A stretch of 41,063 bases of DNA from a virus. This document shows, one piece after another, positions 1 through 41,063 of this stretch. Under the pieces are notes generated by a model, which worked only from the letters and a program-made list of their open reading frames with translations, did not search any database and was not told the DNA's origin. The stretch is from positions 1 through 41,063 of the IMG/VR virus record IMGVR_UViG_3300031670_000003; one strand, given 5' to 3'. The position numbers and the translations under genes are program-made. How positions within the stretch are numbered: position 1 is the stretch's first letter; every line of letters starts with the position of its first letter.

Positions 1-119
1 CGGAGCCCAGGGGGTCGTGTCCCCCAGTTCCCCCGTTCCGGCCTCCCAGGGGACAACCACGGGCCTGGATATAGGCCCTGTGGTCGCGGGGTGGGCTCCG
101 GGATCTGCCGCGGGGGTGG
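1..119. repeat. terminal direct repeat (circular overlap), left copy
   Basis: These 119 bases are identical to 40945-41063. The repeat lies inside one gene whose reading frame is continuous across the join. This is what an assembler leaves at the ends of a circular or circularly permuted molecule; a true short terminal repeat is possible but less likely because it would sit inside a coding region. Confidence 0.93.
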
Positions 120-199
120 GTGGGACGGGGATCAGTCCCACGGTCGCCGTGGTCGGGGGGCTGGGGGCACTGGCTGCCCTGTACGCGGTGCTGAGCTAG
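1..199 (+). CDS. virion-type peptidoglycan hydrolase, 3' part (continues from 40556)
   Basis: This is the C-terminal part of the gene that begins at 40556 and crosses the circular junction. Joined, it gives 195 residues. This segment carries a low-complexity Gly/Ser/Pro linker followed by a hydrophobic C-terminal stretch (about residues 176-193, Val-Ala-Val-Val-Gly-Gly-Leu-Gly and on) that looks like a membrane anchor. The stop TAG at 197-199 overlaps the stop of the convergent gene at 196-198, so both genes end inside one CTAG. The catalytic domain is described in the entry at 40556. Confidence 0.9.
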   Translation, partial: GAQGVVSPSSPVPASQGTTTGLDIGPVVAGWAPGSAAGVGGTGISPTVAVVGGLGALAALYAVLS

Positions 200-420
200 G
201 GACGGCCGATGTCCTGCGCCTCGGCCTCGGTTGGGGGATGTGGCAGCGCCTCGATCTGGTCGGCCAGTTCGCGCATCGTGTCCCACGCGGCGTCAATCGC
301 TTCGAAGGCTTCATCTTCTTCCGCCGATTCGATGGGAGCGTCCAGGTATCTCCGATGCCAGCGCCACCACTCCAGCACCGCATCGGCCAGTTGCTCGCGC
401 AGTTCAGATTTGGTTGGCAT
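196..420 (-). CDS. small acidic helical protein, unknown
   Basis: A 74-residue, strongly acidic, Trp-rich, probably all-helical protein with a run of Glu/Asp around residues 32-40. I do not recognise a family. It is the last gene of the long leftward transcription unit and overlaps the end of the upstream gene by 17 bases. It meets the rightward hydrolase gene tail to tail, with no visible terminator hairpin between them. Because the overlap is tight and the frame follows local codon use, I take it as real. Confidence 0.6.
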   Translation of the reverse strand: MPTKSELREQLADAVLEWWRWHRRYLDAPIESAEEDEAFEAIDAAWDTMRELADQIEALPHPPTEAEAQDIGRP

Positions 421-1087
421 TGCCCGCTCCCTTTTCCCTCTCGCGCCGCTGGTAGTCAGCCTCGCGGATGAGAGTCGCGAGGCACAATCCTAGGGCGTAG
501 TGCTGCCACTTCCCGCACACATCGCGCCCGGCCCGGTTCGATTGCCGTAGGCAGTAATGGCACACTGCCGCGCAGTCCCGCTCCAACTGTGCGCGCTCCG
601 CTTCGGCCAGCGCCTTTGCGTGCTCGGCAGTCAGGCTCTCGATCTCCCGATACATAGCGCAGATGGCGTCGGCGTGATTGTGCGCCGCTTCTCGATCTCG
701 CAGTGCGGCGTCTTTTAGCTGCTGGCGCATTTCCTTCACATCGATGGCTGGCCCTTCGTAAACAGGATCAACCATCACGGCGAACAGCTCATTCAGGAAC
801 GATCCTGTATGCCGGATATGCTCGTCGAATGCGGCCTTCACACGCGCGATCTCCGCGTCCAAAGTTTTAAAAATGTCGGCGTGCTTGCGAAGCACAAATT
901 CCTGCAACGCAATGTGCTGCTGCCGTGCGTTTTTGAGTTGCGTGATCTCCTGATCCTTGGCCGCGCAGTGCGGGCAACCAGCTTGTGCCGCGACCGGGTA
1001 GCAGACAGGACACTGCTGCTGTGTGCTGTACCAAGCGTGGTACGCGCAGACCGTTGTTCCCTCCGGCGGTTTCTGTTCACTCGCCAT
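404..1087 (-). CDS. zinc-motif coiled-coil protein, paralog of the gene at 2286
   Basis: A 227-residue protein beginning Met-Ala-Ser-Glu-Gln-Lys-Pro-Pro-Glu-Gly, preceded by a GGGAGGG ribosome site. Near the N-terminus it has Cys pairs (CPVC at about residue 26 and CPHC at about 38) that could bind zinc. A long helical, coiled-coil-like segment (residues 45-165) follows, then more Cys/His residues near the C-terminus. The N-terminal decapeptide and the CPHCAAKD segment are nearly identical in the protein at 2286-2984, so the two are paralogs. Function is unknown. Confidence 0.75.
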   Translation of the reverse strand: MASEQKPPEGTTVCAYHAWYSTQQQCPVCYPVAAQAGCPHCAAKDQEITQLKNARQQHIALQEFVLRKHADIFKTLDAEIARVKAAFDEHIRHTGSFLNELFAVMVDPVYEGPAIDVKEMRQQLKDAALRDREAAHNHADAICAMYREIESLTAEHAKALAEAERAQLERDCAAVCHYCLRQSNRAGRDVCGKWQHYALGLCLATLIREADYQRREREKGAGNANQI

Positions 1088-1310
1088 CGCTCCCTCCCTT
1101 CTTCATCTTCCCGTCTGGCCCGATGAACACCGAGCAGGCCCACGATTGCCAGCCGTGCTCCGCGATGCAGGCGTCGGCCTTCTCTTTGGTGTAGTACATA
1201 ATGGGGCTTACCAGACCGAAGCCGCCTCCCTTTTTGGCCGGTTTCCTCACGATGGACCAGTACCCTCTACGGGTCGGTGGCCTAGGAACTCTAACGATAT
1301 TTTTCGGCAT
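1077..1310 (-). CDS. small hypothetical protein
   Basis: About 77 residues, starting at the Met of Met-Pro-Lys-Asn-Ile. It contains a Lys/Gly-rich loop and an Ala-Cys-Ile-Ala-Glu-His segment. Its last residues, Lys-Gly-Gly-Ser-Asp-Gly-Glu, are encoded by the DNA that also carries the ribosome site and first codons of the next gene (11-base overlap). The same C-terminal heptapeptide and overlap recur at 2974-2984. No family recognised. A longer in-frame extension upstream exists but lacks a good ribosome site. Confidence 0.6.
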   Translation of the reverse strand: MPKNIVRVPRPPTRRGYWSIVRKPAKKGGGFGLVSPIMYYTKEKADACIAEHGWQSWACSVFIGPDGKMKKGGSDGE

Positions 1311-1458
1311 TGGCCTTCTCCTTCTCTGCAACGAACTTCTTCCCCGCCTCGATGCGCTCGCGGTGCGGATGCTTGACACTGAAAAGGAAGCTGCGCAGGT
1401 CGGCGCATTGAAAACCAACCTCGGATCGGCATGTCGGACATTTGACAAACCGGGCCAT
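1291..1458 (-). CDS. small zinc-ribbon-like protein
   Basis: About 55 residues from the Met of Met-Ala-Arg-Phe. It contains a Cys-Pro-Thr-Cys knuckle near residue 7 and a second Cys about ten residues later, then a basic, Glu/Lys-rich C-terminus. It begins four bases after the stop of the gene at 1463 and overlaps the next gene by 20 bases. Resembles short phage Cys-pair proteins of unknown role. Confidence 0.5.
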   Translation of the reverse strand: MARFVKCPTCRSEVGFQCADLRSFLFSVKHPHRERIEAGKKFVAEKEKANAEKYR

Positions 1459-1462
1459 CCAC

Positions 1463-1636
1463 TCAGCCTTGTTTGGCACTGATAGCCTCCCTCGCCTTTG
1501 CCACCGCCGCCACCAGGGCGGCCAGCTCCAGGTTGACCGGTTCTCGCGGCGGAGCGAAGCCGGCTGCCTCAGCGGCTTCCAGGACGTCAACGAGAGCCTC
1601 GACTATCCTGGCGTTCACTTCAGCTTTGATCGGCAT
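1463..1636 (-). CDS. small Ala-rich helical protein, unknown
   Basis: A 57-codon frame starting Met-Pro-Ile-Lys-Ala-Glu-Val-Asn and ending Ala-Lys-Gln-Gly. It fills the gap between its neighbours, overlaps the upstream gene by 17 bases and stops just before the next start. The composition (Ala, Val, Glu, Leu) predicts two amphipathic helices. No family recognised. Support comes from context and reading-frame fit rather than homology. Confidence 0.5.
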   Translation of the reverse strand: MPIKAEVNARIVEALVDVLEAAEAAGFAPPREPVNLELAALVAAVAKAREAISAKQG

Positions 1637-1901
1637 TCAGCACCTCCCTCGCCTTCTTGGCGGCGGCGTCAATGGGGCGCAATTCCTGTCCCTCGTAGAA
1701 CGTCTTGCCCCGATTGGCTTCCTCCACCGCCTCCAGCAGCTTGACCAGGGCCGCGTGCTCGGTGCGAAGGGCGTCGAGTTCGACGAGTAGGTCGGTGATC
1801 GCGTCCCGCAAATCCAGGATTAGGACCAAAAAATCGGTGGCGGCGGTCCTCCCCCCCACGCCCCGAATCTCCTCCATCCTCTCCTCACTCAGTCGCGGCA
1901 T
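1620..1901 (-). CDS. small coiled-coil protein, unknown
   Basis: About 93 residues from the Met of Met-Pro-Arg-Leu-Ser-Glu-Glu-Arg. A heptad-like Leu/Val/Ile pattern through residues 22-62 (Leu-Val-Leu-Ile-Leu-Asp-Leu and on) suggests a coiled coil. It overlaps both neighbours. A longer upstream frame is Arg/Gly-rich and looks non-coding. Function not recognised. Confidence 0.55.
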   Translation of the reverse strand: MPRLSEERMEEIRGVGGRTAATDFLVLILDLRDAITDLLVELDALRTEHAALVKLLEAVEEANRGKTFYEGQELRPIDAAAKKAREVLNADQS

Positions 1902-2302
1902 GGTTCCTCCTCCGGCAACGGGCCGATCTCGCGCCAGTGCAGCACGGTTGCCCCGCTGTCCCATCCCCACTCGCCGACAGCACCACGGTAAGGAAAAAAT
2001 ACCCATTCGTCCGTGGACGGGTCAGGCGCGCCGGCGTCCATCGTCGCGCACCACGCTTGACGCGATTCGGGCGCACGCTCGCTCATCCGCGTCCATCCGT
2101 GCCGCTTGTCCACCCGCTTGGCCTCTGCGATGGCGGCGTTGAGCCAGCAATCAGGTGCGTGCCGGGGCGATGTACGCCACTTAACACCGCAACAGCGCGA
2201 TACGGTCCAGTCGCTTTCGTCGCCGGTCCAACCGCCCGCACGCCTCAGTACAAGCTCGATCACCCGCAACTGCTCCAGCGTCAGTTCAGCTTTTCCGTTC
2301 AT
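1889..2302 (-). CDS. hypothetical protein, DUF551-like C-terminal half
   Basis: A 137-residue protein starting at Met-Asn-Gly-Lys-Ala-Glu-Leu. The first half is helical and contains Cys-Cys. The second half has the pattern (Arg-Met-Ser-Glu-Arg-Ala-Pro-Glu, then Val-Leu-His-Trp-Arg-Glu-Ile near the end) seen in DUF551-type phage proteins, which carry an ERxPE start and a HWxPLPE end. The match is by eye and partial. It overlaps the upstream gene by 17 bases. Confidence 0.6.
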   Translation of the reverse strand: MNGKAELTLEQLRVIELVLRRAGGWTGDESDWTVSRCCGVKWRTSPRHAPDCWLNAAIAEAKRVDKRHGWTRMSERAPESRQAWCATMDAGAPDPSTDEWVFFPYRGAVGEWGWDSGATVLHWREIGPLPEEEPCRD

Positions 2303-2984
2303 GCTTGGCCTCCTTCTCCCCACTACCCGCCTCCAGCCACTTGGCGTCGAAGGCTGCGCGGAGGGGGGAGGCCGCGCACGAGCAAGTCAAGCCATACTCG
2401 TTAACCACGTGTCGGCCGCTCGCGTTTAATACCAGGCGCCTACAGGCAAGGCATGCTATTTTGCACGCCATCTCCAGCACCTCCCGCCGTGCCTGCTGGA
2501 TGGCCTTGTTGAAGTCAGCCGCGATGGGGGCCTGCTCCCACGCCTTGGCGTATTCCTCTAGGGTCGCGATCTCCTCTTTGAGCCGGGAATTTTCGGTCAA
2601 CGCGGCGCCCGCCAATTTGCTTTGCCCGTCCATTGCGTTTTGGGCAGCAGCAAGCTGCCCCGCAAGCCGATCGATCTCCAGGTCCTTGGCCGCGCAGTGC
2701 GGGCAGGGCGATTCAACAGCATCCGCACCGCAGGACGTGCAGCAGCCATCCTCGTCGGCCGCCCCGGGAATGCCGGGAGAGCACGTGCATGTCCAGGAGG
2801 ACGGCTTGGCCTCGGGCTCGATGGCGCGGGAGTATAGGAAGCGGTCATTCCAATTAGAGTGGACCGGAAAACGGGCAGCCCAGTGAAAGCTTGGATCGGT
2901 GACCGGGTGCGCCCAGTCCCCGAACCTGACAGCCTCGCCGGTCAGCCACCTCCGCCCCTCCGGCGGTTTCGGTTCACTCGCCAT
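2286..2984 (-). CDS. zinc-motif coiled-coil protein, paralog of the gene at 404
   Basis: A 232-residue protein beginning Met-Ala-Ser-Glu-Pro-Lys-Pro-Pro-Glu-Gly, almost the same as the protein at 404-1087. Near residue 65-95 it is Cys-rich (CTC, CCTSC, CPHC), followed by the shared Ala-Ala-Lys-Asp segment and a coiled-coil stretch, then two further Cys pairs. The central similarity suggests duplication of a zinc-binding head plus coiled coil. The start is fixed by the GGGAGGG ribosome site, inside the last codons of the upstream gene. Unknown role. Confidence 0.75.
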   Translation of the reverse strand: MASEPKPPEGRRWLTGEAVRFGDWAHPVTDPSFHWAARFPVHSNWNDRFLYSRAIEPEAKPSSWTCTCSPGIPGAADEDGCCTSCGADAVESPCPHCAAKDLEIDRLAGQLAAAQNAMDGQSKLAGAALTENSRLKEEIATLEEYAKAWEQAPIAADFNKAIQQARREVLEMACKIACLACRRLVLNASGRHVVNEYGLTCSCAASPLRAAFDAKWLEAGSGEKEAKHERKS

Positions 2985-3453
2985 CGCTCCCTCCCTTCTC
3001 CACCGGCGTGAACACCGCGCGGTACGATCCCGCATCCCGGCGCCGCCAGTTCAGCGTATCCACCGCATCCTTCAACAGCTCCCGATCAACCCCGGACGCC
3101 AGCAGGGCATCGAGGAACTCGCTGAACATCTTCAGTGTGATCGGGCTGGGGACGGATTTGCAACTCAGCACAGTGCCGTCGCCCAGGTCAACGGCTTTCA
3201 CCCCAGCGGAGCACTCCAAATACCAAGAGATCCCCTGAGCGGCGTCCGCAGCCTCCTTGTGTGCCAGCACAGCGGCCGCGCGGGCCTCCTCCAGCCGCCG
3301 GCACTTCTCCAGCACGAGGTAGAAGTCCCCATTGCAGGCCAAGGCCGGGATCTCCTCCAGGGGCACCGGCGCCGATGCGGGCCGGGTTCCGGTTTCGGGT
3401 TTCGGTTTCAGTGCCGTCGTTGTCTCCGCCGCGTTGTTCTTGCGCTTTGCCAT
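2974..3453 (-). CDS. hypothetical protein ending in KGGSDGE
   Basis: A 159-residue protein with a Lys/Ala/Pro-rich N-terminus and a helical middle, preceded by a near-perfect AAAGGAGG ribosome site. Its C-terminal Lys-Gly-Gly-Ser-Asp-Gly-Glu repeats that of the gene at 1077, because the overlap with the following MASE-type gene has been duplicated as a unit. It follows the methyltransferase gene by 11 bases. No domain recognised. Confidence 0.7.
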   Translation of the reverse strand: MAKRKNNAAETTTALKPKPETGTRPASAPVPLEEIPALACNGDFYLVLEKCRRLEEARAAAVLAHKEAADAAQGISWYLECSAGVKAVDLGDGTVLSCKSVPSPITLKMFSEFLDALLASGVDRELLKDAVDTLNWRRRDAGSYRAVFTPVEKGGSDGE

Positions 3454-3464
3454 CCCAACCTCCT

Positions 3465-4271
3465 TTAGAAGTTCATCCAGAGGGATTCAGTCCGCTCCCT
3501 CGCCCCGTCAGCCATCGCCTTCCTGTCCTCCCGCCGCCAGCCCCCGTACAGGGCATCGTAGAGATCACATCGGTAGCCCGACACCATCACCCTGGACGGG
3601 TGATCCAGCGCCACCAGCGCCAGCTCGCAGTGGTCCTCGTCGGTCATTTCGTGAATGTAGCCGGAGCGCGCGCCGCGGCCCGCCCCACGCCCACGAGTGC
3701 TGTGGGGGTAGGGAGGGTCCAAGTAGACAAGCCCGGCCGGATCCCGGTGAGTGGCCAGCAATTGCAGCGCGGGCCTGTTCTCAATGGTCACTCCCCGCAA
3801 CCGCTCGGCGATCTCCAACACCACCGGCGGGAAGTTGGCCCAGTCGCCTGCGGGGGTTGAGTATGATCTGGTCACGTTGGCTCGGAATCCGCTACCGGCC
3901 ACGCGGTTGACCGAATTTGAGCCGAACCCCATGTAGGATCGCACGAGCATATGACGCGCCAGCTCAAAAGGGTCACTGGACACCTCAAACGCCTCATAGT
4001 ATTCGTCGCGGGCGTAGGGGGTCATCTCCAATGCTCGCGCCAGTTCTACGGGACGCTCTCGGATCACCCGGAACAGATTCACCACCTCGCCGTCCAGGTC
4101 GTTGTACACCTCGCTGTAGCTGCGGGGCTTGCGCAGCAGAACGCTCGCCGCGCCTCCGTAGGGTTCAACATAGATGCGGTGCTCAGGCATGAAGGAGATG
4201 ATCCACGGCGCCAGCCTCCATTTGCCCCCGTGGTAGCGGAGCGCCGGACGAGATGGAGACGCAGCGCTCAC
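3465..4271 (-). CDS. dam: D12-class N6-adenine DNA methyltransferase (Dam-like)
   Basis: A 268-residue enzyme expected to transfer a methyl group from S-adenosylmethionine to adenine N6 in DNA. Hallmarks of the D12/Dam class: the N-terminal Arg-Tyr-His-Gly-Gly-Lys motif (residues 12-17), the cofactor loop Tyr-Val-Glu-Pro-Tyr-Gly-Gly (34-40) and the catalytic Asp-Pro-Pro-Tyr (185-188). Length is normal. The start is a GTG overlapping the polymerase stop by four bases, so it is translationally coupled to replication. It may protect phage DNA from host restriction; target specificity cannot be read here. Confidence 0.93.
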   Translation of the reverse strand: MSAASPSRPALRYHGGKWRLAPWIISFMPEHRIYVEPYGGAASVLLRKPRSYSEVYNDLDGEVVNLFRVIRERPVELARALEMTPYARDEYYEAFEVSSDPFELARHMLVRSYMGFGSNSVNRVAGSGFRANVTRSYSTPAGDWANFPPVVLEIAERLRGVTIENRPALQLLATHRDPAGLVYLDPPYPHSTRGRGAGRGARSGYIHEMTDEDHCELALVALDHPSRVMVSGYRCDLYDALYGGWRREDRKAMADGARERTESLWMNF

Positions 4272-5563
4272 TTCTCAATCTCTCCCCACGTCGGCCCCGC
4301 CCCGTACTTGCTGGCCACGGGCACGATCATCTTCCCCTCCCCCGCCGCGGCCAGCAGATCCCCCGCCATTCCCCCGAACACGTCCACCAGCTCCAGGGGG
4401 ATCTCAAACAGCAGCTCATCGTGGACCTGCAACAGCGGCTCGCAGCCCATCGAACTCCACACGTCCCACTGGCTCCATATCTTCGCCATGCCCGTTTTGA
4501 TGATCCCCTGCGCCCCGCCCTGGATCGGGTGGTTCACGATCTCCCTCAGCCCCTCCGCCCTGATCCTCTCCACGCTGGACACCCCTTGCGGGTAGTACCT
4601 GCGCCGGCCCCACATGTCTTCAATCCACCCCACCCGCCGCGCGTGGGAGCGGTTCTCGTCCTTCCAGTCCCTCACCGCTGGCCGCGCATCGTGCCACCGG
4701 GCCACGAACTGCTCAGCCTCCCCTTCGGTGTACCTGATCCTCTTCGCCTGGTCGCGGTAGATGCCATAGAGCCGGAACTGATCGAGAAGGCCGCGGCCCC
4801 CCATATCGTTCAGCACTCCGAACCCCACCGTCTTGCCGATCTGCCTCTGCCCGGCGTCCACCCCGCCCGCCGGGATGGAGAAGCAATCGGCCGCGCTGAT
4901 CCGGTGGATATCGTTCTCCGGGTTCTTGGGATCGTCCACCGCCCGCCAGAACAGCGCCACCATGCCATCGTCGCCCGACTCCGATGCGGTCACGCGCATC
5001 TCAATTTGGTCCAAGTCAATCGAGAAGATCGCCTTTCCCGCCGACGCCACGAATCCCTCCCGGACCCGGCGCCCGATCTTGCTCCGGGTGGGAATGGCGA
5101 GCAGGTTCAACCTCTTGGGGTGGCTCGCCGCCAGCCGCCCGGTGGGGACGCGGGTGATGCGGAGATCGGGATGCACCCGCCCATCGGAGTCCGCGCAGAT
5201 CGGTATGCGGTCCACATAGCGGACCTTGAGCACGTGCAGCTCGCGGTAGTCAAGGATCATGTCCACGACAGGGTGCGTGTCCCGGAGCCCGCTCAGCACC
5301 TTGTCGTCAGCCTGCCACTGCCCGGTGCGGGTCTTGCGCGGCTCAGGCAGGCCTAGATCCCCGAAGAGGAACTGGCCCACTTGCGGGGCCGAGTTGGGGT
5401 TGAGGAACCTGCCTACGGATGATGTGATCTCGGCCTGCTTAGCTTCGAGGAGCCCGGCCAGTTCGCGGGAGAAGGCGGCGAAGAAGGCGGGGGAGATCAG
5501 CATCCCGGTGGACTGCATCCGGTCCACCATCGGGATCACGGCGTGGTCGAGATCGAGGATCAT
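4268..5563 (-). CDS. polA: family A DNA polymerase, polymerase domain only
   Basis: A 431-residue protein holding only the palm/fingers/thumb part of a Pol I-type enzyme. Motif A is Ser-Ile-Asp-Leu-Asp-Gln-Ile-Glu (Asp173, Glu178). The O-helix has Arg230, Lys234 and Phe238, matching E. coli Arg754, Lys758 and Phe762. Motif C is Val-His-Asp-Glu (371-373). The position equal to E. coli Tyr766 is Asn242, which is unusual. There is no 3'-5' or 5'-3' exonuclease domain; the proofreading exonuclease is probably supplied by the gene at 7404. The ATG overlaps the upstream stop (ATGA). Long Arg/Gly-rich frame extension upstream is another gene's shadow. Confidence 0.95.
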   Translation of the reverse strand: MILDLDHAVIPMVDRMQSTGMLISPAFFAAFSRELAGLLEAKQAEITSSVGRFLNPNSAPQVGQFLFGDLGLPEPRKTRTGQWQADDKVLSGLRDTHPVVDMILDYRELHVLKVRYVDRIPICADSDGRVHPDLRITRVPTGRLAASHPKRLNLLAIPTRSKIGRRVREGFVASAGKAIFSIDLDQIEMRVTASESGDDGMVALFWRAVDDPKNPENDIHRISAADCFSIPAGGVDAGQRQIGKTVGFGVLNDMGGRGLLDQFRLYGIYRDQAKRIRYTEGEAEQFVARWHDARPAVRDWKDENRSHARRVGWIEDMWGRRRYYPQGVSSVERIRAEGLREIVNHPIQGGAQGIIKTGMAKIWSQWDVWSSMGCEPLLQVHDELLFEIPLELVDVFGGMAGDLLAAAGEGKMIVPVASKYGAGPTWGEIEK

Positions 5564-5982
5564 GGCCGGTACACCACCACCGCGCATGGGAACGGCGCCG
5601 CGGCCGTGCAGCCCTCGAACTTGATGCGCCCGCGGATGTACCGGATCTCCGGCTCCACCGCCAGCACGCACTCGTGCCACCAGGCGGTGTCCGTCCGGGC
5701 CGGCACCAGCGCCACCACCAGAGCCCCGTTGGCCCAGCTCTGAACGGCCTTGTTCATCCACAGCGGGATCGCGCGGCCGTAGGGTGGGTTCATGAATACC
5801 CGCTCCTGTCCCCAGTCCTGCTCCAGCCCGTTGTCGGCTTCGGTGTAGAACTTGGGGCACTTCGCGTTGTCGGGGGATGCGCACGGGTCCAGGGTAAAGT
5901 CGAACTCTCGATCCAGCTCCAGGAAGAACTCCCAGGGGGTTCCGTAGTCTGTGCGGACGCTGCTGAGCAGAGCTGGATTCAC
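5560..5982 (-). CDS. phage DNA N-6-adenine methyltransferase (Dam, PF05869-like)
   Basis: A 140-residue protein of the small phage adenine methyltransferase family. It shows the usual order: Thr-Pro-Trp-Glu-Phe-Phe (15-20), Leu-Asp-Pro-Cys-Ala (31-35), and the catalytic Asn-Pro-Pro-Tyr (65-68), followed by Val-Pro-Ala-Arg-Thr-Asp-Thr and Trp-His. Start is GTG at 5982, overlapping the upstream stop by four bases. It is the second adenine methyltransferase of the genome and sits directly upstream of the polymerase gene. Confidence 0.9.
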   Translation of the reverse strand: MNPALLSSVRTDYGTPWEFFLELDREFDFTLDPCASPDNAKCPKFYTEADNGLEQDWGQERVFMNPPYGRAIPLWMNKAVQSWANGALVVALVPARTDTAWWHECVLAVEPEIRYIRGRIKFEGCTAAAPFPCAVVVYRP

Positions 5983-6182
5983 AGCCCCCTCGAATCCCTG
6001 AACGCCAGATCCTTGCCGACCTGCACGCCCAGCGCGAATCCCGCCTGGCGCAGATCCCGCGCCGCGATTCCATCCACGAGGCGCGAATCCAGGCCCAGGT
6101 TGAAGGCTTCGAGCTGGATCTCCCGCACGCGCCAGCGCACCGGCGGGGGGTTGATGATCCAATTTGCGATTCGCCTTTTCAT
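5979..6182 (-). CDS. small basic protein, unknown
   Basis: 67 residues beginning Met-Lys-Arg-Arg-Ile-Ala-Asn-Trp. It is basic and likely helical, coupled on both sides by ATGA and GTGA overlaps to the SLOG-fold gene and the methyltransferase gene. No family recognised; small size and position suggest an accessory to the DNA-modification or replication block. Confidence 0.6.
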   Translation of the reverse strand: MKRRIANWIINPPPVRWRVREIQLEAFNLGLDSRLVDGIAARDLRQAGFALGVQVGKDLAFRDSRGL

Positions 6183-6538
6183 GGTTTGACCACTTCCGTC
6201 GGCACCCCCGCCGTCTCTGAGATCCTTATCATGTTCTTGGTCCCGCTGCTTTTGCCGTCCCAGAACGCTAGCACAACATCGGGCTTGCCAAACTTGAGCA
6301 TTTCGCGGTTGCGGATCAGGCCAGCAATGGCCCCGTTTTTGCTCCAATCTGCTGGGTACGTTTCAACCGGAATCCCGAACAGTTCTGCCGTCTCTCTCCC
6401 CAGACGATCTGCACCTCGCGCCCCGCCTTCGATCACGGCCTCGCACTCCCAGCCGTGGCGGGCAAGGCAATCAACGAACCCATCCACGAATTTTTGCTGA
6501 TCCCTCCATGTTCGGCTCCCACAGATCAGCAGCCTCAC
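6179..6538 (-). CDS. SLOG-fold protein (DUF2493/YspA-like)
   Basis: A 119-residue Rossmann-like protein of the cpYpsA-related SLOG group, thought to bind nucleotides or nucleotide-derived ligands. Visible hallmarks: an N-terminal strand ending Ile-Cys-Gly-Ser-Arg-Thr (residues 5-10), the glycine-rich Glu-Gly-Gly-Ala-Arg-Gly-Ala-Asp (about 38-45), Asn-Arg-Glu-Met near 78, and a C-terminal Phe-Trp-Asp-Gly-Lys-Ser-Ser-Gly-Thr. The start is GTG, forming a GTGA overlap with the gene at 6535. A longer upstream frame is a shadow of that gene. Confidence 0.85.
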   Translation of the reverse strand: MRLLICGSRTWRDQQKFVDGFVDCLARHGWECEAVIEGGARGADRLGRETAELFGIPVETYPADWSKNGAIAGLIRNREMLKFGKPDVVLAFWDGKSSGTKNMIRISETAGVPTEVVKP

Positions 6539-6756
6539 CGCTTGCCCCTCTCCCGCGCCTGGATGTGCAGTATCCGGTCCAGCAGCGCGTTCTGGACCTG
6601 CTCGGCCGCGACCATGTTCAGCGCGGACGATCCCCCATTCCCGTCCGAGTCCAGGATGGTGATCTGGATCTCTGTATCCGGCCCGGCGAGCACGAGCAGC
6701 CCCCCGCCGTGCAGGTCCAAGGTGCGGATGGAGTCTGGAGGACTGGAGGCGCTCAT
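6535..6756 (-). CDS. small hypothetical protein with MSAS start
   Basis: 73 residues. The middle is beta-like (Leu-Asp-Leu-His-Gly-Gly-Gly-Leu-Leu-Val-Leu-Ala-Gly) and the C-terminus helical with Gln/Leu/Ile. It begins Met-Ser-Ala-Ser, as does the upstream gene, suggesting a shared or duplicated translation start. Four-base overlaps on both sides. Function unknown. Confidence 0.6.
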   Translation of the reverse strand: MSASSPPDSIRTLDLHGGGLLVLAGPDTEIQITILDSDGNGGSSALNMVAAEQVQNALLDRILHIQARERGKR

Positions 6757-7199
6757 TCGGCCTCCGATGTGTCCGGCTCGAACGCCTGGGCGATGTCGAA
6801 GTCAAAGATCCGATCTGCTTCAAACTCGGCCAAATAGGCAGCATCGCCAAGCTTGAATTGCATCCAAGCGTGGACCAAAGAAGCTTGGACCATCGCCCCC
6901 GTTGCCCCAAACTCCCGCAACCCGGAGTGGTCCAGTGCGTACTTCTCCAGTTCCTCTGCCGGTTTGTTGACCGGCCAACAGAGACCGTAGACCTGTGTGA
7001 AGCTCACGAACGTAGGCAGTTCGCGCTCAATGCCGTTCTCTTTGAGCCACTTCAGGGCGCGCGCTTTGATGATCTGACATCCCCACTCATAGCCGCCCGG
7101 CTCTCGCGGCGGAGGGCAGCCTTGTGGGGCGTCTTCGGGAGTGAACCCGGAGATGTCAACGGTTTTTATGACCTGTGGGTTGGAGTTGGAGGCGCTCAT
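6753..7199 (-). CDS. hypothetical protein with MSAS start
   Basis: 148 residues beginning Met-Ser-Ala-Ser-Asn-Ser-Asn. It has a Pro-rich segment near residues 25-35, Trp- and Tyr-containing helices, and an acidic C-terminus rich in Asp/Glu/Phe. Coupled to both neighbours by overlaps of four bases. No recognised family. The frame continues upstream of 7199 but that part is Arg-rich and belongs to another gene. Confidence 0.65.
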   Translation of the reverse strand: MSASNSNPQVIKTVDISGFTPEDAPQGCPPPREPGGYEWGCQIIKARALKWLKENGIERELPTFVSFTQVYGLCWPVNKPAEELEKYALDHSGLREFGATGAMVQASLVHAWMQFKLGDAAYLAEFEADRIFDFDIAQAFEPDTSEAE

Positions 7200-7390
7200 T
7201 GCTTGCCCTTTCCGTTCAGCGCCGGGTCGCGGGTCTCGATCCTCGAAGGCATCAAAGGCACCAGTGTCCCGAAATAGGAGCCGTGACAGAAGTCCCCGCC
7301 CCTGATGCGGTGCGGGGCCGGCGCCGCCTTCCCGTCCCGCTTTATCGTGGCGGGGACGGAGGACTTGCACTGTTCGCACGTAGTCAGCAT
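7196..7390 (-). CDS. small Cys-pair (zinc knuckle) protein
   Basis: 64 residues starting Met-Leu-Thr-Thr-Cys-Glu-Gln-Cys, with a strong AAAGGAGA ribosome site that fixes the start. A second Cys-His pair (Phe-Cys-His-Gly) lies near residue 35, so a single zinc site is plausible. It follows the glycosylase-exonuclease gene by 13 bases and overlaps the next gene by four. Confidence 0.65.
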   Translation of the reverse strand: MLTTCEQCKSSVPATIKRDGKAAPAPHRIRGGDFCHGSYFGTLVPLMPSRIETRDPALNGKGKQ

Positions 7391-7403
7391 TGAATGTCTC
7401 CTT

Positions 7404-8834
7404 TCACGACCCAAACAGCTCCCTGTGCCGCGCCATGAGCTTCGGCGCGACCCTGATCTGCGCATCGGCATCCCGGCATGCATAATGCAGCGCGTCCTCG
7501 AACGGGATATCCGCCAGCGTGGCCTGCGGCATCGGCCCCAGCTCCCGCTCCACGATCTCCCTGGCTCCCATGGCCTGCTCCACCCCCTCACCGTCCTCCT
7601 CGACCAGCGCCCCGGTCATCGGGTCCTTCCGCTTTCCCGCGTTCTGCCACCTCTCCCACAGGTTCACCCGCGACTCGCAGAGATCCCCGAACGGGTACGC
7701 GCCCGGACTTCCGAACCAGGTCCGAAGATCCGTGGGCTTCACCCCGCGGTAGTCAGCCAGCATCTTCTCCAGCCGCCGGTTGATGCTCCAGGGCTTTGAG
7801 TCGCGCTCGACTCCGTTCCTGAACACCTTGACCGGCGCCGCCGGCCCCCATTCGATGGAGTGCGCCGCTTCGAGGTACTGCAAGCTGAGCAGGGCTTGGG
7901 CCGGGGCTACGACTTCCTCGTAGGACTTCATCCGCATTCCGCAATGCCGCCACGCAAGGGCCTTGAGGCCCTGAGGCTCGTCGCAGAGCTGGTAGGCGAC
8001 TACCATCGTGTCCACGGTGCGGGGGTAGAGAGGGAGGGCGATGCCCATGGCGCGGGCGACGGATAGATCGTGCAGGGCGTTGTGGACATAGACCACATCG
8101 TCCATAGCCCCCAGCCGGGCATCGAGGCTGCGGGCGAAGTCAACATTCTCCGCAAGGGCCAAGTACGCCTCGCCGGGGGCGATGGACACTTGAACGGACC
8201 ACGGATGAGCCTCTGACCCCTCAGTGTCCAGTCCAATCTCACCGCGCTGTTTTCCGATCACATAGTTGATCGTCCTGCCCGCAGCAACGGCCCGATACCG
8301 GGGATTCGGGCATTCGTCTACGGGCATGTACATCTTCCCGCCCACCGCCCGCCCAAACGCCTCCACATCCCGGAGCACCTGCAACATGGCCCCGGAATCG
8401 TGCAAACCGCTCGCCGGGTGGTAGGCCGGGACCACATGGCACCCCAGCCCTGGATGCCACAGGCTCAGCCCATGCAGCATCTCCAGGCCCATGCCCTCCC
8501 ACTCCGTCCCCAGCGTGATCCAATCGCACACCAGGGCCGAGCAGGCCAAGATCAGATCGGGCTTGACCCGCTCCAGCTCCCGCACCAGCTCCGGCCCCCA
8601 CCGGGCGATCATGGCGTCGGGAATGTCCTTGTCGCTCAGCGGGCGCTCCTTGACCAGGTTGGTCAGGTACACGTCCTCCCGCTTGAGCCCGATGCGGTCC
8701 AGATAGCGCTCCAGCTCCCGGCCGGTGACGCCCACGAACGGGCGCCCGGTGCGCTCCTCGTCCCGGCCGGGGTGGGAGCCGATGACGCAAAGGCGGGATG
8801 GGGTCGGGCCTTCGCCCGGAATGACGCGGCTCAT
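7404..8834 (-). CDS. uracil-DNA glycosylase / DEDDy 3'-5' exonuclease fusion
   Basis: A 476-residue two-domain protein. The N-terminal half (about 10-165) looks like a uracil-DNA glycosylase superfamily domain: Gly-Ser-His-Pro-Gly-Arg-Asp-Glu near 18-25, Arg-Pro-Phe-Val-Gly near 31, and Tyr-His-Pro-Ala-Ser near 138. The second half is a DnaQ/Pol I-type exonuclease: Gly-Leu-Asp-Thr-Glu (exo I, near 199), His-Asn-Ala-Leu-His-Asp (exo II, near 249) and Tyr-Ala-Cys-Arg-Asp-Ala-Asp (exo III, near 448). The N-terminal CxxC of iron-sulfur glycosylases is not seen. It probably proofreads for the exonuclease-less polymerase at 4268. ATGA overlap with the upstream gene. Confidence 0.88.
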   Translation of the reverse strand: MSRVIPGEGPTPSRLCVIGSHPGRDEERTGRPFVGVTGRELERYLDRIGLKREDVYLTNLVKERPLSDKDIPDAMIARWGPELVRELERVKPDLILACSALVCDWITLGTEWEGMGLEMLHGLSLWHPGLGCHVVPAYHPASGLHDSGAMLQVLRDVEAFGRAVGGKMYMPVDECPNPRYRAVAAGRTINYVIGKQRGEIGLDTEGSEAHPWSVQVSIAPGEAYLALAENVDFARSLDARLGAMDDVVYVHNALHDLSVARAMGIALPLYPRTVDTMVVAYQLCDEPQGLKALAWRHCGMRMKSYEEVVAPAQALLSLQYLEAAHSIEWGPAAPVKVFRNGVERDSKPWSINRRLEKMLADYRGVKPTDLRTWFGSPGAYPFGDLCESRVNLWERWQNAGKRKDPMTGALVEEDGEGVEQAMGAREIVERELGPMPQATLADIPFEDALHYACRDADAQIRVAPKLMARHRELFGS

Positions 8835-9052
8835 GCTGTGACTCTCGACGCAACGCACTCCGGGCACACGTGCTGGTCCCTGTGCCCCATCACCTTCACC
8901 ACCCGCCACCCCGACTTTTTCACGTGCGATGTGGCTTGCCACGTGGACGACTGCCCCCAAAGGAGCAGGCGCGATGGGCACCCCTCCCGGTCACACAGGA
9001 TTGCGGTGTTCCATCCGGCCATCGGCGGCTCCTGCCTAGTCAATCGGATCAT
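8831..9052 (-). CDS. small zinc-finger protein
   Basis: 73 residues starting Met-Ile-Arg-Leu-Thr-Arg-Gln. It has a Cys-Asp-Arg-Glu-Gly-Cys pair near residue 20 and Cys-Pro-Glu-Cys near the C-terminus with an Asp-Gln-His between them, so a four-ligand zinc site is likely. Overlaps the ERCC4-type nuclease gene and the glycosylase-exonuclease gene by four bases each. The longer frame to 9631 is a shadow. Confidence 0.7.
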   Translation of the reverse strand: MIRLTRQEPPMAGWNTAILCDREGCPSRLLLWGQSSTWQATSHVKKSGWRVVKVMGHRDQHVCPECVASRVTA

Positions 9053-9804
9053 GACTCCCCCCGGATCGCCGCTACCACCTTCTTCGCCGTGACCATCCCG
9101 ATCCCCTGGTTCCGTTCCCCATCCGCCGTCCTCCATTTGATCCCCGCCCAGTCCTCCACACCCGCCGTGGCCATCTCCAGGACGCTCTCGAACCTCGCCG
9201 CGACGTGCTGGCTCCTGACCCAACTGATCCCAGGCAACTGCGCCGCGACCCGCCTCACCAGCCCCGGCTTGAGCATCGGCGCCATGTCCTGTGAGTTGTC
9301 GAACTGGCAGAGGCTCCGGTGCCGGTCGAACTCCTTGGCACTCCACCAGTGCCACAGGTCCATGACCACGGCCACCGTCTCCCGCCGCGAATCCGTGCGC
9401 CTCACCCGGACCCCGCCCAGGGTCTCCACGCTCGTCAGCCACCCCTCGAAGTCCCGCACCATGTACCGCCGGCGCCCCAGCTCGACCGGCACCCACCCGC
9501 CGCCGCGCGGGATCACCATGATCCCGTCCCGGTCCCTGCGCCAAGCCCCCTCCACGATGAGATAGACGACGTTGTAGGTGTTGACCAGTCCGGGGAGCTG
9601 GTGCCCGATGAACCGCCCGTTGCCGATGCACTGGAGCACGTCGCCGATCTTCTTGATCTCAGCGCCAATTTTGAGCGGGAGATCGTCAGGACCAGATCCC
9701 AACCAGGCCGCGTCTCCGAACTCCAGCGGGTGCATGGATGCGGTGTTCGGGGGGAACAGGGGGAGAAGGTCGCCGGAGCCCGCGCGTGGATCGAGGTGAA
9801 TCAT
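9049..9804 (-). CDS. ERCC4-type nuclease with helix-hairpin-helix region
   Basis: A 251-residue protein of the ERCC4/Mus81/XPF nuclease fold, in the form common in phages. The catalytic strip is Gly-Ala-Glu-Ile-Lys-Lys-Ile-Gly-Asp (about 46-54), followed by Gly-Arg-Phe-Ile-Gly-His-Gln-Leu and Val-Val-Tyr-Leu-Ile-Val-Glu. Near the C-terminus, Leu-Pro-Gly-Ile-Ser-Trp and Gly-Met-Val-Thr-Ala-Lys-Lys suggest helix-hairpin-helix DNA binding. Likely cuts branched DNA during recombination or replication. Start ATG at 9804 overlaps the upstream stop. Confidence 0.85.
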   Translation of the reverse strand: MIHLDPRAGSGDLLPLFPPNTASMHPLEFGDAAWLGSGPDDLPLKIGAEIKKIGDVLQCIGNGRFIGHQLPGLVNTYNVVYLIVEGAWRRDRDGIMVIPRGGGWVPVELGRRRYMVRDFEGWLTSVETLGGVRVRRTDSRRETVAVVMDLWHWWSAKEFDRHRSLCQFDNSQDMAPMLKPGLVRRVAAQLPGISWVRSQHVAARFESVLEMATAGVEDWAGIKWRTADGERNQGIGMVTAKKVVAAIRGES

Positions 9805-10016
9805 TCCTCGTAGACCCTCCTGTAGATCTGCTCCAACCGCCTCACAGCCCGCTCCGATGCCCGCGCTTGCCCTCTCCGGGGGAACTCCAGCACGGCAACG
9901 ATGTCGAACGCCTCCAGCCCCACCCGCCAGTTGGGCTTCTTCTGGATCTCCGCGCTCAGCGCGCAGCCGTCCGCGAACCACTTCTGCCCAGCAGTGTGGC
10001 CGGGGACGGGGATCAC
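9801..10016 (-). CDS. small hypothetical protein
   Basis: 71 residues from a GTG that overlaps the upstream stop by four bases. Contains Gly-Leu-Glu-Ala-Phe-Asp-Ile-Val-Ala-Val-Leu-Glu-Phe, an amphipathic strand, and an Arg-rich helical C-terminus. Lies between a zinc-knuckle gene and the nuclease gene in the recombination block. No family recognised. Confidence 0.6.
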   Translation of the reverse strand: MIPVPGHTAGQKWFADGCALSAEIQKKPNWRVGLEAFDIVAVLEFPRRGQARASERAVRRLEQIYRRVYEE

Positions 10017-10198
10017 TTCGCCCCCCGGCGCTTCACATGCCCCGAGATGCAGCGGCGCACCTTGCAGGGGCCGAAGTTGGAGGGCCGCATGACAATCCCA
10101 CCGGCGCCGCCGGAGTGCTTGAACAGCGGCGACTTGATGTTCCGCGGCATCGGGCAGCCGCACCGTTTGCAGAACGCGGTCGGCGGCGGCTTCATCAC
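10013..10198 (-). CDS. small four-Cys protein
   Basis: About 60 residues. Two possible starts lie side by side (GTG at 10198 in a GTGA overlap, ATG at 10195). Cys pairs at residues 9-14 (Cys-Lys-Arg-Cys-Gly-Cys) and near the C-terminus (Cys-Lys-Val-Arg-Arg-Cys) predict zinc binding. Basic overall. Directly downstream of the Sak4-like ATPase gene. Confidence 0.65.
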   Translation of the reverse strand: MMKPPPTAFCKRCGCPMPRNIKSPLFKHSGGAGGIVMRPSNFGPCKVRRCISGHVKRRGAK

Positions 10199-11007
10199 TC
10201 CCACTCCTCCCGCCCGGCGCCGAACACCATAGAGGCCAGCGTCGGGAAGTCGCTCATCCCACTCACCGAATCGAACTCCATCCCGATGAGCCCGTTGTCC
10301 ACCGCGCTCTGGTGCCGAGCGTCCAGCACCCGCGAATGGAACACCAGCCCGCTCTCCTCGTCGTTGGTGCGCCACAGCTCCAGGATCACCTGGACCAGGA
10401 AGCCCATGTTGGAGTAGCCGGCAAACTCCTTGCGCCCGGTCTTTTTGTCGTTGATGTACTCGTCCTTGACCTTATGGAGCAGGATCAGGTTGGTAGTGGT
10501 GGAGTCGAGCCCGGCGCGGATCACCTCCTCGAACTCCGCCTTGACCGGCCCGTAGTGATGCGGCTCGACCTGCGCCAGCTTCCCGAATCTGGCGAGCCGG
10601 ATCAGCTCGTAGGCTTCGGTGCCGGTGTCAATGACCAGGGTGCGGAACCTCCCGCTGTCCATGGCGAAGAAGTAGTCGCGCTGGAACCGCTCCCACATCT
10701 CCACCGCGGCCTCGTTCTTCACGTCGCCCATCTTGCCCTTGGCACCACGCCCGGTGAGCCGGTACTGGCTCTCCATGATTTCCTTGCCGGCGGCGATGAA
10801 GGGCTCGACCACGCCCTCCAGGCCGACATCGAAGTTGATGTAGGCAATGGGGCCGGGAGCGGTGAGCGCCCAGCGCGTCTTGCCCGCCTTGTGCGGCGCC
10901 TGGAGGGAGACGATGAGGCGCTTGCGAATTTCGGTGGACACGGGCCGGAAGCCGGTGCCGGAAACGTCAATGGCCTTGCGTTGTTTGTTGATGTCAACCA
11001 CGGGCAT
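10195..11007 (-). CDS. RecA-like AAA ATPase, Sak4-type recombinase
   Basis: A 270-residue protein with a Walker A of Ala-Pro-His-Lys-Ala-Gly-Lys-Thr (37-44), a following strand Ile-Ala-Tyr-Ile-Asn-Phe-Asp, and a Walker B-like Leu-Val-Ile-Asp-Thr (about 115). This arrangement matches Sak4-like phage recombination ATPases that act with an ssDNA-binding protein. The candidate ssDNA-binding gene lies two genes upstream, which supports the call. The chosen ATG gives a 14-base overlap with the upstream gene; an internal GTG nearby would shorten the protein by two residues. Confidence 0.85.
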   Translation of the reverse strand: MPVVDINKQRKAIDVSGTGFRPVSTEIRKRLIVSLQAPHKAGKTRWALTAPGPIAYINFDVGLEGVVEPFIAAGKEIMESQYRLTGRGAKGKMGDVKNEAAVEMWERFQRDYFFAMDSGRFRTLVIDTGTEAYELIRLARFGKLAQVEPHHYGPVKAEFEEVIRAGLDSTTTNLILLHKVKDEYINDKKTGRKEFAGYSNMGFLVQVILELWRTNDEESGLVFHSRVLDARHQSAVDNGLIGMEFDSVSGMSDFPTLASMVFGAGREEWE

Positions 11008-11527
11008 CCTCCAATACGATCTCCACTTCCGGGGCATCTGCCCCGCCCGGTTGGCGCGAAAGTTCCCGGATGCGGGCTTGAGTTGCAAGCGCCTCGGCCT
11101 TCCTCGCCTCCCGCTCCTGCTTCGCTCGCCACACCCAAGGGGACACAAACCGGGGCTTGTACCGCTCGGGATGGTTCTTCTTCTCCCAGTCGCGGTAGGC
11201 CCGCTGCGCTTTCTCCATCCGCCCATCGCCTTGAATCATCAACCCAGCTACGGGAGCCTCCACACCCCGCAGCCGAAACCGACCCATCCGCGCGGGAGAT
11301 GGACCGGACGACGTTCTCAGGGTCTCCACGAACAAGTACTTGTCCGATTGCACTTCGGCGGAGACGATCATCGCGTCGGCGGTTGACAGCTCAACCACTC
11401 TCGCCGGATATCCGAGCGATCCCTCGAGCGGGAACCACAACGGACACAAGCTCAAGCTCTTGGACTCAATCGCCGCTTGCAGAGCGCCAGAAACATCCAC
11501 AGAAACATCCACGGCCTCAGTTGTCAC
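10994..11527 (-). CDS. hypothetical protein
   Basis: 177 residues. I start at GTG 11527 because AGGAGA lies five bases upstream; an in-frame ATG at 11557 falls inside a terminator-like hairpin. The first half is mixed beta/alpha, the second half a basic, helical segment rich in Arg, Glu and Ala (Trp-Arg-Ala-Lys-Gln-Glu-Arg-Glu-Ala). Placed between the ssDNA-binding candidate and the Sak4-like ATPase, so probably a recombination accessory. Family not recognised. Confidence 0.65.
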   Translation of the reverse strand: MTTEAVDVSVDVSGALQAAIESKSLSLCPLWFPLEGSLGYPARVVELSTADAMIVSAEVQSDKYLFVETLRTSSGPSPARMGRFRLRGVEAPVAGLMIQGDGRMEKAQRAYRDWEKKNHPERYKPRFVSPWVWRAKQEREARKAEALATQARIRELSRQPGGADAPEVEIVLEDARG

Positions 11528-11535
11528 GGTCTCTC

Positions 11536-11564
11536 CTAAAAAGAGGGCGGTCCCCATCCCGCCC
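11536..11564 (-). terminator. leftward intrinsic terminator or attenuator after the SSB candidate
   Basis: Read leftward, GGGCGG and CCGCCC pair around an eight-base loop and are followed by TCTTTTTA. It lies between the gene at 11591 and the next start, so it would limit transcription into the downstream replication genes and leave the ssDNA-binding candidate the most abundant product. Confidence 0.65.
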
Positions 11565-11590
11565 CCTGGTTGTTCCGGCCGGCGCCTCGC

Positions 11591-12421
11591 CTAGCCGAAG
11601 TTGATGATCCCGCCCTGGTAGCTGATGCCGGCCAGCGAGCCCAGCACCTCCGCGTTCAGGATGGCCTTGGTGATCGCCGCCTTGCGCGGCTTGTACTTCT
11701 CCTGGTCCAGCACCTTGTCCTTCATCAGCCGGGGCATCACGGCCTTCAGCGGCATCCCGTCCGGGAAGTCCCCGGTCGAGAGCAGATCCACGAGGATCTC
11801 CTTGACCGCTTCGGCGTCGGGGTTGTCGCTCTCCCCGCTGCCGGACGAGGCCGCGGCGCCCTCGGAGGCGTTCGACTTCGCGCGCTCCTTCTTGCCGCCC
11901 GCACCCGCACCCGCCGTCTTTTTGGCATCCCACGGGAGCCGGTTGCACTTCTTGGCAACCAGCACCGTGCGCTTCTTGCCGTCCTCATTCTCCAGCCCCT
12001 GCCGCTCCTGCTGGGCGACGCGGGTGAAGAAGAAGGAACCGCCGATCAGATCCTTCACGCTGGACAGCTTGCTGGCGGGAACCCCGCAGTCGAAAATGAT
12101 GGAGCGGATGAACGCCGCGTAGTTGCTGGACTCATTCAGGCCGCGCCCCTCCACGCTGGGAATGGGTTGCGACTTGTCAGCGCTCGGCGCCCACTCGGTT
12201 TCCTTGCCGGCGGAGTAAAACTGCTCGTCCGCCTGTCCTTCCTCGTCGGTGAAGTGCAGGTGCAGGCCGAAGCTGGTGGCCCCGGTGTTGCCGTCCTTGC
12301 CCTTGAACGTGTAGAAGTCCCAGAGAGCATCGGTGATCTCGGCATTGAAGTCGGTCTTCAAGCCTCCCTTCACCAGTTGATCCGGCAGAAACCCTGCCGG
12401 TTTATTTTGCGGATTTGACAT
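11591..12421 (-). CDS. candidate phage ssDNA-binding protein
   Basis: A 276-residue protein with a beta-rich N-terminal part (to about residue 165), an Ala/Gly/Ser linker (170-200) and a small helical, winged-helix-like C-terminus. The N-terminal layout (Phe-Leu-Pro near 11, Gly-Gly-Leu, Phe-Tyr-Ser-Ala-Gly-Lys-Glu near 69, Leu-Asn-Glu-Ser-Ser-Asn near 95) matches a phage family usually beside Sak4-like ATPases and suspected to bind ssDNA. Start has AGGAGG six bases upstream. The role is inference from neighbourhood and layout. Confidence 0.7.
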   Translation of the reverse strand: MSNPQNKPAGFLPDQLVKGGLKTDFNAEITDALWDFYTFKGKDGNTGATSFGLHLHFTDEEGQADEQFYSAGKETEWAPSADKSQPIPSVEGRGLNESSNYAAFIRSIIFDCGVPASKLSSVKDLIGGSFFFTRVAQQERQGLENEDGKKRTVLVAKKCNRLPWDAKKTAGAGAGGKKERAKSNASEGAAASSGSGESDNPDAEAVKEILVDLLSTGDFPDGMPLKAVMPRLMKDKVLDQEKYKPRKAAITKAILNAEVLGSLAGISYQGGIINFG

Positions 12422-12558
12422 TCAGCCTCCTCTAGAGTGTCGGGCGGTTGCCAACCTTGGGAGCCCCACGCCCGCGGGGAGCCCCTGAACTGGTGCCGGG
12501 TGAGGAAGGGGCGACATGAACCCCCCACGCCCTTGCGGGTAGTGGCACCCGGCGCAAC
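12422..12558. other. 137-base intergenic region
   Basis: No gene seen. It separates the helicase stop from the ssDNA-binding candidate start. It has two GGGCGTGGGG repeats (leftward sense), a GCCGGGT/ACCCGGC inverted pair with a large loop, and at 12531-12540 CCTTGCGGGT, which matches one arm of the palindromes at 35310 and 35369. No convincing sigma70 promoter found. Confidence 0.5.
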
Positions 12559-14175
12559 TCACATCTTTGGCAGCGGCTTCGGCAGCCTGCCCTCCCCGAC
12601 GCTGGTGCAGGCCGCGGTGAACCACCGCGGCAGGAACTCCCGGTACTGCCAGAGGAACCACTTGATGTTGTCGTCCAAGACCAGCGTTTCGCACTGGTCC
12701 TCCGCCGACCGCATCCCGCGTCCCACCATCTGCACCAGGGTCAGCACCGCCATGAACGCGCCGTACTTCTTGTCCTGAGCCGCCCTGGCCTTCATCACCG
12801 CGCTGCTGAGATCCGGGAAAGGGATCTTGGTGACGATCTGGTACTCGCACTCCTCGGCCGGGAAGTCCCAGCCGGTAGTCGCGGCGGGCGAGACCAGCAC
12901 CCGGCAGCCTTGTGCCCGCTTGAACTCCTCGAACACGCTCCGAGTTGTAGCCGGAGTGTGGGCTAGCAGGATGTCCCGATGGACACTGTGAGCCATAATC
13001 AGATCCCTGCGCTTGTAAGAGACAGTGTGTACGATGCCCTTCCGGTCGCGCCGGTCACTGATTATTTGATCCATCACTTCAAGCCAGACCTGCTCGTCGG
13101 CGGGCGTGTTGTGGTGGTTCATTCTGACCGTGGGGACATGGATCACCGGGCGCCGCTTGGCGGGGAAGTCGCTGGGGTAGTCGGCGAAGTCCAGGTCCGA
13201 CTTGGGCACGCCCAGCAGCTCGGCGGTCTTGGGGCGGATGGTGGCCGAAACGAAGTCCACGTGCGGGATGCCGCGGAACAGGCACCGCTCGGCGTGCTTG
13301 GCCGGCCAGACGATGGAGAACTTCACCAGGCGGGGGCTGCGCTCGATAACCCAGCCGGCATCAAGGTCGCGGAGAACCTCCAGCTTGTCGCCCAGCACGG
13401 CCAGTTGCCGCGCCTCCCTGCGCAGGCTGCGGATGATGCCGGGGGATGCGCCGAGCCCGGTTTGGGTGTCCACGATGAGGCCCCTGACGATCTCCAGTCT
13501 CCGCTCCACGGACCCGCCTTGTGCCTCCGCCCATTTGCGCCATTCGTGCGGAGTCAAATCGTTGCCGGGGACGGAGGAGCCGACCAGGCTCAGTTCGGTT
13601 TCAGTGATCTCGTTGGAGAGGAACTCGCAGAGCCATCCAACCGCATCGTGGGCCTCGTCCAGAACCAGCCGGTCGAACGTCCCGATCCCCTTCCCGTGCC
13701 CCTGCATGTACATGTAGTAGGCGTAATTGGTCACAACGATCCGCGCCTCCGACGCCTCCCGCACGGCGTCGAAATAGAGGCAGCCGTTTTGCCTGAACGA
13801 GCAAGGTGCGCCGGACCTGCAAGGCCCGCTGTCGCACGACTCGGAGACGGGATCGCCAAATTCCCCCTCGGAGAGCCCGACGCAGTTGTAGGCGTTCATC
13901 CCCCGCACGTCCACCATGCCCGCTTCCCGGAAGTCGCGCATGAGCTGGGACTGGAGCCCTTTGGTCGAGGTGAGAATGCAGGTGCGCTGGCCGGTCATCA
14001 ACGCAACCATAACGTACATGAGGCTCTTGCCGGCGCCGGTGGGCATGGCCGACATCACAAACCGCTGTTCGCTGGACATGTGCCTCAGCGCCGCCGCCTC
14101 CTGGACCGGGCGCCACTCGGAGAACTTCTCCGGGGCTCCCAGGGCGCTGGGCGGAGGCATGGTGCTCATGAGCAT
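12559..14175 (-). CDS. DinG/Rad3-like superfamily 2 helicase with Fe-S cysteines
   Basis: A 538-residue helicase. Walker A is Met-Pro-Thr-Gly-Ala-Gly-Lys-Ser (about 44-51), the DEAH box Leu-Asp-Glu-Ala-His lies near 170, and motif VI is Gln-Met-Val-Gly-Arg-Gly-Met-Arg near 490. Between motifs I and II are clustered cysteines (Cys-Asp-Ser-Gly-Pro-Cys, Pro-Cys-Ser, Asn-Gly-Cys) as in the 4Fe-4S domain of XPD/DinG. It is the only recognisable helicase here, so it may act in phage replication or R-loop removal. Three alternative Met codons cluster at the start; I keep the first, directly after the sigma factor stop. Confidence 0.9.
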   Translation of the reverse strand: MLMSTMPPPSALGAPEKFSEWRPVQEAAALRHMSSEQRFVMSAMPTGAGKSLMYVMVALMTGQRTCILTSTKGLQSQLMRDFREAGMVDVRGMNAYNCVGLSEGEFGDPVSESCDSGPCRSGAPCSFRQNGCLYFDAVREASEARIVVTNYAYYMYMQGHGKGIGTFDRLVLDEAHDAVGWLCEFLSNEITETELSLVGSSVPGNDLTPHEWRKWAEAQGGSVERRLEIVRGLIVDTQTGLGASPGIIRSLRREARQLAVLGDKLEVLRDLDAGWVIERSPRLVKFSIVWPAKHAERCLFRGIPHVDFVSATIRPKTAELLGVPKSDLDFADYPSDFPAKRRPVIHVPTVRMNHHNTPADEQVWLEVMDQIISDRRDRKGIVHTVSYKRRDLIMAHSVHRDILLAHTPATTRSVFEEFKRAQGCRVLVSPAATTGWDFPAEECEYQIVTKIPFPDLSSAVMKARAAQDKKYGAFMAVLTLVQMVGRGMRSAEDQCETLVLDDNIKWFLWQYREFLPRWFTAACTSVGEGRLPKPLPKM

Positions 14176-14712
14176 CTAGTGATTCCCCGCAACCGCTCGA
14201 AGAGTCTTGATCCCCTTGTAGGTCTGACTCTTGATATTGCCCACTGTGCAGTGCAGCTCCTCAGCCGCCTCCCGGCCCAGGCGCTCGTCCAGGAAGGTGG
14301 TGCGGATGATCCGGCGCTGGCTTGGAGGCAGCAGCTCCAGGAGCCGGTCAGCGGTGAGCTTCGCCACCACGTTGTCCAGGTCATGGTCGCGGACGGGAAC
14401 CTGCATCGGGCTCGATTCGCCGGAGCGAGGGTCAACCGGACCGTCTTCGAGGGAGACAACGGAGTCGAGCGAACGGCGGGCTGCGAGATAGTCCGCGCGC
14501 CAAGCCATCCGTGCCTCGTTGAAGGCCACGCGGTAGATCCAAGTGGACAGGTGATCGGGGTGGGCCACGGTGCCCAGCTTGCGCCAGATTTGGAGCCACG
14601 CCCGCTGACGCAGATCCTCAGCGTCGCGGCATTGGGAGTAGGCGGCGTGCACGGCCGCGGCGACTAGGCGGCGGTGCTGTTTGTAGACGATGTCAAACTC
14701 TTCGCTGGTCAT
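14176..14712 (-). CDS. ECF-type RNA polymerase sigma factor
   Basis: A 178-residue sigma70-family protein with only regions 2 and 4. Region 2 holds Asp-Ala-Glu-Asp-Leu-Arg-Gln-Arg (about 30-37) and Ser-Thr-Trp-Ile-Tyr-Arg-Val-Ala-Phe-Asn-Glu-Ala (57-68). Region 4 (about 124-172) has Leu-Leu-Pro-Pro-Ser-Gln-Arg and the helix-turn-helix ending Val-Gly-Asn-Ile-Lys-Ser-Gln. The spacing is that of extracytoplasmic-function factors. It probably redirects host RNA polymerase to phage promoters. ATGA overlap with the zinc-ribbon gene upstream. Confidence 0.92.
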   Translation of the reverse strand: MTSEEFDIVYKQHRRLVAAAVHAAYSQCRDAEDLRQRAWLQIWRKLGTVAHPDHLSTWIYRVAFNEARMAWRADYLAARRSLDSVVSLEDGPVDPRSGESSPMQVPVRDHDLDNVVAKLTADRLLELLPPSQRRIIRTTFLDERLGREAAEELHCTVGNIKSQTYKGIKTLRAVAGNH

Positions 14713-14906
14713 TTGATCCTCCTCATCTTGGCCGGACCCACCGGCTGCTCCTTGCGCTTCTGTTTCCAGCGCCGTTCATCCTTGGCCGTCGCCGCCCACG
14801 GGTGGGGACGGGTGCGCCCGCAGGAAAGACAGTAGAGGCCGCGCTTGCCGGACGGGAGAGTGGAGGCCACTTCATGCCGGTGGGCACAGAACAGTTGCGG
14901 CTTCAC
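14709..14906 (-). CDS. small zinc-ribbon protein
   Basis: 65 residues from a GTG that overlaps the upstream stop by four bases. Ligand candidates are Cys7, His9 or His11, and the knuckle Cys-Leu-Ser-Cys-Gly-Arg (26-31). The rest is very basic (Lys/Arg). It is coupled to the sigma factor start by an ATGA overlap, so a role in transcription or DNA binding is plausible. Confidence 0.75.
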   Translation of the reverse strand: MKPQLFCAHRHEVASTLPSGKRGLYCLSCGRTRPHPWAATAKDERRWKQKRKEQPVGPAKMRRIK

Positions 14907-15451
14907 TCGCCCTCCTCGTGGACCTTGGGCCTGCGCACCCGCTTGGGAGGCTTCAACTCCGACGGCGCCACGCCCTTGGACTCGCTCAGCAGCCACTTCC
15001 AGGTATCCAGCTTCTTGAGGTAGCGGTCGCGCATCGCCCCGTCCGGCATCTGCTCAAACTGGTAGCGGAGATCAGCGACCAGTTGCCTAGCTGTGCTCTC
15101 GTCCCCGTCTCCGACAGCGGAGTCAATCACCTTCTGCGCACGGTCGAATAGTTGCGTGAACCTCTGTTGGTCCTCAGCGTCTCTCACCACACGGATCGCT
15201 GCGGTGATCTGCCCCAAGTTCGTGCATTCGGGCTTGATCGAGGCGAGCATGGCCATGCCCTCGTGCCAGCACCAGCGGAGGATGTCGGACGGGGTGCCGA
15301 AGGGGAACATGCGGGACAGCACCACCTCCTCCATGCGCCGGCCCCAGTCCTCCGGGGCGCGGAACTGGTAAAGGGTGGCGTGGCCCTTGGAGTCGGACGC
15401 GGGGACTAGGTACTCGGAAGGATGCAGTACAGGCTTGCGTTTTTTGCTCAT
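14903..15451 (-). CDS. putative ribbon-helix-helix-like DNA-binding protein
   Basis: 182 residues from Met-Ser-Lys-Lys-Arg-Lys-Pro. The segment Phe-Gly-Thr-Pro-Ser-Asp-Ile-Leu-Arg-Trp-Cys-Trp (about 51-62) has the look of a ribbon-helix-helix N-cap and helix. Long helices follow, and the C-terminus is Lys/Arg/Pro-rich. Coupled to the gene upstream by ATGA and to the zinc ribbon by GTGA. The DNA-binding call is tentative. Confidence 0.6.
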   Translation of the reverse strand: MSKKRKPVLHPSEYLVPASDSKGHATLYQFRAPEDWGRRMEEVVLSRMFPFGTPSDILRWCWHEGMAMLASIKPECTNLGQITAAIRVVRDAEDQQRFTQLFDRAQKVIDSAVGDGDESTARQLVADLRYQFEQMPDGAMRDRYLKKLDTWKWLLSESKGVAPSELKPPKRVRRPKVHEEGE

Positions 15452-16089
15452 TGCGCCTCCCGCGCGCGGAACGCGCAATCCAGAATGAATATAGGACTAG
15501 CCGACACTGTCGCGGTTAGCGCAACCAGTGCCGTCTCCGCGGCTATCGCCACCGGCCTCGCCACCGCGTCCATCCGCACCACCGCCGCCGTTGCGCCACT
15601 CGCCGCCCACGACGCCGAATCCGACTCACAGGACTTTGGCACCGCATTCGACATCTCCTGGCTCACCTGCACCGCAGTCCAGTATGATCTGTTTGTGCCG
15701 CTAAGCCATTTCGCAGCCCACTCCAACCAGGCAGGATTCCGTGTGACCTTCTGAGCGCACAGAATCCCGAACGTGACAAGCTGGACGGGGCTGAATTCCG
15801 GCAAAGGGATCTCCTCCACCGTTCGCACCCGCGAGAAGCCACTCTTGAGTTCGCCGTCATCCTTCCTGGCTCCCGACACCTCCACGGTCCAGAGGCGCGC
15901 GGGTTGAAAGGCTGCGTGAATGGGATTCAAGAGCACAGCAAGATAGGGGTGCCGGTAGACGTGAATCCATCCCCCTGTGCAAAGTTCACCAGAACCGGGC
16001 GCAGTGTGCTCGACACCAGGACCCCACTGGGTTCTCCCCCTCGTTTGGCTCGCAGCATCGGTGAGCTTGCACCATTGGATATTTTCCAT
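15448..16089 (-). CDS. conserved phage hypothetical protein
   Basis: 213 residues. The N-terminal 125 residues follow a layout I have seen in phage proteins of unknown function: Trp-Gly-Pro-Gly-Val-Glu-His, then Gly-Glu-Leu-Cys-Thr-Gly-Gly-Trp-Ile-His-Val-Tyr, Leu-Leu-Asn-Pro-Ile-His-Ala, and a Trp-Leu-Ser-Gly near 125. The C-terminal third is Ala-rich, helical and rather hydrophobic. It is the first complete gene of the replication-side operon; its GGAGG site lies in the last codons of the methyltransferase remnant upstream. Confidence 0.75.
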   Translation of the reverse strand: MENIQWCKLTDAASQTRGRTQWGPGVEHTAPGSGELCTGGWIHVYRHPYLAVLLNPIHAAFQPARLWTVEVSGARKDDGELKSGFSRVRTVEEIPLPEFSPVQLVTFGILCAQKVTRNPAWLEWAAKWLSGTNRSYWTAVQVSQEMSNAVPKSCESDSASWAASGATAAVVRMDAVARPVAIAAETALVALTATVSASPIFILDCAFRAREAQ

Positions 16090-16090
16090 T

Positions 16091-16273
16091 TCAGCCTCCT
16101 AGCTCGATTTCGAGGATGTGCTGCGCAATGACTTCCACAACTTGCGGGACGAGGGAGTTTCCAAGGGCTCTAGATCCCGGCGAAAAGCTTCACCACGGAA
16201 AGCGGGTCAATGGCCCCTTCGCGGCGCTGTTCTGTATTACACATTGTCGAGACAATCCCACACTACGCCCGCA
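16091..16273 (-). pseudogene. remnant of a C5-cytosine DNA methyltransferase (motif X end)
   Basis: Leftward, the last 32 codons read Ser-Phe-Ser-Pro-Gly-Ser-Arg-Ala-Leu-Gly-Asn-Ser-Leu-Val-Pro-Gln, then Val-Val-Glu-Val-Ile-Ala-Gln-His-Ile. That is the usual C-terminal motif X of cytosine-5 methyltransferases (Ala-Leu-Gly-Asn-Ser/Ala-x-Val-Pro-Gln). The frame is broken by TGA at 16190-16192 and continues about 27 codons further (ending Thr-Arg-Phe-Pro-Trp) to a TAG. No start codon or other motifs are seen upstream. It looks like the surviving end of a lost gene, now in the leader of the gene at 16089, whose ribosome site it supplies. Confidence 0.6.
16243..16256. promoter_or_regulatory. inverted repeat, candidate operator
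   Basis: ATTGTC-GA-GACAAT is a perfect 6-base inverted repeat with a two-base centre. It lies just downstream of the leftward promoter candidate at 16260-16288, where a repressor would block transcription start. A binding protein is not identified; the winged-helix protein at 37227 is one possibility. Confidence 0.5.
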
Positions 16274-16288
16274 CTACAGCCGTGTCAA
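16260..16288 (-). promoter_or_regulatory. candidate sigma70 promoter for the leftward replication operon
   Basis: Read leftward: perfect TTGACA (-35, at 16283-16288), a 17-base spacer, then TAGTGT (-10, weak, three of six consensus). Transcription would begin next to the palindrome at 16243 and enter the genes from 16089 to the left. Confidence 0.5.
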
Positions 16289-16407
16289 TACCCTGAGCGG
16301 AATTATTTTCGGGTAGAAAAGAGATGCCCCGCGGACCCATCGGCTGGTCTGCGGGGCGGGGAGTGTGCGGGCAGTGTTTGGTGCTGCGGTTGGACTAGGA
16401 GGAGCCG

Positions 16408-16644
16408 ATGTGTCTCAACCAGCACTATACCACAGCCGGCTGTATGCCCTGTGCCCCTCCGCCCCCACGCCCCGCCTCCGCCCGCGCCCCTAGACGCGCC
16501 CGCCGGGATGTCAGCGTAGCCGCTTCGCGGCTACTTGCACCCGGTCAGCCACGCCCAGGGAACCCCTTGCGCGGTCCGCAGCGGTGGCGGCGTGGGTGGG
16601 GGCGGGGGTTCCGCTCGCCGCTCACTGTTTACTCCCCGCCGTGA
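16408..16644 (+). CDS. small Pro/Arg-rich protein
   Basis: 78 residues, with an excellent TAGGAGG site six bases before the ATG. The N-terminus carries three Cys (Met-Cys-Leu-Asn, Gly-Cys-Met-Pro-Cys); the rest is Pro/Ala/Arg-rich and low in complexity. The ribosome site argues for a gene, the composition argues against a folded protein. It is the first of two rightward genes in an otherwise leftward region. Confidence 0.4.
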   Translation: MCLNQHYTTAGCMPCAPPPPRPASARAPRRARRDVSVAASRLLAPGQPRPGNPLRGPQRWRRGWGRGFRSPLTVYSPP

Positions 16645-16658
16645 TACCGTGATTGCAG

Positions 16659-16674
16659 GGGCCATTCATGGCCC
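16659..16674 (+). promoter_or_regulatory. hairpin in the leader of the gene at 16693
   Basis: GGGCCAT-TC-ATGGCCC forms a perfect 7-base-pair stem just before the AAAGGAG ribosome site. No U-run follows, so it is more likely an mRNA-stabilising or translation-control element than a terminator. Confidence 0.4.
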
Positions 16675-16692
16675 ACTCAAAGGAGTCCCAAA

Positions 16693-17001
16693 ATGAATAT
16701 TCTCGGAATCATTGGCGCCGTCACCAACGTGCTGCCCTTCGTCGAAACCATCATCACCAGCGTGGAATCCCTCTTCGGGGGCGGGAACGGGGCGAGCAAG
16801 CTCCAGGCCGCGACCTCCGCCACCATCGCCACTCTGCAAGCCTACGCCACCGCCGCCGGCACTTCGCTGCCCGCGACCATCGAAGCCGACATCGCCACGG
16901 CCATCTCGGCCAACGTGAAGGTCATGAACGATCTGGGCCTGCTGCTCCCGCCTGGCTCCCCCAGCAACGTCGTGGTCAAGTCCGCGGCCGCGGGCAAGTA
17001 G
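16693..17001 (+). CDS. small hydrophobic/helical phage protein
   Basis: 102 residues preceded by AAAGGAG. The N-terminus (Met-Asn-Ile-Leu-Gly-Ile-Ile-Gly-Ala-Val) is hydrophobic, then Ser-Leu-Phe-Gly-Gly-Gly-Asn-Gly-Ala-Ser, then an Ala/Thr-rich helix. Short phage proteins with this 'ESLFGGGNGA' layout are known to me only as hypothetical. It stands alone, with its own leader hairpin and strong terminator, so it may be made in quantity; a structural or lysis-related part is possible. Confidence 0.7.
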   Translation: MNILGIIGAVTNVLPFVETIITSVESLFGGGNGASKLQAATSATIATLQAYATAAGTSLPATIEADIATAISANVKVMNDLGLLLPPGSPSNVVVKSAAAGK

Positions 17002-17023
17002 TCTCACCACAACTCTCACCAAA

Positions 17024-17070
17024 ACACGATGGCCCCGGTTCCTGCAAAGGTTCCGGGGCCATTATCGTGT
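17024..17070. terminator. strong bidirectional terminator
   Basis: A 17-base-pair stem with one bulged base: ACACGATGGCCCCGG pairs with CCGGGGCCATtATCGTGT around a loop at 17039-17052. It lies between the convergent ends of the genes at 16693 (rightward) and 17143 (leftward). U-runs are weak on both sides, but the stem is exceptionally stable. Confidence 0.75.
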
Positions 17071-17142
17071 AGGGCCGACACCGGGAGGAAGCCTCCCACA
17101 CCCTATCCATGTTCGGGCTTGTGTATCGGTGCCCTCAGGCTA

Positions 17143-17511
17143 TCACAGCTCCGCGAACGTCGTACCCGTCTCCACCCCCAGAGCACGCGCCAGGCTCAGC
17201 GCATACCCCGCCGAATCGTTGGCATCCGACGCCGGCGCATACCCCGGCCACCCCGCCCCGTCCCCGGCGATGAACTGCTCGATGGTCTGGTCCGGGTAGT
17301 GCGCCGCGTGGTTGGTCAGGTCGAGATGCAACTTCTCCCAACCCGTTGCGTCATCGGGGAAGATCGAGAACCCACCATCATCCTGCGGGTAGCCCGGCCA
17401 CGATCTGAGATCCCCCGGGTTGCAGTTCCGGGTCGGGCGGGCGCCGGGGACTCCGAACCCCTCTTGCTCCGCAATCGCCTTCGCCATCCCGTCCAGGTTC
17501 TCTTGGGTCAC
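17143..17511 (-). CDS. endolysin, lysozyme-like peptidoglycan hydrolase
   Basis: A 122-residue soluble protein. The likely catalytic Glu17 sits in Glu-Gln-Glu-Gly-Phe-Gly, followed by Arg-Pro-Thr-Arg-Asn-Cys-Asn-Pro-Gly-Asp-Leu (25-35) and Gly-Gly-Phe-Ser-Ile-Phe. The same layout with Glu at 17 occurs in the membrane-anchored enzyme at 40556, so the two are paralogs. It has no signal peptide or anchor and lies last in a lysis cassette of two small membrane proteins, as expected for an endolysin. GTG start overlaps the upstream stop. Confidence 0.85.
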   Translation of the reverse strand: MTQENLDGMAKAIAEQEGFGVPGARPTRNCNPGDLRSWPGYPQDDGGFSIFPDDATGWEKLHLDLTNHAAHYPDQTIEQFIAGDGAGWPGYAPASDANDSAGYALSLARALGVETGTTFAEL

Positions 17512-17741
17512 CGCGCGCCTCCCAGCATCCGCTTCGCCAATTCTACCCCGGCCGTGCAGGATGTGGCCAGCGCGCCCCAGATCACCCACCGCAGCCGCTC
17601 CAGCGCCCTGAGCCGGGTCTCCACGTCCGAGCGGACCAGGGCGTCGTCGCGGTCCTTCTTGTCGAGGCGCGCCTCGATCCCGGAGACGATGGTTGCGGTC
17701 TCAATCAGGATGTCGCGGTCGCTCTTGCCGGCCCAGCTCAT
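17508..17741 (-). CDS. small single-helix membrane protein, holin/spanin candidate
   Basis: 77 residues. A charged N-terminal two thirds (Lys/Asp/Arg/Glu, heptad-like) is followed by one hydrophobic helix (Trp-Val-Ile-Trp-Gly-Ala-Leu-Ala-Thr-Ser-Cys) near the C-terminus. Four-base overlaps with both neighbours place it in the lysis operon. Phage holins with one helix and a charged coiled region are common, but no sequence family is recognised. Confidence 0.65.
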   Translation of the reverse strand: MSWAGKSDRDILIETATIVSGIEARLDKKDRDDALVRSDVETRLRALERLRWVIWGALATSCTAGVELAKRMLGGAR

Positions 17742-17947
17742 TCACCGCTCCCGGCCGGAGGAGTGGGCTGCTTGAGGTACTGGGCCAAGCTCCCGCGGAG
17801 GATCTGCGAGGCGTGGTAGGCCCACTGCGCGAAGTAGGATGCGTTCTTGGGGAGGGGGGGCATCCCGCTCAGGACGGCGCTGAGGATGTAGGCCGCGGTG
17901 AGGGTTTCGATGCCGTGGGTGTTGATGAAGTGAAGCAGCGGGCTCAT
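17738..17947 (-). CDS. small membrane protein, holin candidate
   Basis: 69 residues with a moderately hydrophobic helix (Ile-Glu-Thr-Leu-Thr-Ala-Ala-Tyr-Ile-Leu-Ser-Ala-Val-Leu-Ser-Gly, about 13-28), a Pro-Pro-Leu-Pro turn and a second amphipathic helix. An AAAGGAG site precedes the ATG. First gene of the lysis cassette, coupled to the next by ATGA. Holin function is inferred from size and place. Confidence 0.6.
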   Translation of the reverse strand: MSPLLHFINTHGIETLTAAYILSAVLSGMPPLPKNASYFAQWAYHASQILRGSLAQYLKQPTPPAGSGE

Positions 17948-17964
17948 GGTGATCGTCTCCTTTG

Positions 17965-19692
17965 CTACATGCAGTTCCAGGCAGAGCCGGTAGACACGGC
18001 TAGCACCACATCGGTGCCCCCGCCGACGCAGGCTCCGATAGTAAAGGTGGTCGCGTCCGTGACCACCACGGTTGCGCCAACACCCGATGTTGAGGCGGAT
18101 GGAAGCGTTGCGACGGTGTAGGTTGGCAATTTGGGAGCGCCAGTCAGCGTGGGTGATGCGACAGTGGGCGATGCCGACATGACCGCGGTTCCGCCTGTGC
18201 CGGTCTGCCCGGTGATGGCCGTTCCGCCGTTGATGGACAGCGAATTGAAAAGGCCCTCCCCGCTGGCGTTGATGACGGTTGTGCCGTTAACCTGGTAGTC
18301 GCATCCAGTGCAGTTGAACAGCGAGGCGCTGATATTCCCGGAGTTTGTGATGCTCCAAGCGTCCGCACTATTGGCGGCGTTACGACCGTCAACTTCCAGC
18401 GCGGAAGTGTTGTCGGGCGGCACGATGTGCAGGGCGATTGACCCAGAATCGCCCGCCGTGATGCTGGCCCCGAAGGTATGAAATTTCTGAAACAGCGCGG
18501 CTTCTTGCCACGTGTCTCCGGCGGTAGACGACCCAACGGAAATTCCGTACAGGGGGCGATTGCTGCCGCCGGAAAGCACCAGCAGGCCGTTTTCCTGGTT
18601 GCTCTGGCCGTCGGTGGCATCCGTTCCGTTGTTGTTTAGATCAAGCTCGGCCCCAGTCGCGTAGTTGTTGTGGTCTGCGTACTGCGTCACGGTGTTGAAG
18701 GCCCAGATGGGGCGATCCCCGCCGGTCCGTTCTGCCGCCGAAAACAATCCAACCGCCTCCGCAGCGCCTGGAGTTGACAGCGTCCCGCCAGCGGCGGCAT
18801 GGACCTGGAAAGCCGAGTTGAATATGCGATTTGTGGCCCCGCTTCCGGCGTAGGCGTCGCTGAGGAAAATCGGGATATAGGCGGACGTATTGCCAATCAC
18901 TGACTGAGTGCCGCGCACATCGAAGAAGTCAACGCCATTCGGCGGCGATGCCGAAACCCCGCTCCCGAGCCCCGTAGGCACCCAGCAGATGCCATTGGCC
19001 CCGGCAAGGGATGCCGAGCAGGCGTCTAGCTTGCCGGGCACGGTCGCCCCGCTGAACTGGTCGGCATAGCGCACCTGCTCGATGTTCTGCCCATTCAGCA
19101 CCCCGTGGCTGGTCCAAGTGCTGTACAGGTCCCCTCCCGCATCGCTGCGCACCACCATCTGCACCCCGTTCGGGTTCGCAAAAGTGAGCCCGCTCAGGCC
19201 CGACGAGATCGGGGGGTTGCTGACCGTGAACCAGGTGCTCCCGCTCCAAGTGTTGACCGTGTAGGCGCCCAGCGTGTTGGTCTTGATCTGATACGTGGTC
19301 CCCGCCACCCCGGCCGCCACTGCGCAGCCGCATGATCCGCTGGGGGTTGCCGGCGTCGTGGTGAGCAGCACATCGTAGGTGGCGGCTCCCTGCGCGGGGA
19401 ACCAGGAGACGCTGAGGTAGTTCGAGCTGGTGAGCACGGCGGGGGCGTTCCGCACCATGAATCCCGGCGACGGGGTGGCGTTGCCGATCGTGTAGTCCGC
19501 CACGATCCAGACGTAGTAGATCTGCCCGCCGGGCTGCCCGATCACGTTGATGGTCGCCTGCTGCACGGGCTGGGGGTTCTGTGCATTCGGGAAGGTGATC
19601 TGGGAGGTGGTGATCGGAGGGGCGGCCTGCGCGGCGCAGATCGGGGCCGTGGCGGCGAGGAGCAGTGCGAGGATGGGGAGAAGGCGCTTCAT
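17965..19692 (-). CDS. secreted spike/fibre-like protein
   Basis: 575 residues with an N-terminal signal peptide (Met-Lys-Arg-Leu-Leu, hydrophobic core, Ala-Gln-Ala near 21-23). A fibronectin-like beta region (about 25-150) is followed by a long Gly/Ser/Thr/Asn-rich beta-structured body. The C-terminus (Thr-Tyr-Thr-Val-Ala-Thr-Leu-Pro-Ser-Ala, then Ala-Thr-Val-Val-Val-Thr-Asp-Ala-Thr) resembles the ends of phage tail fibres. Four Cys near 122-124 and elsewhere may form disulfides, fitting export. It lacks its own ribosome site and is coupled to the 13-codon leader at 19689. Receptor-binding spike is my best guess. Confidence 0.75.
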   Translation of the reverse strand: MKRLLPILALLLAATAPICAAQAAPPITTSQITFPNAQNPQPVQQATINVIGQPGGQIYYVWIVADYTIGNATPSPGFMVRNAPAVLTSSNYLSVSWFPAQGAATYDVLLTTTPATPSGSCGCAVAAGVAGTTYQIKTNTLGAYTVNTWSGSTWFTVSNPPISSGLSGLTFANPNGVQMVVRSDAGGDLYSTWTSHGVLNGQNIEQVRYADQFSGATVPGKLDACSASLAGANGICWVPTGLGSGVSASPPNGVDFFDVRGTQSVIGNTSAYIPIFLSDAYAGSGATNRIFNSAFQVHAAAGGTLSTPGAAEAVGLFSAAERTGGDRPIWAFNTVTQYADHNNYATGAELDLNNNGTDATDGQSNQENGLLVLSGGSNRPLYGISVGSSTAGDTWQEAALFQKFHTFGASITAGDSGSIALHIVPPDNTSALEVDGRNAANSADAWSITNSGNISASLFNCTGCDYQVNGTTVINASGEGLFNSLSINGGTAITGQTGTGGTAVMSASPTVASPTLTGAPKLPTYTVATLPSASTSGVGATVVVTDATTFTIGACVGGGTDVVLAVSTGSAWNCM

Positions 19693-19730
19693 GGGGTGTA
19701 TTCGGTGAGGCGGGATTGGATGAAGGTCAT
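19689..19730 (-). CDS. 13-codon leader peptide, translationally coupled
   Basis: Met-Thr-Phe-Ile-Gln-Ser-Arg-Leu-Thr-Glu-Tyr-Thr-Pro-stop. An AAAGGAG site stands five bases upstream and the stop overlaps the start of the spike gene (ATGA). The spike gene has no ribosome site of its own, so this mini-ORF probably delivers ribosomes to it. Confidence 0.55.
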   Translation of the reverse strand: MTFIQSRLTEYTP

Positions 19731-19773
19731 AGGGTCTCCTTTACGGCTAGTGCCGGGAGCCCGTGGTCATAGT

Positions 19774-20436
19774 CTATTTCACCAGGAAGTACAGCCCCGC
19801 CGCCAGCCCGGCCAGCAGCACCCATCCGGGCAGACCGGTCGCGGCCGTCGCCGCGCTGGCCGCGCTGGACACAGCCGAGAGCGGATTCGCCGCCGCAAGC
19901 TGGGACGCGGCCGGAGATCCCGCCGGGGGGGCCACGGTCTGAACGTAGGCCAGCAGGTCGCTCACCACCTGCTGGGGGGAATCAATCGTCTTGCAGTCAA
20001 TCGAGGCCGACCTGGAACCCGCCGGCACTCCGCCTTGGGAGCCACAGGCGATGTCCACCGGGGTCGGGGGCGCGCCGGTCCAGTCGGTTGGGCGCTGGAA
20101 CTGCTGGGGGGCGGATTGGAGGATCTGCTGGATGGAGGTCGATCCCTGCGAGGGAGTGATCTGGCCGGTCTCCACCTGATAGGCGATTTGCCGTGCGTTG
20201 AGCATGGCCGCGATTTGCGTATTGGCGTCGGCGCGCTTGACGCATCCGATGGTGCCCAGCGTTCCGCACTTGAACAGGTCTATGACGTAGGGCGCGGCCA
20301 CGGCGGCGAGGCCGATGATGGGAACCGCGGCACCCAGCACGGACGCCGCCCCGGTGATCCCGGCCCCGGCGGCGGCCTGCGCCCCGGTCTTGGCTGCGAC
20401 CTGCGCGACACCCAGGATTGCGGAGGTATTCGGCAT
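19774..20436 (-). CDS. membrane protein with two hydrophobic segments
   Basis: 220 residues. An Ala/Gly-rich N-terminal hydrophobic region (about 20-52) and a second helix at the very C-terminus (Trp-Val-Leu-Leu-Ala-Gly-Leu-Ala-Ala-Gly-Leu-Tyr-Phe-Leu-Val-Lys) flank a Gln/Pro/Ser-rich middle with two separated Cys pairs. Start overlaps the upstream TAA (TAATG). Likely a virion membrane protein, by context. Confidence 0.7.
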   Translation of the reverse strand: MPNTSAILGVAQVAAKTGAQAAAGAGITGAASVLGAAVPIIGLAAVAAPYVIDLFKCGTLGTIGCVKRADANTQIAAMLNARQIAYQVETGQITPSQGSTSIQQILQSAPQQFQRPTDWTGAPPTPVDIACGSQGGVPAGSRSASIDCKTIDSPQQVVSDLLAYVQTVAPPAGSPAASQLAAANPLSAVSSAASAATAATGLPGWVLLAGLAAGLYFLVK

Positions 20437-20759
20437 TACAGCATCATCCGATTGAGTGCGCCCCGGTTCCCGTCATAGGTCTCCGGCGCCCAGGAAGGGA
20501 CCATAGAGGGCGAAAGCGCGGGGGCAGGCTGCGCGACGGCCGGCGCGGGCGCGAATGATGGAGCCCCTGCGACGGGGGCCGCGGGGGGCAAGGCTTGCGG
20601 GAGGGCGTAGGGACCGGACACCTGCGGGATCACCGATGCGATTCCCACGTTCGGGGATGCAGTGGCCGTGGTGGCCGGGGTGGAGTTCGAGTTGGACCAC
20701 CACCAGTAGAGGCCGATCCCGACCAGGCCGAATACCAGCAGCTTTTCTTCACCGCTCAC
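20436..20759 (-). CDS. N-terminally anchored Pro/Ala-rich protein
   Basis: 107 residues. A helix near the N-terminus (Leu-Leu-Val-Phe-Gly-Leu-Val-Gly-Ile-Gly-Leu-Tyr-Trp-Trp-Trp) is followed by an extended Pro/Ala/Ser-rich region. Reads as a membrane-anchored stalk. It lies between a secreted-type protein and another membrane protein in the virion block. Confidence 0.65.
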   Translation of the reverse strand: MSGEEKLLVFGLVGIGLYWWWSNSNSTPATTATASPNVGIASVIPQVSGPYALPQALPPAAPVAGAPSFAPAPAVAQPAPALSPSMVPSWAPETYDGNRGALNRMML

Positions 20760-20767
20760 GCTGCCTC

Positions 20768-21682
20768 CTAATGGGGGATCGAACCGGCGCTGTTGTCGGT
20801 GTTGAGAACGTTGCCATTCGCCGCCACTTGGCTATTCGCCCCGTTCTGCGAAGTGTAGAGCAGCTCCACAAAACAGCCGGTGGAGGGATCAACCGCCGAC
20901 GTAGCCGAAGTCGAACAAGCGACGTAGAGGTTCTGGGACGAGTAGACGGGGGAGGGGAGGGTGAGAGTGACCACTCCGCTCCCGGCCACGGGCACGATGA
21001 GCTGCGGGCTGGTGCTCACCGTGGCGTTATTGCCGATCTGAACATAGACGGGGGTGGCGGAGTTTGGATTCTCAACCATCACCCCGTAGACGAAATTCCC
21101 CACGGTGGTTGGTCCGCCGGGGGCGGTGACGACGTGATCCGGGGTGCTCTTCAATGTTGCGTCAATGTAGGTGGCTGTGCTGGGAACAAATGAGACCTTG
21201 GTGGCCGCGCTGCTTGCCCGCGACTCACCACCAATCGGCGCCGCTCCCGCGGAGCCGGTGTAGAAGCCTGTTAACGTGATGCTGGGGTCCAACCCGCCGG
21301 AAGCGGTGGGACTAAAAATAGCGAGCCGGACTGCACCGTAGTAGCCTTCTCCGCTCAGCGTGGTACACCCAACCAGAAACCCGGTTGTCGCCGGCGTTGC
21401 GATGGGTTGCTGGGAGGTGATGGCAAAAAAGTGGACATCATCGGAGGACGCTTCCAGTTCAAGCTCCGCCGAGCCCGACGTAGTACCTCCATTCAAGGTA
21501 AGGCAGGCGTAGAACTGGTGGGCGGACTGGCCGACATTGCGGAAGTCGCTGGATACGGTCGTGCCCGCTCCACTGGCGAGGGTGACGGTGTAGACCTGCG
21601 ACACCGACTGTGCGCGGACCAAGGGGGCGTAGACGGCAATCGCCGCCGCGAAGAATGTCAGCGTTGTGATAAATTTCCTCAT
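20768..21682 (-). CDS. secreted beta-rich protein
   Basis: 304 residues starting Met-Arg-Lys-Phe-Ile-Thr-Thr, with a signal peptide ending Val-Arg-Ala-Gln (cleavage likely near residue 24). The mature part is Ser/Thr/Gly/Val-rich and beta-structured, with repeated short strands and Cys at spaced positions. A GTG 12 bases upstream is an alternative start. No family recognised; likely a surface or spike part by position. Confidence 0.7.
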   Translation of the reverse strand: MRKFITTLTFFAAAIAVYAPLVRAQSVSQVYTVTLASGAGTTVSSDFRNVGQSAHQFYACLTLNGGTTSGSAELELEASSDDVHFFAITSQQPIATPATTGFLVGCTTLSGEGYYGAVRLAIFSPTASGGLDPSITLTGFYTGSAGAAPIGGESRASSAATKVSFVPSTATYIDATLKSTPDHVVTAPGGPTTVGNFVYGVMVENPNSATPVYVQIGNNATVSTSPQLIVPVAGSGVVTLTLPSPVYSSQNLYVACSTSATSAVDPSTGCFVELLYTSQNGANSQVAANGNVLNTDNSAGSIPH

Positions 21683-21724
21683 AGTGCCCCCCACGATCCC
21701 GCACCCCGGACGACTCCGGGAGCC

Positions 21725-22234
21725 CTAATATGCCTTGGCCGAGAACGCGATCACGTCGGCCAGCACCACCGTGCCCCCGACCGTGCATCCCGTCGCGCTG
21801 GTCGCGCTCTGCGTAAGCAGATCGGCGGGCGTGGTGATGTCTCGCGCCTCGCAGAACCAGCCATGGGGAGCCGTGATCCCGAACGCGAAAGCCGCCGTGC
21901 AGCTCGTGGCTCCGGCCGTGAACGATCCCGCGGTCGCGCCCCCGGTCTGCGAGCCCGGCGTGCCACATCCGGTAATCGGCGGCGCCGTGCCATTGGTGAT
22001 GCTGCCCGAACTGGTAAACACCCCGGCGGAGGTGATCTGCGAGATCGTGGCCCCGGTCGAGGATTCGAGCAGGAACGGGGTCGGCCCGGTGAGGGTGGAC
22101 GGCTGGATGGTGAGGTTGGTATTGACCAGAACCTGCCAGAACGTCGCGGCCTGCTGCGCCCAGAGCGGGATCGAGATTGCGGTTAGGCCCGCCACCAGGG
22201 CGAGCGAGATTAAGAGAGCTTTGGTGTGCTTCAC
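21725..22234 (-). CDS. secreted beta-rich protein
   Basis: 169 residues from a GTG in a GTGA overlap, with GGAGG seven bases upstream inside the previous gene. Signal peptide: Lys-His-Thr-Lys, a hydrophobic core, Leu-Trp-Ala-Gln-Gln (cleavage near 26). The mature part is rich in Thr, Ser, Gly and Ala with several Cys (Gly-Cys-Gly-Thr, Ser-Cys-Thr, Phe-Cys-Glu, Gly-Cys-Thr) that could pair after export. Being translationally coupled to a capsid-like gene suggests a virion part. Confidence 0.7.
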   Translation of the reverse strand: MKHTKALLISLALVAGLTAISIPLWAQQAATFWQVLVNTNLTIQPSTLTGPTPFLLESSTGATISQITSAGVFTSSGSITNGTAPPITGCGTPGSQTGGATAGSFTAGATSCTAAFAFGITAPHGWFCEARDITTPADLLTQSATSATGCTVGGTVVLADVIAFSAKAY

Positions 22235-22731
22235 TGCATTCCTCCTTGCGCCGCGGCGCTTACGACCCATCCATGGAACTGGGCGGCGGTCATGACCCCG
22301 CCCACCTGCGCAACCGTCGTGGTGACGGTGGCGGTGAGCACGTCGCCCTGCGCCAGCTCCACACTCGAAATGTCCATCCCCGGCCCGAACGCGGCCCCGT
22401 TCGAGGAGCCCACCTGGAACTGGAGATTGCCGAACCCGTTCACCGCGGCGCCGTTGACCCGAAGACGCCAGATCACCTGGCCGGTTCCGTCCGGCGGATT
22501 GCCCCCAATGTGGGTGATCCACAGCCACCGCAGCCGGCCGATGTAGCCGCTGGGAACGGTGTAGGCGATGATCTGGGTCTCGGTGTTGATTGCCGGGTAG
22601 GCGATGGAGCCGGAGACGAGAAACTCCTGCGAGTTCGGCGGCCCCTCCCAGTAGTTTGGCCTGGTGTACCGCTTAAGGGTCACCCGCGTCTGGCGGAAGC
22701 CCCGGATCAGCAGTGCTTGCTCCTGCATCAT
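22231..22731 (-). CDS. beta-rich structural protein, jelly-roll candidate
   Basis: 166 residues. The pattern Tyr-Thr-Val-Pro-Ser-Gly-Tyr-Ile-Gly-Arg-Leu-Arg-Trp near 50, then Val-Ile-Trp-Arg-Leu-Arg-Val-Asn-Gly and a late Leu-Ala-Gln-Gly-Asp-Val-Leu-Thr, looks like a single jelly-roll or Ig-like sandwich, of a kind I associate with phage decoration or vertex proteins. Start ATG at 22731 overlaps the upstream stop. Confidence 0.65.
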   Translation of the reverse strand: MMQEQALLIRGFRQTRVTLKRYTRPNYWEGPPNSQEFLVSGSIAYPAINTETQIIAYTVPSGYIGRLRWLWITHIGGNPPDGTGQVIWRLRVNGAAVNGFGNLQFQVGSSNGAAFGPGMDISSVELAQGDVLTATVTTTVAQVGGVMTAAQFHGWVVSAAAQGGMQ

Positions 22732-23195
22732 TGCGGCACCTGCCCCGGCGGGATGTGGTTGAGGCTCGCTCCCCAAACCACGATCTGAATGTCCACGGTG
22801 TTGACCTGCTCCATGGAGCGCAGCTCGAAGCCCAGCACCTCCCCGGTGTCAATCAGGTAGGGCGACTTGAGGAACGCCGGATGCTGCGCCGTGCCGTAGG
22901 CGTTGACGTTGAGCGCCATGGTCTGGTCGAGATCGCGCTGGAAGGACCCGTGCCGGTGGAAGGCGTCGGCCTGGAACCCAACCCCGGTCCCGCCGATGAT
23001 CGAGTGGGTGAAGGCCCAGATCAGGAACGGGATGCCGGGCGCGATGTAGTTCTGCCCGGTCCCGTTGGCCGGGATCTGGAGGAAGTTGAACGGGATGCGG
23101 TAGAGCCGCCCGTCCTGCACCTGCGCCGGGTTGGGCAGGTTGGCTTGGGTCCGCACTCCCTGCTGGGGCAAGTACCAGTTGATCGCCGTCGCCAT
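22728..23195 (-). CDS. beta-rich structural protein, capsid or vertex candidate
   Basis: 155 residues with AGGAGG before the ATG. Rich in Asn, Gln, Pro and aromatic residues, with strand-like segments (Tyr-Arg-Ile-Pro-Phe-Asn-Phe, Pro-Phe-Leu-Ile-Trp-Ala-Phe, Val-Asp-Ile-Gln-Ile-Val-Val-Trp). It is next to two similar-sized beta proteins, which fits single-jelly-roll capsid components. No direct family match is claimed. Confidence 0.65.
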   Translation of the reverse strand: MATAINWYLPQQGVRTQANLPNPAQVQDGRLYRIPFNFLQIPANGTGQNYIAPGIPFLIWAFTHSIIGGTGVGFQADAFHRHGSFQRDLDQTMALNVNAYGTAQHPAFLKSPYLIDTGEVLGFELRSMEQVNTVDIQIVVWGASLNHIPPGQVPQ

Positions 23196-23204
23196 GGGGG
23201 CCTC

Positions 23205-23618
23205 CTAGTAGGCGGCCCCGTAGGTGCCGTTGGGAACGATCTGGTAGCCGATGAGCACGAGCTGGATGGTGTTGTTGGCCCCGGACGTGTCCTTCACCGT
23301 GAACTGCACCTGGCTGCTCTGCCGGAAGGTGTAGGGGGTCAGCAGCGGCATCGGAAGCTGCGCCGTGCCCCACTCGTTCACATTGTTGATCGGCGCCGGG
23401 GACATGTTGTAGTTCCGGGTCTGATCGTAGATCTGGCAGGTGAAGATGCCGGTCGAGGAGGCCACCGCGAAGAGCCAGCGGAAGGGGTAGTTGACGATCT
23501 GGATGTTGGTGACCACACCCGCGTTCGCGGCGAGGTAGGTCTGGCCGGGACTGATGATCGGAACGACGAAGCGGTAGAGGTAGGGCTCGGGCGGGAGGGA
23601 GTTGGGCGAAGCGGGCAT
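23205..23618 (-). CDS. beta-rich structural protein, capsid or vertex candidate
   Basis: 137 residues, ATG preceded by GGAGGA. Segments Leu-Tyr-Arg-Phe-Val-Val-Pro-Ile, Phe-Arg-Trp-Leu-Phe-Ala-Val, Val-Gln-Phe-Thr-Val-Lys-Asp and Ile-Gln-Leu-Val-Leu-Ile-Gly-Tyr suggest an eight-stranded sandwich. It shares general layout with the protein at 22728 (Asn-Glu/Ala-Tyr-Gly-Thr-Ala-Gln near two thirds of the length in both), so the two may be distant paralogs. Confidence 0.65.
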   Translation of the reverse strand: MPASPNSLPPEPYLYRFVVPIISPGQTYLAANAGVVTNIQIVNYPFRWLFAVASSTGIFTCQIYDQTRNYNMSPAPINNVNEWGTAQLPMPLLTPYTFRQSSQVQFTVKDTSGANNTIQLVLIGYQIVPNGTYGAAY

Positions 23619-23646
23619 GGGATCAGTCCTCCGTTGCAGAAGGAAG

Positions 23647-23677
23647 GAACCGGGGAAGCACTGCACTCCCCCGGTTC
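23647..23677 (-). terminator. hairpin after the capsid candidate
   Basis: GAACCGGGG and CCCCGGTTC form a 9-base-pair stem just downstream (leftward) of the gene at 23691, followed by a pyrimidine-rich TTCCTTC run. It could end most transcripts after the putative major capsid gene and make that gene the most abundant message. Confidence 0.6.
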
Positions 23678-23690
23678 GGGTTGATGGGAA

Positions 23691-24380
23691 CTACCGCACG
23701 TTGCGGTAGAGGATGCCGTGTATGTTGACCCAGAAGTTCAGCCCCACACCCACGGTGTCCTCGGTGACGCTGGGGACGGCGGGAGTGGCGCTGAGCAGGG
23801 TGGGCGGAGTGCCCGGCGTGGTGAAGGAGACCAGGAACTGCTCCTGGACCCAGATGGCGATGGGGATGCGGAACTTGTAAACGTTGTCCCGCACCGGCAC
23901 CCCGCCGCTGACCGAACCCGCCAGCAGGGCGTCGGTGGCGAGGTTGGCGCCCTGGTTGGCCACGGCGTTGCGGACGGGCACCGAACCGCCGGGGATCATC
24001 AGCGTGGGCAGTTGCAGGTACACCTTGCTGGAGACCTGGAACTGAAAGTAGGAGTTGATCCCGAACGCCACGATGTCCTGGAAGGAGCAGTTCGGGACGT
24101 AGGTGATCGAGATGCCGGTCACGACGAACGCCTGCGAAGCCGGCAGGGTGCCCTGGCCGGACATGTTGGTCTGCACCGGGGTCTTGCTGGAGACCCCGCC
24201 GGCCGCGGTCTGGAAGAGGGAGATGGAGGCGGGAACGGCGGTGCCGGCCGCGATGGTTTGGTTGTCGTAGAGGGTCCAGTCAACGATTTCGGCCTGGCCC
24301 AGGGAGGCGAAGGAGGATTGAAGAGCTGCGGTGCTCAACTGCCCCTGCGCATTGGCGACGGCTGCTTGCTGTGGAGTCAT
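23691..24380 (-). CDS. putative major capsid protein
   Basis: 229 residues, beta-rich, with few Cys. Strand-like segments include Ile-Val-Asp-Trp-Thr-Leu-Tyr, Phe-Val-Val-Thr-Gly-Ile-Ser-Ile, Tyr-Phe-Gln-Phe-Gln-Val, Leu-Pro-Thr-Leu-Met-Ile-Pro-Gly-Gly and Phe-Trp-Val-Asn-Ile-His-Gly. It is the longest of four adjacent beta proteins and is followed by its own hairpin terminator. Jelly-roll capsid protein is inferred from secondary structure, place and expression layout, not from a sequence match. It could instead be a spike-base protein. Confidence 0.55.
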   Translation of the reverse strand: MTPQQAAVANAQGQLSTAALQSSFASLGQAEIVDWTLYDNQTIAAGTAVPASISLFQTAAGGVSSKTPVQTNMSGQGTLPASQAFVVTGISITYVPNCSFQDIVAFGINSYFQFQVSSKVYLQLPTLMIPGGSVPVRNAVANQGANLATDALLAGSVSGGVPVRDNVYKFRIPIAIWVQEQFLVSFTTPGTPPTLLSATPAVPSVTEDTVGVGLNFWVNIHGILYRNVR

Positions 24381-24447
24381 GGAGTGTCCGGTGTCCTAGG
24401 ATTTTGAGCGGAGGCGCGAGGACATCGCGCCCCCGGAAACGGCCGGT

Positions 24448-25086
24448 TTAGATGACCCCCGGCGAGCTGCCGGCGGAGATGCCCAGGGTCCCCGGAATGC
24501 GGGGCGGGAAGGAGTTGGGAGGGAAGGTGCTGTAGGCGGTGTAATCGCCCAGGCCGTTGCTGGAGTAGAACGGGTCCCCCAGGCCGCTGAGTGCAGCGGT
24601 CGCGGCCGGAGCCACAACCATCTCGTACAGGCGCTGAGCCGCCTGCGCGATGCCGCCGGCGAGGATGCCCAGAGCGATGTCCGGGTCCACGCGCAGCTTC
24701 TCGGCCACGAGCGAAAGCCCGTAGGCCACGGCCACGTTGGCGCCGACGCCGATGTAGCCAACGTTGTTGGCGCCGAGCAGGGCCTGCGCCAAGCCGCGGG
24801 TGGCGATGCCGCCGCCGGCCGCGCCGATGCCGACCATGAGGGCGGTCTTGAGAGCCGGGTTCCGCCGACGCCCGCGCCGGTTGCGCACGCGGATGAAGGT
24901 CGGGTTGCGCCGGCGCCGGCGGGGATTGGCCGCGCGATGGGCGCGAACGGCCCGGCGGCGGCGGCGATGGGGGTTTGCGGCGCGGGTGGACCGACGCCGG
25001 CGGCGGTGGGGATTTGCCATGATGAGTAGACCTCCTGGATTCCGGCGGCTCCGTCGCCGGGGGTTCATTGCCATGCGGACTCGCAT
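24448..25086 (-). CDS. Arg-Asn-Pro-rich basic protein with hydrophobic C-terminal domain
   Basis: 212 residues; GGAAGGAG before the ATG. The first 85 residues are dominated by Arg runs punctuated by Asn-Pro (Met-Asn-Pro-Arg-Arg-Arg, Ala-Asn-Pro-His-Arg-Arg, Arg-Arg-Asn-Pro-Thr, Arg-Arg-Asn-Pro-Ala). The rest is Ala/Gly/Leu-rich with two or three hydrophobic helices and ends in Gly-Leu-Gly-Asp repeats and a Pro/Phe region. A DNA-binding tail linked to a membrane-interacting domain would suit a protein that joins the genome to an internal membrane. Confidence 0.7.
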   Translation of the reverse strand: MRVRMAMNPRRRSRRNPGGLLIMANPHRRRRRSTRAANPHRRRRRAVRAHRAANPRRRRRNPTFIRVRNRRGRRRNPALKTALMVGIGAAGGGIATRGLAQALLGANNVGYIGVGANVAVAYGLSLVAEKLRVDPDIALGILAGGIAQAAQRLYEMVVAPAATAALSGLGDPFYSSNGLGDYTAYSTFPPNSFPPRIPGTLGISAGSSPGVI

Positions 25087-25114
25087 TTCGTTCGCTCCTT
25101 CCGGCGACCGCCCA

Positions 25115-25152
25115 ATAAAAAACCCCCACGCGGGCGCAAGGCCCGGTGGGGG
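25115..25152 (-). terminator. leftward intrinsic terminator
   Basis: CCCCCAC pairs with GTGGGGG (25123-25129 with 25146-25152); leftward it is followed by TTTTTTATT. A textbook terminator at the end of the operon that ends with the gene at 25185. The next gene starts only about 30 bases on, so it either uses read-through or a promoter overlapping the hairpin. Confidence 0.85.
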
Positions 25153-25184
25153 ATGGTTTCGGGTGGTTCGGATTCTCGCCGGGG

Positions 25185-27299
25185 CTAGTTCGTGATGCCC
25201 TCCGGCTTCACCGTGTACGCCCCGCCGACGATCAACAGGCGATGGTCGCGCCGGTCGTACACCAGCAAGGGACGCTCACCTGTCTCCTCGCCTAGTTCAT
25301 GGTAATAGTCTATGGTTTCGTACTTGTCAAACCCTTTTTTGGCCTCGTAGGTGATCTCCTTGATGGTCCCCAGGATGATCTGGTCCTTGCAAGCAGCTTC
25401 GCCCCATTCGCGCTCCATCTCTTCAAGGCAGTTTTCAGGGAGCTGCTGTTTTTCCCCGATGACGTAGAGGGACTGAGAATCGGGATCGGCTGCGAGGTGA
25501 ACCCCTTCCTCCCGCGTGAACTTGATTTGTTGGAGCATCCGCCCCCGGCCAATGAGTTTGATCTTGAGCAGACCGCCCAGTTCGGCAACGTCGGTGGGGA
25601 CGCTGGTGGAGAGATCAAAGGTTCCGATCCGGTGCGGGCCGCGGCCGTGGAAGGAGGTGTAGAGATCTTCGGCGGCGGGGGCGATGTCCACTTCGGGGTT
25701 CCGATTGCGCTTACTGGTAGATGTTTTTATTCGGTAGGCGGAAATGTTGACAGGACGCCCTCCACGTTCGACATACAATTTTTGACCATCACCGGAAATT
25801 GTGAATAGGTGCTCATCTTGTGGACGATTGAACACCCAGGGGCGGGATTGACGAGCGGAATCCACAGTGACAGTGCCTCTAGCCCGGAGAGTGTCCGCGA
25901 TCCTGATTAGGAACCCGATCATTGCCGGGTTCGCCTTCCGCTCCCCGCCTGCCGCCACGGCCCGCGCCGCGTCCGGGGTCTCTTCTTGCTTCTCAGTCGG
26001 GTTTGCTTTCCGCAAGAAAGCTGCAATCTCCCTTCCACAACCCTGCTCCCAGAATCTCAAGTCAGAGCTGGTAATGGATCTGGTGAACTCGTAAGGGGTC
26101 GTGCGGGCGTAAACCTCTGCTATACGAAGTGCCCGCTCCTGATCCTCCCGATCCATCTGCCGATGCAGCTTCCTGTCCTCCTTCGATTCTCCTTTCACAA
26201 CCCAGGTAGGGCAAGTGGAAGGATTCGCCTTCCGCTTCCCGCCCACCGCCACGGCCCGCGCCGCGCTCTTGTTGCCAGCATCCACCAGCTTCTCCAGCAA
26301 CTGATCCCGCTTCCTGGTCCGGTCCTGATCCTCCAGCCGGAGCCCCCGCGCACGGGCGTAGGCCGCAGGGCGCTGCTTGAGCACCCGCTTGGCGCGGGAG
26401 AAGTCCTCGTGCTTGCAGAGGGAGACGGATTCCTCCTTCTGGAGATCCCGCACCTCGTCCAGCGTGGCCTCCTTGCGCTTGGGACGGGAGAACAGGGAAC
26501 GAAGCGATGGGTTCCTGACCGCTCCCAACCGCTCCTTGGCGGCTGCAATGCGCTTCGCTGCCTGTTCGCTAGATTCAGCTGAATATGCAAAGACCCGGTC
26601 GTCAATGAACGGAGTCCATGGCCTTTGACTACTTTCTGACATCCGAACGGCCGTCAGCATTGCTGCGCGATTGGACCATGTACGAACCTCGGCATTTCCC
26701 CAGCCGGGTGCTGAGCGCGTCGCTGCTCGCTCCGGGTGTGGGGGCTCCCATCCCGTGTTGAGGCTTGCGGTGCTGACAACTTCGCGGGTTGGGTTGGAGG
26801 AACGGAGCGATGGATTCCGCTTTGATTTCATAAGCTGCTTCCTCCCCTTCGCAGTCAGCACATCAACCGTGTCGTGAGGCCCCTTCTGGATCACTCCATC
26901 CGCCACGCGCAGAGTCCACCTGGACCCGCGCGGGATCTTCTCCAGCACCTTCTGCGCCCCACGCAGGGTCACAACGTAGTCGCCCACCCGCACAGCCTCC
27001 ACTGAACGAGGGCGCGTCAGGCCGGCGTCAAAGAGGCTGTCGAGGTAGGTGCTCCACACGTCCGTTGAGGGGTTGCGCTCTTTCTTGGCGAGTTCGATTC
27101 GGTGAAGCACGTCCGCAAGCTGCCTCTGCGCGCCTTGAACAGTAGGTGGGTAGCTCTCAATCGAAGAGGTACGCAACAGTCTATTCAACAAACCTTTAAC
27201 CGCCCGCAGCTCCTTGAGGCTGTCCCCGAACACGCGCATGTACGCGAAGCGGTTCCCGATCTGCCTCTCCAGGTTTCGGAGTTCCTGCGGATAGGTCAT
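25185..27299 (-). CDS. large modular protein with repeated (K/R)xNP motifs
   Basis: 704 residues, the longest product here. Charged, mostly helical modules are separated by short basic motifs ending Asn-Pro: Lys-Glu-Arg-Asn-Pro-Ser, Ser-Lys-Arg-Asn-Pro-Ser, Ala-Val-Arg-Asn-Pro-Ser, Lys-Arg-Lys-Ala-Asn-Pro-Ser, Arg-Lys-Ala-Asn-Pro-Thr, Glu-Arg-Lys-Ala-Asn-Pro-Ala, Asn-Arg-Asn-Pro-Glu. Two stretches (Ala-Arg-Ala-Val-Ala-x-Gly-Gly-x-Arg-Lys-Ala-Asn-Pro) are near copies. The last 150 residues look like a small beta domain. It could be a precursor cut at these motifs or a DNA-linked scaffold. ATGA overlap with the gene upstream. Confidence 0.75.
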   Translation of the reverse strand: MTYPQELRNLERQIGNRFAYMRVFGDSLKELRAVKGLLNRLLRTSSIESYPPTVQGAQRQLADVLHRIELAKKERNPSTDVWSTYLDSLFDAGLTRPRSVEAVRVGDYVVTLRGAQKVLEKIPRGSRWTLRVADGVIQKGPHDTVDVLTAKGRKQLMKSKRNPSLRSSNPTREVVSTASLNTGWEPPHPERAATRSAPGWGNAEVRTWSNRAAMLTAVRMSESSQRPWTPFIDDRVFAYSAESSEQAAKRIAAAKERLGAVRNPSLRSLFSRPKRKEATLDEVRDLQKEESVSLCKHEDFSRAKRVLKQRPAAYARARGLRLEDQDRTRKRDQLLEKLVDAGNKSAARAVAVGGKRKANPSTCPTWVVKGESKEDRKLHRQMDREDQERALRIAEVYARTTPYEFTRSITSSDLRFWEQGCGREIAAFLRKANPTEKQEETPDAARAVAAGGERKANPAMIGFLIRIADTLRARGTVTVDSARQSRPWVFNRPQDEHLFTISGDGQKLYVERGGRPVNISAYRIKTSTSKRNRNPEVDIAPAAEDLYTSFHGRGPHRIGTFDLSTSVPTDVAELGGLLKIKLIGRGRMLQQIKFTREEGVHLAADPDSQSLYVIGEKQQLPENCLEEMEREWGEAACKDQIILGTIKEITYEAKKGFDKYETIDYYHELGEETGERPLLVYDRRDHRLLIVGGAYTVKPEGITN

Positions 27300-27595
27300 C
27301 CGATGAGCCCCTGCGCCCTCAACACCGCCTGTTGCGCCTGCATCTGCGCGCTGATCTGGATGCTCGCCTTGATCGGCTCCAGGAGCAGGCCCATCGCCAC
27401 CTGATACGTCGCCGGCTCCAGGCCGTGCGCCAGCGTCCCTTCGGCCATCATCTCCGAAACGATCTGCCCCGCCGCGATGGACGCGTCCTTGATGCACTTG
27501 CGCAGATCGAGGGTTGTGGACTGCCCGACGACCGCGCCCACCGGGCCGCGCATCGGGATCGGACCTTTGCCGTTGCCGTTGCCATTCATGCTCAT
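27296..27595 (-). CDS. small helical protein with Gly/Asn-rich N-terminus
   Basis: 99 residues. A Met-Asn-Gly-Asn-Gly-Asn-Gly-Lys-Gly start is followed by a helical body ([11 protein letters not shown]) and an Ala/Gln-rich C-terminus. Overlaps of four bases couple it to the J-domain gene and to the large modular gene. Unknown function. Confidence 0.65.
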
Positions 27596-28020
27596 CGTGA
27601 ACCTCTCAGGGATTTGAGGAACTCTGCGGCCTCCGCATCCATCTGCTTGCGGGTCTGCCTCAGTATATCCCGCGCCCGTCCGGGGGGAGTGAACTCTATT
27701 GCGAAGTCAAAGAAGAGATGGAGTCCCACCGCCCGGAGACCCTCGACCATCCGGTCGCGCTCACTGGGAGTCAGTGGCGGCGATCCGGGGTGCGGGTTGA
27801 ATGGCTTGGGCGCCGGGGCGGGTTTGGCGCGGGGGGCGTCGTAGAGCTTGCGCTTGGCCGGATCGCTGAGGGTCTGGTAGGCTGCGGCGATCTCTCGGAA
27901 CTTGGAAGGGTCCCCCCCGTGGTCGGGGTGCAGTTTATTCGCTTTGCGCCTGTACGCGGTCTTGATCTCGGTAAAGGACGCTGTGCGCTTGACGCCAAGC
28001 ACCTGGTAGTGAGATCTCAT
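27592..28020 (-). CDS. J-domain (DnaJ-like) co-chaperone
   Basis: 142 residues. Residues 3-65 are a J-domain: Tyr-Gln-Val-Leu-Gly-Val (5-10), Ala-Tyr-Arg-Arg-Lys-Ala (22-27), the diagnostic His-Pro-Asp (31-33), then Phe-Arg-Glu-Ile-Ala-Ala-Ala-Tyr and Asp-Pro-Ala-Lys-Arg. The rest is a Pro/Ala linker and a helical tail with no zinc or substrate domain. It likely recruits host DnaK to a phage protein, by position a virion-assembly protein. ATGA overlap upstream; the longer frame to 28134 is a shadow. Confidence 0.92.
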
Positions 28021-28466
28021 CTCCGCCGCCGATGCCCTCCCCCGCCACCGAACCCGCCACCCATGAACTCCATCAACAGCCACACCGCTCCCGCCGCCAG
28101 CCCCAGGGCCAGAATCGGGTTCGCCTGGACCCAAGCGGTGATCGTGTCCACGTAAGAGGTTCCGGCGACAGACGGGAGAACGTCGCCCGTTGTGGGGTCA
28201 ATGTAGGCGTAGGGATCGGTCGAGGGCGGGATGTTGCCCGCGGCGGGATACTCGAACGACGTTGTGACCCCGGCCGGGGCAGGGACGGACGTAGAGGTGG
28301 GGGCGGGAGCTGGAGCCGGCGCAGGAGCTGGGGTTGGGGCCACGAGGCCGAGAAACGGTCCCTGCATGTTCCCCGGCGAGATCGGCGACGGGTAAAAGAC
28401 GGGATGGTTCCCCGGCCCCGGAAGGCGGGCGCCGACGACCTGACGCCAGTTGGGGTCCAGAGCCAT
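28017..28466 (-). CDS. tail-anchored membrane protein with Pro/Ala stalk
   Basis: 149 residues: an N-terminal Trp/Pro-rich piece, a Pro-Ala repeat region (about 44-58), a beta-like middle, and a hydrophobic helix ([13 protein letters not shown], about 120-136), ending Gly-rich and His-Arg-Arg-Arg-Arg. The basic end after the helix fits a cytoplasmic or genome-facing tail. Likely virion membrane protein. Confidence 0.7.
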
Positions 28467-28469
28467 GGC

Positions 28470-28967
28470 CTACCGCTTCCGTCCGTTGCGGGCGCGGGCG
28501 GCGCGGAGCCGGCCCAGGCGCATCCGGCGGAGAAAGAGTTGCTTCTTGCTCATGCGCTTGGGGTTCGCCTTCTTGCGCTTGCGTCCTTGGCGGGAGAAGG
28601 AGGCGTAGGTTGTGTTCTTGCGCCGATGCGCGGCGGGCTTCTTGCGCCGGCGCTTGGCGGCCTTGGCCTTCTCTCCCGCGCGCTTCCGGCTGTAGGGGCT
28701 CTCGTCCTTGACCAGGACGCGCTTGCCCTGGTAAGAGATCATGCGTTCCCCGGAGCGGATCGGATGGAACCGGCCCACGGCGTCAATGAAGCCGCCGATG
28801 TTGGCCTTGCGTGCGACCCGCCGCCGCTTCGGGCGGGGAGCGGATGCGGCGCCCACCAGCTTGACCGGTCCCCGGATCTTGTGAGCCCGCTTGAGCGCGG
28901 CAAGCACCTTGCGCGCCCCGGCGAACTCCGCCTTGCCCTTGAGTCCCAACGATTTTTCAATCGGCAT
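28470..28967 (-). CDS. very basic protein, putative DNA-condensing
   Basis: 165 residues, more than a third Lys/Arg, especially from residue 90 (Lys-Arg-Arg-Arg-Lys-Lys, Arg-Lys-Arg-Lys-Lys-Ala-Asn-Pro-Lys-Arg). It has one copy of the basic Ala-Asn-Pro motif also seen at 24448 and 25185. Nucleic-acid binding is nearly certain from charge; packaging or condensation is inferred. Confidence 0.7.
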   Translation of the reverse strand: MPIEKSLGLKGKAEFAGARKVLAALKRAHKIRGPVKLVGAASAPRPKRRRVARKANIGGFIDAVGRFHPIRSGERMISYQGKRVLVKDESPYSRKRAGEKAKAAKRRRKKPAAHRRKNTTYASFSRQGRKRKKANPKRMSKKQLFLRRMRLGRLRAARARNGRKR

Positions 28968-28979
28968 AGTGTCTCCGTT

Positions 28980-29510
28980 CTATTTCACGAGTTCAACAAC
29001 CAGAACTGCACCCACCATGGCGGCGACGATCCATACCCACGTAGGAACCCTGCTCGGCAATCCAAGCGGGTTGGAAATTGGGGGGGATGGAATACTTCCA
29101 CTGTCCGGGTTGGTTCCGGTCAAAAGATCAAACAGGGCACCAGCTCCCGGTGAAACTGCGGCGATATCGGACGATGCAATGTCCCACGCGGATGGAGTGT
29201 AGAGGGAAGCCGCCACTCCCGGCCCTCTGGGCGTCAAAGGCACAGAAGGGAATCCGGTTATTGGATTGGGTGCCGTAGCGGTAGCTACACCTGGTCCAAA
29301 AGACTCACCGGGAAGCACATTGACTGTCGGCTGACGTACAGGAGCGTACCCCGGTCCCTGCGTGCAGTACAGTTCGGCATTTGCCATCGTGACGGGGTTC
29401 CCAGAAAATAGCGGCGAATTCCCATCCGCCATCCACTGATTGCACAAGGCGGGTTGATCCCCTAATCCTCCCGCACGAATCAGCGCCCGGTATGCATTCC
29501 CCAGTGGCAT
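28980..29510 (-). CDS. tail-anchored membrane protein with GGLGD motif
   Basis: 176 residues. Near the N-terminus is Ile-Arg-Ala-Gly-Gly-Leu-Gly-Asp, shared with the next gene upstream. The middle is Pro/Gly/Ser/Thr-rich. The last 22 residues form a membrane helix (Val-Pro-Thr-Trp-Val-Trp-Ile-Val-Ala-Ala-Met-Val-Gly-Ala-Val) ending Val-Lys. Probably a virion membrane protein and paralog of the gene at 29515. Confidence 0.7.
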   Translation of the reverse strand: MPLGNAYRALIRAGGLGDQPALCNQWMADGNSPLFSGNPVTMANAELYCTQGPGYAPVRQPTVNVLPGESFGPGVATATAPNPITGFPSVPLTPRGPGVAASLYTPSAWDIASSDIAAVSPGAGALFDLLTGTNPDSGSIPSPPISNPLGLPSRVPTWVWIVAAMVGAVLVVELVK

Positions 29511-29514
29511 ATTC

Positions 29515-29949
29515 CTACCGCTTCCTCCGCCCGGAGATCAGGGCAAGGATCACGATCACGGCAACACCGATCCCGCCCCACTCCAGAATAGTGGACGTGC
29601 TCAGCGTCCCCGGCGCCGGGCCGGTCGCGGTGATCAAAGCAGGGGTCGGGACCGCAACCGGATTGAATATCCCGGTGAGGGTGTTGAGGAACCCGCCCAT
29701 GGTCGAGGTTGCATTGGCCCCGCCCGGCGCCACCTCCCCGTAGGCAATCTGCTGCGCCACCTGCGGGTTGGCCGCAAGGGGGTCCAGCGTAACGGGCACT
29801 GGAGCCGTCCAGGAGGGTGGAGGGGCGATCCCCGCCGTGGCGCCGGTGTCAATGGTGCTGATTAGCGAATCGAGGGTCGAGTCCCCAAGCCCGCCCGCCC
29901 GCCGGGCAGCCGCCGCGATGTCCCAAGTGCTTGCGCCAAGGTATGCCAT
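29515..29949 (-). CDS. tail-anchored membrane protein with GGLGD motif
   Basis: 144 residues from Met-Ala-Tyr-Leu-Gly-Ala-Ser. It has Arg-Arg-Ala-Gly-Gly-Leu-Gly-Asp at about 16-23, a Pro/Ala/Thr-rich middle, and a C-terminal helix (Trp-Gly-Gly-Ile-Gly-Val-Ala-Val-Ile-Val-Ile-Leu-Ala-Leu) ending Arg-Arg-Lys-Arg. Same plan as the gene at 28980. Begins five bases after the upstream stop. Confidence 0.7.
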   Translation of the reverse strand: MAYLGASTWDIAAAARRAGGLGDSTLDSLISTIDTGATAGIAPPPSWTAPVPVTLDPLAANPQVAQQIAYGEVAPGGANATSTMGGFLNTLTGIFNPVAVPTPALITATGPAPGTLSTSTILEWGGIGVAVIVILALISGRRKR

Positions 29950-29953
29950 GATG

Positions 29954-30928
29954 TCACCGCTTGGAGATGGAGAACAGCAAGACACCGCCGAGAGCGAAGC
30001 CAGCGAACCACATCCATGCCGGGATCGTCGGGGTGAGGGAGTTGTAGGTGCCCACCGCCCCGGTCTGCAATTGGCCCGGAGTGGCAAACGGATTCGCGGC
30101 GGTTGAAGTCTGGACCGACGTGAGGGTGGAGCGGTTCCCGTAGGCCACATTGGTTGCGGCGCCTTGGGCGAGAGCGGTGATTGCGGGCGAGTTGAGCACC
30201 GCGGTCAGATCCGATGCGAGATCTCCGAGTCCGGGCATGGTCCCTCCATTCCTGCACGCCCCGTTGCAGCCGGAGCAGCCGAGCCCGCCGCGCGGGCAGC
30301 CGGCGGGGCCACTGAGCCCGCTGAGCCCGTTGAGCCCCTTGAGTTGGCCCAGGCCGAACTCTGCGCCACCGGCATTGGCCTGTGCGGTGTCGAACTGGTA
30401 TCCGCTAGCGTCGTCCAGAGTGGGATCGAGCATAATCTGCTCCCCAGTACGCTTGTTGGCAGCAACAACATAGACGTGCGACCAGGGGGCGGATGGATCG
30501 TTCTCCTGCCCGCGCGGCTTGACCACGTGGAAGCGATTGGAGATGCCCACACTGTTGAGCAGGGCGGAGAGCAGAGTAGCGAAGTCGTCGCAATCCCCGG
30601 TGTGCATGCGCAGGGTGACCACGGGGGTCTGGAGGGATTCCTGCACAGCGTCGTTGTGCTCGCCGGTGAACCGGATGGTGTGGTGGATCCAACCGCTGAG
30701 CGCGCGGGCCTCGGCGGACTCATCGCGCGCGGGAACTTGGTTCTCGACAAGGATGTGGGAGGCGAGCTGGCGAATCTGCGCGTTCTGTGCACCCTCCCCG
30801 CCCAGAGCCATGGCCCGCATGAACGTGAGTGTGCGGCCGACGCCGGCGTTGCCGCTGGGCACATCGAACCGCTTGAGTTGGATGGGTTGGGACACCTGGC
30901 TGAGCGGAGTGAATCCGGCGTATGGCAT
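29954..30928 (-). CDS. transglutaminase-like cysteine protease, membrane-anchored
   Basis: 324 residues. The papain/transglutaminase fold is marked by Cys113 in Thr-Gly-Asp-Cys-Asp-Asp-Phe-Ala, His151 in Trp-Ser-His-Val-Tyr-Val-Val, and Asp168 in Leu-Asp-Pro-Thr. A Gly/Cys-rich linker (Cys-Pro-Arg-Gly-Gly-Leu-Gly-Cys and on, about 208-225) leads to a C-terminal membrane helix (Met-Trp-Phe-Ala-Gly-Phe-Ala-Leu-Gly-Gly-Val-Leu-Leu). Such proteins occur in several phages without proven roles; virion maturation protease or cell-wall crosslink cutter are possible. First gene of the virion operon, after a terminator. Confidence 0.88.
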   Translation of the reverse strand: MPYAGFTPLSQVSQPIQLKRFDVPSGNAGVGRTLTFMRAMALGGEGAQNAQIRQLASHILVENQVPARDESAEARALSGWIHHTIRFTGEHNDAVQESLQTPVVTLRMHTGDCDDFATLLSALLNSVGISNRFHVVKPRGQENDPSAPWSHVYVVAANKRTGEQIMLDPTLDDASGYQFDTAQANAGGAEFGLGQLKGLNGLSGLSGPAGCPRGGLGCSGCNGACRNGGTMPGLGDLASDLTAVLNSPAITALAQGAATNVAYGNRSTLTSVQTSTAANPFATPGQLQTGAVGTYNSLTPTIPAWMWFAGFALGGVLLFSISKR

Positions 30929-31094
30929 CGTTCCTCGATTCTACGCCCGCCCAACCCATCCCCGACCACGCGCCCGCTGCGCCCGCGGCCCATCCCCCGA
31001 CGTGCCGACAACACAGCGTGCAGCATGGCCGGGGGATGGGTGGCCGTGGCTGACGCCCAACGGGAACTGAATAGCACAGGTGCCGGGGGCGGGT
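30929..31094. other. intergenic region before the virion operon
   Basis: No gene seen. A TAGAAT lies just upstream of the protease start, too close for a normal leader and without a good -35 at 17 bases. A promoter for the phage sigma factor may be here, but I cannot name it. Confidence 0.4.
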
Positions 31095-31132
31095 CAAATA
31101 AAAGAAGGGCCGGAGGACGATGCCCCCGGCCC
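31095..31132 (-). terminator. leftward intrinsic terminator
   Basis: GGGCCGG (31107-31113) pairs with CCGGCCC (31126-31132); leftward the stem is followed by TTCTTTTATTTG. It ends the accessory operon running from 34.1 kb and insulates the virion operon. Confidence 0.85.
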
Positions 31133-31157
31133 TGTGAGTTGCGGCAAGATCAGGATA

Positions 31158-31313
31158 TCACATAGACTGCGACCCCGACCGCGACCACGACCCCGACCAC
31201 GACCGCGACCCCGAGCGCGACCACGACCACGACCCCGACCACGACCGCGACCGCGACCACGACCGCAACCGCGACCACGACCGCCGATTCAGTTGCCACG
31301 TGGGGAGCATCAT
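31158..31313 (-). CDS. Arg-Ser-Trp repeat peptide on hexanucleotide repeat
   Basis: A 51-codon frame starting at an ATG that overlaps the upstream stop (TGATG). After Met-Met-Leu-Pro-Thr-Trp-Gln-Leu it is made of (Trp/Arg/Gly)-Ser dipeptides. A second frame of the same repeat (from a GTG about 25 bases on, no ribosome site) would give a Val/Ala/Gly-only hydrophobic peptide of about 49 residues. The coupled start favours the Ser/Arg/Trp frame, but either or neither may be made. Confidence 0.4.
   Translation of the reverse strand: MMLPTWQLNRRSWSRLRSWSRSRSWSGSWSWSRSGSRSWSGSWSRSGSQSM
31171..31284. repeat. tandem hexanucleotide repeat (GACCNC)19
   Basis: Nineteen consecutive 6-base units of form GACCNC, with N mostly C, G or A; only two units deviate (GAGCGC and AACCGC). 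It lies inside the coding frame at 31158. Length changes in such a repeat stay in frame, so it could vary between relatives. Confidence 0.9.
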
Positions 31314-31594
31314 CACTTCTGCTCCCGCAACAGCGCGTGCGCCCACGGAATGACGGCGCACACCGCTCCCCGGTTGATGAAGCAGATATCCGGGCAGGGC
31401 TCGACCTCTTCGGCCACGCCATCCGCCAAGAACTGCTGGAACCGCCCCGTGTCGGCGATCCAGGCGGCGCCGCTCAGCACCAGCCAGTCCTTGCTCACCG
31501 CGACGAGCCTTCCCGTCCAGTGGTCGGAGACGGTGCGGACGTGGTAGTTCGCGCCGATTTTCAGTGCAGTTGCGAACACTTTTTTCTTTGCCAT
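31313..31594 (-). CDS. small beta-barrel (Sm-like) conserved hypothetical
   Basis: 93 residues. The core Tyr-His-Val-Arg-Thr-Val, then Thr-Gly-Arg-Leu-Val-Ala-Val, Leu-Val-Leu-Ser-Gly-Ala-Ala-Trp-Ile-Ala-Asp-Thr-Gly-Arg-Phe, and a late Gly-Ala-Val-Cys-Ala-Val-Ile-Pro-Trp follows a family seen in many bacterial and phage genomes, always as a short stand-alone protein. The strand pattern suggests an Sm/SH3-type barrel. No function is known to me. Confidence 0.75.
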   Translation of the reverse strand: MAKKKVFATALKIGANYHVRTVSDHWTGRLVAVSKDWLVLSGAAWIADTGRFQQFLADGVAEEVEPCPDICFINRGAVCAVIPWAHALLREQK

Positions 31595-31646
31595 AAGTTC
31601 TCCCGCCGCCCCGGACTTCCTGCGGCTGCCTGTTCTGTTTACGGTT

Positions 31647-31700
31647 TCAGTCCCGACCGGCGCCCAGACCGCGATTGTGAAGCATCATCGTTTTCTTCAT
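31647..31700 (-). CDS. possible 17-residue coupled peptide
   Basis: Met-Lys-Lys-Thr-Met-Met-Leu-His and on, 17 codons, starting in a TGATG overlap with the gene at 31700. Nothing else occupies the 105-base gap before the Sm-like gene. Too short to support by composition; recorded only because the overlap style matches real genes here. Confidence 0.2.
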   Translation of the reverse strand: MKKTMMLHNRGLGAGRD

Positions 31701-32029
31701 CACGCCTCGAACTTGTGGCCGCCGGGATGCCCAGCCGGGAAAGAGCACTGCACCAGCCCCCCGAAGCTGGCGGGACACCGCGCCGATTCCATCTGGTTAG
31801 GATATATGCACGGCTCCTCCCGCGTCCATCGCCCTTCCTGTGAGCAGAGCGGGCAGGGAGGAGGTGGCAACTTTGATTCCCTCCACAGGCAGAAGAGGGA
31901 ACTGGCCTCGAACATGAGGGAGATCGTGGCTAGAGTCCAGTCGCGGATCATCCACGAGGCGATGGCGCCCTCGAAACCGAAGATGCCCACGGTCAGGTAG
32001 AACATCATCCATCTGATGCTTTGTCTCAC
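31700..32029 (-). CDS. membrane protein with GHxGxH zinc motif
   Basis: 109 residues from a GTG overlapping the upstream stop. Two hydrophobic helices (about 7-25 and 31-50) are followed by Cys-Pro-Leu-Cys, then Cys-Pro-Ala near 92 and a final Val-Gln-Cys-Ser-Phe-Pro-Ala-Gly-His-Pro-Gly-Gly-His. The Cys-x5-Gly-His-x3-His end recurs in the genes at 38522, 38999 and 39633. Function unknown. Confidence 0.65.
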   Translation of the reverse strand: MRQSIRWMMFYLTVGIFGFEGAIASWMIRDWTLATISLMFEASSLFCLWRESKLPPPPCPLCSQEGRWTREEPCIYPNQMESARCPASFGGLVQCSFPAGHPGGHKFEA

Positions 32030-32184
32030 GCTGTCTCCCCGTTCTTGCGCTTCGCCCACCGCGCCTGGCCGGCCTTCTTGGCCAGCGCCGAGCGCTGTTT
32101 GGGGGTCATGGCGCCCATGCGCGCCCTGCCCCCCAGTTTGCCGAGCGCCGATGCAGCCCGGTTCTTCTTCTTGGGTTTTTCCAT
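32026..32184 (-). CDS. small basic protein with GGxAR / TPxQR motif
   Basis: 52 residues: Lys-rich start, then Leu-Gly-Lys-Leu-Gly-Gly-Arg-Ala-Arg, Met-Thr-Pro-Lys-Gln-Arg-Ser-Ala-Leu-Ala-Lys-Lys-Ala and Ala-Arg-Trp-Ala-Lys. This repeated helical motif is common in short bacterial and phage proteins suspected to bind nucleic acid. GTGA overlap with the next gene supports it. Confidence 0.65.
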   Translation of the reverse strand: MEKPKKKNRAASALGKLGGRARMGAMTPKQRSALAKKAGQARWAKRKNGETA

Positions 32185-32185
32185 T

Positions 32186-32548
32186 TTAGTCCTCCCACCT
32201 CTCAGACAGCCGACTCCCCAGCCGCGCGCGGAACTCCAGCGGCACCTCCGACGTGTAGACCCTCAGCCGGGGCTGGTTGACCCGCCGGGCAGTCCGCCAC
32301 ACCGCGCTTTGCCAGTCGGACTTCCACTTGCGTCCGACACCGTAACCGGGGCGATGCCGGTTGATGCGGTCCGCCGCCCCTTCCCGGAACTCCCGCACGG
32401 CCTCCGCCGCCGTGATAGGCCACCAGCCGCAGCAGCCATGCTTGAGAACCGTGTCCGGCGGGAGAGCCATAGCCGTGCGCCACGCCCGCGCGTAGGCGCC
32501 GAGTGGGATCTGCTTGCCGTTCGCCAGTACGATCACGCGCACAGCCAT
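32186..32548 (-). CDS. conserved phage hypothetical protein
   Basis: 120 residues from Met-Ala-Val-Arg-Val-Ile-Val-Leu. It has a His-Gly-Cys-Cys-Gly-Trp-Trp-Pro-Ile-Thr segment, then a basic helical part ending Gln-Pro-Arg-Leu-Arg-Val-Tyr and Phe-Arg-Ala-Arg-Leu. Similar phage proteins end the same way, to my recollection, without known function. Start overlaps the upstream stop (TGATG). Confidence 0.65.
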   Translation of the reverse strand: MAVRVIVLANGKQIPLGAYARAWRTAMALPPDTVLKHGCCGWWPITAAEAVREFREGAADRINRHRPGYGVGRKWKSDWQSAVWRTARRVNQPRLRVYTSEVPLEFRARLGSRLSERWED

Positions 32549-32760
32549 CAGACTTCCTCCGCGCGCAAATGCGCGCAGACCGGGCAGTTGGTCTGGTCCG
32601 AGCAGCCCCGCCGATGGACACGGGCCGCGATGCGCCACTCCTCCAGCGACGCGAGCGCCTGAAAGAAGTTCTCCATCCACGCCCGCCGAGAACTCAGCAG
32701 GCTGTCGAGGAGTTCGTTGTCCCCCTCTATTGTGGCGTTTACCGCGCCTCTCATTCTCAT
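32548..32760 (-). CDS. small Cys-containing helical protein
   Basis: 70 residues with a helical body and a C-terminal Cys-Ser-Asp-Gln-Thr-Asn-Cys-Pro-Val-Cys-Ala-His (about 53-64) that could bind zinc. It is preceded by leader copy 1 (32766-32813) with GGAGGGG as the ribosome site. Unknown function. Confidence 0.65.
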   Translation of the reverse strand: MRMRGAVNATIEGDNELLDSLLSSRRAWMENFFQALASLEEWRIAARVHRRGCSDQTNCPVCAHLRAEEV

Positions 32761-32765
32761 TTCAG

Positions 32766-32813
32766 TTGCCCCTCCTCAGGGCATCCCCACTTTCGCCGGT
32801 GAGGGCGGGCTAG
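32766..32813 (-). promoter_or_regulatory. repeated structured leader, copy 1
   Basis: First of four related leaders. Leftward: a stem CCTCAC/GTGGGG around a GGCGAA-type loop, then ATGCCC, a GCCCT/GGGGC stem-loop holding GAGGA, then the next start. Read with the copies at 33045, 33526 and 33822. Confidence 0.65.
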
Positions 32814-32814
32814 G

Positions 32815-33039
32815 CTACTCCTCCACCTCGACACTCTCGACACTAGGGGCATCGGACGCCAGCGTATCCTGCCCATCCTCCCAACGGACGAAGCCCAGCA
32901 GGCTGGGCTGGCCGGTAGCCAATAGCGTCTCTCCGGGGGCCATCACTGTGCCGATGGCCGGATCGAGGCACCCGGTAGAGCTGTCGCGCCAACGGACCCG
33001 GGTGCCGGGCTTAAGCGCCCCAAACTGCTTCGTTGTCAT
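32815..33039 (-). CDS. small beta-barrel-like protein
   Basis: 74 residues: Leu-Lys-Pro-Gly-Thr-Arg-Val-Arg-Trp-Arg-Asp near the start and Gly-Thr-Val-Met-Ala-Pro-Gly-Glu, as in small SH3/KOW-like barrels, then an acidic tail. Preceded by leader copy 2. No family recognised. Confidence 0.65.
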   Translation of the reverse strand: MTTKQFGALKPGTRVRWRDSSTGCLDPAIGTVMAPGETLLATGQPSLLGFVRWEDGQDTLASDAPSVESVEVEE

Positions 33040-33044
33040 CTTCC

Positions 33045-33090
33045 TTGCCCCTCCCAGGGCATCCCCACTTTCCCGGTGGGGGCGGGCTAG
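33045..33090 (-). promoter_or_regulatory. repeated structured leader, copy 2
   Basis: Leftward: CCCCAC-CGGGAAA-GTGGGG hairpin, ATGCCC, then GCCCT/AGGGGC around GGG, with the ribosome site inside, six bases before the start at 33039. Confidence 0.65.
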
Positions 33091-33311
33091 ATCGTCCGGC
33101 CCGGCAGGACCAAAAATTCCATCTGCGGGCTACCCGGCTGGACAGCCAGCGCCATCCAGTCGGCTCCGCACCGCGAGCACCTGACCACGATCAGGGAGTA
33201 GCTGGGGTGCCAGACCAGCCATTGGCCAGTCCCCGCCGGGCAGTCGGGGCAGCCCAGCCGCGCGAATTGCAGGGGCAGGTCGGCTGCCCCCGCCACGGGG
33301 ATACTAGTCAT
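33087..33311 (-). CDS. small zinc-ribbon protein
   Basis: 74 residues with Cys-Pro-Asp-Cys (about 20-23) and Cys-Ser-Arg-Cys (about 44-47) separated by a beta segment, a standard four-Cys ribbon. Starts eight bases inside the end of the upstream gene. Likely a nucleic-acid or protein adaptor. Confidence 0.7.
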   Translation of the reverse strand: MTSIPVAGAADLPLQFARLGCPDCPAGTGQWLVWHPSYSLIVVRCSRCGADWMALAVQPGSPQMEFLVLPGRTI

Positions 33312-33519
33312 TGGGGCGAGCCCACTCGCCCCGATTCAGGCGGCCCTGGTTCTGCTCGCTGCGGCGTACCGCCCCGCAGGAGCAGCGGTCCACGACCAGC
33401 AGGCTTCCGTGCGCGCGCTGGCGCAGAGAGTCCGCTGCGCAGGCGTTGGGCGTGACGCAAGCGGTCCAACCGCGTTCGGTTTGTTTCGCCGTGATGGCGC
33501 GATGCCGATGAGTAGCCAT
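33304..33519 (-). CDS. small Cys-containing basic protein
   Basis: 71 residues from Met-Ala-Thr-His-Arg-His-Arg. Cys residues near 20, 26 and a Cys-Ser-Cys pair near 46 suggest a metal site. An in-frame ATG eight codons upstream belongs to leader copy 3, so a longer form is possible. The start chosen has GGAGGGG nearby. Confidence 0.6.
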   Translation of the reverse strand: MATHRHRAITAKQTERGWTACVTPNACAADSLRQRAHGSLLVVDRCSCGAVRRSEQNQGRLNRGEWARPND

Positions 33520-33525
33520 TGTCCT

Positions 33526-33571
33526 CGCCCCTCCTTGGGGCATCCCACCTTTTGCCGGGTGGGGCCGGCTA
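33526..33571 (-). promoter_or_regulatory. repeated structured leader, copy 3
   Basis: Leftward: CCCACC/GGTGGG stem, then ATGCCCC and GCCCC-AAGGA-GGGGC, which places the Shine-Dalgarno AAGGAG in a loop. Stem bases differ from copies 1 and 2 but still pair. Confidence 0.65.
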
Positions 33572-33817
33572 TAGTTCCTTCGCCGTCACCATCGCCCGCT
33601 CCGCTTCGGCCTTAGCTGCCGCTTGCGTCCTGCAAACTCCTCGCCCCACGCACGCATCCCCCATCCCGGTGCGGCTATAGGACTCCACTTGCCGGGCGCG
33701 GTCGCTTACGGTCCAGTGCCAGGCGCGGCCGTGGCCGTGGCCCCTCACCGTAGCCTCCAAGGCTCCGGCAGTGGCCGAGAGATTGCCTACCATTCCCCAT
33801 TCGGTCCAGGTGGTCAT
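33569..33817 (-). CDS. small hypothetical protein
   Basis: 82 residues from Met-Thr-Thr-Trp-Thr-Glu-Trp. Mixed beta/alpha with an Ala/Glu-rich helical C-terminus (Ala-Ala-Ala-Lys-Ala-Glu-Ala-Glu-Arg-Ala). Looks like a short dsRBD-like or signal-less cytoplasmic protein. Preceded by leader copy 4. Confidence 0.6.
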   Translation of the reverse strand: MTTWTEWGMVGNLSATAGALEATVRGHGHGRAWHWTVSDRARQVESYSRTGMGDACVGRGVCRTQAAAKAEAERAMVTAKEL

Positions 33818-33821
33818 TTCT

Positions 33822-33868
33822 TTGCCCCTCCCAGGGCATCCCATGCTTTCCCGGACTTGGGACCGGCC
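33822..33868 (-). promoter_or_regulatory. repeated structured leader, copy 4
   Basis: The most diverged copy. Leftward: CCCA..GTCCGGGAAAGC..TGGG stem with one mismatch, then ATGCCCTGGGAGGGGC as in copy 2. First leader of the set in transcription order. Confidence 0.6.
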
Positions 33869-33911
33869 GCTCTCGCGGGTGCATTAGGCCGCCGAAGCGG
33901 CCCCCTCTGCG

Positions 33912-34130
33912 CTACAGGGTGTACCCGGCCCTGCGGGCCTCTGGGTCCAGGGCGATGTCATACGCCCCCGCCTGCTCCAGGATGCGCACTCCAGCGCTGA
34001 TTGCGGCCTGCAGTTCCGCCGCCGTCTCGGCGCTGATCGCATCCACGCGCCGACCGCCAGCCGGACCGGGCAGCGTGTACCGTACCTCTACGGTTACCGG
34101 CTCCTCCTCGTATTCAGCTTTGATATTCAT
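33912..34130 (-). CDS. small acidic hypothetical protein
   Basis: 72 residues: Met-Asn-Ile-Lys-Ala-Glu-Tyr, a beta segment (Val-Thr-Val-Glu-Val-Arg-Tyr-Thr-Leu) and an Ala-rich helix. The ribosome site is weak (GAGG close to ATG). First gene after the promoter at 34166. Unknown function. Confidence 0.6.
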   Translation of the reverse strand: MNIKAEYEEEPVTVEVRYTLPGPAGGRRVDAISAETAAELQAAISAGVRILEQAGAYDIALDPEARRAGYTL

Positions 34131-34165
34131 GCCTCGTAGCCCCCTAGCTACTCACCAACACAATC

Positions 34166-34194
34166 AGAATATTCCAGCCGCTTAGCATTGTCAA
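34166..34194 (-). promoter_or_regulatory. sigma70-type promoter for the accessory operon
   Basis: Leftward: TTGACA (-35, 34189-34194), exactly 17 bases, TATTCT (-10, 34166-34171). The surroundings are AT-richer than the coding DNA. It would drive the genes from 34130 to the terminator at 31095, probably early, by host polymerase. Confidence 0.75.
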
Positions 34195-34277
34195 CAACTA
34201 TTTTGCCCAATGTTTACGCGGCTTTTCGCAATCCACGCTATAAACTCCGCATTCCACGCGGCTAGAATAGCCTGAAA

Positions 34278-34919
34278 TTATTTCACCCGCGATTGGCAGG
34301 CACTTTCGAGGATCTTAGCCATGATCCCCTCCCGCTCCTGGGGACTCATCCACACCGGCCCCGCCTCCGGCTCCGGCTCCAAATCCAGCCGCGCGATCCT
34401 CTCCAACGAACTCCACTCTCCCCGGTCATCCACGCCCGCCGGAAACTGACGAGGTTCCTTGCGCTTGCGCCGAGTCCCTGCGATGATCTCCGCCGCCCGC
34501 CGGCGGTCGCGCGCGCGGGACTCCCGCTCCCTCTCGCGCCGCGCACGCTCCGCACTGAAAATCTGCGCGGGGCTCCGATTGCTTCGGCCTTCGTAGTAGC
34601 GAAGAATCTCATCCACGCGGAGCAGACACTTCTCCGCGCCGTAGTCGCCGGTGAGCACCTGGCGCCCGGAGAATGGAGAATCGCCGTTGAGCCGGAACCA
34701 GTCGCTCGGCGAGTCAATGCGCCGCCCCCACAGAACGAGGTGGTTGCGCAGCCAGCGCCGCTCGGAAGGCAGCAGGGCTCCGCGATGCGTGTCCAGGTAG
34801 TCGCGGAGAAGATCGCGCACGCGGATTGCAGAATCCATGTCCCCGCGCGGGCAAGCCAGTTCCTCCGAGCGGAGGGAGATCGTTGTGGGCATCGCGTCTA
34901 GCCAATAGCGGCGGGGCAT
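34278..34919 (-). CDS. hypothetical protein next to the origin-like region
   Basis: 213 residues from Met-Pro-Arg-Arg-Tyr-Trp, with GGAGG eight bases upstream. The first 100 residues are helical with Trp and Arg pairs; residues 120-160 are extremely rich in Arg/Glu (Ala-Arg-Arg-Glu-Arg-Glu-Arg-Glu), probably a long single helix. It is the only gene directly downstream of the palindrome cluster, so an origin-binding or replication-initiation role is conceivable. No family is recognised. Confidence 0.65.
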   Translation of the reverse strand: MPRRYWLDAMPTTISLRSEELACPRGDMDSAIRVRDLLRDYLDTHRGALLPSERRWLRNHLVLWGRRIDSPSDWFRLNGDSPFSGRQVLTGDYGAEKCLLRVDEILRYYEGRSNRSPAQIFSAERARRERERESRARDRRRAAEIIAGTRRKRKEPRQFPAGVDDRGEWSSLERIARLDLEPEPEAGPVWMSPQEREGIMAKILESACQSRVK

Positions 34920-35309
34920 CGTCACAACCTCCATTATCAGTATTGTATAGTAACCGACTACGCCACGATTAAAACTGGAATTTTACGTAATACATACCCC
35001 ACAAGTCCTTTGTTTTCGAGCGCCAATATGGGACCGATTCGCTTTCCATTCGCTTCATGGGGGGTATATTTTCCCAGTGTTTTCGCGCAAGCCGGGAGCC
35101 GGAATGCATCACAGCGTGGCGGTACCTAAGATCTATTGGTCTAGAATCGTTGTGTATATTCATCGGCCTCAACCCAAGTCCTTGCGGGGGGTACAGTTTA
35201 CGTTTTCGGCCTCCAGGGGCTTTCGGGGCGAATCGCACCACTTTTCCCCAGTATTCTCGCGGGTTCTGTCCTTAACCCCTTATGGATTTTGAGTGTTACA
35301 CAATAAGTA

Positions 35310-35327
35310 CCCGCAAGTCCTTGCGGG
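35310..35327. repeat. perfect palindromic repeat
   Basis: CCCGCAAGTCCTTGCGGG: two 8-base arms around TC. Flanking TAC and GTA nearly extend the symmetry. Identical to the copy at 35369. No U-run, so a protein site is likelier than a terminator. Confidence 0.85.
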
Positions 35328-35368
35328 GGTATGCAGTGAATGAATACATGCATTCAGTCCTGCATACT

Positions 35369-35386
35369 CCCGCAAGTCCTTGCGGG
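35369..35386. repeat. perfect palindromic repeat, second copy
   Basis: Exact copy of the 18-base palindrome at 35310, 59 bases further on, followed by TGGTACTAC. Nearly the same half-site plus flank occurs at 12531. Confidence 0.85.
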
Positions 35387-35423
35387 TGGTACTACTTGCG
35401 AAATTCGATGTACCCCCCGCAAA

Positions 35424-37088
35424 TCAGGGTCGCGGTACAGCGGGGGGCGGGTTTTCGCCCCCATTTTCGCCATCGGGGGGTGCGCTCAGTTCAGCCCAGA
35501 CCTGGCTGATCCAAGCGGGGAACTCCGGGTGGTTCAGCACCGGCCGCATGCCGGGGTAGGCGGTGCGGAGATGCCCCAGGACCATCGCATTCCCCCACCA
35601 CTCGCCGTAGGGAGCGAGCTGGGTCTTGAGGCCCTGCACGATCTGCGGGAACCCGGTCATGAGGGTCACGGCCGCGTCCTGCGGATCGTCGCCGCCGAAG
35701 TACATCGAGGTGAGCGCGTCAATGAACAGCTCCATCTGCGCGGCCCCCTTCGCCGCTTCCATCTGCTGCGCCTGCACCTGCGCCTGCTCATCGGCGGAGG
35801 GAGGAGCCTGCGAAGGCAGCTCCGCCATCGGATCAGGACCGGCCGGATTCGGCGCAGCCCCCCGCTGGCGGTCAATGAGCGCCGCCCGGAGCCGGGCCTC
35901 GTGGCTGAGCCGCTCCAGGCTGTTGCGGTGTTGTTGGGCGACGAAGGCGCCGATGCCGTTGACCAGCGCCGGCAATTGCGGGAGCAACGGCGCCACCAGC
36001 TCCCGAATCCAGGAACCACCGTCGCCGCCCCTGGAAGCGGGCACCACCTCCGGCACCACCGTCTCCGTCGCTCGGAGCATGAGCGCCTTGGCGACTTCAT
36101 CGAACGGGCCGGCCTCCCGCTTCGGCGCCATCTCCTGCACGATCTTCTGGAGAGTCAGCATCTCGCGGAGCTGGTCGAGGCCGGACTTCTGCGGTTCGGT
36201 GGCGATGGGCTTGGCTTCGATCTGCTTGAGCACCATGCCCAGGAGCATCTCGATCAGCTTGTCGCTGCCTCCCCCGTTGGGCTGGGAACGCATCTCGATC
36301 ACCTGGCGCATGGACTGCATGAGCATCTCGGTGGACGCCTGCTGCCCGGTGCGGATGGTTTCGGCGAAGGAAGCGAGAGCCTGCGCCTGCGGAGCCTCGG
36401 CCCGGTCAATCTGCCGCTGGAGAAGATCGAGCACAGTGCCGATCTCGCTCCGCTCCCCGGACAGCGGGGCTTGGGGATGCTGCTGGTTCGGGTTCGCCCG
36501 GCGGGCAGCCGCGGCCTCCTCGTCGGTGTACTTGGGCGGGCCGGCGATGACGTACTCGGCCTCCATGAGCGCGTCCCACTTGTTGCCGCCGGTGGGCTTC
36601 TCCTGGAGGAACACGCTGAAGAGACCGCCGCCGTAGTGGGAGCGGAGGTAGGATTCGTCAAACTCTTCTTGGGAGAAGGGACCGCTGATCCGGTCAATCC
36701 AGGTGCGCCCGGAATCGGCCTTCATCAGCGCCTTCATGTCTTTTGAGATGTCCTTGCGGTAGATCACCAGCCGATGCTCCTGCCACCAGGCATCATTGGC
36801 GTCGGGGCTGTTGACCAGATCGGCCAGCGAGAGCGGGCCGGAGTCGGCGCGGGCGGAGCGGGAAGCGTGGGGCTTGGACTTCTTCGGCCGGCGCGGGCGT
36901 GAGGCGGGCTCGGGATCGTCCTCGAACTCGTCCACGTCCTCCATATCAGGGTAGAGCGCCGTTCCTCCAACGTCTCCTAGGTCCGCGATGGTGTGGACTT
37001 CGGGATCGGCGGGGGTTTCCAGTTCAAGCGTCTCGCCGGACACGTCCGGAGCGGGCTCATTGCGGGGTTTGCGCGGCTTTTTCGCCAT
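35424..37088 (-). CDS. large charged protein of unknown function
   Basis: 554 residues from Met-Ala-Lys-Lys-Pro-Arg-Lys-Pro, with AAGGAG upstream. A disordered Lys/Arg/Pro and Glu/Asp-rich N-terminus (to about 85) is followed by a folded part with Trp-Ile-Asp-Arg-Ile-Ser-Gly-Pro-Phe and Tyr-Gly-Gly-Gly-Leu-Phe-Ser-Val, a layout I associate with uncharacterised phage proteins. Then come long Gln/Met/Ala/Leu helices and a C-terminal Trp-rich region. No ATPase motif. Lying alone between the origin-like region and a divergent promoter, it could be a DNA-binding or morphogenesis factor. Confidence 0.65.
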   Translation of the reverse strand: MAKKPRKPRNEPAPDVSGETLELETPADPEVHTIADLGDVGGTALYPDMEDVDEFEDDPEPASRPRRPKKSKPHASRSARADSGPLSLADLVNSPDANDAWWQEHRLVIYRKDISKDMKALMKADSGRTWIDRISGPFSQEEFDESYLRSHYGGGLFSVFLQEKPTGGNKWDALMEAEYVIAGPPKYTDEEAAAARRANPNQQHPQAPLSGERSEIGTVLDLLQRQIDRAEAPQAQALASFAETIRTGQQASTEMLMQSMRQVIEMRSQPNGGGSDKLIEMLLGMVLKQIEAKPIATEPQKSGLDQLREMLTLQKIVQEMAPKREAGPFDEVAKALMLRATETVVPEVVPASRGGDGGSWIRELVAPLLPQLPALVNGIGAFVAQQHRNSLERLSHEARLRAALIDRQRGAAPNPAGPDPMAELPSQAPPSADEQAQVQAQQMEAAKGAAQMELFIDALTSMYFGGDDPQDAAVTLMTGFPQIVQGLKTQLAPYGEWWGNAMVLGHLRTAYPGMRPVLNHPEFPAWISQVWAELSAPPDGENGGENPPPAVPRP

Positions 37089-37226
37089 GGTTTCGGGCTC
37101 CTTGCACACGGGTTTCCGGGGTGGTTCCCCGGTTCTGTTTTCGCCTATATATAGCATGGGTCATCTGTCATTGAGCGCAGAGCAGGGTTGTGGTACTGTG
37201 TTTCGTGTAGGGCGTACACTGACACC
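37089..37226. promoter_or_regulatory. divergent intergenic region with inverted repeat
   Basis: Separates the leftward 554-residue gene from the rightward regulator operon. It contains TATATATA near 37146 (a likely -10 for one direction) and the inverted repeat GTGTA-GGGCG-TACAC at 37205-37219, seven bases before the regulator's start. That is a natural place for autoregulation by the winged-helix protein. Confidence 0.55.
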
Positions 37227-37553
37227 ATGACCCCTCACTCGGTCCCCCGCGAGCCCGCCACGGTCGTCCAGGCAGCCCAGGCGCCCCGCCGGCCGGTGAT
37301 CGTGGGCGGGATTGAACAGCACGATGAGCGCACGCCAATTGAGCGGCTATGGCTGACGCCGCGCAGAACCAAGTACCTGATCGAGCTGCTGGACGGCCCC
37401 AGGACAACGAACGAGGCGCTACAGTACCTCGCCCGCGTGGGCCTAGTGCAGCGCAATGAGCGGGGGGAGTACAGCTTGACCGAACCAAGGGGAAGAGAAC
37501 TGGCGGAGTGGATCAGGGAGCGCAAGCCGCCGCTCAGGGGGAAGGGGTACTGA
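37227..37553 (+). CDS. winged-helix transcriptional regulator candidate
   Basis: 108 residues from Met-Thr-Pro-His-Ser-Val. After a disordered start, residues 45-100 hold a helix-turn-helix and wing: Thr-Lys-Tyr-Leu-Ile-Glu-Leu-Leu-Asp-Gly, Thr-Thr-Asn-Glu-Ala-Leu-Gln-Tyr-Leu, Leu-Val-Gln-Arg-Asn-Glu-Arg-Gly-Glu-Tyr-Ser-Leu-Thr. The layout is MarR/PadR-like. First gene of the rightward operon, next to an inverted repeat. DNA binding is likely; target and effect are unknown. Confidence 0.7.
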   Translation: MTPHSVPREPATVVQAAQAPRRPVIVGGIEQHDERTPIERLWLTPRRTKYLIELLDGPRTTNEALQYLARVGLVQRNERGEYSLTEPRGRELAEWIRERKPPLRGKGY

Positions 37554-37555
37554 CA

Positions 37556-37792
37556 ATGCAACGCATCTTTACTCGCCGGGTGTTCGGCAAGGGCATGAGC
37601 GGAATCACCGTCGCACGTTCTTACGCTTTTTGCGCGAAATCCAAGGGCAAGAAGGCAAAGAAGCCTACAGTCTGCGCGAGTTGCCAGCACCGTATTGAAG
37701 TGGGGTGGGCGTTTGCATTCCAGTCCGATCGCGTCGTCCACTGGCCCGACTGTGTTCCGGGGCGGTCTGAACATTTCTGGGACAAACAATGA
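37556..37792 (+). CDS. small zinc-binding protein
   Basis: 78 residues. Lys-rich middle, then Val-Cys-Ala-Ser-Cys-Gln-His-Arg-Ile and His-Trp-Pro-Asp-Cys (about 44-70), a Cys-x2-Cys ... His-x3-Cys site. The gene at 39334 has a similar spacing. Overlaps the recombinase start by ATGA. Confidence 0.65.
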   Translation: MQRIFTRRVFGKGMSGITVARSYAFCAKSKGKKAKKPTVCASCQHRIEVGWAFAFQSDRVVHWPDCVPGRSEHFWDKQ

Positions 37793-38511
37793 GGGTCGCT
37801 CTCTACGCTCGTGTCTCCACCGCCAAGCGCAAAGGCGGGGATGCTCCCGCCGATGAACGGGACTACCAGCAGAACCCGGCTCTACAGCTTGAGCCCATGC
37901 GGGCCTATGCGGAGGCCCACGGCTGGACCATTGCCGGCCCCGTTGACCCCGACCACGGCCGCTGCTACTTTGACCGGGCATCGGGCGCCGACGCCAGCCG
38001 CCCCCAGTTCAACCGGATGCTGGAGGATGCAGGCCGCAAGAAGTTCGATGTGGTGATGTGCTGGAAGTTCGACCGGATCAGCCGCGGCACCCTACACCTG
38101 CTCCAGACCCTTGAGGCTCTTGACACCGCCGGGGTGGGGTTTGTGAGCTTGACGGAGAAGGTGGACACCACCACCCCGATGGGCCGAGCCATGTTCGGGA
38201 TCATCGCCGTGCTGGCTCAGTTCGAGCGAGAGCAGATCCAGGAGCGGATTCGAGCGGGGATCACCAGCGCCCGGAACCGGGGAGCGAAGTTCGGCCGGCC
38301 CAGGGTCATGGTCCCGGTGCTGTTGCTACAGCAGGACATGGAGGAGGGGATGAGCCTCACCGCCGCCGCGAAGAAGCGCGGGGTGATCCGGACCACCGCC
38401 GCCCGGTATCTGGCCCTCCAGACCCCCTCACCAAAAGTCCCCGGCACGGAACCCCCAAAACCCCAGCAAACTCGACAACCCAAAGGCCCCGAACCGGCCG
38501 GAACATTTTGA
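37789..38511 (+). CDS. serine recombinase (resolvase/invertase family)
   Basis: 240 residues. The catalytic Ser10 lies in Tyr-Ala-Arg-Val-Ser; later come Lys-Phe-Asp-Arg-Ile-Ser-Arg-Gly (about 91-98), Gly-Arg-Ala-Met-Phe-Gly and the long E-helix with Glu-Arg-Glu-Gln-Ile. A C-terminal helix-turn-helix (Ser-Leu-Thr-Ala-Ala-Ala-Lys-Lys-Arg, then Thr-Thr-Ala-Ala-Arg-Tyr-Leu) and a Pro-rich tail follow. It is resolvase-sized, lacking the large domain of serine integrases. It may resolve genome multimers or invert a segment; some small serine recombinases also integrate phages. Confidence 0.92.
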   Translation: MRVALYARVSTAKRKGGDAPADERDYQQNPALQLEPMRAYAEAHGWTIAGPVDPDHGRCYFDRASGADASRPQFNRMLEDAGRKKFDVVMCWKFDRISRGTLHLLQTLEALDTAGVGFVSLTEKVDTTTPMGRAMFGIIAVLAQFEREQIQERIRAGITSARNRGAKFGRPRVMVPVLLLQQDMEEGMSLTAAAKKRGVIRTTAARYLALQTPSPKVPGTEPPKPQQTRQPKGPEPAGTF

Positions 38512-38521
38512 GGTGATTTTG

Positions 38522-38977
38522 GTGAGACTGAACCCCCATATTGTGCTGCTGGTGGCGGACCTGGTTTGCGCCGGCATCCTGGCGGGGTTCGCAGTTGAAG
38601 TTGTCCGGTTGTTCCGCAGCAAGGAGTACGAGCCCGAAAAGGAGACCACCATCCCACCCCCAAAGGAGAACTCAATGCCCGGTGATCTCGATGCTCAACC
38701 ATGCCCAACGTTTGTGGTGCTGACGCTACCCTGCATTCTCCCGACTGGACACGAAGGTCTGCATCGCACGTGCGACCCCACCAGCGTAGCCGGAAAATCG
38801 GAAGTGATCGGCTACCCTGTTACCCCAAACCGCTTATGCGCCGACTGCCTTTCCTGCGAACGGGATTGGGTTCAAGGCGGCGGGAAAAGCTGCGGCAAAC
38901 CCTTCGAGGACGTAGAGAAGTGCATGCAGGTCTGCACACGCCCGTTGAATCATGATGACTGTTGTGCTCGAATCTGA
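38522..38977 (+). CDS. membrane-anchored Cys-rich protein, possible dual start
   Basis: 151 residues from GTG with GAGGTGAT upstream. A hydrophobic helix (Ile-Val-Leu-Leu-Val-Ala-Asp-Leu-Val-Cys-Ala-Gly-Ile-Leu, about 7-27), a linker, then a Cys/His region with Leu-Pro-Thr-Gly-His-Glu-Gly-Leu-His and Cys-Ala-Asp-Cys, ending Asp-Asp-Cys-Cys. An in-frame ATG at 38674 has its own AAAGGAG site, so a soluble 101-residue form lacking the helix may also be made. Function unknown. Confidence 0.65.
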   Translation: MRLNPHIVLLVADLVCAGILAGFAVEVVRLFRSKEYEPEKETTIPPPKENSMPGDLDAQPCPTFVVLTLPCILPTGHEGLHRTCDPTSVAGKSEVIGYPVTPNRLCADCLSCERDWVQGGGKSCGKPFEDVEKCMQVCTRPLNHDDCCARI

Positions 38978-38998
38978 TAAACCAAAAAGGAGACCACC

Positions 38999-39175
38999 AT
39001 GCCCACGCCCGAACGAGTTGACCTGTGCCGCTTTGAAGTTGACGGCGCCCCCTGCCTGCTTACCGCCCGCCACACCGGCGAGCACATCTCGATCCTCACC
39101 CCGGCAGAGGATGAGCCGGATGAAGTGGACCTGGACGATGAGGAGTCCGATGAAGACGGAGACGATGAGGAGTAG
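38999..39175 (+). CDS. small acidic protein with Cys/His motif
   Basis: 58 residues with a strong AAAAGGAG site. It begins Met-Pro-Thr-Pro-Glu-Arg-Val-Asp-Leu-Cys, has a second Cys and His-Thr-Gly-Glu-His (about 26-30), then a nearly continuous Asp/Glu tail. The Cys-x8-Cys ... His-x3-His core resembles the zinc motif of its neighbours. The acidic tail could mimic nucleic acid. Confidence 0.65.
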   Translation: MPTPERVDLCRFEVDGAPCLLTARHTGEHISILTPAEDEPDEVDLDDEESDEDGDDEE

Positions 39176-39196
39176 CCGCCAACCCCGCCCCGCGCC

Positions 39197-39337
39197 ATGC
39201 GCCCCCCAGACGAAGATTGCCGGGTCGTCTGCGGGGGCGCTGCGCGCCCCCTTGCGCCCGGTCAACTTCGCCCGTGGCCCCCTAGGCGCATCCGCAACGG
39301 CGCGGCGGGTCGGGGCGGCTGTGGGAGGAACCCGTGA
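39197..39337 (+). CDS. possible 46-residue Pro/Arg-rich protein
   Basis: Starts Met-Arg-Pro-Pro-Asp-Glu-Asp-Cys and ends in a GTGA overlap with the next gene. No ribosome site is seen and composition is GC-driven. Listed because the overlap style fits. Confidence 0.25.
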   Translation: MRPPDEDCRVVCGGAARPLAPGQLRPWPPRRIRNGAAGRGGCGRNP

Positions 39338-39615
39338 GCGCTAGACCTGGCGACGGCAGCCGCACACACACTGAGCCCCGCGGTGTTGGACGCTTGCTCC
39401 CCCCAATCTACAGGCGGGGGAGCACCTCCTCCGGGTTCTTTCGCGCCAGCGCACCCGGAGTCTGCGCTGCCTGCGGGGGCGCCTTTGAGATCAAGGCGAT
39501 GGTTCGACTTGACACTTTTGGGAAATTTCTTCACAAGGGGTGCCACCTCCCTCCAGCCCCGGACAGGTGGGAAAAGGATTCTGCGCCTGGCGGGGCGGCT
39601 GGTCCCCGGTTCTGA
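39334..39615 (+). CDS. small zinc-binding protein
   Basis: 93 residues from GTG with GGGAGG upstream. Val-Cys-Ala-Ala-Cys-Gly-Gly-Ala-Phe (about 43-51) and His-Lys-Gly-Cys-His (about 68-72) give the same Cys-x2-Cys ... His-x2-Cys plan as the gene at 37556. The N- and C-terminal parts look disordered. Confidence 0.5.
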   Translation: MSARPGDGSRTHTEPRGVGRLLPPIYRRGSTSSGFFRASAPGVCAACGGAFEIKAMVRLDTFGKFLHKGCHLPPAPDRWEKDSAPGGAAGPRF

Positions 39616-39632
39616 TTGCGAAGGAGGATTCC

Positions 39633-40025
39633 ATGAGATGCGACCGGATGGTTGACACCAGTTCCTATACCCCCAACGTTGAAGGCGTTCCCCCGCAGCG
39701 GTCTCTTGGGCGGTGCACGCTCTCATTTTTCCACCGGGGGGTGTGCTCGCTTGCCGACCCGCCCCGCGAATCCCCGCCGCGCTGCAATGCCCTTCACGAC
39801 AATGGTATTTCTCCGGGCAGCCGCTTCTGTGAATTGCCATTCGGACACACCACTCCGCACTACACGCACGGTCAGTCGTGGGGTGCTTCTTCGGCGCCGC
39901 CGGCGTGGTGTGGGGCCCCCGGTCCCGGCGTGGCCGTGTGCAAGCTGCCCCCGGGCCATGCTGTGCTCCCTGCTGCCATCCACAGCGATGGCGTTGTGGT
40001 CTGGTCGGCAAATGAAGGGCGCTAA
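39633..40025 (+). CDS. Cys/His-rich protein with two GHxxxH repeats
   Basis: 130 residues with a perfect AAGGAGG site. Several short Cys/His units: Phe-Cys-Glu-Leu-Pro-Phe-Gly-His-Thr-Thr-Pro-His and Val-Cys-Lys-Leu-Pro-Pro-Gly-His-Ala, each a Cys-x-Leu-Pro-x-Gly-His motif. It belongs with the GHxGxH group at 31700, 38522 and 38999. Start fixed by the ribosome site. Function unknown. Confidence 0.7.
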   Translation: MRCDRMVDTSSYTPNVEGVPPQRSLGRCTLSFFHRGVCSLADPPRESPPRCNALHDNGISPGSRFCELPFGHTTPHYTHGQSWGASSAPPAWCGAPGPGVAVCKLPPGHAVLPAAIHSDGVVVWSANEGR

Positions 40026-40242
40026 TCCAATCCGCCGCTGGCTCAGGTTCCACGCCGTGGTCCACAGGTGGGAGATCCTGGAGTGGCTCCGCTACAGGCA
40101 CCTCACCCGCTCCGAACGCCCCGAACCCGGCTCCAGCGCCCATCTCGCCGACTTCCGCCGCTGGTGCCACGCCGGCAACTGCGCGGAGCGGCTGTACCGG
40201 TACCGGATCGCAGGCCGCGCGTTCTTCGACCCGTTCGAATAG
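40012..40242 (+). CDS. small Trp/Arg-rich protein
   Basis: 76 residues from Met-Lys-Gly-Ala-Asn-Pro-Ile-Arg-Arg-Trp. Basic, with many Trp, Tyr and His (Trp-Glu-Ile-Leu-Glu-Trp-Leu-Arg-Tyr-Arg-His) and two Cys. Overlaps the previous gene by 14 bases. Predicted helical. Unknown. Confidence 0.6.
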   Translation: MKGANPIRRWLRFHAVVHRWEILEWLRYRHLTRSERPEPGSSAHLADFRRWCHAGNCAERLYRYRIAGRAFFDPFE

Positions 40243-40252
40243 GAGGCCCCGC

Positions 40253-40546
40253 ATGCTCGATGTGCTCTACACCTACGGCCCAACCGGATTCAGCGGGCGC
40301 GCCATCTACACCTACATGCCTCCCCGCCCCCTGAGGTGGCTCCTGCGCTTCATCGTGGTCTCGGAACCGTGTACCCTCCCCTCGGTTGCCCCTGACAGGG
40401 ACGTGCGCCGGTGCGCGAGCATGTTCATCGGCCTCGGCTGGCAGGGGCGCAACGTGTTCATCTCCCGCTCCTGCCCGCTCGGCTGGATGCTCAATCTCCT
40501 TCTCCCGCCCCAGCCTCCCCGCCCCCCGTCCAGTATCGAGGTGTAG
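40253..40546 (+). CDS. small hypothetical protein
   Basis: 97 residues with TAGGAGG before the ATG. Contains Tyr-Thr-Tyr-Gly-Pro and a moderately hydrophobic middle with Trp, ending in a Pro-rich tail. Lies nine bases before the hydrolase gene, probably co-transcribed with it. No family recognised. Confidence 0.6.
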   Translation: MLDVLYTYGPTGFSGRAIYTYMPPRPLRWLLRFIVVSEPCTLPSVAPDRDVRRCASMFIGLGWQGRNVFISRSCPLGWMLNLLLPPQPPRPPSSIEV

Positions 40547-40555
40547 ACTGGGGCC

Positions 40556-41063
40556 ATGGCCTCCACCACCCTGGCCCAGCTCGCCGCCTCGATCTCCAAG
40601 GGGGAGGGGTACGGCGCTTCCCCCTCGAACCGCCCCACCCGCACGAACAACCCCGGCGATCTCACCGGCTCCGGGTATGCCGGCCAGATCGGCACCGACC
40701 CCCAGGGCTTCGCCATCTTCTCCTCGCCCCAGGCCGGCCAGCAAGCCCTCCAGCAGTACCTCTCCCAGCATCTGGACCAGGTTGGGTCCGGGAGCGGCCC
40801 CTACGGTTCACTGACGCCCTCCAGCACCCTCCAGGACTTCCTCAACGTCTACGCCGGGAACCCGGATGCGGGATATGTGAGCACCGTCGCCCAGGGTGTG
40901 GGCGTAGCCCCCACAACGACGCTGGGCGAGATCCAGGCCCTGCTCGGAGCCCAGGGGGTCGTGTCCCCCAGTTCCCCCGTTCCGGCCTCCCAGGGGACAA
41001 CCACGGGCCTGGATATAGGCCCTGTGGTCGCGGGGTGGGCTCCGGGATCTGCCGCGGGGGTGG
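40556..41063 (+). CDS. membrane-anchored peptidoglycan hydrolase, 5' part (continues at 1..199)
   Basis: The gene runs through the circular junction (40556 to 40944, then 1 to 199), 195 residues in all. Residues 1-125 are a lysozyme-like domain: candidate catalytic Glu17 in Lys-Gly-Glu-Gly-Tyr-Gly, Arg-Pro-Thr-Arg-Thr-Asn-Asn-Pro-Gly-Asp-Leu (26-36) and Gln-Gly-Phe-Ala-Ile-Phe. The pattern and Glu position match the endolysin at 17143. A Ser/Pro/Gly linker and C-terminal membrane helix follow, so it is probably carried in the virion and opens the cell wall at entry. Transcribed separately from the lysis cassette. Confidence 0.85.
   Translation, partial: MASTTLAQLAASISKGEGYGASPSNRPTRTNNPGDLTGSGYAGQIGTDPQGFAIFSSPQAGQQALQQYLSQHLDQVGSGSGPYGSLTPSSTLQDFLNVYAGNPDAGYVSTVAQGVGVAPTTTLGEIQALLGAQGVVSPSSPVPASQGTTTGLDIGPVVAGWAPGSAAGV
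40945..41063. repeat. terminal direct repeat (circular overlap), right copy
   Basis: Exact duplicate of bases 1-119. See that entry. Removing one copy gives a 40,944-base circle with an intact gene across the join. Confidence 0.93.

Follow-up and report, generated by a model that had tools for sequence, protein, structure and literature searches.

On balance, we read the four-copy repeat of this phage as a phage-specific duplicated translation leader spanning from stop codon to start codon, with a predicted twister ribozyme that would split the mRNA at the first junction and three further copies that are probably related to the twister leader. Four copies were found, each fitted exactly between the stop of one gene and the start of the next, and one of them overlaps a match to the Twister-P5 self-cleaving ribozyme, with which it has a hairpin in common.

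The window, which is the whole stretch of DNA analysed, is an IMG/VR virus record of 41,063 bases with 64.6% G+C. The genome is probably complete, because it contained a 119-base direct terminal repeat at positions 1-119 and 40945-41063. The genes revealed included a family A DNA polymerase, a uracil-DNA glycosylase, a Sak4-like gene and a helicase. DNA comparison with named phages gave no real match, and no relatives were found of the helicase or of a 577-aa protein. Besides Twister-P5, neither tRNA nor other Rfam RNA was detected in the genome. Two other repeats were also observed: a 12-base repeat array (GACCNCGACCNC-like) at 31153-31312, in or near a short minus-strand open reading frame (ORF), and nested CAAGTCCTTGCGGG repeats at 35309-35422, including an inverted pair of 28 nt, 23 nt apart.

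The leaders are located in an array of tiny genes on the minus strand, ordered Z, A, B, C, D and E (72, 82, 71, 74, 74 and 70 aa). All are called as ORFs: gene Z (33912-34130), the first of the array, whose UAG stop abuts the twister; gene A (33569-33817; GC3 0.74); gene B (33304-33519), with a weak match to phrog_12017 of unknown function; gene C (33087-33311), which overlaps the end of gene B and has no leader in front; gene D (32815-33039); and gene E (32548-32760). Ahead of this operon we found a putative sigma-70-like promoter, TTGACA-17-TATTCT, at 34194-34166 on the minus strand, matching 10 of 12 consensus positions; one such sequence was found against 0.4 expected in shuffles, and the call is weak alone, with a position that fits the array.

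A covariance model built on the four copies (R1) recovered exactly these in the 41-kb genome, all on the minus strand: copy 1 at 32811-32758 (76.7 bits), copy 2 at 33088-33037 (74.2 bits), copy 3 at 33570-33517 (77.7 bits) and copy 4 at 33868-33815 (60.7 bits), the last ending in the SD hairpin and the gene A ATG. Their E values ranged from 8e-16 to 8e-21 and the next best match reached 12.6 bits, confirming the four copies seen by the sequence-only reading. Each leader occupies the entire UAG-to-ATG gap with almost no spare bases, the gaps measuring 94 nt at copy 4 (ribozyme included), 49 nt at copy 3, 47 nt at copy 2 and 54 nt at copy 1. The stop is UAG at 4/4 leader junctions compared with 8 of the 32 other minus-strand genes, which suggests that the stop belongs to the repeated unit. 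The proteins encoded downstream (70-82 aa) are not paralogues, with a best cross-match of E 0.11; because they are unrelated to each other, the gap sequence alone, from UAG stop to SD, was duplicated, and the earlier proposal of a mobile-like repeat that "spread with small genes" does not hold as worded.

The first stem has 6 bp in copies 1 to 3, and in copy 4 two of the six pairs are non-standard, so that the stem claimed for every copy is kept in three. Every copy forms the second stem, GCCCY/GGGGC, with a GGA loop and GGGGC as its 3' arm, and the SD is partly sequestered, in line with the claim that this stem holds the ribosome site. This SD hairpin folded alone at -7.3 to -9.1 kcal/mol; in sequence context it was predicted in copies 1, 2 and 4, and the result was mixed in copy 3. 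Paired changes of stem bases, which had also been claimed, were found at two of the six first-stem pairs, while four of the five stem 2 pairs are invariant and therefore carry no covariation information. The first-stem covariation score was matched by 20 of 500 shuffles, and slid versions scored far lower. The covariation is only modest because the copy 4 stem is broken at two pairs, and thin because it comes from four copies in one genome, with no relative found. The evidence for selected RNA structure in the leaders is thus positive but modest. The folding stability of the whole leader was no better than that of shuffles (z -0.3 to -1.2), and alternative nested folds were better for copies 1, 2 and 4. 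The stop-SD-ATG position in all four copies and the SD hairpin agree with the leader role within the suggested translational switch, and the "switch" part gained nothing from our analysis. One candidate for it, a GGG-AUG-CCC hairpin freeing the SD, was judged, without computation, too weak against stem 2.

The predicted Twister-P5 (Rfam RF02684) is located at 33911-33851 on the minus strand, and its 61 nt match the model end to end (positions 1-58 of 58) with 47.7 bits against a cut-off of 37.6. The conserved GCAGAGGG, UAAUGC and GGUCCCAAG are all present, and both P1 (GGCCGC-UUCG-GCGGCC, capped by UUCG) and P4 (CCGG/CCGG) are closed. Its first base is the base directly after the gene Z UAG, and its P4 hairpin (GCCGGUCCCAAGUCCGG) is identical with the 5' 18 nt of copy 4. 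The cut, which we take to be in CCU^AAUGC, is predicted between 33886 and 33885. This ribozyme overlapping copy 4 had been overlooked by the sequence-only reading. The suggestion of an mRNA processing site is supported at one of the four sites, where the 3' hairpin of the predicted ribozyme is the start of copy 4. In the region 32500-34200, the twister models matched copy 4 only, and none of copies 1 to 3 up to an E value of 10; these three also matched no Rfam ribozyme. They are without the GCAGAGGG and UAAUGC blocks, and the P4-like hairpin is all that they have in common with the twister.

Copies 1 to 3 open with such hairpins: GCC/GGC in copy 1, CCCG/CGGG in copy 2 and GCCGG/CCGGC in copy 3. 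Against dinucleotide shuffles, the likeness of their 5' ends to the twister P4 stood out (p about 0.0007), and a P4-like helix was present in 4/4 copies (p about 0.0008, short segments shuffled), both tests being post hoc on GC-rich sequence. The loop of the P4-like hairpin contains the 5' arm of the first stem. Because copies 1 to 3 begin with this hairpin, the first stem probably serves as helix two of an H-type pseudoknot; the P4-like helix would be the other, and GAAA or AAAA the third loop. Pairing of the twister L4 with a downstream UGGGA was also considered; it was not enriched among twisters (6 against 6.1 expected), so such pairing in copy 4 is not a general twister feature.

A pattern scan of IMG/VR for Twister-P5 gave 72 stretches, and 129 matches were found in 22 records, with a maximum of 20 per contig. 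Among 100 distinct twisters, an upstream reading frame ends close by in 88, the stop being mostly at ≤5 nt, and in 34 of these 88 the G of UAG doubles as the first base of GCAGAGGG. An SD and a start follow in 93 of the 100, at a median of 28 nt past GGUCCCAAG, and the next gene has a median length of 86 aa. In the array of locus L236, Twister-P5 is found at nearly every gene junction; in the array loci, including L235, L236, L237 and L239-L241, it is located between the stop of a small gene and the next SD. The array contigs gave no blastn match to named phages. Other variants were observed: locus L247 contained a type II hammerhead (Hammerhead_II, 4863-4926) inside its Twister-P5 array, followed by a promoter-like TTGACA...TATAAT sequence, and L234 and L244 contained twister-like elements with the GCA/UGC pair swapped for GGU/ACC or GCG/CGC. 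An enrichment of twister and hammerhead ribozymes in the neighbourhood of Mu-like phage genes has been reported, its cause unexplained (PMC10085705), and we found no paper on twister arrays among open papers.

Relatives of the leader were sought in several collections. Exact-pattern scans of IMG/VR with three leader forms gave only chance matches inside other sequence, and among the matches listed for one leader form in GTDB genomes all were likewise by chance. R1 gave nothing convincing on the 72 twister loci, nor on 53 virus records chosen because they were related, bore a twister or matched a pattern. Outside this genome it scored best (17.3 bits) on a twister 3' tail, which is expected because copy 4 is in the model. 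The DNA polymerase relatives (24-40% identity) were without Twister-P5, and R1, run on four of them, made no convincing leader match. Since these searches gave no relatives of the leader, its function is inferred.

We propose that the 3' half of the leader would act as an SD-presenting hairpin (GGA loop, GGGGC stem), setting translation initiation of the next gene with the SD on the hairpin loop; cluster K mycobacteriophage SAS might present theirs likewise (PMC3203893). In the 5' half, the loop of a compact hairpin would pair with the bases that directly follow the hairpin, forming the H-type pseudoknot, and this half may shield the SD hairpin from the gene upstream. The 5' half at the first junction is the P4 hairpin of the predicted Twister-P5. 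Cleavage at 33886/33885 would leave the gene Z message with the UUCG-capped P1 hairpin as its 3' end, and the downstream message with the P3 and P4 hairpins at its 5' end, followed by the SD hairpin. Copies 1 to 3 have this kind of leader but no ribozyme core, and no cut would occur there. These copies were probably derived from, or evolved towards, a post-cleavage twister leader; they may be twister-derived remnants formed by core loss from a copy 4-like unit, with the reverse order possible.

The leader might be instead an operator through which one RNA-binding protein of the phage represses or activates four tiny genes together, in the manner of T4 gp32 or RegA. One structured site precedes four unrelated genes, the SD region is within the leader, and the possible H-type pseudoknot with its A-rich third loop has a T4 precedent (PMC3014915); however, no candidate repressor was identified in the phage, and RegA, which acts at many start sites, uses sites that are unstructured and A+U-rich (PMC3014915). 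We consider such an operator unlikely. We would put at about the same low level a DNA-level duplication of an intergenic repeat under no selection for RNA structure, copied because it offers a stop codon together with a good SD. The stem 2 block, 17-20/20 identical among all copies and nearly invariant, could come from a recent duplication, and the fold stability already given fits this too, but the first-stem pairing survives two double changes, and the 5' half diverges while its P4-like helix is kept in 4/4 copies.

It is most improbable that copies 1 to 3 represent a new and very compact class of self-cleaving ribozyme, composed of a GAAA/AAAA-loop H-type pseudoknot and a hairpin, replacing the twister at the other junctions. 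These copies do occupy the stop-to-start niche of Twister-P5, and ribozyme classes can mix in arrays, because Hammerhead_II sits inside one of them; pistol, hatchet and twister-sister ribozymes were discovered by the same shared-niche logic (PMC10085705). Against it, copy 4 carries the leader downstream of an intact twister, which would make a further ribozyme superfluous there, and copies 1 to 3 are very compact and match no Rfam ribozyme.

Under the twister-related leader that we favour, the hairpin common to copy 4 and the twister points to cutting and repackaging of the phage mRNA at gene boundaries. A predicted twister is placed exactly between two genes and has a hairpin in common with a leader that is found again, there with no ribozyme, at three further boundaries. 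The niche points to a role in which polycistronic phage mRNA would be cut into shorter messages, every newly made end bearing a hairpin, in front of a standard translation leader.

Compared with known systems, the element is like Twister-P5 (RF02684) at copy 4, where the 61 nt leading into and overlapping the copy fit the full model with a score over the curated cut-off, and differs at copies 1 to 3, where the ribozyme blocks are absent and only the P4-like hairpin is common. The T4 gene 32 leader carries a pseudoknot upstream of the ribosome site, through which gp32 represses (PMC3014915). In our phage leader, a pseudoknot may likewise lie 5' of the start site; it is a prediction, would precede four genes instead of one and has other sequence. 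The SAS/ESAS of cluster K mycobacteriophages are repeated directly before the starts of unrelated genes (PMC3203893), and their members carry GGGATAGGAGCCC ahead of start codons, two deviations being the most allowed. This consensus was absent at the four leader sites up to 3 mismatches, and its 16 matches in the whole window were below the 21 expected by chance; by sequence, the leader is outside SAS. It also extends back to the stop codon, unlike SAS, and its stem and loop sequence differ. In likeness, both hold the SD in a short hairpin, the SAS GGG-AUAGGAG-CCC folding in the same way by computation, and some SAS have an extra inverted repeat upstream (PMC3203893).
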